From positions 806,001-870,000 of the forward strand of contig NZ_CP115842.1 in the NCBI RefSeq assembly GCF_013318015.2: a stretch of DNA of 64,000 nt. The letters are read 5' to 3'. Below, one piece after another: positions 1 through 64,000 of the stretch. The position numbers and the translations under genes are program-made. Every line of letters starts with the position of its first letter. Position 1 is the stretch's first letter. The stretch comes from Agrobacterium tumefaciens (GTDB taxonomy: Bacteria; Pseudomonadota; Alphaproteobacteria; Rhizobiales; Rhizobiaceae). The notes beneath the pieces were generated by a model that worked only from the letters and a program-made list of their open reading frames with translations, had not been told where the DNA came from and made no database searches.

Positions 1-1250
1 AGGAGGAGAATTCTCCACAGCTTGATGCCGAGTTCCCGGGCGACAAAATAAAATGTGAAAGGCGTCGAAGTGAGCTGCCCGAAGACAAACACGATGACGA
101 TTTCCCGGATGTTTTCCGTCGGGACAAGCAATATCAACAGGATGGTAGAGATTGCCTTGACCGTCCCGGCAATCAGCACCTTGTCCGGCCTGCCGCGTGC
201 GGACAGAAACGGGCCGTTTTGAAACTGGACGCATTGCAATGCACCCAGCAGCAGCAGCGGCCGCGCAACCGCGTCGGCACCCTGCCATTGCGCGCCGAAC
301 AGGACGTTGCAGATCTCTGGCGCCAACGCAGCCGAGAGCACGAAGATCGGTGTCGAAAAGATCGAAGATATGGTGATGGATTGCTTGTACAGTTCCGCCA
401 TACGCTCCCGCTCGTGCGATATGCGGGACAGCACCGTCAACGAAACATCATATAGCGCCGCCTGAAGCAGCTGCATGAGAAGCTGATAGAGCCTGCTGCC
501 GACGGTGTAGAGCCCAAAGAGAGCAACCCCGTAACGCCCCAGGATCATGACGTCGATCAGCCGCGTGGCTCCGAAATCCACGATGCGCAGACCGAGAGCC
601 GACGAGCCGAAGCGAAGCAATTCGAAAAAAGTGTCGGGCTTGAGCGTGGTGCCCGGAAGCCAGTGCGGTTTGCGCCAGAGCCAGATCAGCGTAACAATGG
701 TTGCAACATAAGTCTGAACGACGAGGCTCCAGACGCCCAGGCCCATAATGGCGAAAGCAATCGCAACGCCACCGCCGATAATATTCGAAATGAAGGTTCT
801 TATTGCCAGCGGCCTGAACGCGAGCGCACGCCGATAATTGACTTCCTGAAAAAGCGAGGCGGTATTCAGCGGCAGCAATATACAGATTGCCACGATGATC
901 GGTGCCAGCCCTTCCACCTCGAACCAGCTTTCCAGTCTGGGCGACAGCAGACAAACAACGATGACAAACACCGTTGCCAGCGCAACGGACACATAAAATG
1001 GCAGATTGACGTCGCTTGGCTCCAGATTTCGTTTCTGCACGATCGCATCTGCGAAACCGAACTCCGACAGCATCTGGATGAGCATCAGAACCAGGCCCGC
1101 CGTGGCGACCATGCCGTAGTCGGTGGGGCTGAGGAACCGGGCAAGAACGATGAAAAGAATGGAGGTAAAAAGCTTTCCACCCCAGTTCTGGACGATGGAC
1201 CAGAAAACGCCTGTTATCGCGGCGCTGCCTATCGAACTTTGCTCCGCCAT
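1..1250 (-). CDS. Wzx-like polysaccharide flippase, C-terminus beyond window
   Basis: Reading the minus strand from the ATG at 1250 gives an open frame of about 416 codons that leaves the window without a stop. It starts MAEQSSIGSAAITGVFWSIV and carries many hydrophobic segments separated by short charged loops, including the early motif LARFLSPTDYGMVATAG that is typical of the MOP/Wzx lipid-linked oligosaccharide translocases (usual length about 480-500 aa, so roughly 70-80 residues are missing here). The expected role is flipping undecaprenyl-linked repeat units across the inner membrane for exopolysaccharide assembly, in line with the glycosyltransferases and Wzc/Wzy-like genes next to it. 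The start codon overlaps the stop of an upstream 36-codon frame (TGATG), which suggests translational coupling. Family call is strong; the substrate is unknown. Confidence 0.85.
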   Translation of the reverse strand, partial: MAEQSSIGSAAITGVFWSIVQNWGGKLFTSILFIVLARFLSPTDYGMVATAGLVLMLIQMLSEFGFADAIVQKRNLEPSDVNLPFYVSVALATVFVIVVCLLSPRLESWFEVEGLAPIIVAICILLPLNTASLFQEVNYRRALAFRPLAIRTFISNIIGGGVAIAFAIMGLGVWSLVVQTYVATIVTLIWLWRKPHWLPGTTLKPDTFFELLRFGSSALGLRIVDFGATRLIDVMILGRYGVALFGLYTVGSRLYQLLMQLLQAALYDVSLTVLSRISHERERMAELYKQSITISSIFSTPIFVLSAALAPEICNVLFGAQWQGADAVARPLLLLGALQCVQFQNGPFLSARGRPDKVLIAGTVKAISTILLILLVPTENIREIVIVFVFGQLTSTPFTFYFVARELGIKLWRILL

Positions 1251-1360
1251 CAACCTGCCGCCTGCAAAGCCGGTCGTGACAGCCCGACCACCGCAGCGGC
1301 CAGAAAACGATCGAAGTCCAGCTTAGGGAAACGGACTTTGCCGATATTGCTTTCTACCAT
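1250..1360 (-). CDS. Possible 36-aa upstream small protein coupled to the flippase
   Basis: An ATG at 1360 on the minus strand is preceded by a good ribosome binding site (AAGGAAAGAG, about 4 bases away). It opens a 36-codon frame, starting MVESNIGKVRFPKLDFDRF, whose TGA shares two bases with the flippase ATG (TGATG). The flippase itself has only a poor Shine-Dalgarno sequence, so ribosomes may reach it by termination-reinitiation. The peptide has no recognised domain; its middle could form an amphipathic helix. It is either a real small membrane-associated protein or a leader that sets flippase expression. It lies 51 bases after the end of the glycosyltransferase and is presumably in the same transcript. 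Confidence 0.4.
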   Translation of the reverse strand: MVESNIGKVRFPKLDFDRFLAAAVVGLSRPALQAAG

Positions 1361-1411
1361 GTGCTCTTTCCTTGGAAGAAACGCTTGCAACGGACCCGGT
1401 CCGTTGCCGGT

Positions 1412-2647
1412 CTAAGATGCGCGTAAGGTTCGGCTTTCCCTGCTTTTCGCCAGTACGTCCTCGTAGAGCTTCACATAGTTCTCACCCACCCGGCGCGAGG
1501 TGGATTCCTCGACGATATTTCCGAAATCGGCCTCTGTCGGCAATTGCGAGCGCGAAAGCGTCAACACCCGGCGAATGCGTGCGGCAAGGTCCGTGGCGTT
1601 GCCCGGTTCGAACAGCCAGTCGTGGTTGGTCTCGCCGATCAGTTCTGGAATGCCGCCCGAGGCCGCGCCGATGACCGGCACCCCCATCGCGTAAGCCTCG
1701 TAGATGGTGCGCGGCGAAGGTTCAGCCCAGAAGGAGGGAACGATGAGCACATCGATCTCTTCGAAGAATTCCTTCGGCTTTGCCCAGCCGACGAACTCGA
1801 TCGGCAGGTCGCCGGCCTGGGCCTTGAAGCGTTCGATGGAATCGTCCATCGCGTGGCCGGCAACAAGACAGCGCCAGTTACCGTGGCCGATTTCCCTGAA
1901 GGCGTCGACCATGTTGCCGACACCCTTTTCCGTGTTGATGCGGCCGATATATCCGAAGGTCATCGGCTTGCCGGTTCGGTCGATCTGCCTGCGTGCGACC
2001 GGGTCGCCCTCTGGAACCGTGCAGGAATAAAAGATCACACGGCGCATGCTTTCCGGCAGGTGATGGAAAAGCCCGTGATCGACATGGGTTTTAAGGATTT
2101 CCGTGCCAACGCTTGCCACCGCGCCGATGTAGCGCTGCGTGAATTTCTTGGTGAAATTCACCACCTGACAGCCGAGATGGATGTGTTCGCAGGGCTTGCC
2201 ACCCTTGAACATGGCGGCGTTACCGCACAAAAGATCATATTCGCAGATCGTGTGGACGATCGGAATGTTGCGCTTGTGCGCCGCCCGCCACACCAGCGTC
2301 GTCACATCCAGCAGCGAGTGCGTATTGAGAACATCCGGCTTGAAATCGTCAAGAACGGCTTCGAACTGCTTCTCGACGTTGAAATTCCATTGCTGCTTGA
2401 TCTTCTGCATACGCCTTTGCTGCGGCGTATATTGTGGCCAGTCCTCGAGCCAGAAATCGTTATTGTGGAACATGCGGTAAACGCTGACGCCATTGCGCAC
2501 CGTTTTGGGTTCGGCCTGCCGCTCTATGCAGGCGGCACCGACCTCATGCCCCATGGAGACGAGTTCCTCGGCAAGATGTTCGACCGAGCGTTCGCACCCG
2601 CCAACGATATGCGGCGGATAAAGGCTGCTGAGATGGAGAATTCGCAT
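1412..2647 (-). CDS. GT4-family glycosyltransferase
   Basis: This 411-aa cytoplasmic protein begins MRILHLSSLYPPHIVGGCER, the N-terminal beta-strand and glycine-rich loop of GT-B fold, family 4 glycosyltransferases. The C-terminal half shows FGYIGRINTEKGV, then VPSFWAEPSPRTIYEAYAMG with the family-4 E-x7-E type nucleotide-sugar binding region, then GIPELI. It should transfer a sugar from a nucleotide donor to a lipid-linked repeat unit; donor and acceptor cannot be read from sequence. It is upstream of the flippase on the same strand and closely resembles the GT4 encoded at 11524, which shares the same opening motif and internal NTHSL segment, so the two are probably paralogues. It is divergent from the glycoside hydrolase gene at 3104. 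Confidence 0.88.
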   Translation of the reverse strand: MRILHLSSLYPPHIVGGCERSVEHLAEELVSMGHEVGAACIERQAEPKTVRNGVSVYRMFHNNDFWLEDWPQYTPQQRRMQKIKQQWNFNVEKQFEAVLDDFKPDVLNTHSLLDVTTLVWRAAHKRNIPIVHTICEYDLLCGNAAMFKGGKPCEHIHLGCQVVNFTKKFTQRYIGAVASVGTEILKTHVDHGLFHHLPESMRRVIFYSCTVPEGDPVARRQIDRTGKPMTFGYIGRINTEKGVGNMVDAFREIGHGNWRCLVAGHAMDDSIERFKAQAGDLPIEFVGWAKPKEFFEEIDVLIVPSFWAEPSPRTIYEAYAMGVPVIGAASGGIPELIGETNHDWLFEPGNATDLAARIRRVLTLSRSQLPTEADFGNIVEESTSRRVGENYVKLYEDVLAKSRESRTLRAS

Positions 2648-3103
2648 ACGGATACGCTCTATTTCCTTATCGAAAATTTATGACTTCCGCTTGGCCTCGC
2701 CCATGTTCCCGGATACTCCGGGACCAATGAGACATGTGCAAAAAACACAAAAGGCAGAGCAGATTTAACGCTTGAAAATATGAATAACCAAAAATCCACT
2801 TTCAAAAAGCACGGGAACTGACGGCATTTCAAGTGCTTTTTTTCGCGGCGCGACAAAAGTCGTGCCGTGTTGCGAAAAGAACCTGTCCCGTGTTAGCTTC
2901 ATTCTCATATGAAAAAACGTACGGGCGGAAGCGGTGAATTCTGTTTCGTCCGCAGATAATATCATTAATTTATATATTTATTTCATTTCAGAAACATGGA
3001 TTTGATGGCGAAAACTTCCAGGACAATCTGACATCTTGAGAGGCGCCGACGATATGATCGCGGCTGCTTTTTATAATCTCGCCGGAATGACCAGGAGACG
3101 CAG
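2648..3103. other. 456-bp divergent intergenic region with two adjacent hairpins
   Basis: No convincing gene is present here; the short minus frames have no ribosome binding site or protein-like composition. The region must carry the promoters for the divergent glycosyltransferase and glycoside hydrolase genes. Two hairpins lie side by side. The first has arms AAAAAGCAC (2804-2812) and GTGCTTTTT (2833-2841) and runs into seven T residues on the plus strand. The second has arms CGGCGCGAC (2846-2854) and GTCGTGCCG (2859-2867) around AAAA. The first has the form of a terminator for an unrecognised plus-strand transcript. The stretch 2950-2995 is very AT-rich and promoter-like, but I could not assign a -35/-10 pair. 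Confidence 0.45.
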
Positions 3104-4432
3104 ATGAACGGAAAACAGCCGGTCACCATGGGCCACCTGACACGGCGCGGCCTGCTTTCAGCCGCACCTTTCGCACTGGTTGCCGCCACGGGTGTGCGCC
3201 CCGCTTTCGCGCAGACTCAATCCGTTTTTTCGGCCAGCACGGAAGCCTTTTTGGACAGTGTGGGCGTGTGTGGCCATTTCGCCCGCACGAACGGCATTTA
3301 TCCGGAAAGCTTCGAGCGCATCCTGCCTGAACTGGAAGCGCTTGGTGTGGGCCACCTGCGTGACGATGGACTGATTACCGCAAGGGACAGCCGCAACAGC
3401 CCGGCTTTCCAGCGCCTGCGCAGGATTGTGGCGGCCAACGTTCGCCTCACGATCATCTGTTACGACAATCTCAACCCCTACGTCTCAACGCCACTGAACA
3501 GGATTGCCGATTTCTACGACTGGTGCGACGGCGGCATCGAAGTTTTCGAAGGCAGCAATGAACCGACGCTGACGAAAGACCCGGCCAATGCGCCGCGCAT
3601 TTCGGCAGAGCATCAGGCTGCACTTTTTGCAACGATCCGCTCAACTCCGGCCGTGAGCAACGTACCGCTTGTCGCGCCAAGCTATGTCCAGGCGAATACG
3701 GCGCTGGCGCTAAACCTGCAGAACGTATGCGACTTCGGCAATATTCACCCCTACGCCGGAATGGAACATCCCGAAACGACTGGGCCGGGGGCGCTCTCCA
3801 AATCTGTCGCGGCCTCGGCGCATATAGCAGCCGGCCGGCCGGTGCTCGCCACTGAGATCGGGTACCACACCTCACTGCAACCGAAGACCTTCCATTTTCC
3901 CGTCACCGAAGGCATCAAGGCGCGCTACATGCCGCGCACGCTCCTGTGGTCCTTCATCAGCGGCATCCGCCGGGCTTATATCTATGAAATGGTCTCCAGC
4001 TTTGCCGAAGACGAGACAAATCCGGAATCGTCCTTCGGCCTGCTGCGCCACGATCTGAGCCGGACCCCTGCGTACGGGGCCGTTCGTGCCCTTCTTGCGC
4101 TTTGCAAGGCAAGTCGACAAACAGAGCCAGCGGAACGCAGCCTCGCTTTCCTCAACGATGATTCCGAAAGGTTTTCCCTGCGCCTGACAAGACCAGACGG
4201 CGCGCTGCTCGCCCCGGTGTGGCTTGGCATACGCGGCTGGCAATGGCCGGCGCGGATCGAAAATCCGCCAGCCGAACGTGCAATGGCCTTTTCGGTAACC
4301 GGCCCGCATAGCCAAGTCATCGCGCACCGGTTCGGCGATGACGGTTCCGTAAGCCAGCGGGTGATCGCAAAGGAAGGTGGGCAATACCGGCTTTCCGTCA
4401 GCGACCAGCTTACGGTGCTGGAGGTTTTCTGA
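3104..4432 (+). CDS. Tat-exported clan-A-like glycoside hydrolase
   Basis: The 442-aa product opens with a twin-arginine signal, TRRGLLSAAPFALVAATG followed by RPAFA, so it is probably exported folded to the periplasm or outside. The body resembles GH39/GH5-like (beta/alpha)8 barrels: EGSNEP places a candidate acid/base Glu153 after Asn152, and LATEIGYHT places a candidate nucleophile Glu251. The ATG at 3104 has an AGGAG box eight bases upstream; a second ATG at 3128 lies just before the RR motif. Given its neighbours it may trim or depolymerise the polysaccharide made here, as similar enzymes do in other EPS loci. The precise family is not certain; the TIM-barrel hydrolase call rests on the two glutamate motifs. 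Confidence 0.75.
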   Translation: MNGKQPVTMGHLTRRGLLSAAPFALVAATGVRPAFAQTQSVFSASTEAFLDSVGVCGHFARTNGIYPESFERILPELEALGVGHLRDDGLITARDSRNSPAFQRLRRIVAANVRLTIICYDNLNPYVSTPLNRIADFYDWCDGGIEVFEGSNEPTLTKDPANAPRISAEHQAALFATIRSTPAVSNVPLVAPSYVQANTALALNLQNVCDFGNIHPYAGMEHPETTGPGALSKSVAASAHIAAGRPVLATEIGYHTSLQPKTFHFPVTEGIKARYMPRTLLWSFISGIRRAYIYEMVSSFAEDETNPESSFGLLRHDLSRTPAYGAVRALLALCKASRQTEPAERSLAFLNDDSERFSLRLTRPDGALLAPVWLGIRGWQWPARIENPPAERAMAFSVTGPHSQVIAHRFGDDGSVSQRVIAKEGGQYRLSVSDQLTVLEVF

Positions 4433-4572
4433 ACGGCGTGCGGGCGAAAATTTCCGGCCGACAAATTTTATATATCGTGTCAGCCTATTGCATGATAGCC
4501 TTCTGAAATAGAGCACTTTTGCTCGCTGCTGCGAGCGCAAAATATTACTGTATAAATTTTTTCTTTTTATAG

Positions 4573-5691
4573 ATGATGACGATGCAAAAAATTGAAAAAG
4601 CGCCTGTTTCCGGGGCGCAGCGTCTCGATATTCTTCAAATGATGCGCGCCCTGGCGGCAATCATGATTGTTGCGCTGCACGCGCAGGTGAACTGGGAGTT
4701 CTCGCTCGTCAACCTCCATCTCCTGAGGCTGGGTGCGGGCGTAGATCTGTTTTTCGTCATTTCCGGCTTTGTCATCGTTTATGCCTCCCGGCCGTATTTC
4801 GCAGCGGAGGGAGGGCGCTCGGCCTTTCTTGTGCGCCGGCTTCTCCGCATCCTTCCTCTTTACTGGTTCGTGTTGACCATGCGGCTCGCCATGGCCGCGG
4901 TCGCCGTTCTTCTCAGCGCCAAGGCCTTCCCGTCCTTGCAGGCCGTCCTAACCTCCTACCTCTTCATTCCCTATGACAGCATGGGTTATGGTGACGCTTA
5001 TCCGTTTCCAATCATCGATCTGGGCTGGACGCTGAATTACGAGATGTTTTTTTATGTCGTATTCGCGGTTTTTATCTTCTTGCCGCTGGAACGCGCCGTG
5101 CTGACAACAGCGGCTGTGCTGCTCGCCGCAGTGCTCATCGGCTCCAACTTCAGTCTCGCCTTGCCGTTTAGTTTCTGGTTTCAGCCCATCATTCTGGAGT
5201 TCGTGGCGGGAATGTTGCTCGCCGTGCTTTTCCTGCGCGGCGTGCGCCTGCCGCCCTTGCTGGGGATTGCGGTGGCCCTTTGCGGCGTGGCGATCTGGAC
5301 GCTTATCGATCTGAAAAGGTTCGAATTCCAATGCAATCCGGGCTGTTATTCCTATACCCGGCTGCTCGTTTTTGGCGGTGGCGCGATTTTCCTGATGGCC
5401 GCGGCAACCCTGACCAGGGGCATCTCCCTGCCCCGTTTTGCGCAGCCACTGGCGAAACTGGGCGATTCCTCCTACGCGCTTTACCTGCTGCACCCGTTCA
5501 TCTTTCGGGCATTCCTAGTTGCTTCCGGCGGCATCACCTGGCCGCAGGAGTGGAAAAATGTCGTCTATCTCATCGTCGTCGCCAGCACCATCGCCATCGC
5601 CCACGCATTTCACGTCCTTGTCGAAACGCCCGCAAATATCTGGCTTCGTGACCGGCTGATAACACCCCGGCGAAAAGTCGCCGTGTCCTGA
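4573..5691 (+). CDS. Acyltransferase-3 family membrane protein
   Basis: This 372-aa protein has about ten hydrophobic segments and the acyltransferase-3 (OafA/ExoZ-like) landmarks: LDILQMMRALAAIMIVALHA with the conserved His in the first membrane segment, then FVISGFVI and RRLLRILPLYW. Members add acetyl, succinyl or similar groups to sugars on the membrane. It probably decorates the exopolysaccharide or its lipid-linked repeat unit. Three ATGs occur close together (4573, 4576, 4582) and none has a visible Shine-Dalgarno sequence, since the upstream bases are T-rich; the first is used here. It is separated by about 140 AT-rich bases from the hydrolase gene and may have its own promoter. Confidence 0.88.
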   Translation: MMTMQKIEKAPVSGAQRLDILQMMRALAAIMIVALHAQVNWEFSLVNLHLLRLGAGVDLFFVISGFVIVYASRPYFAAEGGRSAFLVRRLLRILPLYWFVLTMRLAMAAVAVLLSAKAFPSLQAVLTSYLFIPYDSMGYGDAYPFPIIDLGWTLNYEMFFYVVFAVFIFLPLERAVLTTAAVLLAAVLIGSNFSLALPFSFWFQPIILEFVAGMLLAVLFLRGVRLPPLLGIAVALCGVAIWTLIDLKRFEFQCNPGCYSYTRLLVFGGGAIFLMAAATLTRGISLPRFAQPLAKLGDSSYALYLLHPFIFRAFLVASGGITWPQEWKNVVYLIVVASTIAIAHAFHVLVETPANIWLRDRLITPRRKVAVS

Positions 5692-5877
5692 CGCCCAGAG
5701 AAAAGTCCGCGTGTCTGCTGTTAAGTATACCCCGAAGTTCCGTTCACAAGTTTATTTTAGCACTTGATCGTTAGCTAAGGCTGTGCGATTTAAAAAGAAA
5801 ATTTTAGATGTTGGATAACCATATTCAGCATTTCAGCTTACTTAAAATCGTATTTTTTAAAAATTTGGAGAGTTGTG

Positions 5878-6786
5878 ATGTCCCGCCTTCGTATTGGCTC
5901 GGCGCTCACTGGTGCGGTATTGATCACCAGCCTCGGTCTTTTTTCCGCAGTCGCCAACGCCCAGAACGTGGAACCAGCGCCGCCAGCTGCCGGGCAGCAG
6001 ACGCCGCCGGTACAGACTGCGACAACTGGCGCACCCGTAAAGGCCGCCGACGAAACCAACGCCGCATTTCTGGCTCGCGTTAACAGCTCCAATCCGGACA
6101 CGGTTTCCCTTGCTGCCGCGGAACTGTTCAAGCAGTCTCCGACGCAGGCAACGGTCAAGGATCTGGCCGGCATCGCTTCCAGCACCGATGCGGCAAACGC
6201 CGACATGGCGGGAAAGGTGACGAACGGCTTTCCGATCATTGCCGTTTCCACCAGCGCGGCGCAGTTCTCCGAACAGCTTTCTGGCCTGATCCTGAGCGAC
6301 TCCAGCCAGTTGCCCACCATCGTCGCACTGGCCCAGAAGGTCGGCAACAAGGACTTCTCCGAAGTTGTCGGCGAAGGTCTGGCACTCGCCTATTCTACGG
6401 CGATGCAGAGGGGCAACACGATACTTGCCGCCGCAATCCAGTTGCAGACCAAGGGTGTCGGCGTGCCCTCCGATCTTCTGATCGCCTTTAGCGAAAATAT
6501 TCAGGGAACGGCGGCGGGTCCGGCAGCGCCTGCGGCAGCTGCAGCTGCTGCCTCACCGATCGGTGGGGCTGGCTCTTCACCTGCAAGCGGCAACAGCATT
6601 GGCGGCTCGGGAGCGGCGGGCTCACCAGCAGGTACGGCACAGGCCGGCGGCGGAGCCGCACCGGTTGGCGGTGGCGGCAGCGGTGGCAGCACCGGCAGCG
6701 GCGGAACCACCACAACCAACAACTTCTTTGCCGCGCCCCTTTCAACCGGCAGCACCAGCACGCCAGTCAGCACAAGTCCCGTTTGA
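5878..6786 (+). CDS. Secreted Ala/Gly/Ser-rich protein of the EPS locus
   Basis: A Sec signal peptide is clear (MSRLRIGSALTGAVLITSLG, cleavage after AVANA). The mature protein has an alpha-helical central part (about residues 55-210) and a low-complexity tail of Ala, Gly, Ser and Thr that ends TSTPVSTSPV. The tail includes an alanine run and Gly-Gly-Ser blocks. I do not recognise the family. The ATG at 5878 fits the TTGGAG box seven bases upstream; an in-frame GTG at 5875 is less likely. It precedes the Wzc/ExoP-like gene, so a periplasmic or surface role in polysaccharide assembly or retention is plausible but inferred. The 186-base upstream region is AT-rich and may hold a promoter. Confidence 0.75.
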   Translation: MSRLRIGSALTGAVLITSLGLFSAVANAQNVEPAPPAAGQQTPPVQTATTGAPVKAADETNAAFLARVNSSNPDTVSLAAAELFKQSPTQATVKDLAGIASSTDAANADMAGKVTNGFPIIAVSTSAAQFSEQLSGLILSDSSQLPTIVALAQKVGNKDFSEVVGEGLALAYSTAMQRGNTILAAAIQLQTKGVGVPSDLLIAFSENIQGTAAGPAAPAAAAAAASPIGGAGSSPASGNSIGGSGAAGSPAGTAQAGGGAAPVGGGGSGGSTGSGGTTTTNNFFAAPLSTGSTSTPVSTSPV

Positions 6787-6849
6787 ACCCGGTTTTGCCG
6801 CCCTTCCTGCGGGAATGGCGGCCGCCTGTCCTACCATGCAACCGAGACT

Positions 6850-6870
6850 TGGCGGGTGCCACGCCCGCCA
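6850..6870. repeat. 7-bp stem-loop before the Wzc/ExoP-like gene
   Basis: A perfect inverted repeat has arms TGGCGGG (6850-6856) and CCCGCCA (6864-6870) around a 7-base loop. It is followed by A residues on the plus strand, so it is not a conventional terminator for the upstream gene. It lies 47 bases before the chosen start of the co-polymerase and could affect mRNA stability or ribosome access. Confidence 0.5.
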
Positions 6871-6916
6871 AAAAGAGCGAGGCTGACAGTTGTTGCAAAG
6901 GCACGATCCCCTGACT

Positions 6917-9172
6917 ATGGCCGATATCGACAAAAGCGGATTTACAGCCGACTTTATCGATATAGACGCCGTTCTTGCCACGGTCCGCCGACAGTGGCGC
7001 GTCGTTCTCGCGGCAGTCGCCATTGCCGGGACAATCGGTCTCGCTTACGCCGCGACGGCCGTTCCGATCTATTCAGCTTCGGCTACCCTTTTGATCGACC
7101 GCAACAACAGCCAGGTCGTCGAGCAGCTTTCGACAATCGGCGGCGTCGTGGAGGACGAGGCTTCCATTCTCAGCCAGGTCGAGGTCCTGCAATCGGAAAC
7201 CATCGGGATTGCCGTCGTCGACAGTTTGAACCTGACGGAAAATCAGGAATTCAGGGCAAACCGCGCCTCGCTTCTGAGTTCGATATTCGGCACCATCCGT
7301 TCGCTCGTCAACGTTTCGCAATGGTTCTCACCGGCGAAAGAGACCGTCATCGATGACGGCACCCTGAAGCGGGCGCTGTCGGACCGGCTGCTGGACGGTC
7401 TCAGCGTCAAGCGTATCGGCCGGACCTACGCGCTGGAACTGACCTACAACTCGACATCACCGGTTCTAGCCGCCCAGATCGTCAATGCGGTGGCGTCGGC
7501 CTATCTGGTGGACAAGCTGAACTCCAAATACGAGGCGACGAAGCGGGCCAGCGACTGGTTGTCCGACCGTATTGCCGAGTTGCGTCAGCGGGCACTCGAC
7601 ACCGACCTTGCCGTACAGAAATTTCGCGCTGAACACGGCTTGATCGAGACCGGCAATAACGGCCTGCTTTCCGATCAGCAACTGGCCGAGTCCAACAGCG
7701 CGCTTATTCTGGCGCAGTCGGAAACGGCGAGGTCGCGAGCGCGGGTACAACGCATCGAACATATCCTTGCCACAGACGATGTCGACGCCGTCGTCACCGA
7801 TATTCTCGAGAGCTCGGTCGCGAACGATCTGCGCAAGAAATATCTCGAATCCTCGAAGATCGAAACGGAAATCACCCGCAGGCTTGGCAGCAACCATGTT
7901 CAGGCGGTGCGTCTGCGCAACGAAATGCAAGAATACCGCCGGCTGATGTTCCAGGAAATCAGCCGTATTGCGCAAAGTTACAAGAGCGATTTGGAGGTTT
8001 CGGAAGCAAGAGAGAAATCACTTGCGGAGAGCGTTGCCAAGGCTACCAGCGTCAGCAACTCGGCCAGCCAGACCCAGGTTCAGCTCCGCGAATTGCAGCG
8101 TGAGGCGGAAACTTACAAGAACATGTATCAGACCTTCCTGCAGCGTTATCAGGAAGCGATGCAGCAGCAATCCTTCCCCGTAACGGAAGCACGCGTGATT
8201 TCGAGGGCAGTTCCGCCCAACATTCCAAGCAAACCGAACAAACCGCTACTTTTGGCGCTGTTCATGATCATGGGCGCCGCGGCCGGCGGTGGCATCGCCA
8301 TGTTTCGCGAGTTCCGCGACCGTTTCTTCCGCACCGGAGAACAGGTTCGCGACGTTCTCGGGCTGGAATTTCTGGGCAACACCCCGCTCGTCCAGAACAA
8401 GCCGGGCACGGATGTGTTGCCAAAGGGACAGGAGGGGCCGCCTACCGCCACACGCCCGTCCAGCGTTGCCCGCTACACTGTCGATCACCCGCTATCGTCC
8501 TTCGCCGAAACGCTGCGCAGCACACGGCTTGCGATAGATCTTGGCATTCCCCCGAAAACCGGCGCGCGGGTGGTGGGCGTCGTATCGGCGTTGCCGAGCG
8601 AGGGCAAATCGACGATCTCCATCAATCTGGCTCAGCTTCTGGCCGGACAAGGAGCAAGGGTTCTTCTGCTGGATGCGGATATTCGCAACCCGGGCGCCAC
8701 GCGCGCTTTGGGGCGCCATGCTGCAGAAGGCCTGCTCGAAGTGCTGTTAGAAGGCCGCAATATGCGCGATGTGCTGCTGCACGACGAAAAGACGCGGCTC
8801 GCTTTCCTGCCAACGGTCGTCAAGCAGCGCGTACCGCACTCCTCCGAGCTGCTGACATCGGCGCAAATGTACAAATTGCTGGCCGAAGCGAGCAGTCTCT
8901 TCGACTACATCATCGTCGATCTGCCGCCTCTCGGGCCGGTGGTGGACGCCCGCGCGATGGCCGGCCGAATCGACGGTTTCGTCTTCGTCACAGAGTGGGG
9001 CAAAACCGCCCGCAGGGCGGTACGCAATACAATTGAAAACGAAGTCCAGATCCGCAAGAAGTGTCTCGGTGTCATCCTCAACAAGGTGGACACGGAAAAG
9101 CTGAAGCTTTACCGGGCTTACGGTTCAAGCGAATATTATCACGCGCGCTACACGCGATATTACCATGATTAG
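6917..9172 (+). CDS. Wzc/ExoP-type chain-length determinant and tyrosine autokinase
   Basis: The product combines an N-terminal Wzz domain (FIDIDAVLATVRRQWRVVLAA, first membrane helix), a long periplasmic coiled-coil part, a second membrane helix (LLLALFMIMGAAAGGG) and a C-terminal BY-kinase. The kinase shows Walker A LPSEGKST (Lys564), Walker A' LLLDADIRNP and Walker B DYIIVDLPPLG. The tail is tyrosine-rich (YRAYGSSEYYHARYTRYYHD), the usual autophosphorylation cluster. It should control polymer length and export together with Wzy and an outer-membrane channel; no wza-like gene is visible here. The start is ambiguous: TTG at 6890 has a GAGG box, whereas ATG at 6917 begins the conserved MADIDKSGF; the ATG is reported. 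Its stop overlaps the next start by eight bases. Confidence 0.93.
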   Translation: MADIDKSGFTADFIDIDAVLATVRRQWRVVLAAVAIAGTIGLAYAATAVPIYSASATLLIDRNNSQVVEQLSTIGGVVEDEASILSQVEVLQSETIGIAVVDSLNLTENQEFRANRASLLSSIFGTIRSLVNVSQWFSPAKETVIDDGTLKRALSDRLLDGLSVKRIGRTYALELTYNSTSPVLAAQIVNAVASAYLVDKLNSKYEATKRASDWLSDRIAELRQRALDTDLAVQKFRAEHGLIETGNNGLLSDQQLAESNSALILAQSETARSRARVQRIEHILATDDVDAVVTDILESSVANDLRKKYLESSKIETEITRRLGSNHVQAVRLRNEMQEYRRLMFQEISRIAQSYKSDLEVSEAREKSLAESVAKATSVSNSASQTQVQLRELQREAETYKNMYQTFLQRYQEAMQQQSFPVTEARVISRAVPPNIPSKPNKPLLLALFMIMGAAAGGGIAMFREFRDRFFRTGEQVRDVLGLEFLGNTPLVQNKPGTDVLPKGQEGPPTATRPSSVARYTVDHPLSSFAETLRSTRLAIDLGIPPKTGARVVGVVSALPSEGKSTISINLAQLLAGQGARVLLLDADIRNPGATRALGRHAAEGLLEVLLEGRNMRDVLLHDEKTRLAFLPTVVKQRVPHSSELLTSAQMYKLLAEASSLFDYIIVDLPPLGPVVDARAMAGRIDGFVFVTEWGKTARRAVRNTIENEVQIRKKCLGVILNKVDTEKLKLYRAYGSSEYYHARYTRYYHD

Positions 9173-9842
9173 GCGGGACGGAATGGCGGGCCTGCGTAAA
9201 TTCTTCGCGGTCGTGCCGGTTCTCATCCTTTCCGTGTTTGTTTTATCCGTCGCCGCACAGGCGTTTTCCGAAACTCGGCGGTTTTCCGATGTCGTCGCCT
9301 TGGCAAGAATTGCCGACGACAAAAGCGGCCTGGCGCACGATCTTCTGGCGAAGACGGTCGATGGGCTGCACCCCGTCGTTGCGGAGAAAATCTGCCGTTC
9401 GGATATCGTCAAGGCCGGGTTACGGCTCGTTCTCGCAGATCTCGATGCAAATGGCCAAGATGCGACGTCGGAGGCCGGTACGGCGCGTCTCGGCTTTGCC
9501 GAAAGCTATATTCGTCACGCGCTCTCCTGTTTGCCTGCAAATGGCGATGTGTGGCTGCGTCTTGCCATGGTTCGTTCGCTGCGTAACGCCTCGCCAATGG
9601 AAATCGCCGTTCTGATGAATTTTTCCCAACTTTACGGGCCTGCAGACGCCAACCTGATACGCGGGCGCTTCGTGATGTGGCAGCAATTTCCAAAAGACAC
9701 ACTGCCTCAGGCCGATGCGGCCCGCAATGCGGACACGGCAGTCGTCTGCGGGAAGGAGGGGGAAATCCTGCGCTGGACCCTGCGGAAGATCTGTCCGCAG
9801 CAGCCGCAGGCCGGCATGAAACGCACCATGCCGCTTCCGTGA
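9165..9842 (+). CDS. Membrane-anchored hypothetical protein of the EPS operon
   Basis: The 225-aa product starts within the last codons of the kinase gene, so it is translationally linked to it. A basic N-terminus and one hydrophobic segment (FFAVVPVLILSVFVLSVAAQ) suggest a signal anchor with most of the protein in the periplasm. The rest is helical with a TPR-like feel around ALSCLPANGDVWLRLAMV. I do not recognise the family. Alternative start ATG 9183 has a GGGACGGA box and would give MAGLRKFF. Position between the co-polymerase and the Wzy/WaaL-like gene suggests an accessory role in polymerisation, which is inference from context only. Confidence 0.75.
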   Translation: MIRRDGMAGLRKFFAVVPVLILSVFVLSVAAQAFSETRRFSDVVALARIADDKSGLAHDLLAKTVDGLHPVVAEKICRSDIVKAGLRLVLADLDANGQDATSEAGTARLGFAESYIRHALSCLPANGDVWLRLAMVRSLRNASPMEIAVLMNFSQLYGPADANLIRGRFVMWQQFPKDTLPQADAARNADTAVVCGKEGEILRWTLRKICPQQPQAGMKRTMPLP

Positions 9843-9911
9843 CATAGCGGCCTGCCTCGTCCTCTACCTTAGACATCGTCGCAGCAACAGTTATTGCAAA
9901 GCCGAAAGCCA

Positions 9912-11435
9912 ATGTCGTCCATCGAAGCCCAATCAGAACCGCTATCCTCATCGCCACCGCGACCGGTTGCGTTTCCAGACTATTTTCGGACGGCCGCCAT
10001 AGTCATCTTCTGGGCTATCTTCCTGCTTGCGCTTCTCAATCGCGGCGCAACTGAAATCGAGAGCCGTATCGTCGTCACCGTTGCAATTTATTTGTTGCTC
10101 GTGCCCGCCATCCTGTTGTTCGGGCAGCCCCGGGCTGGTGCAAGCGTGGCGCTTGTGGCGACCTGCCTTTTGCTGGGGGCACTCATCATCCAGATGTGGC
10201 TGCAATCATCTGTGCCGGGTATTGCTCCACCCAATCCCGCCTGGTCGACCGCCGCCATGTTTGTGCAGTTCGCCCCCGACGCCACGGTTTCGCTCACCCC
10301 GGCGGATGATTGGCTCGGCCTGTTAAGCGCCGCCCTGCCCTTCGGCGCCTTCATGGCCGGCCTCGTCATTTTCGATACCGACGAGCGCGCGGCAAAAGCG
10401 CTGCGATGGTTCGCAATTGCCGGCGGATGGCTGGCACTGTTGTCAATCGTGCAATTTCTGCTTTTTCCAGAAACACTCGGCTTCATTCAGAAGCGCTTCT
10501 ATCTCGGCAGCCTGACCGGCCTTTTCGTCAACCGTAATACCGCCGCCACCTTCTTCGGTCTCATTCTCCTGACCCTCGTCGTGATGCTGCACAAACGGCT
10601 GACAGCTCCAGACTGGGGAATGGTCAGGGCGCTGGTGGCAAATCGCCTGACCGTTCCAGTCGGCCAGAAACGCCTCATCCGCAAGGCCGCCTTCATCGGC
10701 GTGCTCACTGCCTTTTGCTTCATCGCCCTGATGCTGACCGGATCGCGCGCCGGCATCGCATCAAGCTTTGCGGCACTGAGTTTCCTCATTCTTCTGACCG
10801 TCTTCAACTCACCCATCAAAACAGGCCGCAACGCGGCTGCCCTGCGTCGCAAGCGGCGCGGCACGAAGCGCCGCGCGGCGATCGTGCTCGCCATTACGCT
10901 TGGCCTGTTCCTGCTCTTCGCCAATCGCGTGGCGCTTCGCATGGAAACGCGATTGGAAGACGACATGCGCTTCTGCTACATGCCGGGCATCGCGCGTGCC
11001 ATTTCTGACAGCTGGCCTTGGGGAACCGGCCTAGCAAGTTTTACGGAAACCTACGCGCCCTATCATGCGGCGCAATGCGGGGTGGACGCCATCGTCACCC
11101 ACGCCCACAATGTCTATGCCGAGGGACTGCTGACGCTCGGCCTCGCATTTCCATTTTATGCGGCTTTTTTCGTGCTCGTCCAACTCGCCATTTTTATTCG
11201 CGGGGCGCGCAAACGCAAAAACTACCGTTACGCCTCCCATCTCGGGCTTGCCGGGCTGCTGCTCGTCGCATTGCATTCGACACTCGATTTTTCGCTGCAG
11301 ATCCCCGGCTTCGCAATGGCTTACGCCGTATTCCTTGCGCCCGTCGTCACGCTTTGTCTCAACCCCCCAGGGGTTGGACGGGACCGTTCGCGGCGGCGCG
11401 AACCATCTCCAAGCGATCCCGCAATGCCGGCCTAG
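9912..11435 (+). CDS. O-antigen ligase/Wzy-like polysaccharide polymerase
   Basis: About twelve hydrophobic segments and a periplasmic loop of the Wzy_C/O-antigen-ligase type are visible. The characteristic stretch is IARAISDSWPWGTGLASFTETYAPYH, quoted here in parts: a WPWGTG turn, then HAHNVYAEGLLTLGL, the conserved H-N-x-E core of the family. Such proteins join lipid-linked repeat units into polymer or ligate glycans. The ATG at 9912 gives MSSIEAQSEP; a TTG at 9894 is possible. The protein belongs to the operon-like run 5878-12729. A second, more distant homologue is at 16961, so the locus may make two linkages or one of the two may act in ligation. Confidence 0.88.
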   Translation: MSSIEAQSEPLSSSPPRPVAFPDYFRTAAIVIFWAIFLLALLNRGATEIESRIVVTVAIYLLLVPAILLFGQPRAGASVALVATCLLLGALIIQMWLQSSVPGIAPPNPAWSTAAMFVQFAPDATVSLTPADDWLGLLSAALPFGAFMAGLVIFDTDERAAKALRWFAIAGGWLALLSIVQFLLFPETLGFIQKRFYLGSLTGLFVNRNTAATFFGLILLTLVVMLHKRLTAPDWGMVRALVANRLTVPVGQKRLIRKAAFIGVLTAFCFIALMLTGSRAGIASSFAALSFLILLTVFNSPIKTGRNAAALRRKRRGTKRRAAIVLAITLGLFLLFANRVALRMETRLEDDMRFCYMPGIARAISDSWPWGTGLASFTETYAPYHAAQCGVDAIVTHAHNVYAEGLLTLGLAFPFYAAFFVLVQLAIFIRGARKRKNYRYASHLGLAGLLLVALHSTLDFSLQIPGFAMAYAVFLAPVVTLCLNPPGVGRDRSRRREPSPSDPAMPA

Positions 11436-11523
11436 ATCAGTCCGGATGGGCAGCAGCCATCATTTCGCTGATGCGCAATAGTTGTAACGATTACAAACCA
11501 CACAAAGACGCGAGAATTTGGGC

Positions 11524-12729
11524 ATGCGGATATTGCAAATAACGTCGCTGTTTTCTCCGGACCGGGTCGGCGGCGCGGAGATATTCATGGAAGACCTAGC
11601 GCGCGGGCTGGCGGAGAATGGACACACGGTAGCGGTGGCGGCGATCTCACGCAAACAACAGGCCGTGGAGCTGCGGGATGATTTTGCCGTTTACCGCCTC
11701 GGACATACCACGCCGTTTTTTATCGGGGACTGGGAAGAGCAACCCGGATGGAAGCGAAAATACTACAAGATCGCCGTGCAGCTGGATCCGGGTCTCCTGC
11801 GCCGGCTTGCCCGCGTCATCGATGATTTCCGGCCTGATGTCGTCAACACCCATTCGCTGTCGGAGCTGACACCGCTGATCTGGCCGATGATCCGCAAGCG
11901 CGGCATTCCGCTCGTCCATTCCCTGCACGATTTCACCAGCATGTGCACCAACGGCTCCCTGTTTCACGACGGGCACATCTGCGACGGCACCAGCAAAAAA
12001 TGCCGCGCCTTCTCTTACCTGCACCGGCGTTGCCAATGCGCCGTCGACGCTGTCGCCGGTGTCGGCCACGATATTGTCGAGCGCCATGTGCAGGCCGGCT
12101 TTTTCACCCATGTACCGGAAAGCCGCCGCACGGTCATCTGGAATGCCATCGCGCCGCCAGCTTCACAGACACAGCGCATTCCACGCGCGCCTGGGGACCC
12201 GCTTGTTTTCGGCTATCTGGGCCGCATCGAGGCGCCCAAGGGTGCAGATCTCCTGATCGAGTCGCTGCCGCTCCTGCCGCCGAAGGGCTGGCGACTGGTC
12301 ATGGCGGGTCGCGCGCCGGGCGGCATCGAAGCCTACGAGCAAAAAACCGCCAACCTTCCGGTCGAATTTCCCGGCTACGTGGACGCCGATAGTTTCTTCG
12401 CCGGTATAGATTGTCTGATCGTTCCACCACTCTGGCCAGAGGCTTTCGGGCGCACTGTCGCTGAAGCTATTCTACGCGGTGTGCCGGTTCTCGGCGCCAA
12501 TCTCGCCGGTGTCGCCGAACAGATCGGTCGGGACCGGCCGGAACGCCTTTTCACGCCGGGCAGCGCCGCCGAGCTTGCCGCCCGCATGACTAACGCGATG
12601 CGCAACCCCGCCATTCTCGCGGAAACACCGGAAACCAAAGCGCGCATTTCGCAGGGCGTCGCGCCCGAACGGGTAATCGGGGCATACGAAGCTCTCTATT
12701 CGGAGCTGCGCAGCGGCATCAGGGCATGA
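11524..12729 (+). CDS. GT4-family glycosyltransferase
   Basis: The 401-aa product begins MRILQITSLFSPDRVGGAEI, the N-terminal GT-B motif of family 4. The donor-binding domain shows FGYLGRIEAPKGADLLIES, then CLIVPPLWPEAFGRTVAEAI with the E-x7-E type motif, and GVAEQI. It has a cysteine-rich middle (CTNGSLFHDGHICDGTSKKC) similar to the enzyme encoded at 1412, which suggests a duplicated pair. It should add one sugar of the repeat unit on the cytoplasmic face. An upstream in-frame TTG at 11518 is a weaker start. It is convergent with the next glycosyltransferase, 38 bases away. Confidence 0.88.
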   Translation: MRILQITSLFSPDRVGGAEIFMEDLARGLAENGHTVAVAAISRKQQAVELRDDFAVYRLGHTTPFFIGDWEEQPGWKRKYYKIAVQLDPGLLRRLARVIDDFRPDVVNTHSLSELTPLIWPMIRKRGIPLVHSLHDFTSMCTNGSLFHDGHICDGTSKKCRAFSYLHRRCQCAVDAVAGVGHDIVERHVQAGFFTHVPESRRTVIWNAIAPPASQTQRIPRAPGDPLVFGYLGRIEAPKGADLLIESLPLLPPKGWRLVMAGRAPGGIEAYEQKTANLPVEFPGYVDADSFFAGIDCLIVPPLWPEAFGRTVAEAILRGVPVLGANLAGVAEQIGRDRPERLFTPGSAAELAARMTNAMRNPAILAETPETKARISQGVAPERVIGAYEALYSELRSGIRA

Positions 12730-12767
12730 GCCGTAAGATTTCACCCCGGGGACATGACTTCTAGACG

Positions 12768-13862
12768 TCAGGTCTGTTCATGGAAAATCTGCGCATAGCT
12801 TTCCGCCGCCTTCTGCCATGAATACAGCTTGCGGTTTTCATAACCAGCCTGGCGAAGATCGCTTGCCAGATCCGGCTCCCGAAAAAGCCGCTCAAGTGCC
12901 GCGACAAGGCTGTCAGAGTCCGCGGGATCGAAGGTGAGTGCGCCCTTTCCGGCGATCTCCGGCGTTGCGGAACGGTTGGAGCAGACGACCGGACACCCCA
13001 GTTGCTGCGCCTCCAGCACCGGCAGGCAGAACCCTTCATATGTGGAAGGCACGCAAAGGCAGGCGGCGTGGCGGTAAAGGTCTGCCAGTTGATGGTCGTC
13101 TATGCCGGAAAGCCGGATCAGTCGCGCCTTCAGCTCCGGATCATCGAGCACGCTGCCGATTTCCTCGGCATCGTCGCGGCCAACATGCACGACGTGCAAA
13201 TCAGGCCTAACCTTGCCAATCACGGCAAAAGCCTTGCCCAGAAGCGAAAAGTTTTTATTCGACGTCGCGTTTCCGACCGCCAGTATGTAGGGCGCGGCAA
13301 CTGGCGGCGGGCCGTTTAAACTCGCTAGATCGACATTCAGGGTGCTGTCAGAATGGATAGTCAGGCTTTTTCCAGCAGCCGATGGATAAAACTGCGCCAG
13401 ATCCTTTCGCGTCGCTTCCGATACGCAGGTGATCCGGTTCGAACCAGCCATCATCAGTCGAAAGATCAAATCCGTCGTCAACGTCGCCCGCCAGCCGATC
13501 TGTTCGGGGATGGTCTTGAAATAAAGATCGTGAACCAGGGTGACGCGCCGTTTGCCGCCGCTGGGACTTCCGAAGGGATCGGCGTTGAACAGCACATCGA
13601 TGCCGAGCTTGCGGCAAAGTGCCGGCAACGTCATAGCCTGACGCAGCACATCAAACACCATGATACGCGGCCGCGGCGTCTCAATCAGCTGAAGGCGGCT
13701 TTCGCGCAGGTTTTCGGGCAGCTGTGCCCGCGTCCAGGGAGAGCGCAGGATGTAGTCGTCCCGCGTCTGATCCAGCAGCCGCTCCAGCAGGCTGAAGGTC
13801 ACGCGGGCGACGCCGGAAGGTTTGCCGCCATACTGGCTCGGCATGTTTACGAGAATACGCAT
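12768..13862 (-). CDS. GT4-family glycosyltransferase
   Basis: The product (364 aa from the ATG at 13862) begins MRILVNMPSQYGGKPSGVAR. The C-terminal domain has ILAVGNATSNKNFSLLGKAF and CLCVPSTYEGFCLPVLEAQQ, the E-G-F-x-L-P-x-L-E signature of GT4 enzymes, followed by a GCPVVCSNRSATPEIAG stretch. The start is preceded by GGAAGGGTCAGG. An in-frame upstream codon at 13886 would add eight residues without a better ribosome site. It forms a two-gene unit with the glycosyltransferase whose coding region ends at 13918, transcribed away from the SGNH gene. The sugar specificity is unknown; the GT4 mannosyl/glucosyl-type motif is only a general guide. Confidence 0.88.
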   Translation of the reverse strand: MRILVNMPSQYGGKPSGVARVTFSLLERLLDQTRDDYILRSPWTRAQLPENLRESRLQLIETPRPRIMVFDVLRQAMTLPALCRKLGIDVLFNADPFGSPSGGKRRVTLVHDLYFKTIPEQIGWRATLTTDLIFRLMMAGSNRITCVSEATRKDLAQFYPSAAGKSLTIHSDSTLNVDLASLNGPPPVAAPYILAVGNATSNKNFSLLGKAFAVIGKVRPDLHVVHVGRDDAEEIGSVLDDPELKARLIRLSGIDDHQLADLYRHAACLCVPSTYEGFCLPVLEAQQLGCPVVCSNRSATPEIAGKGALTFDPADSDSLVAALERLFREPDLASDLRQAGYENRKLYSWQKAAESYAQIFHEQT

Positions 13863-13917
13863 CCTGACCCTTCCGCTTGCCTGCACTTTCTGCCCGAATT
13901 GATCGCCAAGAGGCCCC

Positions 13918-15066
13918 TCACACTGCTTCCGACAGCAAAGCGGAAACGGACCGGCAGGTCTCCTCCAGCGAAAAACGCCGGCTCACATCCTCGCGGCCCT
14001 GCTGCGCCAGCCTTTCCGCCAGAGCCGGCTGCGACAGGATGCAGCCTAGTGCTGCCGCAAGCGCCGATGCGTCGCCCGGCGGCACCAGAAGACCCGTTTC
14101 GCCGTCCCTAATGATTTCGGTAACCCCACCACCGCGTGTAGCGACAACTGGCCGCCCGCACATCATGGCCTCCACCACCACCCGCCCGAACGGTTCGGCG
14201 ACAACAGAGGTGTGGGCAACGGCATCCATCGATGCCATCAGCTCTGGTACATCCGACCGGAAACCGAGGAAGCGGACACGACCATCCAGACCGAGACGGG
14301 ATGCCTGCTCGCGGATGCGCGTCTCATAGGCGTCCTGCCCGAATAGCGCTCCGCCAACGATGACGGCCTGAACGCCATCCATCGCCGCGATCGCGTCCAG
14401 AAAGACGTGTTGCCCCTTCCATTCGCTCAGCCGGCCGAACAATCCGACAAGCGGTTCAGGACCAAGGCCCAATTCCATACGCAACCGCGTAGCTCTGCCG
14501 GGATCGTGGGCCACAGCCTTTGCGGGGTCGAAGCCGTTATAAACGATGCGGACCTTTTCTGCCTGCCCGCCGGCTTCAACGAAAGCCCGGCCGGTTTCCT
14601 GCGAATTGACGGCCACCAGCCTTGCGAAAAGGCGCGCGAATGCCAGCGAGGCATGGCGATTGGCGGAGCTGAATGCGGGATCGGTGACTATATCGTGCAA
14701 AACCCAGACAAGTGGGCGGCGGCTGAGTTTCGCGGCAAGCGCGCAAACGAACAGCGCCTTCTGCGAATTGGCGCAGATTACGTCGTAATGTCTCGCCTGC
14801 TGGCTCAATTGCCAAGCGACGGCGACAACATCGGCCGCGCCACGCAGCATTGCGCCAAACGGTGAGTCACGGCGGATCGACAGCATTTTTTCGCCAGCGG
14901 ATAACATGACCGGAGGCCTCCCGGCCGCTGCCAGATCATCAGCAGCACCACCGCCACTGAGAAAACAAGCTCGCCAGGAATGCGGTCCGGCCTTGACGAG
15001 GTCCGTCAGAAAAAGCTCGGCGCCACCCTTCTCTCCTGTGTGACTGACAAATAGAGCGGATGTCAT
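13918..15066 (-). CDS. GT4-family glycosyltransferase
   Basis: This 382-aa enzyme begins MTSALFVSHTGEKGGAELFL, a GT-B N-terminus, and has VGLFGRLSEWKGQHVFLDAI and AHTSVVAEPFGRVVVEAMMC (E-P-F-G-R-x3-E) in the donor domain, then GGGVTEII. It is a cytoplasmic retaining glycosyltransferase of family 4, presumably acting on the same repeat unit as its neighbours. It is first in a minus-strand pair with the gene at 12768 and is divergent from the SGNH gene across a 361-base spacer. The start codon has an AGG box nine bases upstream. Confidence 0.88.
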   Translation of the reverse strand: MTSALFVSHTGEKGGAELFLTDLVKAGPHSWRACFLSGGGAADDLAAAGRPPVMLSAGEKMLSIRRDSPFGAMLRGAADVVAVAWQLSQQARHYDVICANSQKALFVCALAAKLSRRPLVWVLHDIVTDPAFSSANRHASLAFARLFARLVAVNSQETGRAFVEAGGQAEKVRIVYNGFDPAKAVAHDPGRATRLRMELGLGPEPLVGLFGRLSEWKGQHVFLDAIAAMDGVQAVIVGGALFGQDAYETRIREQASRLGLDGRVRFLGFRSDVPELMASMDAVAHTSVVAEPFGRVVVEAMMCGRPVVATRGGGVTEIIRDGETGLLVPPGDASALAAALGCILSQPALAERLAQQGREDVSRRFSLEETCRSVSALLSEAV

Positions 15067-15427
15067 GACATCACCTGTGAAGTATCAGAGCACCCAAGTT
15101 GCCATTGCCCTAAATTGCGGGCATGAATGGACAGCCCGTGAAAATGACGAGTGCACTTGCCAACGGCAGGGATATTTTCACCGGCAATTTCAGTATAAGA
15201 ACAACAATGCTTGATTGTGGTTAGAAAAAATAACATTCAAACCTTTATGCGGATAAGAATCCGATATACGTAAATTAAAAGAAAAATATTCTATCTATAT
15301 ATTTTAAAAGAGATCGAAGAAAAATTCGTGACGTATAATTTTACTGCTTTTCGCCGTCCCGTTTCCTGCGTTTTGTCCCCCGGCCTTTCGGCGGAGTTAT
15401 CCTAGGGCCAGACGAGGAGAACGAACG
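15067..15427. other. 361-bp AT-rich divergent intergenic region
   Basis: No gene is visible. The right half (about 15190-15345) is strongly AT-rich and is the likely promoter region for the SGNH gene or for both directions. An inverted repeat with arms GTGAAAAT (15138-15145) and ATTTTCAC (15174-15181) encloses a smaller TGCC/GGCA stem, so this stretch may fold in RNA from the leader of the minus-strand glycosyltransferase. No operator that I can name was found. Confidence 0.4.
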
Positions 15428-15490
15428 ATGACACCGCTCAAACGCAACATATGCATATATACGACCGGAACGGAAGAGGTGCCGGCATGA
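15428..15490 (+). CDS. Possible 20-aa leader peptide coupled to the SGNH gene
   Basis: The ATG at 15428 follows a strong GAGGAGA box and encodes MTPLKRNICIYTTGTEEVPA, then a TGA that overlaps the ATG of the next gene at 15487 (ATGA). The downstream gene has its own GGAAGAGG box inside the leader. The arrangement mirrors that of the 36-codon frame before the flippase at the other end of the locus. Whether the peptide is stable or only a translational control element cannot be told from sequence. Confidence 0.4.
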   Translation: MTPLKRNICIYTTGTEEVPA

Positions 15491-16824
15491 TCGGCGTATC
15501 GCTCGGCATCACCTCCCGAAACATCCCCACCATGGTCCCTTCCCTGAACGCGCTCTCACCCTTGCGCGCGCGTTTGACTGCGGGTCAGAATGCCACGATC
15601 TTCGTGAATGGTGACAGCACCGCCTATGCCGATGCCGGACCATTCCAGCAGTTCGCCATGATGCTTGGCGATCTGCACGACACAAGGGTTGTGCTGCACC
15701 GCTGGGCAGAATGGCAGACAAACGCCCCCACCGGGCCAAAGGCCTATGCGGATTCGGTTACGCTGCGCGCAGGCATGGGGCCAACGCTCACGGTCTATCT
15801 TGCGGCACTGCCCGGCGGCATGGCCGGTTACATGCTCGCGGACCAGCGCGCGGCGGCGTTGAAGATTCCGCGTCCCGACCTGTGCATCACGCATCATGGG
15901 CATAATATGCAGAGTTTCGAGACGCCGGGTGGTATCCTAAGCTCCGGACGAGCCGCCCTGCTCGGACCGCTTGGCATGATCGAATGGCAATGGCCGGGTG
16001 CCCCCCAACTCATCACCACCCAGAACCCCTGGCGCGATAGCACCGGTTACGACAAGGTCTATAATGCGATCCTTGACCTTGCCCGAGCGCACCCGGGCCT
16101 CACGCTGGTGGATACACACGCGTCATTTGTAGCGAGAGGCAAGGACCATGCGCTTTACCGCGACAACGTCCATCCGAACGATGCCGGATCTCAGCTCATC
16201 GCCCGAACCTTGTTCAGTTGTTATCTGGGATCGGCGCCCGATAACGTCTTTCAGACACCTTGTTGGCCAAAACTTCCCGCCGCCAATCTTATCGTCAACG
16301 GCGATTTCACCGATTGGACGGGGTCCGCTCCATCGGGTTGGAGCCTGGCGGCGTCGGGTTCCGCCATAAAAGCCGCAGAAGTCACCTTTTCTCCGGCTTT
16401 CGCTCACAGCCTCGGTTTGCGTGCGAATGGCAACCAGTCGGCCGCACTGGTTCGTTATTTTCGCAATGCGGAGGCCGCCGCGATGATCGGCAAAACCGTT
16501 TCATTTGCAGTGCTTTATAAAAATACCGAGGGACAGCGTGCGCCCTATGTCACACTGGTTTCAAAAAGCGGCGGCGCAGTCCGGACGATCAGTTGCTCCG
16601 CGCTTCAATTTGGTGGTGCGAACGCCCTCGACAATAGCGGCTGGATGTGGGCGACAGCCAACGACATCGCGATCGATCCTGATATCAGCCCCAGCGGATA
16701 TGGTTTCTATGTGAGGATCATGCCGGCATTCGGCATGAGCGCGCCGGTTTCCAACGAACCGCTTTACATACAGCGGGTGATCGCCGTTGAGGGCGCTCTG
16801 CCAAAAGGCAATCTGAGCGACTGA
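15487..16824 (+). CDS. SGNH/GDSL-type hydrolase
   Basis: The protein (445 aa from ATG 15487) has an SGNH-type block I, FVNGDSTAYAD, with candidate nucleophile Ser44, an oxyanion-like HHGHNMQ segment and the block V motif DNVHPND with Asp226 and His229. Together they support an esterase of the SGNH fold, such as a sugar O-acetyl or O-acyl esterase. The C-terminal 170 residues look like a beta-rich carbohydrate-binding module (starting NLIVNGDFTDWTGSAPSGW). I see no signal peptide. An in-frame ATG at 15451 exists, but the GGAAGAGG box seven bases before 15487 and the ATGA overlap favour the later start. It could remove or edit acyl groups placed by the acyltransferase at 4573; this is inference. 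Confidence 0.72.
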   Translation: MIGVSLGITSRNIPTMVPSLNALSPLRARLTAGQNATIFVNGDSTAYADAGPFQQFAMMLGDLHDTRVVLHRWAEWQTNAPTGPKAYADSVTLRAGMGPTLTVYLAALPGGMAGYMLADQRAAALKIPRPDLCITHHGHNMQSFETPGGILSSGRAALLGPLGMIEWQWPGAPQLITTQNPWRDSTGYDKVYNAILDLARAHPGLTLVDTHASFVARGKDHALYRDNVHPNDAGSQLIARTLFSCYLGSAPDNVFQTPCWPKLPAANLIVNGDFTDWTGSAPSGWSLAASGSAIKAAEVTFSPAFAHSLGLRANGNQSAALVRYFRNAEAAAMIGKTVSFAVLYKNTEGQRAPYVTLVSKSGGAVRTISCSALQFGGANALDNSGWMWATANDIAIDPDISPSGYGFYVRIMPAFGMSAPVSNEPLYIQRVIAVEGALPKGNLSD

Positions 16825-16960
16825 AAACCATAGAAAATTGTCTTGCGCGGCAACGTCATCAAGACCACTATTCATCGTCATCACCCTGTCGCCTCATGGT
16901 GATGACGTCCTCTCCCACAGGGCCGCACCAAGGTCCGCCAGTGAAGGATACAGGCCGGGA

Positions 16961-18343
16961 ATGACCAGAAGCACAAATATGGCGGCATCGCATCAATCGC
17001 CGTTGCCGGGTTTCGTTTTGGCGATGCCTCTTTATCCTTCAAAAACCATAAAGGTGCCCGGTCTCTTTCTGGCGATCTTCGTTTTTTCCATTGGCTTTTT
17101 CATTCAATGCAATGTGCTGACCAGCAATCTGGGCCTGCGCTTCCTCAACATCACCGACATGCTTGTCCTGATGACGCTACCCGTTATTGCCCTGCTTTAC
17201 ATTCGCTGTCTGACGCCCTCGATCATCCTGCTTTATCTCGTTCCGCTAACCATTTTTTTTGCACTTTCGGCTGTCTTTGCCGACGAACGTGGCGAAGGTG
17301 AATTTTACACCACCGCGATGGCATATTTTTACGCGGTCTATTTTCTGTTTTTTGCCTATATGCTGTTTAAGGAGAACCTTCTCGAGCTGTTCTGCTGGGG
17401 CATCTTCGCCGGCTTCATCGCGGTGACGATCCTGCTTTTTCTGGACATCGTCATTCACGACCAGCTCGCCTCCCTTGGCCTCTCTTTCATGTTCGATGAA
17501 ACCGCCGTGCTGGCAGCTGCGGCAAAAGGCGAATTGAGCCCGTTGCTTTTGCGTGTCGAAAAAGCGGGTGGCATCTGGCCGGTGGGCAACACAGCCGGAC
17601 CTGCCTTTGCGTTGGCGGGTGCGGCAGTCGCCTATCTTGCCGAAAGGCAAAAACGTCCCGCGCTGTTTGCCGTATTTCTGCTGGTCTATCTGGCGAGCTT
17701 CACACTTACTCTCAACCGGTCCGGAGTATTTGCCGTTCTTGCGATCGGGGTCTATTTCTACATCAGAAATTTTTCCATCAAAATGCTGCTCAGCACCTAT
17801 TTTGGTTTTGCCTTGTCCGCCCTTGTCATCGCAGCGGTTTTGCCATTGGGTGCTTTCGATTTTGCGGAACAGATATTTTCAAAACGGTTTCTCGAGGACA
17901 GCAACAGCAGCAACAATGCGCAGGAGCGCTGGGATACGCTCACTGGCGGCTTTCAGGTGATGCTCCATCATCCTTTCGGCATCGGTTTTACCGCTCGATA
18001 TGAAGAACTGTCGCGAATATCGAGAATCGGAACACCGCATAGTGGCTTTCTCGCCACGGCCTATGCGTCCGGCATAGGATTTGGCCTTCTCAGTGCCTTT
18101 GCGCTTGTTTACGCGATCCTCCGGAAACGAAAAGTCGGTTTCTTCGCCTATTCGGCGATCGCAATCGTTATCGTCTATCAATTTGAAGAGCTGAATTTCA
18201 ATCCCGTTTTCATGGCCTATATGGGGCTCGTACTCGCCTATACTTTCATTGATCTGGATTTCAGGTTCTTTCTGAAAAATACGATGATGCGGATGGCTGG
18301 AATGGCAGAAGAGGACGCTTTGGCGACGGCACGACCGGCGTAA
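16961..18343 (+). CDS. Wzy/O-antigen-ligase-like polysaccharide polymerase
   Basis: The 460-residue integral membrane protein has about eleven hydrophobic segments and a periplasmic loop with RWDTLTGGFQVMLHHPFGIG, then GTPHSGFLATAYASG, which resembles the Wzy_C region (P-F-G-x-G and H-S/N-x5 patterns). It is probably a second polymerase or ligase in this locus. The ATG at 16961 is chosen because the reading frame upstream to 16838 is not protein-like (many Ser/Arg/Pro) and overlaps no ribosome site, while CCGGGA precedes 16961. It follows the SGNH gene by 136 bases. Confidence 0.8.
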   Translation: MTRSTNMAASHQSPLPGFVLAMPLYPSKTIKVPGLFLAIFVFSIGFFIQCNVLTSNLGLRFLNITDMLVLMTLPVIALLYIRCLTPSIILLYLVPLTIFFALSAVFADERGEGEFYTTAMAYFYAVYFLFFAYMLFKENLLELFCWGIFAGFIAVTILLFLDIVIHDQLASLGLSFMFDETAVLAAAAKGELSPLLLRVEKAGGIWPVGNTAGPAFALAGAAVAYLAERQKRPALFAVFLLVYLASFTLTLNRSGVFAVLAIGVYFYIRNFSIKMLLSTYFGFALSALVIAAVLPLGAFDFAEQIFSKRFLEDSNSSNNAQERWDTLTGGFQVMLHHPFGIGFTARYEELSRISRIGTPHSGFLATAYASGIGFGLLSAFALVYAILRKRKVGFFAYSAIAIVIVYQFEELNFNPVFMAYMGLVLAYTFIDLDFRFFLKNTMMRMAGMAEEDALATARPA

Positions 18344-18417
18344 ATTACGGTGAGGTTCTCTCGCTCCAAACCGCACATCCTTGCTGCCAAAGTTTGTTCC
18401 GTTTTCAAGTGGGCGCT

Positions 18418-18900
18418 TTAGGTCACTTCGATGATTTCAATCTCTTTGTCACCCAGGCTGACAACATCACCGGCAGATTTTCCCATCAACACTCCTGCGA
18501 CCGGGGAGACATAAGACATCGATCCAGTGGCCGGATCGGCTTCATCCTCGCCTACGATCCGGAACCGTTGCGTCCTCCCGTCATCACGGCTGAATGTTAC
18601 CACGCTGCCGAAGGCAACGGTGCCATCAGCAGGAGGGCTCGGCATCAGCTGGGCGGTGCGAACGCGCTCCGCGAAATACCGAATGTCCCGCAGAGGATTG
18701 GCCGAAAGCCGACGTCTTTCATTGACGTCTTCGACGGCATTGGCCGTTTCGCAGGCTTCGCGCGCCAATTGCAGCTGCTGCTCCAGCGCTTTCAGCCCAG
18801 CTTCCGTCACCAGATTGGGATGAGGCGAAATCACCCGGTCCGGCAGAACCGTTTCGGCTGCGGTTTCGGCACTATCTTCCTTGGTAAAGGCTACACTCAA
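18418..18900 (-). CDS. GreA/GreB-family transcription elongation factor-like protein
   Basis: The protein has an N-terminal helical stretch (VTEAGLKALEQQLQLAREAC) and a C-terminal GreA/GreB domain with FGSVVTFSRDDGRTQRFRIV, GEDEADPATGSMSYVSPVAG and LMGKSAGDVVSL, the RNA-polymerase-binding signature. Such proteins stimulate transcript cleavage by stalled polymerase or otherwise act in the secondary channel. The likely start is TTG at 18900 (product MSVAFTKEDSAET) with TGGAG eight bases upstream; ATG 18939 or 18999 would add residues with no Gre similarity. It is on the opposite strand to its neighbours and is unrelated to polysaccharide synthesis, so it may have been embedded in the locus by chance. 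Confidence 0.85.
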   Translation of the reverse strand: MSVAFTKEDSAETAAETVLPDRVISPHPNLVTEAGLKALEQQLQLAREACETANAVEDVNERRRLSANPLRDIRYFAERVRTAQLMPSPPADGTVAFGSVVTFSRDDGRTQRFRIVGEDEADPATGSMSYVSPVAGVLMGKSAGDVVSLGDKEIEIIEVT

Positions 18901-19109
18901 TTCTGGCACTCCATTGCCGTGAGATGCCGCTTTGAGCATCTCCCTTGCCGTCCAATCCTGCCACCGCCCATCGCAATGCTGCAATAGCGTGCACCACACA
19001 AACCGCCCATGTACCCCTCATTTCTGGCTCTAACAGGAGGCTTTTCGCCCTGTTAGGGTATTGCCCAAGAGGAGTGAGAAAGCCAACGCTAACGGACAGG
19101 AGACGGTCA

Positions 19110-20507
19110 ATGGCCCGGACAGTATTGAATGCGCTTGGAGACACACTCTACTACAGCGACAATTCCACCGGATTTTTTTCCGCCACGGGTTCCGGACCGC
19201 TGCTGACAGGCACTGCCGGCAATGATTCCATGTGGGGCGACAGTTCCGTCAATGTGACAATGGCGGGCGGCACGGGCGACGATATTTATTACCTCTATTC
19301 CAGCATTAACCGCGCCGTCGAAAATGCCGGGGAGGGTATCGACACCATCGACACCTGGATGAGTTATACCTTGCCCGACAATTTCGAAAACCTGCGGGTA
19401 ACCGGAGATGGTCGTTATGCCTTCGGAAATGAGCTGGACAACATCATAACCGGCGGATCGGGCAGCCAGACCATTGATGGCGGGGGCGGTAACGACGTGC
19501 TGATCGGCGGTGGCGGTGCGGATACATTCGTTTTTACGAGCGGCAACGGCACCGATCTCATCATGGATTTCAGCGCCAACGACACGATCCGGCTTAACGG
19601 TTACGGCATCACGTCCTTCGAGCAGCTCGTCAGCAATGCCACCCAACAGGGCGATAATCTCTGGCTGAACTTCGCCAACGGCGAGGCCGTCGTTCTTGCC
19701 GGAACGACCATCGACGATCTTCAGGCCGACCAGTTCGAGCTCAGCCTCGACCGATCATCCCTCACCCAGACCTTTGCCGACGAATTCGATGCACTTTCAC
19801 TTCGCAGCGGCGATCAGGGGACTTGGGATGCCAAATATTGGTGGGCACCGGAAAAGGGAAGCTCGCTGACGACGAATGGCGAGGCGCAATGGTACATCAA
19901 CCCCGCTTATGCCGGCACATCAGAGGTAAATCCCTTCAGCATAAACAACGGTGTCCTGACTATCACCGCCGCGGAAACCCCGCAATCGATCGCCAACGAG
20001 GTTGAGGGCTATGATTATACCTCGGGTATGCTGAACACCTATTCGTCGTTCAGCCAGACCTATGGTTATTTCGAAATGCGCGCCGACATGCCGACCGACC
20101 GGGGCGCTTGGCCGGCCTTCTGGCTTTTGCCTGAGGACGGCTCCTGGCCACCGGAACTCGATGTCGTGGAGATGCGTGGGCAAAACCCCAATACGCTGAT
20201 CATGTCCACCCACTCCAATGCAACGGGAGAACAGACATCAGTCATAAACAATGTCAGCGTGCCGAGCACGGAAGGTTTCCACACATATGGCGTGTTGTGG
20301 GATGCGGAGCATATTACCTGGTATTTCGACGACGTCGCCGTGGCGCAGACGGATACGCCTGATGATATGCACGATCCCATGTATATGGTCGTCAATCTTG
20401 CTGTCGGCGGCATGGCAGGAACGCCGTCGGCGGTTGATTTCAGCGACGGTTCGCAAATGATGATCGATTACATCAAAGCCTATTCGCTTTCCGACTGGGC
20501 CGCGTAA
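19110..20507 (+). CDS. RTX-repeat GH16 endoglycanase
   Basis: The product (465 aa from ATG 19110, AGGAGA upstream) has two parts. Residues about 30-165 carry RTX-type calcium-binding nonapeptides (GTAGNDSMWGD, GGTGDDIYYL, GGGGNDVLIGGGGADTFVF). Residues about 215-465 are a GH16 beta-jelly roll with the catalytic signature ELDVVE (nucleophile Glu349, acid/base Glu354) and aromatic WPAFWLLPEDGSWP. There is no N-terminal signal peptide, so type I secretion is likely, as for ExsH/PlyA-type rhizobial glycanases, which cleave acidic exopolysaccharide. It probably shortens the polymer made by this locus or degrades related beta-glucan. No type I exporter genes are seen in the window. It ends before a hairpin shared with the convergent operon. 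Confidence 0.92.
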   Translation: MARTVLNALGDTLYYSDNSTGFFSATGSGPLLTGTAGNDSMWGDSSVNVTMAGGTGDDIYYLYSSINRAVENAGEGIDTIDTWMSYTLPDNFENLRVTGDGRYAFGNELDNIITGGSGSQTIDGGGGNDVLIGGGGADTFVFTSGNGTDLIMDFSANDTIRLNGYGITSFEQLVSNATQQGDNLWLNFANGEAVVLAGTTIDDLQADQFELSLDRSSLTQTFADEFDALSLRSGDQGTWDAKYWWAPEKGSSLTTNGEAQWYINPAYAGTSEVNPFSINNGVLTITAAETPQSIANEVEGYDYTSGMLNTYSSFSQTYGYFEMRADMPTDRGAWPAFWLLPEDGSWPPELDVVEMRGQNPNTLIMSTHSNATGEQTSVINNVSVPSTEGFHTYGVLWDAEHITWYFDDVAVAQTDTPDDMHDPMYMVVNLAVGGMAGTPSAVDFSDGSQMMIDYIKAYSLSDWAA

Positions 20508-20508
20508 C

Positions 20509-20544
20509 GAAAAACGCCGGCAGTTGCGTTCAGAACTGCCGGCG
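20509..20544 (-). terminator. Rho-independent terminator of the sugar/GDPD operon
   Basis: A perfect 11-bp stem has arms CGCCGGCAGTT (20515-20525) and AACTGCCGGCG (20534-20544) with an 8-base loop. On the minus strand the stem is followed by TTTTTCGT, so it should stop transcription of the operon that ends at 20586. On the plus strand the tail is not U-rich, but the stem may still cap the GH16 transcript. Confidence 0.8.
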
Positions 20545-20585
20545 CTTCAGACCTCAGCCTGTCGGCTGGGCCTTGTTCAGTTCAG

Positions 20586-21500
20586 TCATTCAGCCGCGAT
20601 CTGCATCCGCTCAGTGTAGAGCGACATGAGATGACGCGCCGTTTCAAGGCTCGCGGGCTGTTCGGCCCGGTAGCGGCGGCCGATTTCCATCATCAGCACA
20701 GTATCCGGCAGGAAGGTCAGCTCCGAGAAAATGCCCTGCCAGTCGATATCTCCCCAGCCGAGCGGCATATGCAGATCGCCGATGCCGAGAGCGGTATTTT
20801 CCTGGTCGAAATACGGCTGATAGAAGCCCTGCGGCCGGCCGAAGGAATCGTGCACATGCAGATGGCCGGCGACCGGCGCCATGGCGCGAAGCTGCTCGCG
20901 GAAATCGAGCCCGCGATAGGTGGATTCGAGATAGGCGTGGCTAAAGTCGATCAGCGCCACGACGTTATCATGGCCGATGGCCTTAACTGTCTGGGCCACC
21001 TCGGCAGGCGTCTGACGATATTGGCCGGGTTCGGTGGAGAAGATATTCTCAAGCGCGACCCGCACGCCATAGCGCTTGCAGAATTCCGCCAGCTCGAAAA
21101 GCGCTTCCCGCTCGCGGCTGTCGGCATCGGCCCGCTCGGCGATCTGGTCGGCACGCAGGGCACCACCATGCTGAACGAGGATGCCCGCGCCGATGCGATC
21201 GCACAGGACGGCCAGCGCCTTGGCTGCATCTATCTGGTAGCGGCACGTTACCGGGTCCATGAAATTGGACGAAACAAGACCGTGCACCGTGTAACGGAAG
21301 TCGAATTCTTTGGCGAGCGCCACGAACCGTTGAGCGCGCTCCTCGATGATGCGACCGCCTGCGATCAGATCAAGGCTCGTTGCGGCGATTTCAACGGTGT
21401 CGCAGCCAATTTCGGCAAGCGCACGAAGATCGCTTTCGAGTGTGGCCAGTTCACCGTCGTCCGAGCTGGCGTTGAAGCCGGTTCCAATAAGATTGCTCAT
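20586..21500 (-). CDS. Xylose-isomerase-like TIM barrel (sugar phosphate isomerase/epimerase)
   Basis: The 304-aa product from ATG 21500 (MSNLIGTGFNASSDDGEL) belongs to the AP endonuclease 2/xylose-isomerase-like barrel superfamily (IolE, TIM-barrel epimerases). Metal-ligand-type motifs include VALENIFS, ALIDFSHAYL, HLHVHDSFG and MMEIGRRYRAE, placed on successive strands. The GGAG box eight bases before 21500 decides the start; an ATG at 21530 overlaps the upstream stop (ATGA) but lacks a box. It is the last gene of a six-gene uptake operon. It most likely isomerises or epimerises the sugar (phosphate) released from the imported substrate. The specific reaction is unknown. Confidence 0.85.
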   Translation of the reverse strand: MSNLIGTGFNASSDDGELATLESDLRALAEIGCDTVEIAATSLDLIAGGRIIEERAQRFVALAKEFDFRYTVHGLVSSNFMDPVTCRYQIDAAKALAVLCDRIGAGILVQHGGALRADQIAERADADSREREALFELAEFCKRYGVRVALENIFSTEPGQYRQTPAEVAQTVKAIGHDNVVALIDFSHAYLESTYRGLDFREQLRAMAPVAGHLHVHDSFGRPQGFYQPYFDQENTALGIGDLHMPLGWGDIDWQGIFSELTFLPDTVLMMEIGRRYRAEQPASLETARHLMSLYTERMQIAAE

Positions 21501-21526
21501 GTCATCATCTCCAGGGGTAAGGAAGG

Positions 21527-22252
21527 TCATGCGAGTTCAGGCTGCCGTACGGCGCGGCGCGCCGTATCGAACAGGTCCGGGCGGTCGATATTGACGTAGT
21601 CTACCCCGGCCAATGCGATCTCATTATGAAGGTTGGCATCATCGCCGCCATAATAAACCATGATTTCCAGACCCGCCTTGCGGCATGCCGCGACAAGGCC
21701 GGGCTTGCGCATCTGCGCAGGTGTGATCTCGATGATCGAGGCATGGTGAACAGCCGCAGCCAGCGAAGGCGACTTGGCGATATCGAGCGTCATCATCTTG
21801 CGGAATTCCGGCGCGGCGGCGGCCAGGCCCCGGCGCATTTCTTCGGAGAAAGAGAAAAAGAAGGTGTCGCGCACCATGCCGAGGCTCCGTACCAGTGCCG
21901 CCACCTTGACGGGATCGCAATATTTCAGCTCGACATAGACGCCGCAGCGGCCGCGCAAATGGCTGAGATAGGCATCGAGCCGCGGTACAGCCGCACCCTT
22001 GAAGTTTTCGCCGAACCAGCTGCCGGCGTCCAATGCATCGATCTCGCTCGACAGCATGTGGCCGATGGGACCCGTGCCATTGGTGGTACGATCCAGCGTT
22101 TCGTCGTGAAAGACATAAAGCACGCCGTCCGCGCTCTCGCGCACGTCGAGCTCGATGTAATCCGCTCCCTGCTGTAAGGCGAGGTCGGCGGCGGCAAAGG
22201 TGTTTTCGGGCGCAAAATGGTTGGCGCCGCGATGGGAGACGATTTTAGGCAT
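21527..22252 (-). CDS. Cytoplasmic glycerophosphodiester phosphodiesterase
   Basis: This 241-aa protein has the GDPD family landmarks: SHRGANHFAPENT (His7-Arg8, Glu16), YIELDVRESADG (Glu34, Asp36) and VFHDETLDRTTNGTG (His49). It has no signal peptide, so like UgpQ it would hydrolyse a glycerophosphodiester inside the cell, giving glycerol 3-phosphate and an alcohol. Its place between an ABC importer and a sugar isomerase-like gene suggests that the imported compound is a glycerophospho-sugar or glycerophospho-polyol. The gene starts 11 bases after the ATPase and its stop region overlaps the next frame. Confidence 0.9.
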   Translation of the reverse strand: MPKIVSHRGANHFAPENTFAAADLALQQGADYIELDVRESADGVLYVFHDETLDRTTNGTGPIGHMLSSEIDALDAGSWFGENFKGAAVPRLDAYLSHLRGRCGVYVELKYCDPVKVAALVRSLGMVRDTFFFSFSEEMRRGLAAAAPEFRKMMTLDIAKSPSLAAAVHHASIIEITPAQMRKPGLVAACRKAGLEIMVYYGGDDANLHNEIALAGVDYVNIDRPDLFDTARRAVRQPELA

Positions 22253-22263
22253 GGAAATTCCTG

Positions 22264-23376
22264 TCAGTTTACGGCTTCCGGTTCACGCGCCGGAATAGTC
22301 GAATGGTGGGAAAGATCGGCATGCAGCCCGGCGATGCGGTTACCGGCGGCATCGAACACGAGCGTCAGCGCCGATTTGCAGCTGATCCCGACACGATCTC
22401 CCGGCGCGTGGCGTATCGTCTCGCCATATTCGAGCGCGTGGATCATGCCTGCGGGCGTATCGATCGTGTAGAATACCTCGCGCCCCATGGGCTCGACGGT
22501 GGTAACCTGCCCCTCAAGCCGCGCCTCGGACGATGTGACGAGGGCGATATCTTCCGGGCGCAGGCCAAAGGTGACTTCGCCGTCACAGCGGGCATTGAGG
22601 TCGAGCAGGGCATCGCCAATCTGCAACTGCCCGCCCTGCGCCCATCCTTTCAAGAGATTCATTGGCGGCGTGCCGATGAAACCGGCCACGAACAGATTGT
22701 CGGGCCTGCGATAAAGATCATCGGGCGTGCCGATCTGGGCAATGGCGCCGTTGTTCATGCAAATGATCCTGTCCGCCATGGTGATCGCCTCGATCTGGTC
22801 ATGGGTGACGATCAGCGTGGTGATCTTCAGGCGCTTCTGCAGGCTTTTCAGCTCGGCGCGCATGGTGATGCGCAGGGTCGCATCGAGATTGGAAAGCGGC
22901 TCGTCCAGTAGCAGGATGTTCGGTTCCTTGACCAGCGCGCGGGCAAGCGCCACACGCTGCTGCTGGCCGCCGGAAAGCTGCGAGGGCCGTCGGTCGAGCA
23001 ACGCGCTGATCTGCACGAGGCTTGCCGCCTCCTCCACCCGTCGCGCTGCCTCCTCACGCGGAACATTCTTGAAACGCAACGGAAAGGCGATGTTCTGCCG
23101 CACTGTCAGGTTGGGATAAAGTGCATAAGACTGGAAGACGATGCCGACATTGCGGTCGCGCGCATCGATGCGATTGACGTTGTGGCCGTCGAAAGAAATC
23201 TGACCCGCGGTCGGCGCGTAGAGCCCGGCGAGCAGGAAAAGCGTGGTCGACTTTCCGCATCCGGACGGCCCGAGAACGGCGACGAATTCGCCGTCTTCGA
23301 TGGAGAGGGTCATCGGTTGCAGAACGCGGGTGTCGCCCCAGCTTTTGGTGACATTGTCGAGGGTGATCCTGGCCAT
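22264..23376 (-). CDS. ABC transporter ATPase, MalK/UgpC type
   Basis: The 370-aa subunit has Walker A GPSGCGKSTT, Q-loop VFQSYALYPN, signature LSGGQQQRVALARAL, Walker B ILLLDEPLSNLDA and H-loop TLIVTHDQIEA, followed by a C-terminal TOBE-type domain (from about residue 240, FGLRPEDIAL). This is the sugar-importer CUT1 layout. It powers the two permeases encoded immediately upstream (5-base gap), with the solute-binding protein at the head of the operon. CUT1 ATPases also serve as regulatory targets in other systems, but nothing here shows that. Confidence 0.95.
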   Translation of the reverse strand: MARITLDNVTKSWGDTRVLQPMTLSIEDGEFVAVLGPSGCGKSTTLFLLAGLYAPTAGQISFDGHNVNRIDARDRNVGIVFQSYALYPNLTVRQNIAFPLRFKNVPREEAARRVEEAASLVQISALLDRRPSQLSGGQQQRVALARALVKEPNILLLDEPLSNLDATLRITMRAELKSLQKRLKITTLIVTHDQIEAITMADRIICMNNGAIAQIGTPDDLYRRPDNLFVAGFIGTPPMNLLKGWAQGGQLQIGDALLDLNARCDGEVTFGLRPEDIALVTSSEARLEGQVTTVEPMGREVFYTIDTPAGMIHALEYGETIRHAPGDRVGISCKSALTLVFDAAGNRIAGLHADLSHHSTIPAREPEAVN

Positions 23377-23381
23377 GGCGA

Positions 23382-24470
23382 TTATCCTTTGATCCCGCCG
23401 AAACTCATCTGGGTGATGTATTTCTGCGTGAAGATGTAAATGATCAGCACAGGCAACAGATAGATGATGCCTACGGCAGCGATCATGCCGTAGTTCACGC
23501 CGGCGCTGTCCTGTGCCACGAAGAAGAGATAGAGGCTCATCGTCATCTGGCTTTTTTCGATGAGCAGGGTCTGGACGAAGACATATTCTTCCCAGCCACG
23601 CAGAAAGGTGAAGGTGGCAACCGCGATCAGCCCGCTTCTTACCTGCGGCAGAACCACCATGCGAAAGGCTTGGAAGCGGGTCGCGCCATCGGTGACGGCG
23701 CTCATTTCGATGTCCCAGGGAACGTTATCGAAAAAGCCCTTGAGAACAAAAATTGCAAACGGCAGCTCAAGCGCACTCATGACCAGCACGACGCCGAAGA
23801 GATTGTTGAGCAGGCCCATGTAATGCAGTTGCACGAAGATCGCGACGGTGAGCGCGAGCGCCGGAAAGGCATGCAGCAGCAAAAGCCCGCGCAGCACGTT
23901 TTCACGCCCGGCGAAGGTGAAGCGCGACAGCGCATAGGCGGCCGGCGTGGCGACCAGCGCGACGATCAGCGTCTGGGAAGCGGCAAACAGCAGTGAACTG
24001 CGCATGGCGGTCCAGACGGACGGCATCAGCGCCATGCGCGTGGTGCCGGTTTTCTCGATATCGCGGCTCCAGAGGAAACTGTAGTTGTCGATAGTCAGAT
24101 GCGGCAGCACCAGCGCGAAGACGAGCGCCGCGACCACGGCACCAAATGCCAGCCATAGCAGCGCGGGATTGCGCAGGCGCGCGGAAAGAAGCGCAACTGC
24201 TATCGCCCCGCCATAGGCAAAAGCGGCGATTGCGCCGCTGCGCCACAGCACAAGTCGGCTGAGATTGTCGTCGGAAGTCGTAAGCGACTTCACCAGCAGC
24301 CACAGGTAGGGCAGGAGAACCGGCACCGAAACCACCGTCAGGAACACAAGAATGACGGGAACGAAACCGGCGCGATGGGCAAGGCTGCGCCTTTCAAGAC
24401 GCGTCCAGTCCGGCTTCAGATCAAGGGCACACCTGCTGTGGGCATGCGAGTGGGTGTGGGCGAGCGTCAT
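23382..24470 (-). CDS. ABC transporter permease, MalG-like, with N-terminal extension
   Basis: This inner-membrane subunit has the EAA loop equivalent DIEMSAVTDGATRFQAFRMV (E-M-S-A-x3-D-G-A) and C-terminal helices of CUT1 permeases. From the ATG at 24470 it is 362 aa, longer than the usual 275-300. The surplus is N-terminal: a His-rich start (MTLAHTHSHAHSR) and two additional hydrophobic segments between the first helix and the usual core. The start shares one base with the stop of the other permease (TGATG), so the two subunits are translationally coupled. Confidence 0.92.
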   Translation of the reverse strand: MTLAHTHSHAHSRCALDLKPDWTRLERRSLAHRAGFVPVILVFLTVVSVPVLLPYLWLLVKSLTTSDDNLSRLVLWRSGAIAAFAYGGAIAVALLSARLRNPALLWLAFGAVVAALVFALVLPHLTIDNYSFLWSRDIEKTGTTRMALMPSVWTAMRSSLLFAASQTLIVALVATPAAYALSRFTFAGRENVLRGLLLLHAFPALALTVAIFVQLHYMGLLNNLFGVVLVMSALELPFAIFVLKGFFDNVPWDIEMSAVTDGATRFQAFRMVVLPQVRSGLIAVATFTFLRGWEEYVFVQTLLIEKSQMTMSLYLFFVAQDSAGVNYGMIAAVGIIYLLPVLIIYIFTQKYITQMSFGGIKG

Positions 24471-25381
24471 CACAGCACCTCGATTTTGGCGGGAGCAAAA
24501 GTCGAGCGCATATTGCTGATGCGCCATTGAATGAGGGTGATGGCAACGCCTATCGCCATCAGGCCAAGCGCAAGTGCAGCACCATAGGCATAGGCGCCGT
24601 TTTCGAAGGCGCGCCGGTAGATATAAAGCGGATAGGTCGTGGAATCGTAGACAGGCCCACCGCCGGTGATGAGCAGGATATATTCATAGGTCGTCATCAG
24701 TGAGAGCGCCTGATAGAGCGTGATGAAACGGATCGGTGCCGAGAGCGCGGGTGCGACGACATGGCGAAGCACACCCCATTCGCTGGCGCCATCGACGCGC
24801 GCGGCATTGGCCAGATGCGACGGTATGGAGCGGATGGCCGATGTGAGGATGACCATGGCGAAAGACGCGCCGACGACACCGTTCGCCACCACCACCAGAA
24901 ACAGCGGAAAGTCGTTGCGCAGGTTGAGAGCGGGTGCGCCGAGCGCGCCAAGAAACTGGTTGAGCAGGCCGGAAGACGTCGGATCGGCGATCCATATCCA
25001 CAGCACGCCGTAAAGCACGGCGGGGCTCATGCGCGGCAGCAGCCAGAGGCCGCGAAAAAAGTTGCCTAGCCGGTCCGGTATCGCCGTGGTCGTTACGGCC
25101 AGAAGCGCGCCAAGCCCGATATTGAAGATGAACAGCGTTGCGCCGACATAGATCAGCGTCGTCAGCAACACCATCGGCAGGCGCACGTCGCGCTGAAACA
25201 TGCGCTGGAAATTCTCGACCGTGAATTTGCCCACCCTCAGGTTTGCGCCCATATCGGTAAAGGCGATCACCAGATTGACGACGATCGGGGCAAGAAAGAA
25301 CAGGCCAAGCAAGGCGAGAGCCGGAGCCAGATAAAAGATCGGCCGGGCCGGGCGACGCGCCCGAAGCTGAAATTGAGACAT
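24470..25381 (-). CDS. ABC transporter permease, MalF/UgpA-like
   Basis: The product (303 aa from ATG 25381, MSQFQLRARRPARPIFYLAP) has six hydrophobic segments and the EAA-type loop NAARVDGASEWGVLRHVVAP. It is the first of two CUT1 permeases. The longer reading frame to 25501 lies across the end of the binding-protein gene and is not protein-like. A GC-rich hairpin lies in the 67-base gap between it and the binding-protein gene. Confidence 0.92.
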   Translation of the reverse strand: MSQFQLRARRPARPIFYLAPALALLGLFFLAPIVVNLVIAFTDMGANLRVGKFTVENFQRMFQRDVRLPMVLLTTLIYVGATLFIFNIGLGALLAVTTTAIPDRLGNFFRGLWLLPRMSPAVLYGVLWIWIADPTSSGLLNQFLGALGAPALNLRNDFPLFLVVVANGVVGASFAMVILTSAIRSIPSHLANAARVDGASEWGVLRHVVAPALSAPIRFITLYQALSLMTTYEYILLITGGGPVYDSTTYPLYIYRRAFENGAYAYGAALALGLMAIGVAITLIQWRISNMRSTFAPAKIEVL

Positions 25382-25403
25382 TACGATATACCGGTGGGAA
25401 CGC

Positions 25404-25432
25404 GGAAAAGCCGCCCGGCAGAACCGGGCGGC
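25404..25432 (-). terminator. Intercistronic hairpin between binding protein and permease
   Basis: A 9-bp stem, arms GCCGCCCGG (25410-25418) and CCGGGCGGC (25424-25432), is followed on the minus strand by CTTTTCC. It sits after the binding-protein stop. Partial termination or 3'-end protection at such hairpins usually makes binding protein more abundant than permeases. Confidence 0.65.
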
Positions 25433-25448
25433 ATGGTTTCGGGCAAAC

Positions 25449-26822
25449 TCAGTTGCTTGCGGCGTCGCGGATTTCGATCTCTGCGCCAAATTGCAGCTCA
25501 AGCTCGTCGGCGATGAAATCGACCGCCTGCGCGGCCGTCATCTTGCCGGTCTCAACCGCTTGCAGACCGCTGAACAGCACCTTGTTGTAGCTGCCGAACT
25601 TGGTGTGGTTGGGCACAAACTGCGCGTATTTCATCATCGGCGAAGCAGCGGAGAGTACCCAGTTATCGCGGTATTTCGGCATGGCCGTCTGGGCGTTGCT
25701 GATGGCCGTATGATAGGATGTCACCGCGTGTTCGTTGTTGAAATAGGGCAATGTCGCAAGCGCCACGAGATCGGCGGCGATATCGGCATTGGCACTCTTC
25801 GGATTGAGGGTGTAGAGCAGCGGGTGCGACAGGTTGGCCGGCTTGCCGCCTTTTTCGGCTGCCGGAGCGGAAATCCAGCCGATCTTGTTGAAGTATCCCT
25901 TGCCGTCTGTCGGCCAGGTCGCGCCGTTCTTGTCACCCACCTGCCAGGCAACCGCCCAGACACCCTGATGGAAGATGAAGGCCTTTTCCTGCTTGAAGGC
26001 CGTCTGGATCGCCTCCCAGCTCATGGCGGTATTGTCGACGGGCGTCACGCCTTCCTTGGCATTGCGCTCATACCAGCCGAGCGCCTTGGCCATTTCGGCC
26101 TTGGGGAACATCAGCTTGCCGGTCTTTTCGTCCATGAACTTCACGCCATAGGACTGGAACACCATCAGATAGTCGATACCGACATTCGGGCGGTGCAGCA
26201 TGCCGTATTGTGCGGCCTTGCCGTCTACCACTTCCTTCGACAGGGTCGTCAGATCGTCGAGCGTGAATTCGCCGGCGTCGACCTTGGCCGGAAGGCCTTC
26301 GATGAAGGCTTCGTCCTTGCCGATCTTGCGCAGCATGTCCTTGTTGTAGAAGAACATGCGGATTTCCGCGTCCTGCGGAATGCCGTAAATCTTTCCGTCC
26401 GTCGCCTTGGCCGAATTCCACAGAACCGGCAGGATATCGCCATAGACCCAGGGAGCAGTGGCGATCTTGTCTTCCATCGGCATGGCATAGCCGTCCTGCG
26501 CGAACTGGCCGATCCATTCATGCGGCAGGATGTAGATATCCGGCCCCTGCCCCACCGAAAACGCCTTCAGCGTATCGAGCGCGAAGGAGTCCCAGCCCTG
26601 CACGGCGCTGTTGTTGATGTCGATGACGACGCGTTTGTCGACGCCTGCTGCCTTGAACTGCGCGTTCATGATGCCGGCGGCAGCTTCGATGTTGGTGACG
26701 CGACCGGGCGCATTCTTGTCGGCTAGCGTCCAGAGCTTGATGTTGATGTCTTCGGCAAAGGCGACAGCCGGCAAAAGCGCGCCGAGGGCAACCGTGGCCA
26801 TCAGGGTGAGAGACTTGAACAT
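25449..26822 (-). CDS. ABC transporter solute-binding protein (CUT1/UgpB-like)
   Basis: The 457-aa periplasmic protein has a Sec signal (MFKSLTLMATVALGALLPAV, cleavage after AFA) and the fold landmarks of extracellular solute-binding family 1, such as GPDIYILPHEWIGQFAQDG and IYGIPQDAEIRMFFYNKDML. It captures the substrate for the importer encoded downstream. The ATG at 26822 is preferred over 26831, because CGGGA lies nine bases upstream of it. It is the first gene of the operon, 94 bases from the divergent ROK regulator, with a perfect palindrome between them. Confidence 0.93.
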   Translation of the reverse strand: MFKSLTLMATVALGALLPAVAFAEDINIKLWTLADKNAPGRVTNIEAAAGIMNAQFKAAGVDKRVVIDINNSAVQGWDSFALDTLKAFSVGQGPDIYILPHEWIGQFAQDGYAMPMEDKIATAPWVYGDILPVLWNSAKATDGKIYGIPQDAEIRMFFYNKDMLRKIGKDEAFIEGLPAKVDAGEFTLDDLTTLSKEVVDGKAAQYGMLHRPNVGIDYLMVFQSYGVKFMDEKTGKLMFPKAEMAKALGWYERNAKEGVTPVDNTAMSWEAIQTAFKQEKAFIFHQGVWAVAWQVGDKNGATWPTDGKGYFNKIGWISAPAAEKGGKPANLSHPLLYTLNPKSANADIAADLVALATLPYFNNEHAVTSYHTAISNAQTAMPKYRDNWVLSAASPMMKYAQFVPNHTKFGSYNKVLFSGLQAVETGKMTAAQAVDFIADELELQFGAEIEIRDAASN

Positions 26823-26850
26823 GTGATCCATTCCCGTTGAAACTGATTAT

Positions 26851-26871
26851 TTAATTAAGTTGCTTAATTAA
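26851..26871. promoter_or_regulatory. Predicted ROK-repressor operator (9+9 bp palindrome)
   Basis: Arms TTAATTAAG (26851-26859) and CTTAATTAA (26863-26871) form a perfect inverted repeat around TTG. It lies between the divergent ROK gene and the transport operon, 29 bases upstream of the binding-protein start, where a bound repressor would block transcription. Palindromic AT-rich sites are typical of ROK regulators. Confidence 0.75.
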
Positions 26872-26916
26872 CAGCTTCATGACATTTCCCCAGGTAAAGC
26901 GCGGGAGAGTGAAACT

Positions 26917-28056
26917 TTGACTGAGAGACGGCAGGGCGGGTTGGCAGGCATTGGCGCAACACAGGGTGCGCTTCTGGGATATATCAGGCGCAAGGGTTCG
27001 GCCTCGCGGGTCGAGCTTGCCGACTATTGCAGCATAACGCCGGCTGCCGTGAGCATGATGACGCGCAATCTGCTTGAACGCGGTATCATCGAGGAAGGTG
27101 CACGCCGGCAGGAAGGCCGTGGCGCACCCCATATCGACCTCACGCTCAAAAAAACTGTCGGTTACGCCCTTGGTGCGCACGCCAACCGTTATTCGGTGAT
27201 GTTGACGCTGTTGAATTTTGGCGGAGAGATCGTTGGAGAATTGCAGATGCGCGGCTCCTATGACGCGTTTTCCGATGTCCAACGGGCGCTTCAGGACGGA
27301 TCCGAAGAACTACTGACGAAAAATGCGATCAACAGGAGCCAACTGATCGGCGCGGCCATTGCAATGCCGACCCGCTTTCGCAAGGAAGCCATGTCGCTCG
27401 ATCTTGCCGAAGAGGTTATTTCCTGGGCCGGGTCTGACCTTTCCGCCATGCTGCGCGAGGCGCTGCGTTGTCCGGTGATCATAGAAAATGATGCCAATGC
27501 CGCAGCCATGGGTGAACTGACGCTTGGCAATGCGGACGGACACGAAAATTTCGCTTATCTCTATCTGTCCGAGGGGATCGGCGGCGGCATCATTATCAAA
27601 AATGAGCTTTATCGCGGTTATCTCGGCAATGCCGGCGAGATCGGCGCCTTGCGCGGCCGCAGCACTTCGCGGCCCTCCTTCGAAGACCTGGCGGCATGGT
27701 GCGTGGAGCATGTGGGAGAAAAACCCTCGGGGCGCGCACCCGAGGTCTGGACGGATTACCTCTTGCGCAACTCCGCCGTGTTTGAGGCGTGGCTGGAACG
27801 GGCGGGACCGGAGGTTGCGCGCCTCGCCTTCGCTGTCAGCGCCGTTCTGGCGCCCACGGCAATCTTTGTCGGCGGCACCTTACCAAGGATCGTACGACAG
27901 CGGCTGGCGGAATGGCTGGATTACGAACGCTCGGACCCGTTCGACGGCGCAAAGGTGATACAGCCGAAAATCCAGCTGCCGGATGTGGTTGCGACAGACC
28001 CCGTGGCCTTCGGTGCGGCGGCGATGATCCTGCACGGCGTCGGAGAAGTGCGTTAA
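26917..28056 (+). CDS. ROK-family transcriptional regulator
   Basis: The 379-aa protein has an N-terminal winged helix (SRVELADYCSITPAAVSMMT, then GRGAPHI in the wing) and a ROK sugar-binding domain with VIIENDANAAAMGELTLG and GIGGGIIIKNELYRG. The usual ROK zinc motif C-x-C-G-x2-G-C is missing: the corresponding stretch reads GNAGEIGALRGRS and then diverges, so zinc binding is doubtful. Start is TTG 26917, since a GGGAGAG box lies ten bases upstream. It probably represses the divergent importer/GDPD operon until an inducer sugar or phosphodiester product binds. Confidence 0.88.
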   Translation: MTERRQGGLAGIGATQGALLGYIRRKGSASRVELADYCSITPAAVSMMTRNLLERGIIEEGARRQEGRGAPHIDLTLKKTVGYALGAHANRYSVMLTLLNFGGEIVGELQMRGSYDAFSDVQRALQDGSEELLTKNAINRSQLIGAAIAMPTRFRKEAMSLDLAEEVISWAGSDLSAMLREALRCPVIIENDANAAAMGELTLGNADGHENFAYLYLSEGIGGGIIIKNELYRGYLGNAGEIGALRGRSTSRPSFEDLAAWCVEHVGEKPSGRAPEVWTDYLLRNSAVFEAWLERAGPEVARLAFAVSAVLAPTAIFVGGTLPRIVRQRLAEWLDYERSDPFDGAKVIQPKIQLPDVVATDPVAFGAAAMILHGVGEVR

Positions 28057-28085
28057 AGGCCGGAGCGCATGTCCCGGGGGAGGCC

Positions 28086-28409
28086 TCAGCCGAGATTGGT
28101 CACCATGAAATAGATCAGCCAGCAATGCCCGATCACCAGCACGGCCCAGGCCCATTTTGCAAGCCTGATATCGACATCGATGACGGTATTGCTGATTTCC
28201 GCCACGCGAAAAGCCTCTTCCTCAACCCGGTTCTCCGGCGGGCGAGATCTCAGCACCTTCCTGGAAACCGGCTCGCCCACGACATAAAGCCTGTCGTTCG
28301 CAACTGATGGACGCGGGTCGTCGTTGGCGCTCCCGTCAAGGGAAAGCACGTCGTCACCCGAGGCGCAACTCACCGCTAATAGCTGTGATGACACCCGCCT
28401 GTTACGCAT
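28086..28409 (-). CDS. Small putative lipoprotein with C-terminal membrane helix
   Basis: From ATG 28409, which follows a GGAGG box, the frame encodes 107 aa. It starts MRNRRVSSQLLAVSCASG, where LAVSC could be a lipobox. A hydrophobic segment near the C-terminus (WAWAVLVIGHCWLIYFMV) should span the membrane. No known domain is recognised. It is convergent with the ROK gene. The strong ribosome site and the membrane segment are the reasons to accept it. Confidence 0.55.
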   Translation of the reverse strand: MRNRRVSSQLLAVSCASGDDVLSLDGSANDDPRPSVANDRLYVVGEPVSRKVLRSRPPENRVEEEAFRVAEISNTVIDVDIRLAKWAWAVLVIGHCWLIYFMVTNLG

Positions 28410-28597
28410 GTTACCTCCATTGGGCATCACAAATCTTCCACACAATAAAAATAAAAAAATTCACCTGCTGCTCCCGACAAAGCCTTGGCTTTACCGGGCA
28501 TATTTGCGATGCGCGCAATACGCGCCGCGCCAGTTGAACCCCTTCTCGCCCCACGCTCTTGCGCTCCCCCGGAAACGCATCGGCATCAGCCCCGCCA

Positions 28598-29083
28598 TTA
28601 ACGTGCCGGGCTTCCCGGCAAATCGTGCCTTCCCGCGTAAGGCCTTACCTCTCGCTGGATCAGGAAGACGGATTTCTCGACCGGCAGCGGTTCGGCTGTC
28701 CGGTAGCGATGAGACCGCTTGGAATATTCAAACCGGATCCGCCTGTCTTCGAACTTCCCCGCCAGAACGCGATAGCCGTTGACGACCTCGTTCAGTATTT
28801 CCAGCTCTTCTCCCCACAGCCAGCCACCGTAAGAAGTGCCTTCGTTGGAGCGCAGCACGATCTCGAAAAAATGCCCGCCGGCTGCAAATGGCATGCGGAA
28901 AATAATATCGAGATTGTCCTCATCTTCGTCGTCGCATGCCGACAGTCTGGCATGGGCAACCTTCGCATGGGCCAGCGCCGAGACCGGATAGAACGGGCGC
29001 CCTTTGAACCACATGAACTCACACACCGCATAACCGACGTCGTCGGCACGCTGGTAAGGTTCAGTACGCGGCTCGAACGCCAT
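28598..29083 (-). CDS. Hypothetical protein, 161 aa
   Basis: The minus frame from ATG 29083 (MAFEPRTEPYQRADDVGYAV, box GGAAG) is soluble and natural in composition, with aromatic and acidic stretches such as SACDDEDEDNLDIIFRMPF and GGWLWGEELEILNEVVNGY. The opposite-strand frame over the same region is rich in Arg, Pro and Gln and reads like a shadow. I do not recognise a family. It may be part of the same transcript as the small lipoprotein, or a separate gene; the 188 bases between them hold nothing I can identify. Confidence 0.6.
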   Translation of the reverse strand: MAFEPRTEPYQRADDVGYAVCEFMWFKGRPFYPVSALAHAKVAHARLSACDDEDEDNLDIIFRMPFAAGGHFFEIVLRSNEGTSYGGWLWGEELEILNEVVNGYRVLAGKFEDRRIRFEYSKRSHRYRTAEPLPVEKSVFLIQREVRPYAGRHDLPGSPAR

Positions 29084-29256
29084 GTAGCTTCCGTTAAACG
29101 CTATCAATTTCGAAAATTCCCGATGCCTGCCTGATGCATGATTGCTGTTTTCCGCCCGTCGCCCGCGCCTCTATTCACGACAATAGGCAAGCGGCGTCAC
29201 ACCAGCGTCAAATGGAACGCCAATGATGACTTTCAATTTCCCGGACACATTGTTAG

Positions 29257-31209
29257 ATGGTGATTCATGAGGGAACGAAATTGGCTGGGAACGCTGAACT
29301 GATACCGATCCGGCTTTTTGGCACCCCGCGCTGCGATGCGGTGCGGCAAGCGTTTTTCCCGTCCAAGGGCTTTGCCCTCACTGCCGCCCTGATCCTTGCT
29401 CCCAATCAGTCCCTTTCCCGCCAGCAGGCCGCATCGCTGTTATGGGAAAACGTCGAGCAAAAAAGGGCACTGGGCAATTTGCGGCAGCTGATCCTGCGCC
29501 TCCAGAAGCTGTCGAGCGATGACGATGCCATCCTTCTGACAGAAGGGAACGACCTGAAGGCCGGAAAGCTGGCGCAGCGGACCGACCTTGCGATCTTTCT
29601 TGCCGGCGCGAGAGCAGAAGACCCGATGCAGAGGCTGCAAGCCCTGCTCGAATTCGGCGGCGATCTGCTGGAGGGGCTGGAGGCTGGGCAGGACCACCTT
29701 TATCTCTGGCTGCTGTCTGAGCGACGCCGTCTCAAGGACCTGTTCTTTTCAAGCTATACACCGCTTCTGGAGGAGTTGACGCGGTTCGGCCGCGCCAGTT
29801 CGAACAACATCGCATCGCTTGCCGAATGCGCGCTGAAGATCGAGCCGGAGCGCGAGGAAACCTACCGCGCCGCCATGGCGGCCTATGCGCGGGTGGGAAA
29901 CACCAGCGCCTGCGAGGGAATTTTCCAGCTTCTGATGGAACAGCTCCGCCAGGAGGACCGACCTCCGGAGGCCGAGACAGTGGCGCTTCGACGGCGGATA
30001 CAAAGTCTGGCCTCGACGATAGTATCCCCCGCCGAACCGGATGAGGGTAGCCGCCGAAAACCGATGGCAAAACCACGCGTCGCCTTCAGCCGTCCGGTGC
30101 GGGTGGACGGGCTTGCGGTATCGCCGGTGATGAGTGCCTTTGTCGAGGATGTCGCCAATAGTCTCGTTCGATACCGGACCTTCACCGTTCTTTCGACGCA
30201 CAGCACCTTTGTAGCGACACACGACCGGACCGACGACAGTTATGCAATGTTGCGGGCGGATTACCGCATCGTCTCCACGGTTTTCGACGATGCCCGCATG
30301 TCGGTAGCGCTGATCGAGGAAGCGACCGGAGAAATCGTCTGGTCGCTGGAGGTTGTGCTGACCGCGCGGCATATTCACGCCGCTTTTCGACTGCTGTCCA
30401 AACAGGTGGCCGCGGGGCTTGCCCGCGAGATCGAGCGGCTTCAGGTGGAACCAGACCGCAACCACAGCGGCGAGGCCTACCGGCAATTGCTGGAGGGCCA
30501 GCAGCTTCTGCGCGGCAAGTGCGACCTGCCGCTTCTTCGAAGAGCACGCTCGATGTTCCGCAAGGCGGTCGATCTGGATAACAGCATGGCGGTTGCCCGC
30601 GCCCGCGTGGCGCAGAGCCTGCAGCTGGAATGGCTGATGCTGGGCGGCAACGACCCCCACCTGCTGCACCGCGCCAAGGCGGAGGCAGACGCCTCCGTCG
30701 AAATCGATCCCGCTCTTGGCGTCGGCCACTGGATGTGCGCCGTCGTGGCGCTCTACCAGCGGGATTTCGACATATCCGCCGAAAGGTTCTTCGAAGCGGA
30801 GGCGCTTGCGCCCAACTCCGCCGACCTTTTGCTCCAGCATGCCGATGCGCTCGCCCATTTCGGCGATGCCGAAACCGCATGGGAAAAGTTTCAGCAAGCC
30901 ATCGACCTCAATCCGCTCGCACCCGACATCTACTGGTGGGCGGGCGCCAGCATCGCGTTCAAGCGTGAGGATTACGGCGCGGCAGTAGAACTGTGCGCGC
31001 GCATGGAAAATGACGAGCCGGCATTGCGCGTCTTGACCGCGAGCCACGCGCTCCACGGTGATTTGGACGCTGCCCGGGAAACCGGCAGCAGGCTTCAGGA
31101 AAACTATCCGGGTATGACGGCGAGGGAAATCAGCAGCCTGTCCCCAGACCGAGACCCGGTAGCGAATGAAAAATTCTATAACGCACTTCGATTAGCTGGG
31201 ATCAAATAG
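29257..31209 (+). CDS. SARP/BTAD-type transcriptional activator with TPR domain
   Basis: The 650-aa protein has four recognisable parts. Residues about 15-110 resemble a SARP winged helix (LSRQQAASLLWENVEQKRA, then LGNLRQLILRLQKL). Residues about 115-250 match a BTAD bundle. Residues about 270-395 resemble the TolB-like/CadC-associated domain (STHSTFVATHDRTDDSYAML, EEATGEIVWS). The C-terminal 230 residues are TPR repeats (ARSMFRKAVDLDNSMAVARA, FFEAEALAPNSADLLLQHAD, KFQQAIDLNPLAPDIYWWAG). It is probably a pathway-specific regulator for the YcaO/TfuA genes that start eight bases after its stop. ATG 29257 has little ribosome site; TTG 29281 with GAGGGAAC is an alternative. Confidence 0.85.
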   Translation: MVIHEGTKLAGNAELIPIRLFGTPRCDAVRQAFFPSKGFALTAALILAPNQSLSRQQAASLLWENVEQKRALGNLRQLILRLQKLSSDDDAILLTEGNDLKAGKLAQRTDLAIFLAGARAEDPMQRLQALLEFGGDLLEGLEAGQDHLYLWLLSERRRLKDLFFSSYTPLLEELTRFGRASSNNIASLAECALKIEPEREETYRAAMAAYARVGNTSACEGIFQLLMEQLRQEDRPPEAETVALRRRIQSLASTIVSPAEPDEGSRRKPMAKPRVAFSRPVRVDGLAVSPVMSAFVEDVANSLVRYRTFTVLSTHSTFVATHDRTDDSYAMLRADYRIVSTVFDDARMSVALIEEATGEIVWSLEVVLTARHIHAAFRLLSKQVAAGLAREIERLQVEPDRNHSGEAYRQLLEGQQLLRGKCDLPLLRRARSMFRKAVDLDNSMAVARARVAQSLQLEWLMLGGNDPHLLHRAKAEADASVEIDPALGVGHWMCAVVALYQRDFDISAERFFEAEALAPNSADLLLQHADALAHFGDAETAWEKFQQAIDLNPLAPDIYWWAGASIAFKREDYGAAVELCARMENDEPALRVLTASHALHGDLDAARETGSRLQENYPGMTAREISSLSPDRDPVANEKFYNALRLAGIK

Positions 31210-31217
31210 GAGTTATT

Positions 31218-31646
31218 ATGTCCTCGCACTTCTTTATTGTCGGAAAAAAGGGTTTCGGCGTTCTCTTCATTCGCACGGCGCCGCTCAGGGTTGCGTCCGT
31301 CTCGCATGAGACGATTGCCGCCTATGAAGCCAGCCATCCCGGTGTGGACGGTTACGCGCGCGTTGCTGCGGCAGCAAAATCCATGCTCGTTCGTCAGGAC
31401 GGCCAGCCCGAAAACGAGCTGGATCAGGTCCAGATCCAGGGCATCGAAGCCCTCGTCGCCGGCGGCGCTGTCGTTTCCGAGGCCGATTTCGCCTTTGTCG
31501 GCGAAGTGATCGACGCCGGCTGGGATTTCAACCGCATGGTGCAGGCGCCGATCGAATCGGCCCTGAAGGCTGTTGGTCCGGCGGGTTCCGTCACCGGCGA
31601 ACTGTTCGACGCCATCCTTGCCGACGACACCAACGCGGCGCCTTGA
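31218..31646 (+). CDS. 142-aa cysteine-free protein; candidate substrate of the YcaO/TfuA pair
   Basis: An AGGAG box five bases before ATG 31218 makes the start clear. The product begins MSSHFFIVGKKGFGVLFIRT, is mostly helical by composition, ends SVTGELFDAILADDTNAAP and contains no cysteine at all. I recognise no family. It is placed between the regulator and the YcaO gene, the position where RiPP precursors are often encoded, though 142 aa is long for one. Lack of Cys argues against thiazole formation, but YcaO-TfuA pairs are known to make backbone thioamides, which need no Cys side chain. Five Arg residues could be targets of the pentein-like protein. It could instead be a carrier or a separate enzyme subunit. 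Confidence 0.8.
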   Translation: MSSHFFIVGKKGFGVLFIRTAPLRVASVSHETIAAYEASHPGVDGYARVAAAAKSMLVRQDGQPENELDQVQIQGIEALVAGGAVVSEADFAFVGEVIDAGWDFNRMVQAPIESALKAVGPAGSVTGELFDAILADDTNAAP

Positions 31647-31662
31647 TTGCGCCCCCGCAGCC

Positions 31663-32880
31663 TTGACCGCTGACGGCGCACATATTCCAGCGACAGCGGC
31701 TTTAGGGCATCCGGACGCTTCGTTCTTCGATCCCGAACTGCTTCGGCGGTTCGGGATTACCCGCGTCGGAGACGTGACCGGTCTCGATATTATCGGCATA
31801 CCCGTCTGGTTCGCGACGCGGCCCAATTCACGCGGACTGTCGGTCTCCCAGGGCAAGGGGCTTGTCGCGGAGCAGGCACGGCTTTCCGCGATCATGGAAG
31901 CGATCGAAGGTGCCGTCGCCGAAGACACCCGCAAACATATCACCACTTTCGGCTCCATTCGTGAGATGCGGGACAAGGGCGCCCCTCTCGTTCCTTTCGA
32001 AACGATCGGCCGGGTCGACCCGGACACTCTTGATCTGCGAAACGAACGCGCCTGGGTGAAGGGAACATCCATACGCCAGCAGCTGGAGGTTTTTGCCCCC
32101 TATGAGCTGGTGGGCATGGATTTTCGCGCGGATTTCCCCTGGGACCGGCAGGCCTTTCTCATGAGTTCGCAAGGTCTTGCGGCGGGTTTCGACCATGACC
32201 ACGCGGTTCTGCACGCCTTGCTCGAACTCATCGAAAACGACGCCTGCTTTCTCGTCGATACCTTCGAAACCCGCAATATCGCGCCGGAACCGGTCGTGTT
32301 GCCGATGGGTGTCGACACATCCTTCGATGCTCTTGTTCAACACCTTTCACATATCGGACTGCCGCCCCGCTTCTTTGATCTCACCAATACGCTCGGCGTG
32401 CCTGTAGTCATGGCGAGCCTGCCACGGTCAATCCACGCGCAGGACGGACTTGCCACCCGCAGCGCTGCCGGCGCAGCGTGCCGGTTTGGCACCTATGACG
32501 CGGCAATTGCCGCGCTGCTGGAGGCGATCCAGTCGCGACTGACTGACATCAGCGGCGCGAGGGACGATCTCTCTCCTTTGCGCTACCAGCGGGATATGTT
32601 TGCGGCGGGACCGGCGGCATCCGAGGTGTGGCCAATGGACCGGATCCCGGCCAGTCTCGATTTTGCGAATAGCGATCCGGCTCTACCGCCGTGGCGTCAG
32701 CTTGCAGAGCATCTTTTCGCCGCCGGGATCGACGACATCTATGTCTTTGCGCTGGAAACGGGCGTATCCGGTCTGCATGTCGTCCGGGTTCTGGCAAGCG
32801 GCCTCACCCCTGCCGGTGGTGGCCTTCAACGTATATCCCAGCGCACGCTCGACCGGTTCCTGAACCTCGGAGGCCTTTGA
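31663..32880 (+). CDS. YcaO-domain cyclodehydratase/thioamidation ATPase
   Basis: The C-terminal two thirds carry the YcaO ATP-binding signatures: SAIMEAIEGAV (Ser75, Glu79, Glu82), HALLELIENDAC (Glu188, Glu191, Asp193) and LEAIQSRLTDISGARDD (Glu287, Gln290, Arg292). YcaO enzymes phosphorylate a peptide backbone amide; with TfuA the product is a thioamide. The N-terminal start is unsure. TTG 31663 is chosen (MTADGAHIPA), leaving 16 bases after the 142-aa gene but no clear ribosome site; TTG 31573 or 31618 would overlap that gene. There is no Pro-rich C-terminus of the azoline-forming class. The stop overlaps the tfuA start (TGATG), showing coupled translation. Confidence 0.93.
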   Translation: MTADGAHIPATAALGHPDASFFDPELLRRFGITRVGDVTGLDIIGIPVWFATRPNSRGLSVSQGKGLVAEQARLSAIMEAIEGAVAEDTRKHITTFGSIREMRDKGAPLVPFETIGRVDPDTLDLRNERAWVKGTSIRQQLEVFAPYELVGMDFRADFPWDRQAFLMSSQGLAAGFDHDHAVLHALLELIENDACFLVDTFETRNIAPEPVVLPMGVDTSFDALVQHLSHIGLPPRFFDLTNTLGVPVVMASLPRSIHAQDGLATRSAAGAACRFGTYDAAIAALLEAIQSRLTDISGARDDLSPLRYQRDMFAAGPAASEVWPMDRIPASLDFANSDPALPPWRQLAEHLFAAGIDDIYVFALETGVSGLHVVRVLASGLTPAGGGLQRISQRTLDRFLNLGGL

Positions 32881-33593
32881 TGAAGCCGGTGGTTTTTGCA
32901 GGCCCGTCCATCCACGGCATCGCACCCGCGCAGATTTCCGGCCTCGATCTTCGTGGCCCGGCTGCCTGCGGCGACATTTTCGACGCGGTAAAGCAGGGTG
33001 CCCGGACAATCGGGCTGATCGACGGCCTCTACGGTGACTGCGCCGCCGTGTGGCACAAGGAAATCCTGTTCGCGCTGTCAGGCGGCGTCACTGTTCTCGG
33101 TGCCGCCAGCATGGGCGCGCTAAGAGCGGCGGAATGCGCGGCCTTCGGCATGATCGGCATCGGCGAAATCTTTGAAGCCTATCGGGACGGGCTGCGTTTT
33201 TCCGACGCCGATGTGGCAGTCAGCCACGCGCCCGGCGAACTCGACTACCGCCCGCTTACAATCGCGCTTGTCGATGCCGAAGCGACGCTCGAAGCGTGTC
33301 GCGCCGCTATCGCCCCAGAGGAACACGACGCCTTGCTGAACGCCGCCCGCAAGCTGCATTTTAACCGCAGGACATGGCGTGCAATGGCAACTGAGGCAAA
33401 CCTCAACCTCGAGACCGCAAATTTTCTGGCCGGAAACGCGGTTTCCGCCAAACGCAACGATGCGGCCCGGCTTTTAGGCCTGCTTGGCAGCGGAGAATTG
33501 CCATCCCCGCCGCCGCAATCGTGGAAATTACAGAACACGGTATTTTTCCAGCAATTGGCCACGCGGCAGACGGCGGGAGAAAAAGCGTCTTGA
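32880..33593 (+). CDS. tfuA: TfuA-like protein, partner of YcaO
   Basis: The 237-aa product matches the TfuA family: VVFAGPSIHGI at the N-terminus, RTIGLIDGLYGDCAAVWHKE, ALSGGVTVLGAASMGALRAA and GIGEIFEAYRDG, then HAPGELDYRPLT. TfuA proteins were named from trifolitoxin production in Rhizobium and work with YcaO in thioamide formation, including thioglycine in methyl-coenzyme M reductase, where they are thought to help deliver sulfur. ATG 32880 shares one base with the YcaO stop and has a GGAGG box six bases upstream. Its own stop overlaps the next gene. Confidence 0.95.
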   Translation: MKPVVFAGPSIHGIAPAQISGLDLRGPAACGDIFDAVKQGARTIGLIDGLYGDCAAVWHKEILFALSGGVTVLGAASMGALRAAECAAFGMIGIGEIFEAYRDGLRFSDADVAVSHAPGELDYRPLTIALVDAEATLEACRAAIAPEEHDALLNAARKLHFNRRTWRAMATEANLNLETANFLAGNAVSAKRNDAARLLGLLGSGELPSPPPQSWKLQNTVFFQQLATRQTAGEKAS

Positions 33594-34795
33594 CCGCTGC
33601 CCCGCACCCGTCTCTGCTGCCCGACTGCGGAGGACTGATCCGGACAATCGCGCTTGCCTTGCCCGCCGCGTTTTTTGCGGGTGACAGGGCTGAAGGGGGC
33701 GTCTCTCCGCTCATCCCGATCGGAAACCTGCTTTCGGCTCTGCCTTCCGACGTCACGGCCCTTGTTCTTATCGATGGCCCCTGTCTCGCCTCCGCTGAAA
33801 GCTGGCTCAGCAGGCTGGCAGCCACCTGCACCGCAGAACTGTTACCGCTCGATGCAACCAGCAGCGTTTCGCACCCGTGGATACAGGACGTGTTCCACGT
33901 TCGGACTGCTGATGGGATCGCAACCGAACTGCTTTGTGCATCGGAAAGCGCCGTCACTGGCGAGCTCGCCAATCGTCTCGGGCTTGCCGCCAACGCTTCG
34001 CATGTCACTTTGCCGGGCGGTAACCAGCTGGTCGGGCCGGACTTTCGATTGGTGGGCCATTCCAGCCTGCAGGACGACAGGGGTATGGCAAACAATGCGG
34101 CAACCGAACGGCCGCAACAATGGCAGCGGGTTCAGGCACTCGACTACAGAACCCTGGGCAGTTTCGGATATCGGCCGGAAGACCTCGGCAATGCCTCGGC
34201 CTCAATCGCTCTTACCTCGGCAAACACGTCGCCTCCGGCGATCACCTTCGGAAAAATCCACCAATGCGGTTTCCACGTCGACCAGTTCGTTTCGGTCACA
34301 GGTCTAAGACGCGATGGCCACCCGCTATTGCTGGTTGCCGATCCGGTGGCCCATGAATGCAACGCCCGTAATGCGATGGATTTGAAACGTAAACTGGATG
34401 CCTCCGTTCTATTGCTGGCACAGCAGGGCTTCGCAATCCTGCGAAATCCCATTCCGGTTTTACCCACCATCGACACCAACAAATGCCTGCCTCGGCTTTA
34501 TAACAACGTGCTTGTTGAAAATATCGTGCGCTCCGACCAAGAGAAGCCATTCGTCTGGGTTCCCCATTTCGGTGATGCGGAAACGCTCGACGGTTTCGAC
34601 CGAGAGAACAGGAAAATTTGGGAAAGACTGGGCTTTCACGCCATCGGCGTGGCCGGCTGGAGCCATTTTGCCAGCAGAAACGGGGCATTGCGATGTGCAA
34701 CAAAGGTGATAAACCGTCAACCAGCACAGCATACCGACGGAAAACAGCCTTACTTTATCAGTAACACCTCACAATACCCGTGGAAATTGTGTTGA
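33590..34795 (+). CDS. Pentein-fold guanidino-modifying enzyme-like protein (agmatine deiminase/PAD-like)
   Basis: From TTG 33590, with GGGAGA about nine bases upstream, this gives 401 aa. The start overlaps the TfuA stop (TTGA). The sequence carries in order the landmarks of the guanidino-modifying (pentein) superfamily: HPWIQDVF (Asp100), LPGGNQLVG (Asn145 in GGN), FHVDQF (His229-x-Asp231) and NGALRCATKVINRQP (Cys369). The last resembles the nucleophile loop of agmatine and peptidyl-arginine deiminases (G-x-H-C-x-T). Residues for a Cys-His-Asp triad are therefore present. The expected chemistry is arginine/guanidine deimination or amidino transfer. In a YcaO/TfuA context this suggests Arg conversion in the same substrate, which is inference. 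It has extra Cys residues and is divergent overall. Confidence 0.75.
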   Translation: MTAAPHPSLLPDCGGLIRTIALALPAAFFAGDRAEGGVSPLIPIGNLLSALPSDVTALVLIDGPCLASAESWLSRLAATCTAELLPLDATSSVSHPWIQDVFHVRTADGIATELLCASESAVTGELANRLGLAANASHVTLPGGNQLVGPDFRLVGHSSLQDDRGMANNAATERPQQWQRVQALDYRTLGSFGYRPEDLGNASASIALTSANTSPPAITFGKIHQCGFHVDQFVSVTGLRRDGHPLLLVADPVAHECNARNAMDLKRKLDASVLLLAQQGFAILRNPIPVLPTIDTNKCLPRLYNNVLVENIVRSDQEKPFVWVPHFGDAETLDGFDRENRKIWERLGFHAIGVAGWSHFASRNGALRCATKVINRQPAQHTDGKQPYFISNTSQYPWKLC

Positions 34796-34861
34796 ATGTC
34801 TACCTTCAACAATATTAATTGATAAATATCCAATTTAAGAACCTCACAACTGGAGGAGTTC

Positions 34862-35302
34862 ATGATGCAGGCCAAACTACCCAGCCCGATCGATGTGCAT
34901 GTGGGTACACAAATCCGAATGCGCCGCAAGTCGCTCGGCATGAGTCAAAGCGCGCTGGCGGGCCGGTTGGGCATTACCTTCCAGCAGGTCCAGAAATACG
35001 AAAAGGGTGCCAATCGCGTCGGCGCGTCCCGTTTGCAAGCCATTGCATCGGTTCTCGGCGTCGATGTCAGCTCTTTGTTCGCCAATGCGACGCCGGATGT
35101 CGGAAACGCCAATCCCGCCCTTGGCACGATCAATGCCATGCAGTCTTTCGTTGCGTCGAATGAAGGATTTTCGCTCAATCAGGCCTTTGCCCGAATCAAG
35201 AGCGCAACCGTGCGCAAGAGCATCGTTGCCCTCGTGACATCGCTTGCGGCTACCGAAGCGGCGGAAAATAACGGCGCGCCGGAAAACAAGAGCGACGATT
35301 GA
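34862..35302 (+). CDS. XRE-family regulator, PraR/PhrR-like
   Basis: The 146-aa protein has an N-terminal helix-turn-helix, VGTQIRMRRKSLGMSQSALA followed by GITFQQVQKYEKGANRVGAS, the typical XRE fold of rhizobial PraR/PhrR-like regulators. A helical C-terminus of 70 residues probably serves dimerisation. The strong GGAGGAG box precedes ATG 34862; a second ATG follows at once. The 66-base spacer after the pentein gene is AT-rich and could hold a promoter, so it may be a separate unit rather than part of the YcaO block. Confidence 0.88.
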   Translation: MMQAKLPSPIDVHVGTQIRMRRKSLGMSQSALAGRLGITFQQVQKYEKGANRVGASRLQAIASVLGVDVSSLFANATPDVGNANPALGTINAMQSFVASNEGFSLNQAFARIKSATVRKSIVALVTSLAATEAAENNGAPENKSDD

Positions 35303-35309
35303 CGCAGGT

Positions 35310-35331
35310 GTGACGCTCGCGTGACGCTCGA
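35310..35331. repeat. 11-bp tandem direct repeat
   Basis: GTGACGCTCGC (35310-35320) is followed at once by GTGACGCTCGA (35321-35331). The pair lies between the XRE gene and the 77-aa gene, one helical turn apart, and could be a regulator site for the small gene. It could also be a chance duplication. Confidence 0.45.
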
Positions 35332-35396
35332 TGTGGTCGAAAATGAACAACGCGGGATCAACGCGTTTTCATACTGTCGACTGTCGAGAGGGAATC

Positions 35397-35630
35397 ATGG
35401 TGGCGTCTACCGCAGCAATACTTGAACAGGACAATGCAGACGAGATTCTGGCGCTCGGGCGGATGGTTTCCTATCTTTGCCAGCGCTCCAAATCTCTGGA
35501 ACTGGGGATGTCGACCTATTTCCTGGAAATGGCATTGCTGTCGCTGGCCCAGGACATCAATCAGCATGGCTCGCTACCGGCTGGCGCAGAAATGAACGGC
35601 AGCGGTTTCGCACACGCCGAACTCCATTAA
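35397..35630 (+). CDS. Small hypothetical protein, 77 aa
   Basis: ATG 35397 is preceded by GAGAGGGAATC. The product (MVASTAAILEQDNADEILAL, ending SGFAHAELH) is acidic and mostly helical, with LGMSTYFLEMALLSLAQDIN in the middle. No domain is recognised; it has the look of a small regulatory or partner protein. Two hairpins follow it, so it probably ends a transcript that starts with the XRE gene. Confidence 0.7.
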   Translation: MVASTAAILEQDNADEILALGRMVSYLCQRSKSLELGMSTYFLEMALLSLAQDINQHGSLPAGAEMNGSGFAHAELH

Positions 35631-35670
35631 AACACCGCTTTTTAACGACCGCGTCTGCAATTGCGCAGAG

Positions 35671-35693
35671 CCGCAGACATTTTTCGTCTGCGG
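35671..35693. terminator. 8-bp hairpin, possible terminator
   Basis: Arms CCGCAGAC (35671-35678) and GTCTGCGG (35686-35693) enclose a T-rich loop, 40 bases after the 77-aa gene. The tail is not U-rich, so it may work only together with the stronger hairpin at 35769. Confidence 0.4.
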
Positions 35694-35768
35694 TTCCGGC
35701 TGGGCTGAAACACACCGGACGCATATATTTTTTAGTCAACTCCAAGAACTTTTGTTCCCAGCATTTGT

Positions 35769-35800
35769 CGAGGCCCGGTTTTTACCGGGCCTCGATTTGT
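35769..35800. terminator. 11-bp hairpin between convergent genes
   Basis: Perfect arms CGAGGCCCGGT (35769-35779) and ACCGGGCCTCG (35784-35794) enclose TTTT. It stands between the plus-strand 77-aa gene and the minus-strand xylose-type ABC operon and probably terminates in both directions; the plus-strand tail is ATTTGT. Confidence 0.65.
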
Positions 35801-35830
35801 AGTGGAAGTAAAGACGACAGAATTCTGTCG

Positions 35831-36613
35831 TCAGGCAACGACCGCGCCCGGACCCGCCACAGCACCCGGCGGCACCTTGCCCAGAATAATCATGCCGAGG
35901 ACCTCGTCCTTCGTCACATCTTCCGTGCGGGCATGGCCGACCACCTTGCCGTTTTTCATGACGAACACCCGGTCGGCGAGATCGAAGACGTCATGGATAT
36001 CGTGGCTGATGAGGAAGATGCCGATGCCCTGCCGTTTCAGTTCCTTGACGAGATCGCCGACCTGTGCCGTTTCCTGCGGCCCGAGTGCTGCCGTCGGTTC
36101 GTCCATGATGAGGATGCGGGCATCGAACAGAATGGCGCGGGCGATTGCCACGGACTGCCGCTGGCCACCGGAAAGCGCCTTCACCGGCTCCTTGAACCGC
36201 CGGAAATTGGGGTTGAGACGCCCCATGACCTCGCGGGCCGAAGCTTCCATGGCGACATCATCCAATGTTCCCCATTTCGTCTTCAGCTCGCGGCCGAGAT
36301 AAAGATTGGCCGCCGCATCGACATTATCCGCCACCGCCAGCGTCTGGTAGATGGTTTCGATGCCGTATTTCTTGGCGTCGCGGGGATTGCGGATATCCGC
36401 ATCCTCGCCGTTGATGAGGATGTCGCCCCCATCCCGCCGGTATGCACCGGACAATATCTTGATGAGCGTCGATTTGCCGGCGCCGTTGTGGCCAAGAAGG
36501 GCCACAACCTCACCTGGGAAAAGATCGACAGAGGCGTTTTCCACCGCATGGATACCACCGAAGGAAATGGAAATATTGCGCATTTCCACGAGGGGCGTGA
36601 CTTGTTCCGTCAT
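35831..36613 (-). CDS. xylG: Xylose-type ABC transporter ATPase, single-domain
   Basis: The 260-aa subunit has one nucleotide-binding domain: Walker [11 protein letters not shown], signature [15 protein letters not shown], Walker [13 protein letters not shown] and H-loop [12 protein letters not shown]2 ATPases of enteric bacteria (XylG, RbsA) are tandem duplicates of about 500 aa; this half-size form is the kind seen in FrcA-like alphaproteobacterial systems. It would energise the permease encoded 18 bases upstream. The name xylG is by operon context and the substrate could be another pentose or hexose. Confidence 0.88.
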
Positions 36614-36631
36614 TGGGGTTCTCCTCGGTTC

Positions 36632-37945
36632 TTACTTGGCGCGGGCGCGGTAGATGGTGTCGAGCCAGACGGCGACGACCAGAACCACACCGACGACGAT
36701 GCGCTGAAAGGGCGTATCGATGCCCACAAGCACCATGCCGGATTGCAGCGATTGCATGACGAGCGCGCCGAGCATCGCGCCCGCTATGGTGCCGACGCCG
36801 CCGGCGAGCGACGTGCCGCCGATGACCGCCGCCGCGATCGTATAAAGTTCATCCAGTTCACCCTGGGCATTGGTGGCCGCGTTGAGGCGGGCAGTCGAGA
36901 TTGCCGCAGCGATGGCGCATAGAACGCCCATCAGCGTGAATATCTTGACCGTGACCCAGCGGGTCTTGATGCCGGCGAGTTCCGCCGCCTCCGGGTTGCC
37001 GCCGATTGCGAACACATAGCGTCCGAAGCGCAGCCGCGTCGCGATGAAGGTCATGACAGCACCGACGGCAAGCGCCATCAGCACCGGAATGGCAATGCCG
37101 TGCGGAATGAACAGACCACCATCCGGCCAGGTAATGCCATTGGCATCGGCATAGTTGCGGGCAATGTTGACCGGCCAGGGATAGCTGTTGACGACAGCTA
37201 CGAAACCGACGACGACGACGCAGCCAAGTGCCACCAGGAAATATTCCGCCCAGACGGGCCGCAGCGGAAAACCGAAACGGCGACGCTGGTGGCGGGAATT
37301 CAGGATTGCCGCGACAATGGCGACGCAGGCGGCAATGGCTGCGATCCAGCTCCATGTCGCGCCGATCGAGCCGCTGGTGCCGCCACCCATCAGGCGGAAG
37401 GTGGAATCCATCGGCGCCACGGTGCGGCCGCTGGTGACGAACCATGTGCCACCGCGCCAGACCAGCAGACCGCCAAGCGTGACGATGAAGGACGGCACGT
37501 TCAGGAAGGCGATGATCGAGCCCTGCAGCATGCCGATCGCTCCGCCGACGAAAATGCCGACCAGAAGCGTGACGATCCATGTCGCCCAATGTTCAAAGCC
37601 GAGGAGCTGCGGCAGGATTTCCGCCTGCATGACACCCATGATCATGCCGGAAAAACCGAGGATCGACCCGACCGACAGATCGATGTTGCGGGTAACGATG
37701 ACAAGCACCATGCCTGTCGCCATCACCGCGACAGAAGCGGTCTGGACGGAGAGGTTCCAGAGGTTTCTCGGCGTCAGGAACAGCCCGCCCGAAAGAATAT
37801 GGAAACCGATCCAGATCAGAAGAAGCGCGCCGACCATGCCGAGCAGCCGGGTATCAAGCTCCGTGGCACTGATGAAACGCGAAATCGAGCCCGTCTTTTC
37901 CGTCTTGGGGGACGCTGTGGAATTGGATTGTGTCATGTCGGCCAT
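36632..37945 (-). CDS. xylH: Xylose-type ABC transporter permease
   Basis: The product (437 aa from ATG 37945, MADMTQSNSTASP) is a CUT2 permease with about ten to twelve hydrophobic segments and motifs such as LVIVTRNIDLSVGSILGF and FAIGGNPEAAELAGIKT, shared by XylH and RbsC families. The extra central region (RHQRRRFGFPLRPVWAEYFL) is typical of XylH-size permeases. The AAGGAGG box is about nine bases upstream; ATG 37936 is an alternative. It follows the binding-protein gene after an 80-base gap with a strong hairpin. Confidence 0.9.
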   Translation of the reverse strand: MADMTQSNSTASPKTEKTGSISRFISATELDTRLLGMVGALLLIWIGFHILSGGLFLTPRNLWNLSVQTASVAVMATGMVLVIVTRNIDLSVGSILGFSGMIMGVMQAEILPQLLGFEHWATWIVTLLVGIFVGGAIGMLQGSIIAFLNVPSFIVTLGGLLVWRGGTWFVTSGRTVAPMDSTFRLMGGGTSGSIGATWSWIAAIAACVAIVAAILNSRHQRRRFGFPLRPVWAEYFLVALGCVVVVGFVAVVNSYPWPVNIARNYADANGITWPDGGLFIPHGIAIPVLMALAVGAVMTFIATRLRFGRYVFAIGGNPEAAELAGIKTRWVTVKIFTLMGVLCAIAAAISTARLNAATNAQGELDELYTIAAAVIGGTSLAGGVGTIAGAMLGALVMQSLQSGMVLVGIDTPFQRIVVGVVLVVAVWLDTIYRARAK

Positions 37946-37973
37946 GGCCTGCCGGTCCTCCTTACATCTGAAA

Positions 37974-38005
37974 GGCGCCGCGCCACGTATCAGTGGCGCG
38001 GCGCC
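37974..38005 (-). repeat. Intercistronic 13-bp hairpin between xylF- and xylH-like genes
   Basis: Perfect arms GGCGCCGCGCCAC (37974-37986) and GTGGCGCGGCGCC (37993-38005) are separated by six bases. On the minus strand only TTTCAG follows, so it is more likely an mRNA-stabilising or attenuating structure than a full terminator. It would raise the yield of binding protein over membrane subunits. Confidence 0.65.
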
Positions 38006-38025
38006 CAAACATCAACCTAGCGGTC

Positions 38026-39066
38026 TCAGTTGCAGGCCTTGACGGATCCGGCCTTTACACCCTGGCAGGCCGTTTCCTTCTTGATCCAGCCGGCGTCGAT
38101 GACGACGTTCAGATTGTCCTTGGTAATGGCGATGGGCTTGAGGAAGACTGACTGCATCGTCACTTTTTTCGGACCGCCATCAAAAGCGGCAACGCCCTTG
38201 ATTTCCGTCATCTTCTTGCCGCCCGCAAGTTCCAGCGCGATGCCGGCAGCTTCCTTGCCGAGTTCGCGGCTATCCTTCCAGACAGATACCGTCTGCGTGC
38301 CGAGCGCTACGCGGTTGAGCGCGGCGAAGTCCGCATCCTGACCGGATACAGGAACAGAACCTGCGAGGCCCTGCGCGGCAAGAGCGGCAATTGCGCCACC
38401 GGCCGTTCCGTCGTTCGAGGCGACGACCGCATCGACCTTGTTGTTATTCTTGGTCAGGAACTGCTCCATGTTCTTCTGGGCATTTTCCGGCTTCCAGCCA
38501 TCGGTATAGGCTTCGCCGACATTCTTGATCTTGCCCGCGTCGACAGCGGCCTTCAGAACTTCCTGCTGTCCGGCAAAAAGAAAGTCCGCATTCGGATCGG
38601 AAGACGAACCCTTGATGAAGACGTAGTTGCCTTCCGGCTTGACCTTGAAGACTTCGGCGGCCTGAAGGCGACCGACTTCCTTGTTGTCGAAAGTGATGTA
38701 GAAGGCGTTCTTGTTTTCGATCAGGCGGTCGTAACCCACCACCGGAATACCTTCAGCGACGGCCTTTTCAACGGCCGGGCCAATCGCGTCGCTGTCCTGC
38801 GCAAGAATGATCAACGCATTGGCGCCCTGGGAAATCAGCGATTCCACGTCAGTCAGCTGTTTTGCGGCGGACGACTGCGCATCGGCGGAAATATACTTCG
38901 CACCGGCCTTGTCGAGAGCTGCCTTGATTGCCGCCTCATCCGTCTTCCAGCGCTCTTCCTGGAAATTGGACCAGGAAACGCCAACGACGAGATCAGCAGC
39001 AATGGCTGCGGTGTGCAGGGAAACGAGTACAGCTGTACCCGCCAAAAGCTTGGCAAACGAATTCAT
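38026..39066 (-). CDS. xylF: Xylose-type periplasmic binding protein
   Basis: The 346-aa protein has a signal peptide ([20 protein letters not shown], cleavage after AIA) and a periplasmic-binding type I fold with [37 protein letters not shown] and [16 protein letters not shown], which match XylF closely. It should bind D-xylose or a related pentose. The gene heads a three-gene operon (xylF-xylH-xylG order), and a divergent ROK gene lies 242 bases away. No xylA or xylB is present in the window. Confidence 0.93.
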
Positions 39067-39148
39067 GATGTCCTCCCGGTAAGGGCGAAGCCTGCACCTC
39101 CATGCAGGGAAAACGCCCGGAAAAAGCTGTCGGGCTCTGTGATTTCAC

Positions 39149-39173
39149 AATTTTCTCGACAGTCGAGAAAATT
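39149..39173. promoter_or_regulatory. Predicted XylR operator (12+12 bp palindrome)
   Basis: Arms AATTTTCTCGAC (39149-39160) and GTCGAGAAAATT (39162-39173) form a perfect inverted repeat about a single central A. It is located between the binding-protein gene and the divergent ROK regulator gene, 82 bases upstream of the former start, so one bound repressor could control both promoters. Confidence 0.82.
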
Positions 39174-39308
39174 AATGTCAGAGATTCCCCATGCTGTCAA
39201 CAACGGCTGCGGGCAGCATCCGGGTGCCTTGATCTTGCTCGTGGCGTGCGCCATCAGAGGGGATAAGCACGACAGGAAAAAAGCCGTTCAGGGAGCATAC
39301 CCCAGCCC

Positions 39309-40541
39309 ATGTCCGCCATTGCAAGCACGGAACTGGTGCGCCAGAAAAACAGCCTGTCGGTGATGGCAGCGCTGCGCCTTCATGGCAGCCTATCCCATAC
39401 GGACATGTCCTCCTTCACCGGGCTTGCCTCCGCCACCGTTTCCGCAATCACCATGGAACTCGAGCGGGCCGGCCTAATCCTGCGCAAAGAGCAGCTAGCC
39501 GCCGCCGGGCGCGGGCGGCCGCGCATCCTCTTTGGGCCTGATGGTGCTTTCTGCCACGTCGCCATCGTCATCATTTCGTCCGACAGCGTGCAATATTCGT
39601 TGGTCGACTATGCCGGCAAGCTGGTGGACCGCTTCACCGAGCAGAGGATCACGGCTGAAAAAGGGTCGTTCGGCGACTCGATCCTCTCCGGCCTTGCACG
39701 GCTTGCGGACCGTTCGCGCATCGACCGGCACGACATTCTCCAGGTGTCGATCAGCAGCAAGGGGCTTGTGGACGCGGCAGCGGCGGTGCTCGTCTGGTCG
39801 CCGGTGCTCGGCACCGAAAAGATAGATTTCCAGCAGCTCATTTCTCAGGACGGCCGCATCCGCGTGACGCTGAACAACGAAACGCTGCTGGCCGCAAAAG
39901 CCATCTGGATGCAGGAGCAGGCAAAGGACGGCCCGAAACCGGAGGCACTTGTCACCCTATCGCTCGGCCACAGCATTGGCCTCGGCATTGCCCGCGCCGC
40001 GGGTGGAGGGATAGAGGTTAGCGCCCCCAATTTCGGACATATGCTGCATCTGGCCGATGGCGCCCTTTGCCGCTGCGGCACCAGAGGCTGTATCGAGGCC
40101 TATTCAGGGTTTTATGCAATCCTGCGTTCGGCATTCGAGGCCCCGCCGCAGGCGGAACCGGCAAAATTCGTGCCGATTGCCGAAGTGGACAAGATCGCCG
40201 CTTCCGCCCGCGCCGGCGGGCGCATGGCGCGGCTTGCCTTCCGCACAGCCGGGCTTGCACTCGGCAACGGCCTTTCACGTCTGTTCAGCCTGCACGGCCA
40301 TATGCCGGTCTTCATCACTGGCCCCGGCACACGCTATTTCGATCTTCTGGAAATCGGCCTTCACGATGGCCTTGCGCAATCGCAGTCGGTCCGCTTCGGC
40401 GGAATGCCAAAAATCGGCATCGCGCCCAACGAACCGGAACTGGTGTTCGAAGGGCATATGGAACACGCTCTGTCCGCCGCCGACGACTATATATTGAGCG
40501 CCGATGGCCCTGAAAGAGCGGCAAGGAACTCGGGGAACTGA
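39309..40541 (+). CDS. xylR: ROK-family repressor, XylR-like
   Basis: The 410-aa protein has an N-terminal winged helix (SLSHTDMSSFTGLASATVSA, wing GRGRPRI) and a ROK domain with LSLGHSIGLGI and the zinc motif CRCGTRGCIEAY (C-x-C-G-x2-G-C-x-E). It lies divergent to the xylose-type operon with a perfect palindrome between. It would repress uptake genes until xylose binds, as ROK XylR proteins do. The ATG 39309 has GGGAG 13 bases upstream, somewhat far. It is convergent with glpD, 19 bases away. Confidence 0.88.
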   Translation: MSAIASTELVRQKNSLSVMAALRLHGSLSHTDMSSFTGLASATVSAITMELERAGLILRKEQLAAAGRGRPRILFGPDGAFCHVAIVIISSDSVQYSLVDYAGKLVDRFTEQRITAEKGSFGDSILSGLARLADRSRIDRHDILQVSISSKGLVDAAAAVLVWSPVLGTEKIDFQQLISQDGRIRVTLNNETLLAAKAIWMQEQAKDGPKPEALVTLSLGHSIGLGIARAAGGGIEVSAPNFGHMLHLADGALCRCGTRGCIEAYSGFYAILRSAFEAPPQAEPAKFVPIAEVDKIAASARAGGRMARLAFRTAGLALGNGLSRLFSLHGHMPVFITGPGTRYFDLLEIGLHDGLAQSQSVRFGGMPKIGIAPNEPELVFEGHMEHALSAADDYILSADGPERAARNSGN

Positions 40542-40560
40542 CGGGACAACTCGTAAAAGC

Positions 40561-42105
40561 TCAGGCCTGCTCCGTCACGGCTTCGCCCTTTTCCTTGACA
40601 CCAGTCAGCGTGGAAACGAATTCATCCAGAGCGGCAGCCTCGTCCCTGCTCAACCGCAGGCCCTGTTTAGTGCGCCGCCAGAGAATATCCTCTGCTGCAA
40701 AGGCCCATTCGTGTTCCACCAGCCAGCGCACTTCGCATTCGTAAAGTGTGCCGCCGAAATGCCGACCGAGGCCGGAAACATCGGTGGCGACACCGAGCAG
40801 TTCCGCAGCCTTCGTGCCGTAGTTTCTGATGAGCCGCTCGGCATGGCGTCCATCAAGGAATGGGTAACGGGAGACAAGCGCCCTCACCTGGGCGTCATAT
40901 CTCTCCACCCCGAAGTCACCGCCCGGCAGATACGATCCCGCCGTCCAGGGCTTGCCCTTTTCTCCGATGGCTGCGCCGATCTTTTCCAGAGCATGTTCCG
41001 CCAGCCGCCGGTAGGTGGTCAGCTTGCCGCCGAAGATATTGAGTAGCGGCGCTTCGCCCTCTGCCTCTTCAACCTTCAGCACATAGTCGCGTGTGGCTTC
41101 CTGCGCCTTTGAAGCGCCATCATCGAAAAGCGGGCGCACGCCGGAATAGGTCCAGACGATATCATCCGGCTTCACCGGCTCGCTGAAATATTCGCTGGCG
41201 GCATTGCAGAGATAGGAAATCTCTTCCTCAGAGATGCGCACCTTGGCCGGATCGCCCTTATAGTCGCGGTCCGTGGTGCCGATCAGCGTAAAATCTTGCT
41301 CATAGGGAATGGCGAAGATGATGCGGTTGTCCGGGTTCTGGAAGAAATAGGCGCGCGGATCGGAAAACTTCCTGCGCACGATGATGTGGCTGCCCTGCAC
41401 GAGACGAACATTGTGCACATCGTTGCGGCCGAACACGCCGGACAGCACGTTATCCACCCACGGGCCAGCGGCATTCACCAGCATGCGCGCTCTGTGCGTG
41501 GCTGAACGGCCGGTCTTTTCGTCCAGCGTCTCGATAAGCCACACGCCGCCTTCGCGCCGTGCGGAAACGACCCGCGTGCGGTTCATGATCGTCGCACCGC
41601 GATCCGCCGCGTCACGCGCATTCAGAACTACGAAACGGGCATCGTCCACCCAGCCGTCGGAATATTCGAAAGCCTTGGCAAAGACCGGCTTCAGAGGTTT
41701 GCCTGCCGGGTCCTGCCGAAGATCGACCGTGCGCGTCGGCGGCAAAAGCTTGCGGCCGCCGAGGTTGTCGTAAAGAAAGAGGCCAAGCCGGACCATCCAT
41801 GCCGGACGCACGCCGCCTTTCTGGAGCGGCAGGACGAAGCGCATGGGCCAGATGACGTGCGGGGCCATGGACCACAGAATTTCACGCTCCATCAAGGCTT
41901 CGCGCACCAGACGAAACTCATAATGTTCGAGATAGCGCAGGCCGCCATGAATGAGCTTGGTGGCTGCCGAAGACGTACCGGAGGCAAAATCGCCCTTTTC
42001 CGCAAGCGCCACGGAATAGCCCCTACCCACGGCATCGCGGGCAATGCCGCAACCATTAACGCCACCGCCGATGACAAAAAGATCGAATATGTTTTCGCCG
42101 GACAT
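40561..42105 (-). CDS. glpD: Glycerol-3-phosphate dehydrogenase, FAD-dependent
   Basis: The 514-aa enzyme has an N-terminal FAD Rossmann motif (FVIGGGVNGCGIARDAVGRG), the family stretch ATKLIHGGLRYLEHYEF and C-terminal GGKLTTYRRLAEHALEK. It oxidises sn-glycerol 3-phosphate to dihydroxyacetone phosphate at the inner face of the membrane and feeds electrons to quinone. ATG 42105 is chosen for its GGGAGG box; an upstream codon at 42135 lacks one. The gene stands alone with a GlpR-like site upstream. It could use the glycerol 3-phosphate released by the phosphodiesterase at 21527. Confidence 0.95.
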   Translation of the reverse strand: MSGENIFDLFVIGGGVNGCGIARDAVGRGYSVALAEKGDFASGTSSAATKLIHGGLRYLEHYEFRLVREALMEREILWSMAPHVIWPMRFVLPLQKGGVRPAWMVRLGLFLYDNLGGRKLLPPTRTVDLRQDPAGKPLKPVFAKAFEYSDGWVDDARFVVLNARDAADRGATIMNRTRVVSARREGGVWLIETLDEKTGRSATHRARMLVNAAGPWVDNVLSGVFGRNDVHNVRLVQGSHIIVRRKFSDPRAYFFQNPDNRIIFAIPYEQDFTLIGTTDRDYKGDPAKVRISEEEISYLCNAASEYFSEPVKPDDIVWTYSGVRPLFDDGASKAQEATRDYVLKVEEAEGEAPLLNIFGGKLTTYRRLAEHALEKIGAAIGEKGKPWTAGSYLPGGDFGVERYDAQVRALVSRYPFLDGRHAERLIRNYGTKAAELLGVATDVSGLGRHFGGTLYECEVRWLVEHEWAFAAEDILWRRTKQGLRLSRDEAAALDEFVSTLTGVKEKGEAVTEQA

Positions 42106-42170
42106 AGGGCCTCCCAAAACAGCGCCGGGGACCATTTTCCCCTACGTTGAAAGATTATCGTCATAAAAAC

Positions 42171-42206
42171 GAAAACAAAACGAATGTCAAAAGAAAACAA
42201 ACGAAA
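42171..42206. promoter_or_regulatory. Predicted GlpR/DeoR-type operator: two direct repeats
   Basis: Two near-identical boxes, GAAAACAAAACGAA (42171-42184) and GAAAACAAACGAAA (42193-42206), are spaced 22 bases start to start, two helical turns. They are 66 bases upstream of glpD. Read on the minus strand they give TTTCGTTT-type units, the form used by DeoR-family GlpR proteins. No glpR gene is in the window. Confidence 0.6.
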
Positions 42207-42294
42207 CCCATGTTTTCAGCACAAGCGAACGGCAACTGCCGCCGGTGAATCACGTCGCCAGCGTGTTTCGGGATGTCGGTACGGGGTCTGTGTT

Positions 42295-42711
42295 TCAGAC
42301 GTGTGTCGGAGTGACCTGCTCAAGCTCGTAAAGCACGCCGCCCATATCCTTTGGATGCAGGAAGAGAACGGGATTGCCATGCGCGCCGATCTTCGGCTCG
42401 CCATCACCTAAAATGCGGATGCCTTTTTGGACGAGATCGTCTCGCACGGCCAGAATATCCGGCACCTCAAAGCACAGATGATGCGTGCCGCCACCCGGAT
42501 TTCTTTCGAGGAAGGCGGTAATCGGGGAGTTCTCTCCAAGCGGATGAAGAAGTTCGATCTTGGTATTGTCAGCCTGAACGAAAACCACTGTCACGCCGTG
42601 TTCGGGCAGGGTTTGCGGCTCGGAAACTTGAGCGCCAAGCGCCCTGTATCGCGAAACCGCGGCATTAAGATCGGGCACGGCAAGGGCGACGTGGTTCAAT
42701 CTTCCGAACAT
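42295..42711 (-). CDS. mce: Methylmalonyl-CoA epimerase
   Basis: The 138-aa protein is a glyoxalase/VOC fold enzyme: MFGRLNHVALAVPDLNAAVS at the start, then HHLCFEVPDI and a C-terminal VLYELEQ carrying the metal-binding His, His and Glu positions. It interconverts (S)- and (R)-methylmalonyl-CoA between propionyl-CoA carboxylase and the mutase. ATG 42711 with AGAGGAA upstream is the start; the longer open frame to 43413 is a shadow of the mutase gene. It lies 13 bases after the mutase. Confidence 0.93.
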   Translation of the reverse strand: MFGRLNHVALAVPDLNAAVSRYRALGAQVSEPQTLPEHGVTVVFVQADNTKIELLHPLGENSPITAFLERNPGGGTHHLCFEVPDILAVRDDLVQKGIRILGDGEPKIGAHGNPVLFLHPKDMGGVLYELEQVTPTHV

Positions 42712-42724
42712 GGCCGTATTCCTC

Positions 42725-44866
42725 TCACGCGTTGCGCCGGATGCCTTCGAGCAGATCGAGAACCTTGTTGGCCGCATCCATGACATTGGTGCCGGGTCCG
42801 AAAATCGCCGAAACGCCGTGGTCCAGCAGGAACTGGTAATCCTGGCGTGGGATGACGCCGCCGACGACGACGATGATGTCCTGGGCACCCTTCTGCTTGA
42901 GCGCCTCCACAAGCTGCGGTGCGAGCGTCTTGTGGCCTGCGGCAAGCGACGACATGCCGACCACATGCACCTTGTTCTGAACCGCAAGATCGGCTGCCTC
43001 GGCAGGCGTCTGGAACAGCGGCCCGGCCAGCACATCGAAACCGATATCACCAAAGGCCGACGCGATAACCTTCGCGCCGCGATCATGCCCGTCCTGCCCG
43101 AGCTTTGCGACCATGATGCGCGGTTTGACGCCGAGCCGTTCTGCCACGCCGGAAAGCCGCGTAGCGAGCGTGGCAAGCTCCGGCTCGTCCTTGTAGGCTT
43201 CTCCGTAAATATCCTCCACCACTTCCGGCACGGCAACGTAATCGCCGAAGACGGCACGCAGCGCATCGGAAATCTCGCCGACGGTAGCGCGGGCGCGGGC
43301 GGCGACGACTGCCGCCTCGAGAATATTACCCTTGCCGCTGCGGGCAATTTCAGACAACGCCGCCAGCGCCTTCGAGAGGTCCCCGCCGTCGCGGCGACGT
43401 TTGGTGTCCTCAAGGCGGCGGATTTGCGCGGCGCGTACGGCGGCGTTGTCGATATCGAGAACGTCGATATCCTCCTCGGTTTCCAGACGGTAGCGGTTGA
43501 CGCCGACGATGACTTCCTCGCCCTTGTCCACGGCCGCCTGCCGACGCGTGGCCGCCTCCTCGATCAATCGCTTGGGCAGGCCTTCGGCCACCGCTTTGGT
43601 CATGCCACCAAGCGCCTCCACCTCCTCAATCAGCGCCCAGGCTTTTTGCGCCAGTTCATCCGTCAGGCTTTCGACGTAGTAGGAACCGGCCAGCGGATCG
43701 ACGACCTTGGTGACGCCGGTTTCATGCTGGAGAATAAGCTGGGTGTTGCGGGCGATGCGGGCGGAAAATTCTGTCGGGAGGGCAATGGCTTCATCAAAGG
43801 AATTGGTGTGCAGCGATTGTGTGCCGCCCAGCACGGCGGACATGGCCTCGAAAGCGGTGCGGACAATGTTATTGTAAGGGTCCTGTTCCTGAAGAGACAC
43901 ACCGGATGTCTGGCAATGGGTGCGCAGCATGAGCGACGACGCCTTTTGCGGCTTGAACTCTTCCATGATGCGCGACCAGAGGAAGCGGGCGGCGCGCAGC
44001 TTTGCGGCCTCCATGAAGAAATTCATGCCGATGGCAAAAAAGAACGACAGGCGGCCGGCGAAATCATCGACATTCAGTCCCTTGGCAAGGGCGGCCCGCA
44101 CATATTCCCGCCCATCCGCCAGCGTGAAGGCAAGCTCCTGCACCAGCGTGGCACCTGCCTCCTGCATGTGATAGCCGGATATCGAAATGGAGTTGAATTT
44201 CGGCATCTCCTTCGCCGTATATTCAATGATATCAGCAATGATACGCATCGAAGGCTCGGGCGGGTAGATATAGGTGTTGCGGACCATGAACTCCTTGAGA
44301 ATGTCGTTCTGGATGGTGCCGGAAAGTGCGGCACGCGAGACACCCTGCTCTTCCCCCGCAACGATGAAATTGGCGAGCACCGGAATGACGGCCCCATTCA
44401 TGGTCATGGAGACGGAGACCTTTTCGAGCGGTATGCCATCGAACAGGATTTTCATGTCCTCGACGCTGTCGATCGCTACGCCTGCCTTACCGACATCGCC
44501 TTCAACGCGCGAGTGGTCGCTGTCATATCCGCGATGAGTGGCAAGATCGAAGGCGACCGAAACACCCTGTTGGCCGGCGGCGAGCGCCTTGCGGTAAAAG
44601 GCGTTGGAAGCTTCGGCAGTCGAAAACCCGGCATATTGGCGGATCGTCCATGGCCGCCCGGCATACATGGTGGCGCGCGGGCCGCGCGTGAAGGGTGCAA
44701 AGCCCGGCAGGCCATCGAGATGTGAAGCCTTTTTCAGGTCATCGGCCGTGTAAAGCGGTTTGACGTCAATGCCTTCGGGCGTATGCCAGACGAGTGCATC
44801 CGGTGAACGCTTCAGCTCCTTTTCGGCAAGCTGCAGCCAATCCCGCACCGTTTTTTCACCCGACAT
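42725..44866 (-). CDS. Methylmalonyl-CoA mutase, adenosylcobalamin-dependent
   Basis: The 713-aa enzyme has the substrate-binding TIM barrel ([43 protein letters not shown]) and a C-terminal B12-binding domain with [13 protein letters not shown], the D-x-H-x2-G motif whose lower-axial His is His594. It converts (R)-methylmalonyl-CoA to succinyl-CoA. Both domains are in a single chain, like the homodimeric rhizobial enzyme (BhbA/McmA). GGGGAG lies just before the start. With epimerase downstream and PccA upstream it completes the propionyl-CoA to succinate route. Adenosylcobalamin could be formed by the PduO-type enzyme at 55343. Confidence 0.96.
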
Positions 44867-44984
44867 GCATATCTCCCCTTCTGCATTTCATTTTCAGTAC
44901 TGTGACTGGTGATCGTGACCGAAATCCAGCCTACCCCGTAACCCGCTCCGCCCCTCATCCGTTCCTCAAAAACGGTATCAAGCC

Positions 44985-46988
44985 CTATTCAAATTCGATG
45001 ATAACCTCATCCACGGCGAGGCTATCGCCCGGCTTTGCCGACACTTTGGCGACCCGGCCGCGTTTTTCCGCACGCAGGATGTTCTCCATCTTCATTGCCT
45101 CCACCGTCGCCAGCGCCTGACCGGCTTCCACCTCGTCCCCCTCGCCAACCGAGATCCCGGTGATGACGCCCGGCATCGGGCAGAGCAACAGTTTCGACGT
45201 ATCGGGCGGCAGCTTTTCCGGCATCAGCAGCGCCAGTTCCGCCACGCGCGGGCTGCGCACATGGGCGAGAACATCCATGCCGCGCCAGCGCAGACGAACC
45301 GCCGCACCGGCAAGATCGACCTTGGCGGCGATCACCTCGCCCGCCACCGTGAACAGGCCAAGGCTGCGGCCGGGAAGCCAGCCGGTAGCGACCGTCAGCG
45401 CAGCACCATCCTCAAAACGGATTGCCATGCCTTCAGCACCGGTTTCCACGCTGACGCTTCGACGGGATTGACCAAGCGAAACCACCCAGTCCTGACCGAC
45501 AATGCGACGATGATTGCCAATGGTACCGGAAATTTCGACCGCACGGTTTTGAAGCCGCTGGTGGATAACGGTGGCGATGGCTGCGAGCTTGCGCGCGGAG
45601 GCCTCATCGGGCTCGACCCCGGAAAAGCCCTCCGGAAATTCCTCGGCGATAAAACCCGTCGTCAGACGGCCGGCCCGAAAACGCTCGTGCTGCATGACAG
45701 CCGAGAGGAACGGCAGATTGTGGCCGATGCCCTCCACTTCGAAACGATCCAGCGCCTGCCCCATGGCATCGATGGCGGTTTCACGATCCTTTGCCCAGCT
45801 ACAAAGCTTGGCGATCATCGGATCGTAATACATCGAGATTTCACCGCCTTCGAAGACGCCGGTATCGTTGCGGATCACGGTGCCGTTTTCCTGCTCGCCC
45901 TCTTGCGGCGGGCGATACCGTGTCAACCGGCCGATGGAGGGCAAGAAATTACGATACGGGTCTTCAGCATAAAGCCGGCTTTCGATTGCCCAGCCGTTCA
46001 ACCTTATATCGGTCTGCCCGAAGGACAGCTTTTCGCCTGATGCCACGCGGATCATCTGCTCGACCAGATCAATGCCTGTGACGAGTTCCGTTACCGGATG
46101 TTCCACCTGCAGGCGCGTATTCATTTCCAGAAAGTAGAAATTGCGCTCGCCATCAACGATGAATTCCACCGTTCCGGCCGAATGGTAACCAACTGCTCTC
46201 GACAGAGCCACGGCCTGCTCGCCCATGGCCTTGCGCGTTGCCTCATCAAGAAAGGGCGATGGCGCTTCCTCAATGACCTTCTGGTTGCGGCGCTGGATCG
46301 AGCACTCTCGCTCGCCAAGGTAAAGAATATTGCCGTGTTGATCGCCCAGCACCTGAATTTCGATATGGCGCGGCTGGGTGACGAATTTCTCGATGAAGAT
46401 GCGGTCGTCCCCAAAGGAAGATTTCGCCTCGTTTTTTGACGACTGGAAACCCTCGCGCGCCTCCGCATCGTTAAAGGCGATGCGCATGCCCTTTCCGCCG
46501 CCGCCGGCCGAGGCCTTGATCATCACGGGATAACCGATCTCGGAGGCGATCCTCACCGCCTCATCTGCATCCCCAATCAGCCCCATATGGCCGGGCACGG
46601 TGGAAACACCGGCTTCCGCCGCGAGCTTCTTGGAGGTGATCTTGTCGCCCATGGCCTGGATAGCGCCGACCGGCGGGCCGATGAAGATCACACCCGCCTT
46701 CTCCAGCGCCTCGGCAAAGGCAGCGTTCTCCGACAGGAAGCCATAGCCGGGATGCACCGCATCAGCCCCGGTCTTCTCGATCGCAGCAACGATTTTATCG
46801 ATGACGATATAGGACTGCGACGAGGGCGCCGGACCGATATGAACGGCCTCATCCGCCATCTTTACATGCAAAGCATTGGCATCAGCATCCGAATAGACGG
46901 CAACCGTCGCAATGCCCATCTTCTTCGCCGTCTTGATGACCCGGCAGGCGATCTCGCCGCGATTGGCGATGAGGATTTTCTTGATCAC
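44985..46988 (-). CDS. pccA: Propionyl-CoA carboxylase alpha subunit (biotin-containing)
   Basis: The 667-aa subunit has a biotin carboxylase domain (KKILIANRGEIACRVIKTAK, ATP-grasp GGGGKGMR, EMNTRLQVEHPVTE) and a C-terminal biotinyl domain with EAMKMEN, biotin on Lys633, 35 residues from the end. It carboxylates its own biotin with bicarbonate and ATP and hands CO2 to the beta subunit for propionyl-CoA. GTG 46988 is the start, since GGGAG is nine bases upstream and the product then begins MIKKILIANRG. Another GTG at 47015 lacks conservation. pccB is 1.5 kb further upstream in the same direction. Confidence 0.96.
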   Translation of the reverse strand: MIKKILIANRGEIACRVIKTAKKMGIATVAVYSDADANALHVKMADEAVHIGPAPSSQSYIVIDKIVAAIEKTGADAVHPGYGFLSENAAFAEALEKAGVIFIGPPVGAIQAMGDKITSKKLAAEAGVSTVPGHMGLIGDADEAVRIASEIGYPVMIKASAGGGGKGMRIAFNDAEAREGFQSSKNEAKSSFGDDRIFIEKFVTQPRHIEIQVLGDQHGNILYLGERECSIQRRNQKVIEEAPSPFLDEATRKAMGEQAVALSRAVGYHSAGTVEFIVDGERNFYFLEMNTRLQVEHPVTELVTGIDLVEQMIRVASGEKLSFGQTDIRLNGWAIESRLYAEDPYRNFLPSIGRLTRYRPPQEGEQENGTVIRNDTGVFEGGEISMYYDPMIAKLCSWAKDRETAIDAMGQALDRFEVEGIGHNLPFLSAVMQHERFRAGRLTTGFIAEEFPEGFSGVEPDEASARKLAAIATVIHQRLQNRAVEISGTIGNHRRIVGQDWVVSLGQSRRSVSVETGAEGMAIRFEDGAALTVATGWLPGRSLGLFTVAGEVIAAKVDLAGAAVRLRWRGMDVLAHVRSPRVAELALLMPEKLPPDTSKLLLCPMPGVITGISVGEGDEVEAGQALATVEAMKMENILRAEKRGRVAKVSAKPGDSLAVDEVIIEFE

Positions 46989-47036
46989 GCGGTTATTCTC
47001 CCCTCTTCCCCTCACGACAAATGCCGTATGCCGTCC

Positions 47037-47414
47037 TCAAATCTCGAAAAAGTTCTCGAAGGATTCCGGGAAACTCTGCCGGGCGACGCGCTCGTCGATG
47101 ACAAGCATCGCCTGGTAGGAAAGCGGATCGAAATTCTTTTCCGCCGGCAAGACCTCGCGGCCGAACAGCAGGCTGAGGCGGGCCGCGTCGAGATTACCAC
47201 GCTCGAACGGCTCGGGACCAAAATGGTGCCAGAGCGAGTGCAGGAAGGCCGCATCGATGCGGTGTTCCTTGGAATCGTCCCGCGCCCTTCGGGGTATCAT
47301 CTTGATGGGCGTTACCCCTTTTGGATTGGCGCGGCGGATGGTGAACTGGATGCCCGTGCTCGGCATGCCGGAGGGAAATCCCTTGTGTTTGGTCATTTCG
47401 GGCAGGTTCGCCAT
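47037..47414 (-). CDS. Hypothetical protein between pccA and a GST gene
   Basis: From ATG 47414, which has a GGAAGGAC box, the frame gives 125 aa (MANLPEMTKHKGFPSGMPST, ending FPESFENFFEI). It is soluble, with Trp, His and basic residues and no recognised domain. Its place inside the propionyl-CoA block, 48 bases before pccA on the same strand, suggests co-transcription with pccA and possibly a link to the pathway. Nothing in the sequence shows an activity. Confidence 0.7.
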   Translation of the reverse strand: MANLPEMTKHKGFPSGMPSTGIQFTIRRANPKGVTPIKMIPRRARDDSKEHRIDAAFLHSLWHHFGPEPFERGNLDAARLSLLFGREVLPAEKNFDPLSYQAMLVIDERVARQSFPESFENFFEI

Positions 47415-47489
47415 CTTTTGTCCTTCCAGAAGCATTTCCATTAAAAGCAGGTCCGCTTTTACGTCCGGATATGCGTAAATTCAAATAAT

Positions 47490-47530
47490 TAGAGCGCTTT
47501 CATGGTCCTATTAAAACCAGAAGCGCTCTA
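47490..47530 (-). terminator. Inverted repeat after the GST gene, possible terminator
   Basis: Arms TAGAGCGCTT (47490-47499) and AAGCGCTCTA (47521-47530) are perfect and enclose a 21-base loop. On the minus strand the stem is followed by ATTATTTG, modestly U-rich, so it may end the GST transcript ahead of the small gene at 47414. AGAGCGCTT-type repeats are also common intergenic elements in these bacteria. Confidence 0.5.
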
Positions 47531-47539
47531 GTCTTTTCG

Positions 47540-48436
47540 TTATGCCTTGCCGATTTTGTCCTGCGTCTTCTGCTCGAAGTCGGAGGCATCGTGGCGTTCA
47601 TGCAATTGTTCGGACGGATCGCCCGAGGTTTTGTTGACGATCACGCCGCGCTTGACCGCAGGGCGTTCGCCAATTTCAAGCGTCCAGCGCATAAGGTTCT
47701 TATAACCGGCCGCTTCAAGGAAAGCACCGGCATCGCCATAAGCTTGGCCGAGCGCTATCTTGCCATACCAGGGCCAGACGGCCATGTCGGCAATCGTATA
47801 TTCCGAGCCCGCCAGATAACGGTTGTCGGCCAGATGACGGTCAAGCACGTCAAGCTGGCGTTTAACCTCCATGGCGTAACGGTCGATAGCATATTTGATC
47901 TTGATCGGGGCGTAGGCGTAGAAATGGCCGAAACCGCCGCCGAGGAAGGGGGCGGAACCCATCTGCCAGAACAGCCAGTTCAGCGCCTGCGTGCGGGCAT
48001 TGCCCTCTTTCGGCAGGAAAGCGCCGAATTTTTCCGCGAGATAGACGAGGATCGAGCCGCTCTCGAAAACCCGGGTCGGCTCGGGCGTCGAATGATCCAT
48101 CAGCGCCGGGATCTTGGAGTTCGGATTGACGCCGACAAAACCGGAGCCGAACTGGTCGCCTTCGCCGATCTTGATCAGCCAGGCATCATATTCGGCGCCC
48201 TTGTGGCCAGCGGCCAGCAATTCTTCCAGCATGATCGAGACCTTCTGGCCATTCGGCGTTGCCAGCGAATAAAGCTGCAACGGATGTTTGCCGACCGGCA
48301 ATTCCTTGTCATGGGTGGGACCGGCGATCGGGCGATTGATATTGGCGAACTGGCCGCCATTACCCTTGTCCCAGGTCCAGACCTTGGGCACTTCATATCC
48401 GGCGGGAAAATTATCTGCGGAGGAGTTCTCGGCCAT
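47540..48436 (-). CDS. yghU: Glutathione S-transferase family protein, YghU-like
   Basis: The 298-aa product (from ATG 48436, MAENSSADNFPAGYEVPKVW) matches the YghU/YfcG-type GST: the N-terminal extension, KHPLQLYSLATPNGQKVSIM, NPNSKIPALMDHS, RVFESGSILVYLAEKFG and a helical C-terminal domain with YTIADMAVWPWYG. E. coli YghU is about 288 aa, so it is full length. Such proteins bind two glutathione molecules and reduce disulfides. An upstream codon at 48469 is an alternative without a better box; AAGGACT precedes 48436. Confidence 0.9.
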   Translation of the reverse strand: MAENSSADNFPAGYEVPKVWTWDKGNGGQFANINRPIAGPTHDKELPVGKHPLQLYSLATPNGQKVSIMLEELLAAGHKGAEYDAWLIKIGEGDQFGSGFVGVNPNSKIPALMDHSTPEPTRVFESGSILVYLAEKFGAFLPKEGNARTQALNWLFWQMGSAPFLGGGFGHFYAYAPIKIKYAIDRYAMEVKRQLDVLDRHLADNRYLAGSEYTIADMAVWPWYGKIALGQAYGDAGAFLEAAGYKNLMRWTLEIGERPAVKRGVIVNKTSGDPSEQLHERHDASDFEQKTQDKIGKA

Positions 48437-48536
48437 AAAAATCAGTCCTTGTGCGTTTCGGGAGGGCACCGAAGGTCGGGCGCCTGAACATCATTATAGT
48501 AAGGTGGCCAAAGTATTTTTCCAGCCCCAGAGCAGG

Positions 48537-50069
48537 TCAGAGCGGAATGGTATCGTGCTTTTTCCAGCGGGTTTCGACGTTCTTGCCCCGCAGCGAAGCA
48601 AAGGCACGGGCGATGCGGCGGCGCGAGGAATGCGGCATGATGACCTCATCGATGAAACCACGCTCTGCCGCCACGAAGGGATTGGCGAAACGCTCCTCAT
48701 ATTCCCTTGTGCGCGCGGCGATCTTGTCCGGATCGGAAAGCTCCGAGCGATAGAGGATTTCCGCGGCCCCTTTTGCGCCCATGACAGCGATTTCCGCAGT
48801 CGGCCAGGCATAGTTCACATCAGCGCCGATATGTTTCGAGGCCATCACGTCATAAGCGCCACCATAGGCCTTGCGGGTAATTAGCGTCACCATCGGAACC
48901 GTCGCCTCAGAATAGGCAAACAGCAGTTTCGCGCCGTGCTTGATGACGCCGCCATATTCCTGCGCCGTTCCCGGCAGGAAACCGGGCACATCCACCAGTG
49001 TCAGCAGGGGAATGTTGAAGGCATCGCAGAAGCGCACGAAGCGGGCGGCCTTGCGTGAGCTGTCAATATCCAGACACCCGGCCAGCACCATCGGCTGGTT
49101 TGCGACGACGCCTACCGTCTGGCCTTCCAGACGCATGAAACCGGTGATGATGTTTCTGGCAAACGCCTCCTGCAACTCGAAGAAATCGCCCTCGTCGGCG
49201 AGCGCATGGATCAGTTCCTTCATATCGTATGGCTTGTTGGAACTGTCGGGGATCAGCGTATCGAGGCGCGCTTCCAACCGTGCGGGATCGTCATGAAAAG
49301 GCCGGACTGGCGGTTTTTCCCGATTATTCAGCGGCAGGAAATCGAAAAGCAGGCGCACATGCTCAAGTGTCTCGATGTCGTTTTCATAGGCGCCATCGGC
49401 AACGGAGGATTTTTTGGTGTGTGTGGAGGCGCCGCCCAGCTCTTCCGCCGTGACGATCTCGTTGGTCACGGTCTTCACCACATCCGGCCCGGTTACGAAC
49501 ATGTAGGAGGTATCGCGCACCATGAAGATGAAGTCGGTCATGGCAGGCGAATAAACGGCACCACCGGCACACGGCCCCATGATGACAGAGATTTGAGGCA
49601 CGACACCGGAGGCGATGACGTTGCGCTTGAAAACGTCGGCATAACCGCCGAGCGAAGCAACACCTTCCTGAATGCGCGCGCCGCCACTGTCGTTGAGGCC
49701 AATCACGGGCGCGCCGTTGCGCACGGCCATATCCATGATCTTGCAGATTTTCTGGGCATGGGTTTCCGACAGCGAACCGCCGAGCACGGTAAAATCCTGG
49801 CTGAAAACATAGACCTGCCGGCCGTTGATGGTGCCCCAGCCGGTAACGACGCCATCGCCCGCCACCTTCTGTTCGGCCATGCCGAAATCCACCGCCCGGT
49901 GGGTAACGTACATGTCGTACTCTTCGAAGGAACCTTCATCCAGCAACACATCGATGCGCTCGCGCGCCGTCAGCTTGCCCTTGGCATGCTGCGCCTCAAT
50001 GCGCTTGACGCCGCCGCCGAGCCGCGCTTCGTCGCGGCGCGTCTGCAATTGCTCCAGAATGCTGGGCAT
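48537..50069 (-). CDS. pccB: Propionyl-CoA carboxylase beta subunit
   Basis: The 510-aa protein is a carboxyltransferase with both crotonase-like halves: [20 protein letters not shown] and [20 protein letters not shown] in the N half, [20 protein letters not shown] and [21 protein letters not shown] in the C half. It transfers carboxyl from biotin of PccA to propionyl-CoA. It is divergent from the pccR gene with the TTTGCAAA-type boxes between, which fits control by PccR. Confidence 0.96.
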
Positions 50070-50155
50070 GTTTCCTCCATGCGTTTCCTCAAATCAATAG
50101 CTTAGAAAACATTCGCCTAGAAGCCTTGATCGTGCGCGTATGCGTGGCATAAATA

Positions 50156-50186
50156 TTTGCAATATTTACTTTTGCAAAGTTGCAAC
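50156..50186. promoter_or_regulatory. Predicted PccR (ScfR) operator boxes
   Basis: Three related boxes occur: TTTGCAAT (50156-50163), TTTGCAAA (50171-50178) and GTTGCAAC (50179-50186). PccR of Rhodobacter sphaeroides is reported to bind paired TTTGCAAA elements. The last box touches the pccR start codon, which would give autoregulation, and the whole block is about 90 bases from the divergent pccB start. Spacing here (15 and 8 bases) differs from the R. sphaeroides pattern. Confidence 0.7.
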
Positions 50187-51605
50187 ATGGCTATGGAAAA
50201 GCTCTTCATCGGCCGCAAGGTCCGCGGCCTTCGCGAAAACGCCCGCGCCACGCAGGCACAGTTTGCCGAACGGCTCGGCATTTCGGCCAGTTATCTGAAC
50301 CAGATCGAAAACAATCAGCGACCCGTTTCCGCCAGCGTTCTGGTGACGCTGGTGGAAAAATTCCAGCTCGACGTGACGGAGCTGGCAACCGGCGAAAACG
50401 ACCGGCTGGTTTCCGCTGTGCGCGAGGCCCTGAAAGACCCGCTGTTCCTGAATTACGAGCCCGGGCTGCAGGAGCTGAAGCTGATTGCGCAGAACGCACC
50501 GGGTTTTGCCCATGCGCTTTTGCGCGCCCACCAGGCCTACCGGCAAAATAGCGAGCAGCTGGTGCAGCTGGATGACAGGCTGGGGCGGGGAACCGCGCAG
50601 GTGGAAAGAACACCTTACGAAGAGGTCCGCGATTTCTTCCACTTCGTCGACAATTACGTTGCCGAGATCGATCTTCTGGCGGAAGAACTTGCATACGAAC
50701 TGGAGATAGAGGGCGGCGAGACCTACGGCATTCTCGCGGCCCATCTACGCAGCCGCTTCGGTGTCCATATCACCAGAACGGAGGCGGCGGGCGGATTGAT
50801 CCGGCATTTCGATCCGGCCGGCAAAACGCTGGCGCTCAGTTCCTACATGGCAGTACCGACCCGCTGTTTTCAGCTTGCGCTTCAGATCGCCCAGCTTCAT
50901 GCGGGAGCAACCGTGGACAGAGTGCTGGCCGGCGCCGGTTTCCGTAGCGCCGAAGCCGCGGAAATCTGTCGCATCGGCCTTCACAACTATTTCGCCGCCG
51001 CGCTGATCCTGCCATATGGGCAATTTCACCGGGCCGCGCAGGAATTGCGCCACGATCTGGAACTTCTGGCCGTGCGCTTCGGCGCGAGCCTTGAACAGGT
51101 GGCCCACAGGCTCAGCACTTTGCAACGCCCTGGTCAGAAAGGCGTACCGATCTTTTTCGCCAAGATCGACCGGGCTGGCAACATCACCAAACGCCACAGC
51201 GCCACAAGGCTGCAATTTGCCCGTTTCGGCGCGGCCTGTCCGCTCTGGAACATTCATCAGGCCTTCGAAAGCTCCGACAGGATAGTACGCCAGCTGGCGG
51301 AAACACCTGACGGCGTGCGCTATCTTTCCATCGCCACACAGATCGAAAAAGCCGGCGCCGGTTTCAACACGGACAGGCCACGCTATGCCATCGCGCTCGG
51401 CTGCGAAATTTCCCATGCGCAGAATTTCGTCTATGCCGATACACTCGATCTCGCCAATGCCGCCTCCTTCAAGCCCATCGGCGTTTCCTGCCGGGTTTGC
51501 GAAAGGGTCGACTGCGTGCAGCGCGCCGTACCGCCGCTAAAACGCAAACTACATGTCGATCATCTCTCACGTGGGGCCTTGCCCTACCGGATCGCAGACT
51601 TCTAG
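50187..51605 (+). CDS. pccR: Short-chain fatty acyl-CoA regulator PccR/ScfR
   Basis: The 472-aa protein has an N-terminal XRE helix-turn-helix (RATQAQFAERLGISASYLNQ, IENNQRPVSASV), a middle IrrE/ImmA-like segment (LALQIAQLHAG) and a C-terminal domain with cysteines (CRVCERVDCVQR), the ScfR family layout. These regulators sense propionyl-CoA or similar thioesters and activate pccB and related genes. No Shine-Dalgarno sequence precedes ATG 50187, whose upstream bases are an operator box; a second ATG at 50193 is possible. It may be translated from a leaderless message. Confidence 0.92.
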   Translation: MAMEKLFIGRKVRGLRENARATQAQFAERLGISASYLNQIENNQRPVSASVLVTLVEKFQLDVTELATGENDRLVSAVREALKDPLFLNYEPGLQELKLIAQNAPGFAHALLRAHQAYRQNSEQLVQLDDRLGRGTAQVERTPYEEVRDFFHFVDNYVAEIDLLAEELAYELEIEGGETYGILAAHLRSRFGVHITRTEAAGGLIRHFDPAGKTLALSSYMAVPTRCFQLALQIAQLHAGATVDRVLAGAGFRSAEAAEICRIGLHNYFAAALILPYGQFHRAAQELRHDLELLAVRFGASLEQVAHRLSTLQRPGQKGVPIFFAKIDRAGNITKRHSATRLQFARFGAACPLWNIHQAFESSDRIVRQLAETPDGVRYLSIATQIEKAGAGFNTDRPRYAIALGCEISHAQNFVYADTLDLANAASFKPIGVSCRVCERVDCVQRAVPPLKRKLHVDHLSRGALPYRIADF

Positions 51606-51620
51606 CGCCGCGCGGCCATA

Positions 51621-52268
51621 TCAGGGTAGCGGCACCATCGCGCGCCGCATGATATTTGCATAGTAGCCCCAGAACAGCCGGGCGGCGACGGAGCGCCAGG
51701 GCGTCCAGAGTTCCGCCCGCGCCGCCAACCATTTCGCATCCGGCCGTGCCTCGAGCGAAAGCGCGTGGCCCACCGCAGCCCGCAGCGCCACATCGCCAAC
51801 CGGAAAAATGTCGGGGTGGCCGCCGCAGAACATCAGATATACTTCCGCCGTCCACGGACCAATGCCGCGAAGCGCCACCAGCTCAGAAAGGGCCACATCC
51901 GCTTCCTTGCGACTGACGGCATCAAGATCGATGCGGCCATCCGCAACCGCGTGCGCCAACCCTTCCAGCGTTGTTGCCTTGGCCCGGGAAAGGCCGAATG
52001 TGGCGCGCAATTCTTCCGGCACCGCCAGATAGTTTTCCGCCGTCACCGCCCCGCCCGTGCCGGCAAGGATACGGACCCATATGGCGTTGGCGCTGGCGCG
52101 CGACACCATCTGCGACACGACGATATGGGCAAGGCCCGCAAAGCCGGGCTCGTGAATACGCAACTCCAACGGACCGGCTTTTTCGATAATAAGGCTAAGA
52201 GCCGGATCGAGGCGGGCAAGATGCGCCAGACCTTCGCTGATATCGTCGAGGCCCCTGATGATTTTCAT
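51621..52268 (-). CDS. DNA-3-methyladenine glycosylase II (AlkA-like)
   Basis: The 215-aa protein is a helix-hairpin-helix GPD glycosylase: LVALRGIGPWTAEVYLMFCG (residues 130-149) followed by HPDIFPVGDVALRAAV, with catalytic Asp159. It removes alkylated purines in base-excision repair. It lacks the extra N-terminal domain of E. coli AlkA and is of the small yeast MAG-like type. ATG 52268 starts the natural sequence MKIIRGLDDISEGLAHL. It is convergent with pccR (15 bases) and head to head with the GluQRS gene, 57 bases away. Confidence 0.92.
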   Translation of the reverse strand: MKIIRGLDDISEGLAHLARLDPALSLIIEKAGPLELRIHEPGFAGLAHIVVSQMVSRASANAIWVRILAGTGGAVTAENYLAVPEELRATFGLSRAKATTLEGLAHAVADGRIDLDAVSRKEADVALSELVALRGIGPWTAEVYLMFCGGHPDIFPVGDVALRAAVGHALSLEARPDAKWLAARAELWTPWRSVAARLFWGYYANIMRRAMVPLP

Positions 52269-52325
52269 GTCTGCACAGCCCATATTCACGTTGGCCCGGC
52301 ACCGGGTGGCGAGGCGCTTCAAGAC

Positions 52326-53225
52326 ATGGCAGAAGAAACCATGCCTTCGCCCGTCCGTCAAAAACCGGTTTATCGTTTTGCGCCCAGCCCCAATGGCGCC
52401 CTGCATCTGGGCCATGCGCTTTCCGCTTTTCTGAACCACGACATGATGCGGGAAAACAGTGGCCATTTTCTGCTGCGCATCGAAGATATCGACCAGACGC
52501 GCTGCACTCCGGAGCTGGAGCAGGCGATCTATGATGATCTTGGCTGGCTGGGACTGGAATGGGAAAAGCCGGTGCGGCGGCAATCGGAGCACTTCGATGA
52601 GTATCGCACAGCACTCGACAGGCTGGTCGAGGCCGACCTCGCCTATCCCGCCTTCTTAAGCCGGGGTGAGACGAAAGCCGTTGTCAGGGCCTTTGAGGCA
52701 GAGGGAAGGCTCTGGCCGCGCGATCCCGACGGCGCGCCGCTTTACCCCGCAATAGATCGGCAAAGGCCGCAGGCGGAACGGGCCGAACTTCTGGCATCAG
52801 GCAGGCAACACGCCTGGCGGCTCGACATGGAAAAGGCGGTCCGCACCTTGCACAGCAAGCTGTTCTGGCGCGAGAGCGGCGACGGGCAGACCGGGGAAAT
52901 CGAAGCTTTGCCGGCGCTGTGGGGCGATGTGGTGCTGTCGCGCTCCGACGCCCCCTCGAGCTATCATCTTTCCGTGGTGTTGGATGACGCGCTGCAAGGC
53001 ATCACCCATGTGGTGCGCGGCATGGATCTGTTTAACGCAACCGCCATTCACCGGCTGCTGCAACAATTGCTGGACCTGCCGCCACCCGCCTATCACCACC
53101 ACCGACTGATTTTGGGTGCTGATGGGCGCAAGCTCTCGAAAAGCGAAGGCAGCACCGGCCTTTCAGCGCTTCGGGCGGAAGGAAAAACGCCGTCAGATAT
53201 CCGCCGGCTTGTCGGGCTCCTCTAG
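52326..53225 (+). CDS. gluQ: Glutamyl-Q tRNA(Asp) synthetase
   Basis: The 299-aa protein is a short GluRS paralogue without the anticodon-binding domain. It has YRFAPSPNGALHLGHALSA (HIGH-type motif HLGH) and GRKLSKSEG (KMSKS-type). It should charge glutamate onto queuosine at the tRNA-Asp anticodon. The zinc-binding cysteines found in E. coli GluQRS are absent: the equivalent stretch reads YPAFLSRGETKAVV. ATG 52326 gives MAEETMPSPVRQ; ATG 52341 is equally possible and neither has a strong ribosome box. The 3' end overlaps the convergent YihY gene by 33 bases. Confidence 0.92.
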   Translation: MAEETMPSPVRQKPVYRFAPSPNGALHLGHALSAFLNHDMMRENSGHFLLRIEDIDQTRCTPELEQAIYDDLGWLGLEWEKPVRRQSEHFDEYRTALDRLVEADLAYPAFLSRGETKAVVRAFEAEGRLWPRDPDGAPLYPAIDRQRPQAERAELLASGRQHAWRLDMEKAVRTLHSKLFWRESGDGQTGEIEALPALWGDVVLSRSDAPSSYHLSVVLDDALQGITHVVRGMDLFNATAIHRLLQQLLDLPPPAYHHHRLILGADGRKLSKSEGSTGLSALRAEGKTPSDIRRLVGLL

Positions 53226-54110
53226 CACCTGCTCGCGGCGCGCACTGTTGCCGGAGATATTGCGGCGGATGATCTGCCGGACCTTGTATTTCATCAGAGC
53301 GGCATTCACTTCCGCACCCAGCATGAAGATGACACCCACCATGTAAAGAAACACCAGAACCACCATCACCGAGGCCAGACCGGCGTAGGTGGCGGCATAA
53401 TTGGCGAAGGTGGAGAGGTAATAGGCAAAGATCGCCGCGCCGATGACCCAGAAGATCATTGTCAGCAGAATGCCGGGCCAGACATCCCAGATGCGGCGTT
53501 TGCCGGCCGGAAGCCACAGATGCGCCGCCACCAGCCCGACCGTCAGAACGACGATGGTGCCGTAAAGTCCGAGGCTGGAAACCGTGTTCAGCGCATCCGT
53601 CAGCCAGGGAAACCGCTGTTCGGCAAAGGACGTTGCGACCGGCACCGCAACAAGTACGATACTGATGCCGGTAAAGACTACCACTGCGATCAATACATAA
53701 AGCAGACTGAGAAGACGGGTGATGTACCACCAGCGCGTTTCCGTGACGCGATAGGCGCGGTTGAGCGAGATTCTGAGCGCCTCGACGCCGTTGGAGGCAA
53801 AATATGCGGCCGCCAGCACCGAAATCGTCAGCAGTCCGCCGCGCGGAATGGTCAGGACCTGCTGCACCTGCGCAGCAAGCGGACCTGCGATCGCTTCCGG
53901 CCAGGTGTCAAAAATCAGATGCACCGCCGTCTCGGAAAACTGGTCAGCCCCCAGAAAACCGGCCAAAGCCGTGCCGAAAATCAGGAACGGGAACAGCGCC
54001 AGCAGGATGGAAAGCGCCATGTGGCTCGCCATCGCCCAGCCGTCATCCTCGGCAAAATGAGAATAGGCATCGAAGGCAACCTTGCCTGCCAGGCGCACTG
54101 CGGCAACCAT
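53193..54110 (-). CDS. YihY/BrkB-family membrane protein
   Basis: The 305-aa protein has six hydrophobic segments and the family motifs DDGWAMASHMALSILLALFP, GVEALRISLNRAYRV and VGVIFMLGAEVNAALM. It was once named ribonuclease BN, but the family is now regarded as inner-membrane proteins of unclear function. ATG 54110 has a GGAGG box four bases upstream and is preferred over 54125 or 54131; a frame extending to 54290 is not conserved in character. The stop lies inside the end of gluQ on the other strand. Confidence 0.9.
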   Translation of the reverse strand: MVAAVRLAGKVAFDAYSHFAEDDGWAMASHMALSILLALFPFLIFGTALAGFLGADQFSETAVHLIFDTWPEAIAGPLAAQVQQVLTIPRGGLLTISVLAAAYFASNGVEALRISLNRAYRVTETRWWYITRLLSLLYVLIAVVVFTGISIVLVAVPVATSFAEQRFPWLTDALNTVSSLGLYGTIVVLTVGLVAAHLWLPAGKRRIWDVWPGILLTMIFWVIGAAIFAYYLSTFANYAATYAGLASVMVVLVFLYMVGVIFMLGAEVNAALMKYKVRQIIRRNISGNSARREQVLEEPDKPADI

Positions 54111-54292
54111 GTCGCCTCCATTCATCGGCATTTCATTTGTAACTTCGCCCCGAATATGGGAAGTCAGCTCTACTTTGTACAGCGCACAAGCCCGCCTTTC
54201 GGTTCCCGCAGGCATACAGATTTTGCGCAATACAATTTTCACAGGCCGGACCATCGGGCCAGCGCAACATTCGGCTTTCCGGAGCGGCATAG

Positions 54293-55126
54293 ATGCCTGA
54301 AAAACCCGTCATCATAATTACCGGATGTTCCTCGGGCATCGGAGCCCATTGTGCCGGCGCGCTTCACCGCGACGGCTGGAGAGTGTTTGCCACCGTGCGC
54401 CGCATCGTCGATATGGCCGCGCTCGAAAATGAGGGCATAGAAACCCTGATCATGGACTATACCAAGCCCGAAACCATCGCGGCTCTCGTGGATACGGTTG
54501 CGGCCAGAACCGGAGGCCGCATCGATGCGCTGTTCAACAACGGCGCCTATGGCCAGCCGGGTGCTGTGGAGGATCTGCCGGTGGAAGCACTGCGGCAGCA
54601 ATTCGAAACCAACGTCTTCGGCTGGCACGATCTGACGCGGCGGGTCATTCCCTTCATGCGCCAGCACGGTTCAGGGCGCATCGTGCATTGCTCCTCCATT
54701 CTCGGCCTCGTTCCCTATCGTTATCGTGGTGCCTATACCGCATCGAAATTCGCGATCGAGGGCCTTGGCGTCACGCTGCGCATGGAACTTCAGGGCAGCG
54801 GCATCCATGTGAGCCTGATCGAACCGGGGCCGATCACGTCGAAATTCACCACGACGGCGCTTGCCCACGTCAGGGACAAGATCGATCTGGAAAACTCGGC
54901 CCATGCTGTGGAATACAAGCGTCAGCTGGCGCGGATGGATGGGTCCGGCCCGGTCAACCGCCACAAGCTTGGCCCCGATGCCGTTTATGCCGTGCTGAAA
55001 CACGCCCTGACCGCCGCAAAGCCAAAACCGCATTATCCCGTCACCGTTCCCGCCAAACAGGGGCTGTTGCTGAAACGGCTCTTGCCTGCCGGACTGTTCT
55101 ATCGTCTGCTGCGCAGATTCGATTGA
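54293..55126 (+). CDS. Short-chain dehydrogenase/reductase
   Basis: The 277-aa classical SDR has the cofactor motif TGCSSGIGAHCAG, the NNGAYG strand motif, HCSSILG with catalytic Ser and YTASK with Tyr and Lys. The motif VFATVRRIVD, with Arg after the second strand, favours NADPH. The C-terminal part (PGPITSKFTTTALAHV) is like that of retinol dehydrogenase/17-beta-HSD-type SDRs. The substrate is unknown. CGGAGCGG precedes the start. It is 17 bases upstream of a small HIG1-like gene. Confidence 0.9.
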   Translation: MPEKPVIIITGCSSGIGAHCAGALHRDGWRVFATVRRIVDMAALENEGIETLIMDYTKPETIAALVDTVAARTGGRIDALFNNGAYGQPGAVEDLPVEALRQQFETNVFGWHDLTRRVIPFMRQHGSGRIVHCSSILGLVPYRYRGAYTASKFAIEGLGVTLRMELQGSGIHVSLIEPGPITSKFTTTALAHVRDKIDLENSAHAVEYKRQLARMDGSGPVNRHKLGPDAVYAVLKHALTAAKPKPHYPVTVPAKQGLLLKRLLPAGLFYRLLRRFD

Positions 55127-55143
55127 GGAGGAGTACCCCCTAA

Positions 55144-55341
55144 ATGTCCGGCTTCACCACTGTTCTGGCCCTTATCGTTATGGGCCTCGTTGTCATCGTG
55201 CTGATACGAGGCCTTTTCAACATGCTGAAGGGCCAAGACGCCAACCGCTCCAACAAGTTGATGCAGCTTCGCCTTCTGTTGCAGGCCATCGCCATCGTGC
55301 TCATCATGCTGACCCTTTGGCTCACCGGCGGTGGACGCTGA
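55144..55341 (+). CDS. HIG1-like twin-transmembrane protein
   Basis: The 65-aa protein has two membrane helices (TTVLALIVMGLVVIVLIRGL and LLLQAIAIVLIMLTLWLTGG) linked by a polar loop, FNMLKGQDANRSNKLMQLR, in which NRSNKLM-x-LR is the HIG1 signature. Such proteins associate with respiratory complexes. A GGAGGAG box lies about twelve bases upstream. It ends two bases before the adenosyltransferase start, so the two are co-transcribed. Confidence 0.88.
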   Translation: MSGFTTVLALIVMGLVVIVLIRGLFNMLKGQDANRSNKLMQLRLLLQAIAIVLIMLTLWLTGGGR

Positions 55342-55342
55342 C

Positions 55343-55936
55343 ATGGTGAAGCTGAACAAGATCTACACCCGCACCGGCGACAAGGGCACGACGGCGCTGG
55401 TGTCCGGTCCCCGCCGCCTGAAGCACGATCTTCGCGTCGAGGCCTATGGCACGGTGGACGAAACGAATTCGGCGATCGGCGTGGCGCGGCTGCATACCGC
55501 CAACACTGATATTGCCAGCATGGAAAAGCTGGATTCCATGCTGTTCCGCATCCAGAACGACATGTTCGACCTCGGCGCGGATCTCGCGACCCCGGAAACC
55601 GACGAGCCGCCAGCCTACGAACCGCTGCGCATTATCGAGAGCCAGGTCACGCGGCTGGAAAACGAAATCGACGACCTCAACTCCGCAATTGAGCCGCTGA
55701 CCTCCTTCGTGCTGCCGGGCGGCAATGCGGCGGCGGCCAATCTGCATCTGGCGCGCACGATCTGCCGACGCGCGGAACGGCTCATGGTGGAACTCTCGGT
55801 TGCTGAAAACGAGATCGTCAGCCCGGAAGCGCTGAAATATGTCAACCGCCTGTCCGACTTCCTGTTCGTTGCCGCCCGGTTTGCCAATGACATGGGCAAG
55901 GCTGACATATTGTGGGTTCCCGGCAAGAACCGCTAA
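55343..55936 (+). CDS. Cob(I)alamin adenosyltransferase, PduO/MMAB type
   Basis: The 197-aa protein has the PduO-type landmarks: IYTRTGDKGTTALVSG (ATP-binding, residues 7-22), VEAYGTVDETNSAIGVAR and FVLPGGNAAAANLHLARTIC with RRAERL. It transfers adenosyl from ATP to cob(I)alamin, giving the cofactor of methylmalonyl-CoA mutase, encoded about 10.5 kb away. ATG 55343 gives MVKLNKIY; a GTG at 55331 would overlap the HIG1-like gene. The gene is between HIG1-like and rhomboid genes in one direction. Confidence 0.93.
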   Translation: MVKLNKIYTRTGDKGTTALVSGPRRLKHDLRVEAYGTVDETNSAIGVARLHTANTDIASMEKLDSMLFRIQNDMFDLGADLATPETDEPPAYEPLRIIESQVTRLENEIDDLNSAIEPLTSFVLPGGNAAAANLHLARTICRRAERLMVELSVAENEIVSPEALKYVNRLSDFLFVAARFANDMGKADILWVPGKNR

Positions 55937-55968
55937 AGCCTATCTCTCGCACAAACGAAGGGCATTCG

Positions 55969-56742
55969 ATGTTCATACCGCTGCACGATGCGAATTCCCT
56001 CAAACATATCCGGCTGCAATATGTCACGATCGGCCTGATCGTGGTCAACGTGCTGGTATGGCTATTTACCGGCGTGCTTGCCAGTGACGTCCAGGCCAAT
56101 GCCGCAGCGCTCGGCCTCGGTTTCATCCCGGCTGTGGTGTTCGACTACGCCTACCTGGAGCCCGCCTTGCAGGTGGTGCCGGATGACCTGACCGTCGTCA
56201 CCTATGCGTTCCTGCATCTGGATTTCTGGCACATGGCAGGCAATATGCTGTTTCTGTGGGTCTTCGGCGACAACGTCGAGGACGCACTCGGCCACTTCCG
56301 TTTCCTTATCTTTTACATCGCCTGCGCCATAGCCGGCGCGCTGTTGCACGGCTTTGTCGCACCCATGTCAGAAGGGCCGCTTATCGGTGCATCAGGCGCT
56401 GTTTCCGGCGTCGTCGCGGCCTATTTTCTCCTGCATCCCAAGGTGCGCGTCTGGGTTCTGGTGTTCATGCGCATTCCGTTGCCCTTGCCTGCCTTCATTC
56501 CGCTGGCGCTATGGATCGGACAGCAATTTCTGATGCTGGCACTTGGCCTTGAGGAAAATGTTTCCTGGGGGGCACATGTGGGCGGCATATTGGCCGGGGC
56601 TGTGATGGTAATTTTCATGCGCCGGCCGGACGTTCCCCTGTTCGACCGCACGATTGTTCCGCCAAGGGCGGCGCAGTTCAAGAATCCGTCGCAAACGGCG
56701 GGGTTGTCGCAAATCGAACGGGGCTATGACGGGAGCAGATGA
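55969..56742 (+). CDS. Rhomboid-family intramembrane serine protease
   Basis: The 257-aa protein has six or more hydrophobic segments and the rhomboid catalytic elements: HLDFWHMAGNMLFLWVFGDN, GASGAVSG with nucleophile Ser142, and GAHVGGILAG with His203. It should cleave membrane-embedded substrates. The start ATG 55969 has GAAGGG upstream; a possible start at 55912 would add a polar extension that overlaps the previous gene. It ends about 180 bases before etfB. Confidence 0.92.
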   Translation: MFIPLHDANSLKHIRLQYVTIGLIVVNVLVWLFTGVLASDVQANAAALGLGFIPAVVFDYAYLEPALQVVPDDLTVVTYAFLHLDFWHMAGNMLFLWVFGDNVEDALGHFRFLIFYIACAIAGALLHGFVAPMSEGPLIGASGAVSGVVAAYFLLHPKVRVWVLVFMRIPLPLPAFIPLALWIGQQFLMLALGLEENVSWGAHVGGILAGAVMVIFMRRPDVPLFDRTIVPPRAAQFKNPSQTAGLSQIERGYDGSR

Positions 56743-56765
56743 GCCGTTGACGAAGAGATAAATTA

Positions 56766-56786
56766 TTTACGTTAACGTCAACGTAA
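56766..56786. promoter_or_regulatory. Predicted LiuR-type operator upstream of etfBA
   Basis: The sequence TTTACGTTAACGTCAA (56766-56781) followed by CGTAA resembles the TTTACGTwwACGTAAA-like boxes described for LiuR, the MerR-family repressor of branched-chain amino acid and fatty acid catabolism in proteobacteria. It lies 140 bases upstream of etfB. Three ACGT units are present in a row, spaced by about six to seven bases. LiuR itself is not encoded in the window. Confidence 0.65.
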
Positions 56787-56925
56787 GGTATGCCTTGCGT
56801 GCATGTGATAATGAACATTGCTCCGTTGTATTTGCGGGAAAAATGCTTATCCATGTCGCCAACCTGTTTTTGGAGGTCCGCGCGGTCTTGTCGCCTCGCG
56901 GACAGGAGTTTGAGGAAAACCGCCG

Positions 56926-57672
56926 ATGAAGATCCTTGTCCCTGTCAAACGAGTTGTTGATTACAACGTCAAGATCCGCGTGAAGTCGGATGGTTCGGGC
57001 GTTGAACTCGCGAATGTGAAGATGTCGATGAACCCGTTCGACGAAATCTCGGTGGAAGAGGCTCTGCGGCTGAAAGAAGCCGGCAAGGCCGAAGAAGTCG
57101 TGGTCGTGTCGATCGGCCCTGCCAAGGCGGAAGAGACGCTGCGCACGGCGCTCGCCATGGGTGCCGACCGCGCCATCCTTATCGAGACCGACGAGACGGT
57201 CGAACCGCTAGCCGTCGCCAAGCTTTTGAAGGGCGTGGCGGAAGCCGAGCAGCCCGGCCTCGTCATCGTCGGCAAGCAGGCGATTGACGACGACAGTAAC
57301 CAGACCGGTCAGATGCTGGCCGCCCTTCTCGGCTGGGGCCAGGGCACCTTCGCCTCCAAGGTCGTACCGTCTGATGGCAAGGTCGCTGTGACGCGTGAAG
57401 TCGATGGCGGCCTGCAGACGGTCGAACTGAAACTTCCCGCTGTCGTGACCACCGATCTTCGTCTGAACGAGCCGCGTTACGCCTCGCTGCCGAACATCAT
57501 GAAGGCAAAGAAGAAGCCACTCGACAAGAAGACCCCGGCCGATTTCGGCGTCGATGTCACGCCGCGTCTGAAGGTGTTGAAGACCGAGGAGCCCGCAGGC
57601 CGCAAGGCCGGCATCAGGGTCGGCTCGGTGGCTGAGCTGGTCGAAAAGCTCAAAGCCGACGGCGTCCTCTAA
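56926..57672 (+). CDS. etfB: Electron transfer flavoprotein beta subunit
   Basis: The 248-aa protein begins [20 protein letters not shown] and has [36 protein letters not shown] and [20 protein letters not shown], the AMP-binding and recognition-loop features of EtfB. With EtfA it carries electrons from acyl-CoA dehydrogenases to ETF-ubiquinone oxidoreductase. It is first in an operon with etfA, 25 bases apart. Confidence 0.97.
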
Positions 57673-57697
57673 GGTTTCGGAAAAGGGAGATTACAAC

Positions 57698-58627
57698 ATG
57701 GCCATTCTTCTTCTGGCAGAACACGACAACGCAACCCTTTCCGACCTGACGGCGAAGACGCTGACGGCGGCAACGCAGATTGGCGGCGACGTCCACGTGC
57801 TCGTTGCCGGCTCCGGTGCGAAGGGTGCCGCCGACGCGGCGGCGAAACTGTCCGGCGTTGCCAAGGTACTGCTTGCCGACGACGCATCCTATGCCAACGC
57901 GCTTGCCGAGCCGCTGGCGGCGCTGATCGTCTCGCTGAGCCCTTCCTATGATGTCATCATCGCACCGGCGACCGCTTCGGCCAAGAATGTCGCCCCACGC
58001 GTCGCAGCCCTTCTCGATGTGGCCCAGGTCTCGGAAATCATTGAGGTCGTCAGCCCGGATACTTTCAAACGTCCAATCTATGCCGGCAACGCCATCCAGA
58101 CGGTGCAGGCAAGCGACGCCAAGAAGGTCATCACCGTGCGCCCCACCGCGTTTGCGGCAGCCGCTGAAGGCGGTTCGGCACCGGTGGAAACCATCGGCGC
58201 TGCCGAGAACCCCGGCGTTTCTGTCTTTGTGTCCGACGCGCTCGCCTCTTCCGATCGTCCGGAACTGACCTCTGCGAAGATCATCATCTCGGGCGGTCGC
58301 GCACTCGGCTCCTCGGAAAAGTTCCGCGAAGTGATCCTGCCGGTTGCCGACAAGCTCGGTGCAGCCGTCGGCGCATCGCGCGCAGCCGTCGATGCGGGTT
58401 ATGCACCGAACGACTGGCAGGTCGGTCAGACCGGCAAGGTCGTGGCACCGCAGCTTTACATCGCTGCCGGCATTTCGGGCGCCATCCAGCATCTGGCCGG
58501 CATGAAGGACTCGAAGGTCATCGTAGCCATCAACAAGGACGAGGAAGCGCCGATCTTCCAGGTTGCCGATTACGGCCTCGTCGCAGACCTGTTCGAGGCT
58601 CTGCCGGAACTCCAGAAGGCTCTGTGA
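57698..58627 (+). CDS. etfA: Electron transfer flavoprotein alpha subunit
   Basis: The 309-aa protein starts [20 protein letters not shown] and has the C-terminal FAD-binding half, [40 protein letters not shown] and [17 protein letters not shown], with [16 protein letters not shown] at the end. It holds the FAD of the ETF heterodimer. A strong terminator follows the stop, so 3-hydroxybutyryl-CoA dehydrogenase beyond it may be a separate or read-through unit. Confidence 0.97.
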
Positions 58628-58644
58628 TTTTAAGCCTTTAGCCA

Positions 58645-58684
58645 AAGGCGGCGCGTTTTTTGAACGCGCCGCCTTCTCTTTTTC
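58645..58684 (+). terminator. Rho-independent terminator after etfA
   Basis: A perfect 13-bp stem has arms AAGGCGGCGCGTT (58645-58657) and AACGCGCCGCCTT (58663-58675) with a five-base loop. CTCTTTTTC follows on the plus strand. Confidence 0.92.
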
Positions 58685-58744
58685 GGCGATATGCGTAACA
58701 TCGCCGCAAATGACGCAGATGAAATCCCATGAGGAGACCAGCAT

Positions 58745-59626
58745 ATGACCGCCCCCTTTAAAAACATCGGTATCATCGGAGCCGGTCAAATGGGTTGCGG
58801 CATCGCGCATGTTTCCGCCTTGGCCGGTTACAAGGTGCACATTTACGATCTTTCCAAGGACGGAATCGAAGCCGGCCTTGCCACGATCAACGGCAATCTT
58901 GCCCGTCAGGTCACCAACGGCAAGCTCTCCGACGACGCCCGCAAAGATGCACTCGCGCTCATCAGCGGTTCGACTGACGTCAACGATCTGGCGCCCATGG
59001 ATCTGGTCATTGAGGCTGCTACCGAAAACGAGGAAATCAAACGCAAGATCTATGCGCAGATTTGCCCGGTACTGAAGCCCGAAGCGCTTTTGGCCACCAA
59101 CACGTCTTCCCTCTCCATCACCCGCCTTGCGTCCGCGACCGATCGTCCCGAACAGTTCATGGGCATCCACTTCATGAACCCGGTGCCTGTGATGAAGCTG
59201 GTGGAGCTGGTGCGCGGTATCGCCACCAACGAAAAGACCTTCGATGCGGCGAAGGACTATGTGCGGACGCTGGAAAAGGCGATCACCGTCGCCGAGGATT
59301 TCCCGGCCTTCATCGTCAACCGCATCCTGCTGCCGATGATCAACGAGGCGATCTACACGCTCTATGAGGGCGTCGGTTCGGTGGAAGCAATCGACACCGC
59401 CATGCGGCTCGGCGCCAACCATCCGATGGGACCGTTGCAGCTTGCCGACTTCATCGGTCTCGACACCTGTTTGTCGATCATGCAGGTGCTGCATGACGGG
59501 CTGGCCGACAGCAAATACCGCCCCTGCCCGCTGCTGGTGAAATATGTCGAGGCCGGCTGGCTCGGCCGCAAATCTGGTCGCGGTTTTTACGATTACCGTG
59601 GCGAGACACCTGTTCCGACGCGCTAA
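58745..59626 (+). CDS. 3-hydroxybutyryl-CoA dehydrogenase
   Basis: The 293-aa protein is a 3-hydroxyacyl-CoA dehydrogenase: NAD motif IGIIGAGQMGCGIAHVSALA, ATENEEIKRKIYAQI, NTSSLSITRLA, IHFMNPVPVMKLVELVRG (catalytic His) and the C-terminal GANHPMGPLQLADFIGLD. The length and motifs match the PaaH/HbdA group that oxidises 3-hydroxybutyryl-CoA. It lies in the same direction as etfBA, which fits fatty acid or hydroxybutyrate metabolism. GAGGAG precedes the start by about seven bases. Confidence 0.95.
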   Translation: MTAPFKNIGIIGAGQMGCGIAHVSALAGYKVHIYDLSKDGIEAGLATINGNLARQVTNGKLSDDARKDALALISGSTDVNDLAPMDLVIEAATENEEIKRKIYAQICPVLKPEALLATNTSSLSITRLASATDRPEQFMGIHFMNPVPVMKLVELVRGIATNEKTFDAAKDYVRTLEKAITVAEDFPAFIVNRILLPMINEAIYTLYEGVGSVEAIDTAMRLGANHPMGPLQLADFIGLDTCLSIMQVLHDGLADSKYRPCPLLVKYVEAGWLGRKSGRGFYDYRGETPVPTR

Positions 59627-59693
59627 GGCGCAAGAGATATTCCTCTGAAATCATTCGAGATGACGGGAGGTAAGTCCCTCCCGCACTGGACAA

Positions 59694-60362
59694 TTATTTA
59701 GCCTTCACTGCCGATACCAACGCCTTGGCATCTTCGCTGTCCCAGGCTGCCGGACCGTTCATGGCGGCAATCAGGCAGCCTTTTTCGTCCAGCAGAAGAG
59801 TTGCGGGAAGGCCGAAAGCCAGCCCTTCCTTTTTCAGAACATTGAAGACGCCCATGGAGCTGTCGCGATAAAGTTTCAGCGCGTCGATCTTGTATTCGTC
59901 AATGAAGGCTTTCGGTTTTTCGTCCGCGCCGGTGTCGATATTGACCGCAACAACCTCAAAGCCATCGCTGCCCTTTTCCTTCTCGAGTGCGTTCAGCGCA
60001 GGCATTTCCTCCCGGCATGGCACGCACCAGGTGGCCCACAGATTGAGGAGAACCGCCTTGCCCTTGAGATCGGCAAGCGACATGTCCGACCCTTGCGGAC
60101 CCTTGAAGGACAGCGGGATGCCGCGCGGCGTATCCGTGGCCGACATGGCCGCCACCTGGCCCTTCAGGAGGGGTTTCAGCGAGGCGATGCGGTTTGCCGC
60201 ACCTTCACATAAACCGGCCTCGGCAACCGCTGCCCCTTGAACCGGGCTCTCAGACCCAATATGCCTGAACCAGACCGCACCCGCGCCGAACACGACACCG
60301 GCAACGGCAGCAATTGCAACCAATCTGGCGGAAGGAAGCCTGAACGGCCTTTTTTCTGTCAT
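59694..60362 (-). CDS. tlpA: TlpA-like thiol:disulfide interchange protein
   Basis: The 222-aa protein has an N-terminal membrane anchor ([20 protein letters not shown]) and a periplasmic thioredoxin fold with [13 protein letters not shown] (Cys113, Cys116) and the cis-Pro segment [14 protein letters not shown]. It resembles TlpA, which reduces the apo-forms of cytochrome oxidase maturation factors in rhizobia. It is divergent from argH with only 24 bases between start codons, so the promoters overlap or one lies within the other gene. Confidence 0.93.
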
Positions 60363-60386
60363 CGAATACTCCAGGGCACGCAGAAC

Positions 60387-61787
60387 ATGGCTGACGGCAC
60401 AGATCAGAAATCCTCCAACCAGATGTGGGGCGGACGTTTCGCTTCCGGGCCATCAGCCATCATGGAAGAGATAAATGCCTCCATCGGCTTCGACAAGAAG
60501 CTTTATGCCCAGGACATCCGCGGCTCTATAGCGCATGCCACCATGCTGGCGGAAAAAGGCATTATTTCGCAGGAAGATAAAGACAAGATCGTTCACGGCC
60601 TGAACACGATCCTGTCAGAAATCGAGGCTGGCAGCTTCGAATTCTCGCGCAAGCTCGAAGACATTCACATGAACATCGAGGCGCGACTTGCCACCCTCAT
60701 CGGCACGGCGGCAGGGCGTCTGCACACCGCCCGCTCGCGCAACGACCAGGTGGCGCTCGATTTCCGCCTCTGGGTCAAGGAAGAGCTGCAGAAGACGGAA
60801 GGCATGCTGACCGCGCTCATCGCCGCCTTCCTCGACCGCGCCGAGGAAAATGCCGATACGGTCATGCCCGGCTTCACCCATCTGCAGACGGCCCAGCCCG
60901 TCACCTTCGGCCATCATTGCATGGCCTATGTGGAAATGTTCGGCCGTGACCGCGCCCGCGTGCGTCACGCAATCGAACATCTGGATGAAAGCCCGATCGG
61001 TGCAGCAGCGCTGGCCGGCACCGGTTATCCTATCGACCGCCACATGACGGCAAAGGCGCTCGGCTTCCGCGAGCCGACCCGCAACTCCATCGACACCGTT
61101 TCCGACCGCGATTTCGCGCTGGAGTTCCTGTCGATCGCCTCGATCTGCGCCACGCATCTGTCGCGCCTCGCCGAAGAAATCGTCATCTGGTCGACGCCGC
61201 AATTCGGCTTTATCCGCCTGTCCGATGCCTTTTCCACCGGCTCGTCGATCATGCCGCAGAAGAAGAACCCCGACGCCGCCGAACTGGTGCGAGCCAAGAC
61301 CGGCCGCATCAACGGCTCGCTGGTGGCGCTTTTGACTGTGATGAAGGGCCTGCCACTCGCCTATTCCAAGGACATGCAGGAAGACAAGGAACAGGTTTTC
61401 GATGCCGCCGAAAGCCTGGAACTGGCCATCGCCGCCATGACCGGCATGATCCGCGACCTTGAGGTGCGCAAGGACCGCATGCGTGCGGCCGCCGGTTCGG
61501 GCTATTCCACCGCCACCGATCTTGCTGACTGGCTGGTGCGCGAGGCAGGCCTGCCCTTCCGCGACGCCCACCATGTGACCGGAAATGCGGTGGCACTGGC
61601 GGAAAAGAAAGGCTGCGATCTGGCCGATCTTTCGCTGGAAGACCTGCAGGCGATCCATCCGGCCATTACAAGCGGCGTTTTCGACGTTCTTTCAGTCGAG
61701 GCATCGGTTGCCAGCCGCACCAGCTTCGGCGGAACGGCTCCTTCCGAGGTCAAGAAGCAGATCGCCTGGTGGCGTGGACGCAACTAA
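60387..61787 (+). CDS. argH: Argininosuccinate lyase
   Basis: The 466-aa enzyme has the fumarase-superfamily signature [16 protein letters not shown] with [17 protein letters not shown] and [17 protein letters not shown]. It splits argininosuccinate to arginine and fumarate, the last step in arginine synthesis. ATG 60387 is chosen ([18 protein letters not shown]); the frame upstream to 60237 lies inside tlpA and reads like shadow. Its proximity to lptM and lysA in the same direction is a common alphaproteobacterial arrangement. Confidence 0.97.
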
Positions 61788-61849
61788 CGCATCGGACCGA
61801 TAAGTGTGAAGCGGTTTTCGGAAAATCCGATGCGCAGACAAATTAAAAT

Positions 61850-61885
61850 GGGCGGCGGAAACGATTCCATTTTTCTCCGCCGCCC
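61850..61885 (+). terminator. GC-rich hairpin after argH
   Basis: Arms GGGCGGCGGA (61850-61859) and TCCGCCGCCC (61876-61885) are perfect. The tail TCATAAATC is not a clean U-run, so this may be a partial terminator working with the hairpin at 61916. Confidence 0.55.
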
Positions 61886-61915
61886 TCATAAATCTGCGTT
61901 ACGCTGCGATCACAA

Positions 61916-61945
61916 GAAACAGGGTGCACAAGCGCCCTGTTTTTC
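61916..61945 (+). terminator. Rho-independent terminator upstream of lptM
   Basis: Arms AAACAGGG (61917-61924) and CCCTGTTT (61935-61942) are followed by a run that reads TTTTTC. It is 38 bases before lptM and should separate argH from the lptM-lysA unit, unless it acts as an attenuator. Confidence 0.75.
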
Positions 61946-61982
61946 GTTATCAGAGAAGCACATATTTCCTTTGGACAGGCTC

Positions 61983-62186
61983 ATGCTTTCAAAAACCGCG
62001 CGCAATCTCATCGTTCCCATCGGCATGGCGCTCGCCGTCAGTCTTGCTCTCAGTGCCTGCGGGCGAAAAGGCGATATCGATCCGCCGAGCACGCCGGTCG
62101 AAATGCGCAACAAGCGCAATGCCGACGGAACCGAGACGAAGCCGGCAACGGCGGAGCGGCCGTTCATCCTCGACAAGCTTCTCTGA
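61983..62186 (+). CDS. lptM: LPS translocon maturation chaperone LptM-like lipoprotein
   Basis: The 67-aa product has a type II signal peptide ending in the lipobox LSAC, followed by GRKGDIDPPS, the C-G-x-K-G-x-L/I pattern of LptM (formerly YifL/LppL). It is anchored to the outer membrane, where LptM helps assemble the LptD/LptE complex in E. coli. GGACAGG precedes the start. It ends 13 bases before lysA, the same neighbour as in many proteobacteria. Confidence 0.9.
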   Translation: MLSKTARNLIVPIGMALAVSLALSACGRKGDIDPPSTPVEMRNKRNADGTETKPATAERPFILDKLL

Positions 62187-62199
62187 CGGGAAAAAGCCT

Positions 62200-63468
62200 G
62201 TGAACCATTTTGGCTATATCGACGGCGTGCTTCACGCCGAAAACGTGCCCGTGCCTGAGATCGCCAAGGCGGTCGGCACGCCGTTCTATGTCTATTCGAC
62301 CGCGACGCTGGAGCGCCACTACAAGGTGTTCTCAGGCGCTTTCGCCGATGTGGACGCCATGGTCTGTTACGCCATGAAGGCCAATTCCAACCAGGCCGTT
62401 CTGAAGACGCTGGCAAAGCTTGGCGCGGGTATCGACGTGGTATCCGGCGGCGAATTGCGCCGCGCGCTTGGCGCCGGTGTACCGGCAAACCGCATCATGT
62501 TCTCCGGCGTCGGCAAGACGGTGGCGGAAATGGATTACGCGCTGGAAGCCGGCATCTACTGCTTCAACATCGAATCCGAGCCGGAGCTTGAGGTCCTCAA
62601 CCTGCGCGCCGTCAAGGCCGGAAAAAGGGCGCATGTGTCCTTCCGCATCAATCCGGATGTGGATGCGCGCACTCATGCCAAGATTTCCACCGGCAAAAAA
62701 GAAAACAAGTTCGGCATTTCCTATGAGCGGGCGCGTGCGGTCTATGCCCACGCCGCCACCCTGCCCGGCATCGAAGTCACCGGCATCGATATGCATATCG
62801 GCAGCCAGATCACAGAATTGCAGCCCTTCGAGGATGCGTTCCGCTTGCTGCGCGAACTGGTGGAATCCCTGCGCACGGACGGGCACACGATCAGCCACGT
62901 CGATATCGGCGGCGGTCTCGGCATTCCCTACCGCGAGGACAATAATCCGCCGCCGCTGCCGGATGCCTATGCGCATATCGTCAAGAACGAGCTAAAGAGC
63001 CTCAACTGCAAGATCATCACCGAACCGGGACGCCTGATCGTCGGCAATGCCGGCATTCTGGTGACGGAAGTGATCTATGTGAAGGATGGCGGCGAAAAGA
63101 ACTTCGTGATTGTCGATGGCGCGATGAACGACCTCATCCGCCCGACGCTTTACGAGGCCTATCACGGCATCCGCCCTGTCGTGCAGCCCGCGGTAGACGC
63201 CCCTCGCATCAAGGCCGATATCGTTGGCCCCGTCTGCGAAACGGGTGACTATCTGGCGCTGGACCGCGAGATGGCCGCACCGCAGCCGGGTGATCTGATT
63301 GCCGTCAGCTCCGCCGGTGCTTACGGCGCCGTGCAGGCAGGCACCTATAATTCGCGCCTGTTGGTGCCGGAAGTGCTGGTAAAGGGTGACAAGTTCCACG
63401 TCATCCGCCCGCGCGGAACCTATGAAGAGCTGATCGCTCTCGATTCAGTACCCGCCTGGCTCGATTGA
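62200..63468 (+). CDS. lysA: Diaminopimelate decarboxylase
   Basis: The 422-aa PLP enzyme has YAMKANSNQAVLKTLAKLG with the cofactor Lys60, DMHIGSQITEL, GGGLGIPYRED, EPGRLIVGNAG and CETGDYLALDRE with the catalytic Cys. It forms lysine from meso-diaminopimelate. GTG 62200 is the start (MNHFGYIDGVLHAE), with GGGAAAAAG upstream. It is probably co-transcribed with lptM. The DUF4175-type gene follows after 178 bases. Confidence 0.97.
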   Translation: MNHFGYIDGVLHAENVPVPEIAKAVGTPFYVYSTATLERHYKVFSGAFADVDAMVCYAMKANSNQAVLKTLAKLGAGIDVVSGGELRRALGAGVPANRIMFSGVGKTVAEMDYALEAGIYCFNIESEPELEVLNLRAVKAGKRAHVSFRINPDVDARTHAKISTGKKENKFGISYERARAVYAHAATLPGIEVTGIDMHIGSQITELQPFEDAFRLLRELVESLRTDGHTISHVDIGGGLGIPYREDNNPPPLPDAYAHIVKNELKSLNCKIITEPGRLIVGNAGILVTEVIYVKDGGEKNFVIVDGAMNDLIRPTLYEAYHGIRPVVQPAVDAPRIKADIVGPVCETGDYLALDREMAAPQPGDLIAVSSAGAYGAVQAGTYNSRLLVPEVLVKGDKFHVIRPRGTYEELIALDSVPAWLD

Positions 63469-63646
63469 TCCGCCATACATCCGGCTTGGTCGATCACAAT
63501 TGAGCGAAGCTGCCTAAAAAATGGGGGTGAGCATCCACTTGCCCTCGTCTTCGCCACAAAGAATGTTATCCTTGCTTCTCATAATACAAGCAGCTCGCCG
63601 TTCCGGGAATGGCGTTTGACGTGGCCAGAACCGGGAGAACGGATTG

Positions 63647-64000
63647 ATGACCACAGCCGGAGAGGACAGGACAGGCAGAAAGCGCCCTACCGGCGCATTC
63701 GCGCAGCGGCCGGATCTTGCCCGCCGGGTTGCGGCTAAACGCTTCTTCGCAAAAATCGTGTTGTTTTCGGAAAGAGTAGCACCGAAGACGCTGTGGCCGC
63801 TTTCCATCGCCGCCGCGTTTCTAGCGCTCGCATGGTTCGGCCTCTACCGGCAAATGCCTGACTTCGTGCGGCTGGGCATCGTTTTCCTGCTGGTTTTCGG
63901 TTTCATCAGCACCATCCTGCCAATCGTCCGGCTGAAATGGCCGACAGACAACGACGCGTCCCGCCTTCTGGAAGAACGCAATGGTCTCGCTCACCAGCCA
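63647..64000 (+). CDS. DUF4175/TIGR02302-like membrane protein, 5' part only
   Basis: From ATG 63647 (GGGAG upstream) an open frame runs off the window after 118 codons. Two membrane helices (LWPLSIAAAFLALAWFGLYR, then LGIVFLLVFGFISTILPIVR) are followed by DNDASRLLEERNGLAHQP. That pattern matches the large DUF4175 proteins (about 850 aa) usually found next to lysA in Rhizobiales. The function is unknown. The first 46 residues are basic and likely cytoplasmic. Confidence 0.82.
   Translation, partial: MTTAGEDRTGRKRPTGAFAQRPDLARRVAAKRFFAKIVLFSERVAPKTLWPLSIAAAFLALAWFGLYRQMPDFVRLGIVFLLVFGFISTILPIVRLKWPTDNDASRLLEERNGLAHQP

Follow-up and report, generated by a model that had tools for sequence, protein, structure and literature searches.

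A conserved SARP, YcaO, TfuA and pentein gene cluster of Agrobacterium as a candidate thioamide-citrulline RiPP pathway

What is made by a cluster in which a YcaO and a TfuA protein are encoded beside a pentein and a 142-aa protein? The question is raised by a five-gene cassette of the window, i.e. the whole stretch of 64,000 nucleotides of Agrobacterium tumefaciens DNA analysed here, in which the initial annotation had seen a candidate new RiPP or protein-thioamidation system. Over 500 rhizobial YcaO-TfuA clusters have been counted in Rhizobium (Malit 2021), and the locus lends itself to testing what is made by some members of this large uncharacterised group.

Layout and conservation of the cluster

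The cassette lies on the forward strand and comprises genes for a SARP (BTAD)-TPR regulator of 650 aa (29257-31209, ATG start), a 142-aa protein proposed as precursor or substrate (31218-31646, ATG start), a YcaO, the proposed ATP-dependent backbone thioamide synthetase (31663-32880, uncertain TTG start), a TfuA, its proposed sulfur-delivery partner (32880-33593, ATG start), and a pentein, the proposed peptidyl-arginine deiminase (33590-34795, TTG start). All five ORFs are intact, each with a single terminal stop, and the tight packing first described holds, with gaps of 8 and 16 bases followed by TGATG and TTGA overlaps. That the cassette has its own SARP-TPR regulator was likewise borne out, the BTAD domain being clear in Pfam (PF03704, 1.4e-18), with TPR matches below the Pfam cut-off. 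At E<=1e-70, the SARP was found in only four of the 385 genomes of the class, namely G000 and three of the genus g128.

The locus exceeds five genes: in Rhizobiaceae, most loci of this kind contain three further genes. The sixth cluster gene (34862-35302, forward strand) encodes an Xre-type HTH regulator (PF01381, 5.1e-14) and is present in 21 of the 25 five-gene loci; at E<=1e-45, it was found in the same 21 of 39 genomes of the genus that carry the 142-aa gene. The seventh (eighth when the divergent gene is counted; 35397-35630, forward strand) encodes a 77-aa protein, called helical by inspection of its sequence, which an iterative HMM recovered in 30 of 51 loci, i.e. 18 of the 25 five-gene loci (the window standing for L015 among them), L121 and all 11 pentein-less loci with a SARP, a short precursor and a YcaO, and did not recover in the remaining 21. 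As for the divergent gene conserved beside the cluster (28598-29107, reverse strand), its 169-aa product, of unknown family, had tblastn matches in 20 of the 24 loci L016-L039 as well as in L121 and L080 (22 of 44 loci); the window copy had no Pfam match, one of 11 relatives had one at E 0.037, and a PDB search gave none up to E 1.

The five-gene order is kept in all 25 loci found with the pentein, and the arrangement is therefore not due to chance. Conservation beyond close relatives, the check suggested at the outset, extends to Dongia, of the same class and, by kinship labels, of a different taxonomic order.

The YcaO and TfuA proteins

Both members of the YcaO-TfuA pair, initially recognised from motifs, are real by Pfam. 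The YcaO matches PF02624 (6.9e-52, 177 bits) over profile positions 1-324 of 325 and keeps an intact ATP-binding fold, aligning with its nearest solved structure (6pe3/6peu, MJ1094, E 1.6e-15) over the GKG, MEAIE, LELIE.DA and QSR..ISGARDD stretches, which we take to be the functional motifs of that fold. The TfuA, whose gene adjoins that of the YcaO, matches PF07812 (2.3e-40, 137 bits), with 6xp8 as nearest solved structure (E 1.3e-31). Concerning NCBIfam, the YcaO scored 127 bits against its nearest family, TIGR03266 (cut-off 365), and the TfuA 161 bits against NF033432 (cut-off 235). Both fall short of these equivalog cut-offs, and assignment to the McrA-glycine thioamidation proteins was rejected; the shortfall was also counted against the pathway proposed below.

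The 142-aa protein and its core

No Pfam match was found for the 142-aa protein or for the pentein, and the sole NCBIfam match across the two was at E 0.1. In the loci opened, its relatives sit in clusters of the same kind. Residues 88-121 form a core module, EADFAFVGEVIDAGWDFNRMVQAPIESALKAVGP (31479-31580, forward strand), containing the W102-D-F-N-R106 motif (31521-31535, forward strand), the putative site of both thioamidation (at the x-Arg bond) and arginine deimination, and followed by a C-terminal tail or follower (31581-31643, forward strand). Among the 40 nearer rows of alignment A4, those sharing at least 49% identity with the protein of the window, W102 and R106 are invariant, as are L129, A132, L134 and D136 of the tail. 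The window copy holds one core, and relatives combine a conserved leader with a variable or repeated core: counterparts of the module stand in tandem in P0165 (four copies), P0166 (five) and P0167 (four), and other relatives have it swapped for unrelated, hypervariable repeats. One four-repeat precursor is that of Rhizobium sp. CSW-27 (L032, 6220-7014). The 142-aa protein is likely to be the substrate, as first supposed, and the repetition of the module in relatives makes a RiPP precursor the better reading than some modified protein of a general kind.

The modified protein might nonetheless act whole in the cell, like McrA or uL16, with no peptide excised. Folded proteins can be YcaO substrates, and the AF2 model is folded (pLDDT 81.8, vs. 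68-81 for the other four models). Moreover, the 142-aa gene has the lowest dN/dS among six cluster genes in all six nearest loci (0.03-0.08, vs. 0.20-0.32 for the pentein), and the cassette holds neither protease nor exporter. From this last point it had been suggested that the product may stay in the cell or be a modified protein; it says little, since required transport genes can be missing from known thioamidated RiPP clusters, according to the available part of PMC8120280. Tandem duplication of the module in some relatives and unrelated repeats in others are, however, as with excised repeating cores, and peptides of 44-47 aa fill the same slot in other SARP-YcaO-TfuA clusters; action as a whole protein is considered quite unlikely. 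The folded model and slow evolution, together with a gene that always adjoins that of the YcaO, would also suit a YcaO adaptor, the true substrate being another protein. We give this very little credence: tandem copies of a 34-residue module and hypervariable repeats are unexpected in an adaptor, and the 142-aa ORF is the only one between the SARP and YcaO genes of the window, filling that space.

Few precursors would be expected to reach 142 aa or to be so strongly conserved, which was counted against the pathway; on the new-class reading given below, such conservation would suggest a conserved role as a signal, or a metallophore-like or cofactor-like one, and not a fast-evolving bacteriocin. 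Neither a leader peptidase nor a cleavage site was identified for it.

The pentein and its association with the motif

The fifth protein has the pentein fold and the Cys-His-Asp set first noticed, D100, H229, D231 and C369 being invariant in all 33 relatives. These residues align with D80, H201, D203 and C341 of agmatine deiminases, presumably the catalytic ones, at an hhalign probability of only 53% (E 1.3e-4). Against Pfam PAD_porph (PF04371, agmatine deiminase / PPAD), the window protein gave no match and one of the 33 relatives matched at E 0.0084, while a PF04371 search of its own genome returned none. A putative peptidyl-arginine activity was inferred only from the co-occurrence with the arginine motif.

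An alternative in which YcaO-TfuA does thioamidate the 142-aa core, with the pentein being an amidinotransferase, a dihydrolase or a small-molecule deiminase that makes or removes something else in the pathway, is considered unlikely. Agmatine deiminases score highest for the pentein, about 9 Z units over these enzyme types, and agmatine itself is disfavoured as substrate, HQCGFH replacing the DET[DS]GH of the agmatine type, a stretch which we assume to matter there. Read in the simplest way, moreover, the tree has pentein loss coinciding with loss of the motif. As for the statistics, the association between pentein and W-x3-R is not significant, since groups with and without the pentein are separated by only a single independent pair when starred branches are counted (two when all are), and neither tree settles how these groups branch from one another. 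Further observations were counted against the proposed pathway. L079 carries a divergent pentein with a 121-aa precursor lacking W-x3-R. Arginine without the aromatic residue stands at the aligned position in five of 11 distant A4 rows, of which one is pentein-less by context (L010, second set) and the other four have an unknown context. In three precursors from pentein-less loci, Y-x3-R occurs at another place (YLTQR).

Proposed pathway

The preferred reading, held with evenly balanced confidence, is a RiPP-type cluster in which the 142-aa protein with its Trp-x-x-x-Arg would receive backbone sulfur and have its arginine converted to citrulline. The SARP-TPR protein would turn the operon on. 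The N-terminal domain of the substrate (residues 1-90), predicted to be folded, would be the recognition part, and a predicted strand (91-98) would present the W102-x-x-x-R106 core, followed by a short acidic tail. YcaO and TfuA, identified by homology, would swap a backbone oxygen of the core for sulfur; the likeliest site is Asn105, which precedes Arg106, by analogy with the Pro-Arg of thiovarsolin and the Asn-Lys of std. The pentein, which has the fold and catalytic residues, would next hydrolyse the Arg106 guanidine to citrulline, a substrate suggested by the co-occurrence of pentein and aromatic-x3-Arg. Release may occur via host proteases, or the modified protein may be used whole. A single modified dipeptide (x-Arg106) in a single protein is predicted. 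More tentatively, and with slightly less than even confidence, a new alphaproteobacterial RiPP class can be envisaged, with a folded leader domain that would hold out a single W-x-x-x-R core or several of them for conversion to thioamide-citrulline pairs. This would be the third known way of arriving at a thioamide followed by a modified basic residue.

Comparison with known systems

Eleven Rhizobium/Sinorhizobium loci share the SARP-TPR, the YcaO and the helical partner with the window, as well as TfuA and HTH in all except L124, but differ in having no pentein and other short precursors without W-x3-R: SARP, 44/47 aa, YcaO and TfuA in L119, L120 and L123, and SARP, 71-86 aa and YcaO(-TfuA) in L122, L124-L127, L132, L133 and L135, the L125 precursor ending in three SGGFMD repeats. 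McrA glycine thioamidation (TIGR03266, NF033432; 6pe3/6peu, 6xp8) provides the nearest NCBIfam families and solved structures, at the sub-cut-off scores given above.

The combination had been put forward as undescribed. No description of a thioamide paired with Arg-to-citrulline conversion in one system was found in the literature consulted; YcaO-TfuA beside a guanidino-acting gene is, however, already present in the thiovarsolin cluster (varAYT of Streptomyces varsoviensis), as far as the available text of PMC6511847 describes it. That system shares YcaO, TfuA, a precursor with imperfect core repeats (one core in the window copy) and a thioamide directly before Arg (proposed here), but it is actinobacterial, its nearby gene is the varS amidinotransferase, whose deletion left production unaffected, vs. 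a proposed deiminase here, and the SARP-TPR/HTH/helical partner set is not named in that text. Membership of the thiovarsolin family was rejected, no heme-oxygenase-like VarO Pfam domain being found among the nine proteins of window positions 26917-35630.

Arginine is converted to citrulline in a RiPP by the bacterial deiminase of citrulassin, a lasso peptide (PMC12971885; Harris 2020 as cited in PMC13174530), a likeness drawn from the descriptions accessible there. In the std cluster of S. thermodiastaticus, according to the part of PMC13174530 at hand, YcaO-TfuA thioamidates Asn directly before Lys, which then becomes homocitrulline (ureido group); a thioamide before a subsequently altered basic residue is likewise proposed here, with a pentein in place of the carbamoyltransferase-peptidase and MNIO found there; the std motif is SNKEWQE. 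If true, the pathway would add deimination to thioamidated RiPPs and join two published systems that thioamidate just ahead of a later-altered basic residue.

Gene organisation and distribution

The five plus-strand genes encode a SARP regulator (29257–31209), a 142-aa protein proposed as the precursor (31218–31646), a YcaO (31663–32880), a TfuA (32880–33593) and a pentein (33590–34795). They are as closely packed as the initial annotation had claimed, with gaps of 8 and 16 bases and overlaps of TGATG and TTGA. The identity of YcaO and TfuA, claimed from motifs, was upheld by Pfam (6.9e-52 and 2.3e-40, respectively); the SARP carries a BTAD domain (1.4e-18), and no Pfam family matched the 142-aa protein or the pentein. 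The cassette lies on a 2.14-Mb contig (C2) of a 6.0-Mb genome. In Agrobacterium tumefaciens CNPSo 675 (L015), the SARP, 142-aa protein, TfuA, pentein and HTH are 100% identical to those of the window, and the YcaO 99.8%. The genes scanned beyond the locus were a ROK regulator and ABC-transporter components.

The gene order proved to be shared beyond close relatives: in a contig scan with the pentein alignment, the five genes stood in that order on one strand in all 25 loci found, belonging to Agrobacterium, Rhizobium, Neorhizobium, Ciceribacter, Xaviernesmea, a Hyphomicrobiales MAG, Dongia MAGs and a groundwater Proteobacteria MAG. As loci were sought with the pentein, the count is blind to how often the other four genes stand without it. 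The distribution is patchy. Among 39 genomes of the genus, 21 carry the 142-aa gene; in the wider sets, the number is 6 out of 297 for the family, 5 out of 297 for the order (queried with a single sequence) and 3 out of 398 for the phylum, the genome of the window being counted each time. One of the three phylum matches is weak (22.5 bits) and lies in the pentein-less locus L081. As for the SARP, it was found at E ≤ 1e-70 in 4 of 385 genomes of the class.

Architecture of the proposed precursor

In relatives of the 142-aa protein, a core lies between an N-terminal domain and a tail, which ends in L-x-x-A-x-L-x-D in the nearer ones. In the AF2 model (pLDDT 81.8), a strand (residues 91–98) lies directly ahead of the core motif W102-x-x-x-R106. 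The counterpart of residues 88–121 is present four times in P0165, five times in P0166, four times in P0167 (Rhizobium sp. CSW-27, L032) and twice in P0052, every copy containing GWDxNR. In L032, copies 1–3 share 74–76% protein and 71–78% DNA identity, vs. only 32–38% protein identity with copy 4. Thiovarsolins arise from repeated cores of this kind (PMC6511847).

In genus g54, the N-terminal domain and tail are kept and other repeats lie between them: L010 and L014 have roughly twelve A-G-V/I units, and L013 has Q-rich ones. We infer that g54 is Labrys, since its precursors are near-identical by eye to the Labrys-named P0169 and P0172. A second SARP-precursor-YcaO set, devoid of TfuA, is also found there (L010 14321–18699, L013 6530–11019, L014 10545–15025), in which the gene of a PaiB-like protein separates those of precursor and YcaO (FMN_bind_2 PF04299, 3.9e-57, L010 alone scanned).

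Association between motif and pentein

W-x3-R is found past residue 80 in all 26 precursors of L015–L039 and also in those of L012, L076 and L121; with Y-x3-R in both precursors of L082, an aromatic-x3-R is present in 31/31 precursors from 29 loci with pentein. Conversely, none of the 20 precursors of clusters without pentein in the 13–20 kb examined (best stray match E 0.026) has W-x3-R, and three have Y-x3-R elsewhere in the sequence. Some cases run counter to this: L079, whose pentein is divergent, has a precursor of 121 aa in which the motif is absent, and among the 11 distant rows of the precursor alignment, five have the aligned Arg without the aromatic residue. The cluster context is known for four of these 11 rows, and it is pentein-less. 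On the YcaO tree (49 rows), pentein and motif each change three times; one reading is a single gain and two losses of the pentein, the motif being lost each time. The contrasts amount to one or two independent pairs, too few for a claim of significance.

In the pentein-less relative L080, a 451-aa protein with CxxCH motifs (4792–6147) follows TfuA; it is possibly another tailoring enzyme, or unrelated. A distant pentein of the window protein's family adjoins a DNA/RNA non-specific endonuclease on a Paenibacillus polymyxa plasmid (L128 8746–10062), with no YcaO in the 19 kb examined.

Additional genes and sister clusters

The HTH gene (34862–35302) is present in 21 of the 25 five-gene loci and, at E ≤ 1e-45, in exactly the same 21/39 genus genomes as the 142-aa gene. 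An iterative HMM detected a 77-aa protein (35397–35630), helical by inspection, at 30 out of 51 loci. These comprise 18 of the 25 five-gene loci (with the window standing for L015), L121 as an additional five-gene locus, and all 11 pentein-less SARP-short precursor-YcaO loci (L119, L120, L122–L127, L132, L133, L135). This search did not find it in the remaining 21, Labrys-type and Dongia-type among them. A divergent 169-aa protein (28598–29107), with invariant ADDVG and YGGW stretches and no known family, keeps company with the cluster in 22 of 44 loci examined (20/24 of L016–L039, L121, and the pentein-less L080, which it also adjoins). The eight-gene cluster is real and conserved.

At E ≤ 1e-40, the SARP matched 121 plasmid records, 119 of them from Rhizobium, among which L119 and L120 (short precursors) and L121 (five-gene) were examined; L123 came via YcaO. 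L119, L120 and L123 (Rhizobium/Sinorhizobium) hold a SARP, YcaO, TfuA, helical protein and HTH, with a 44–47-aa peptide ending in ALRFR or ALKFR between SARP and YcaO (L119 9011–9154, L123 6722–6865, L120 9049–9183). Some records of such clusters label the SARP or TfuA gene 'toxin' or 'trifolitoxin related'. The shorter Shinella precursor (L125 6678–6938), for whose group no homology to the 142-aa family was detected, has three SGGFMD units at its C-terminal end; its relatives from Ensifer and R. rhizogenes (L126, L132) carry a single SGGFMDG. Sinorhizobium meliloti Ak57 (L124 4849–8477) has a SARP, 71-aa precursor, YcaO and helical protein, with no TfuA or HTH match within the 15 kb examined.

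Selection

The window was compared with its six nearest loci, L016–L020 and L038, of which five carry the name Agrobacterium and one that of Rhizobium rhizogenes. The dN/dS was lowest for the 142-aa gene in all six (0.029–0.080), against 0.045–0.104 for SARP, 0.076–0.107 for HTH, 0.123–0.174 for YcaO, 0.131–0.183 for TfuA and 0.201–0.317 for the pentein. This rank is less clear in five farther loci with dS near saturation, L021 and L029 contradicting it. The pattern would favour a constrained product over an arms-race toxin.

Proposed chemistry and known systems

The dominant TfuA gene-cluster families of Malit et al. 2021 (PMC8120280) include Agrobacterium and Rhizobium, so the window locus may already be listed among them, though not interpreted; the words 'deiminase', 'SARP' and 'repeat' are absent from the main text of that paper. 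In a collection of 5.39 million open papers, the sole text with both YcaO and deiminase is the preprint on the std cluster of S. thermodiastaticus (PMC13174530), which describes std as being without such an enzyme. No YcaO-TfuA-deiminase cluster is described in the titles and abstract openings of the literature matches listed, a scope that leaves out most subscription literature.

YcaO-TfuA forms a thioamide between Pro and Arg in the thiovarsolins of Streptomyces varsoviensis (PMC6511847), and at an Asn ahead of Lys in the std peptide, the Lys then becoming homocitrulline (PMC13174530). Most relatives of the 142-aa protein have Asn at the position preceding Arg106. Because the thioamides of these two systems precede Arg or Lys, Asn here precedes Arg106 and the pentein is deiminase-type, the simplest model is that YcaO-TfuA would install a thioamide at residue 105 and the pentein would convert Arg106 to citrulline. 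A folded 142-aa substrate would be no hindrance, since E. coli YcaO recognises folded uL16 and not a linear motif (PMC13063428). The cluster is thioamidated-RiPP-like; as in std, Asn precedes a basic residue, which here is Arg, and the tailoring enzyme is a deiminase-type pentein.
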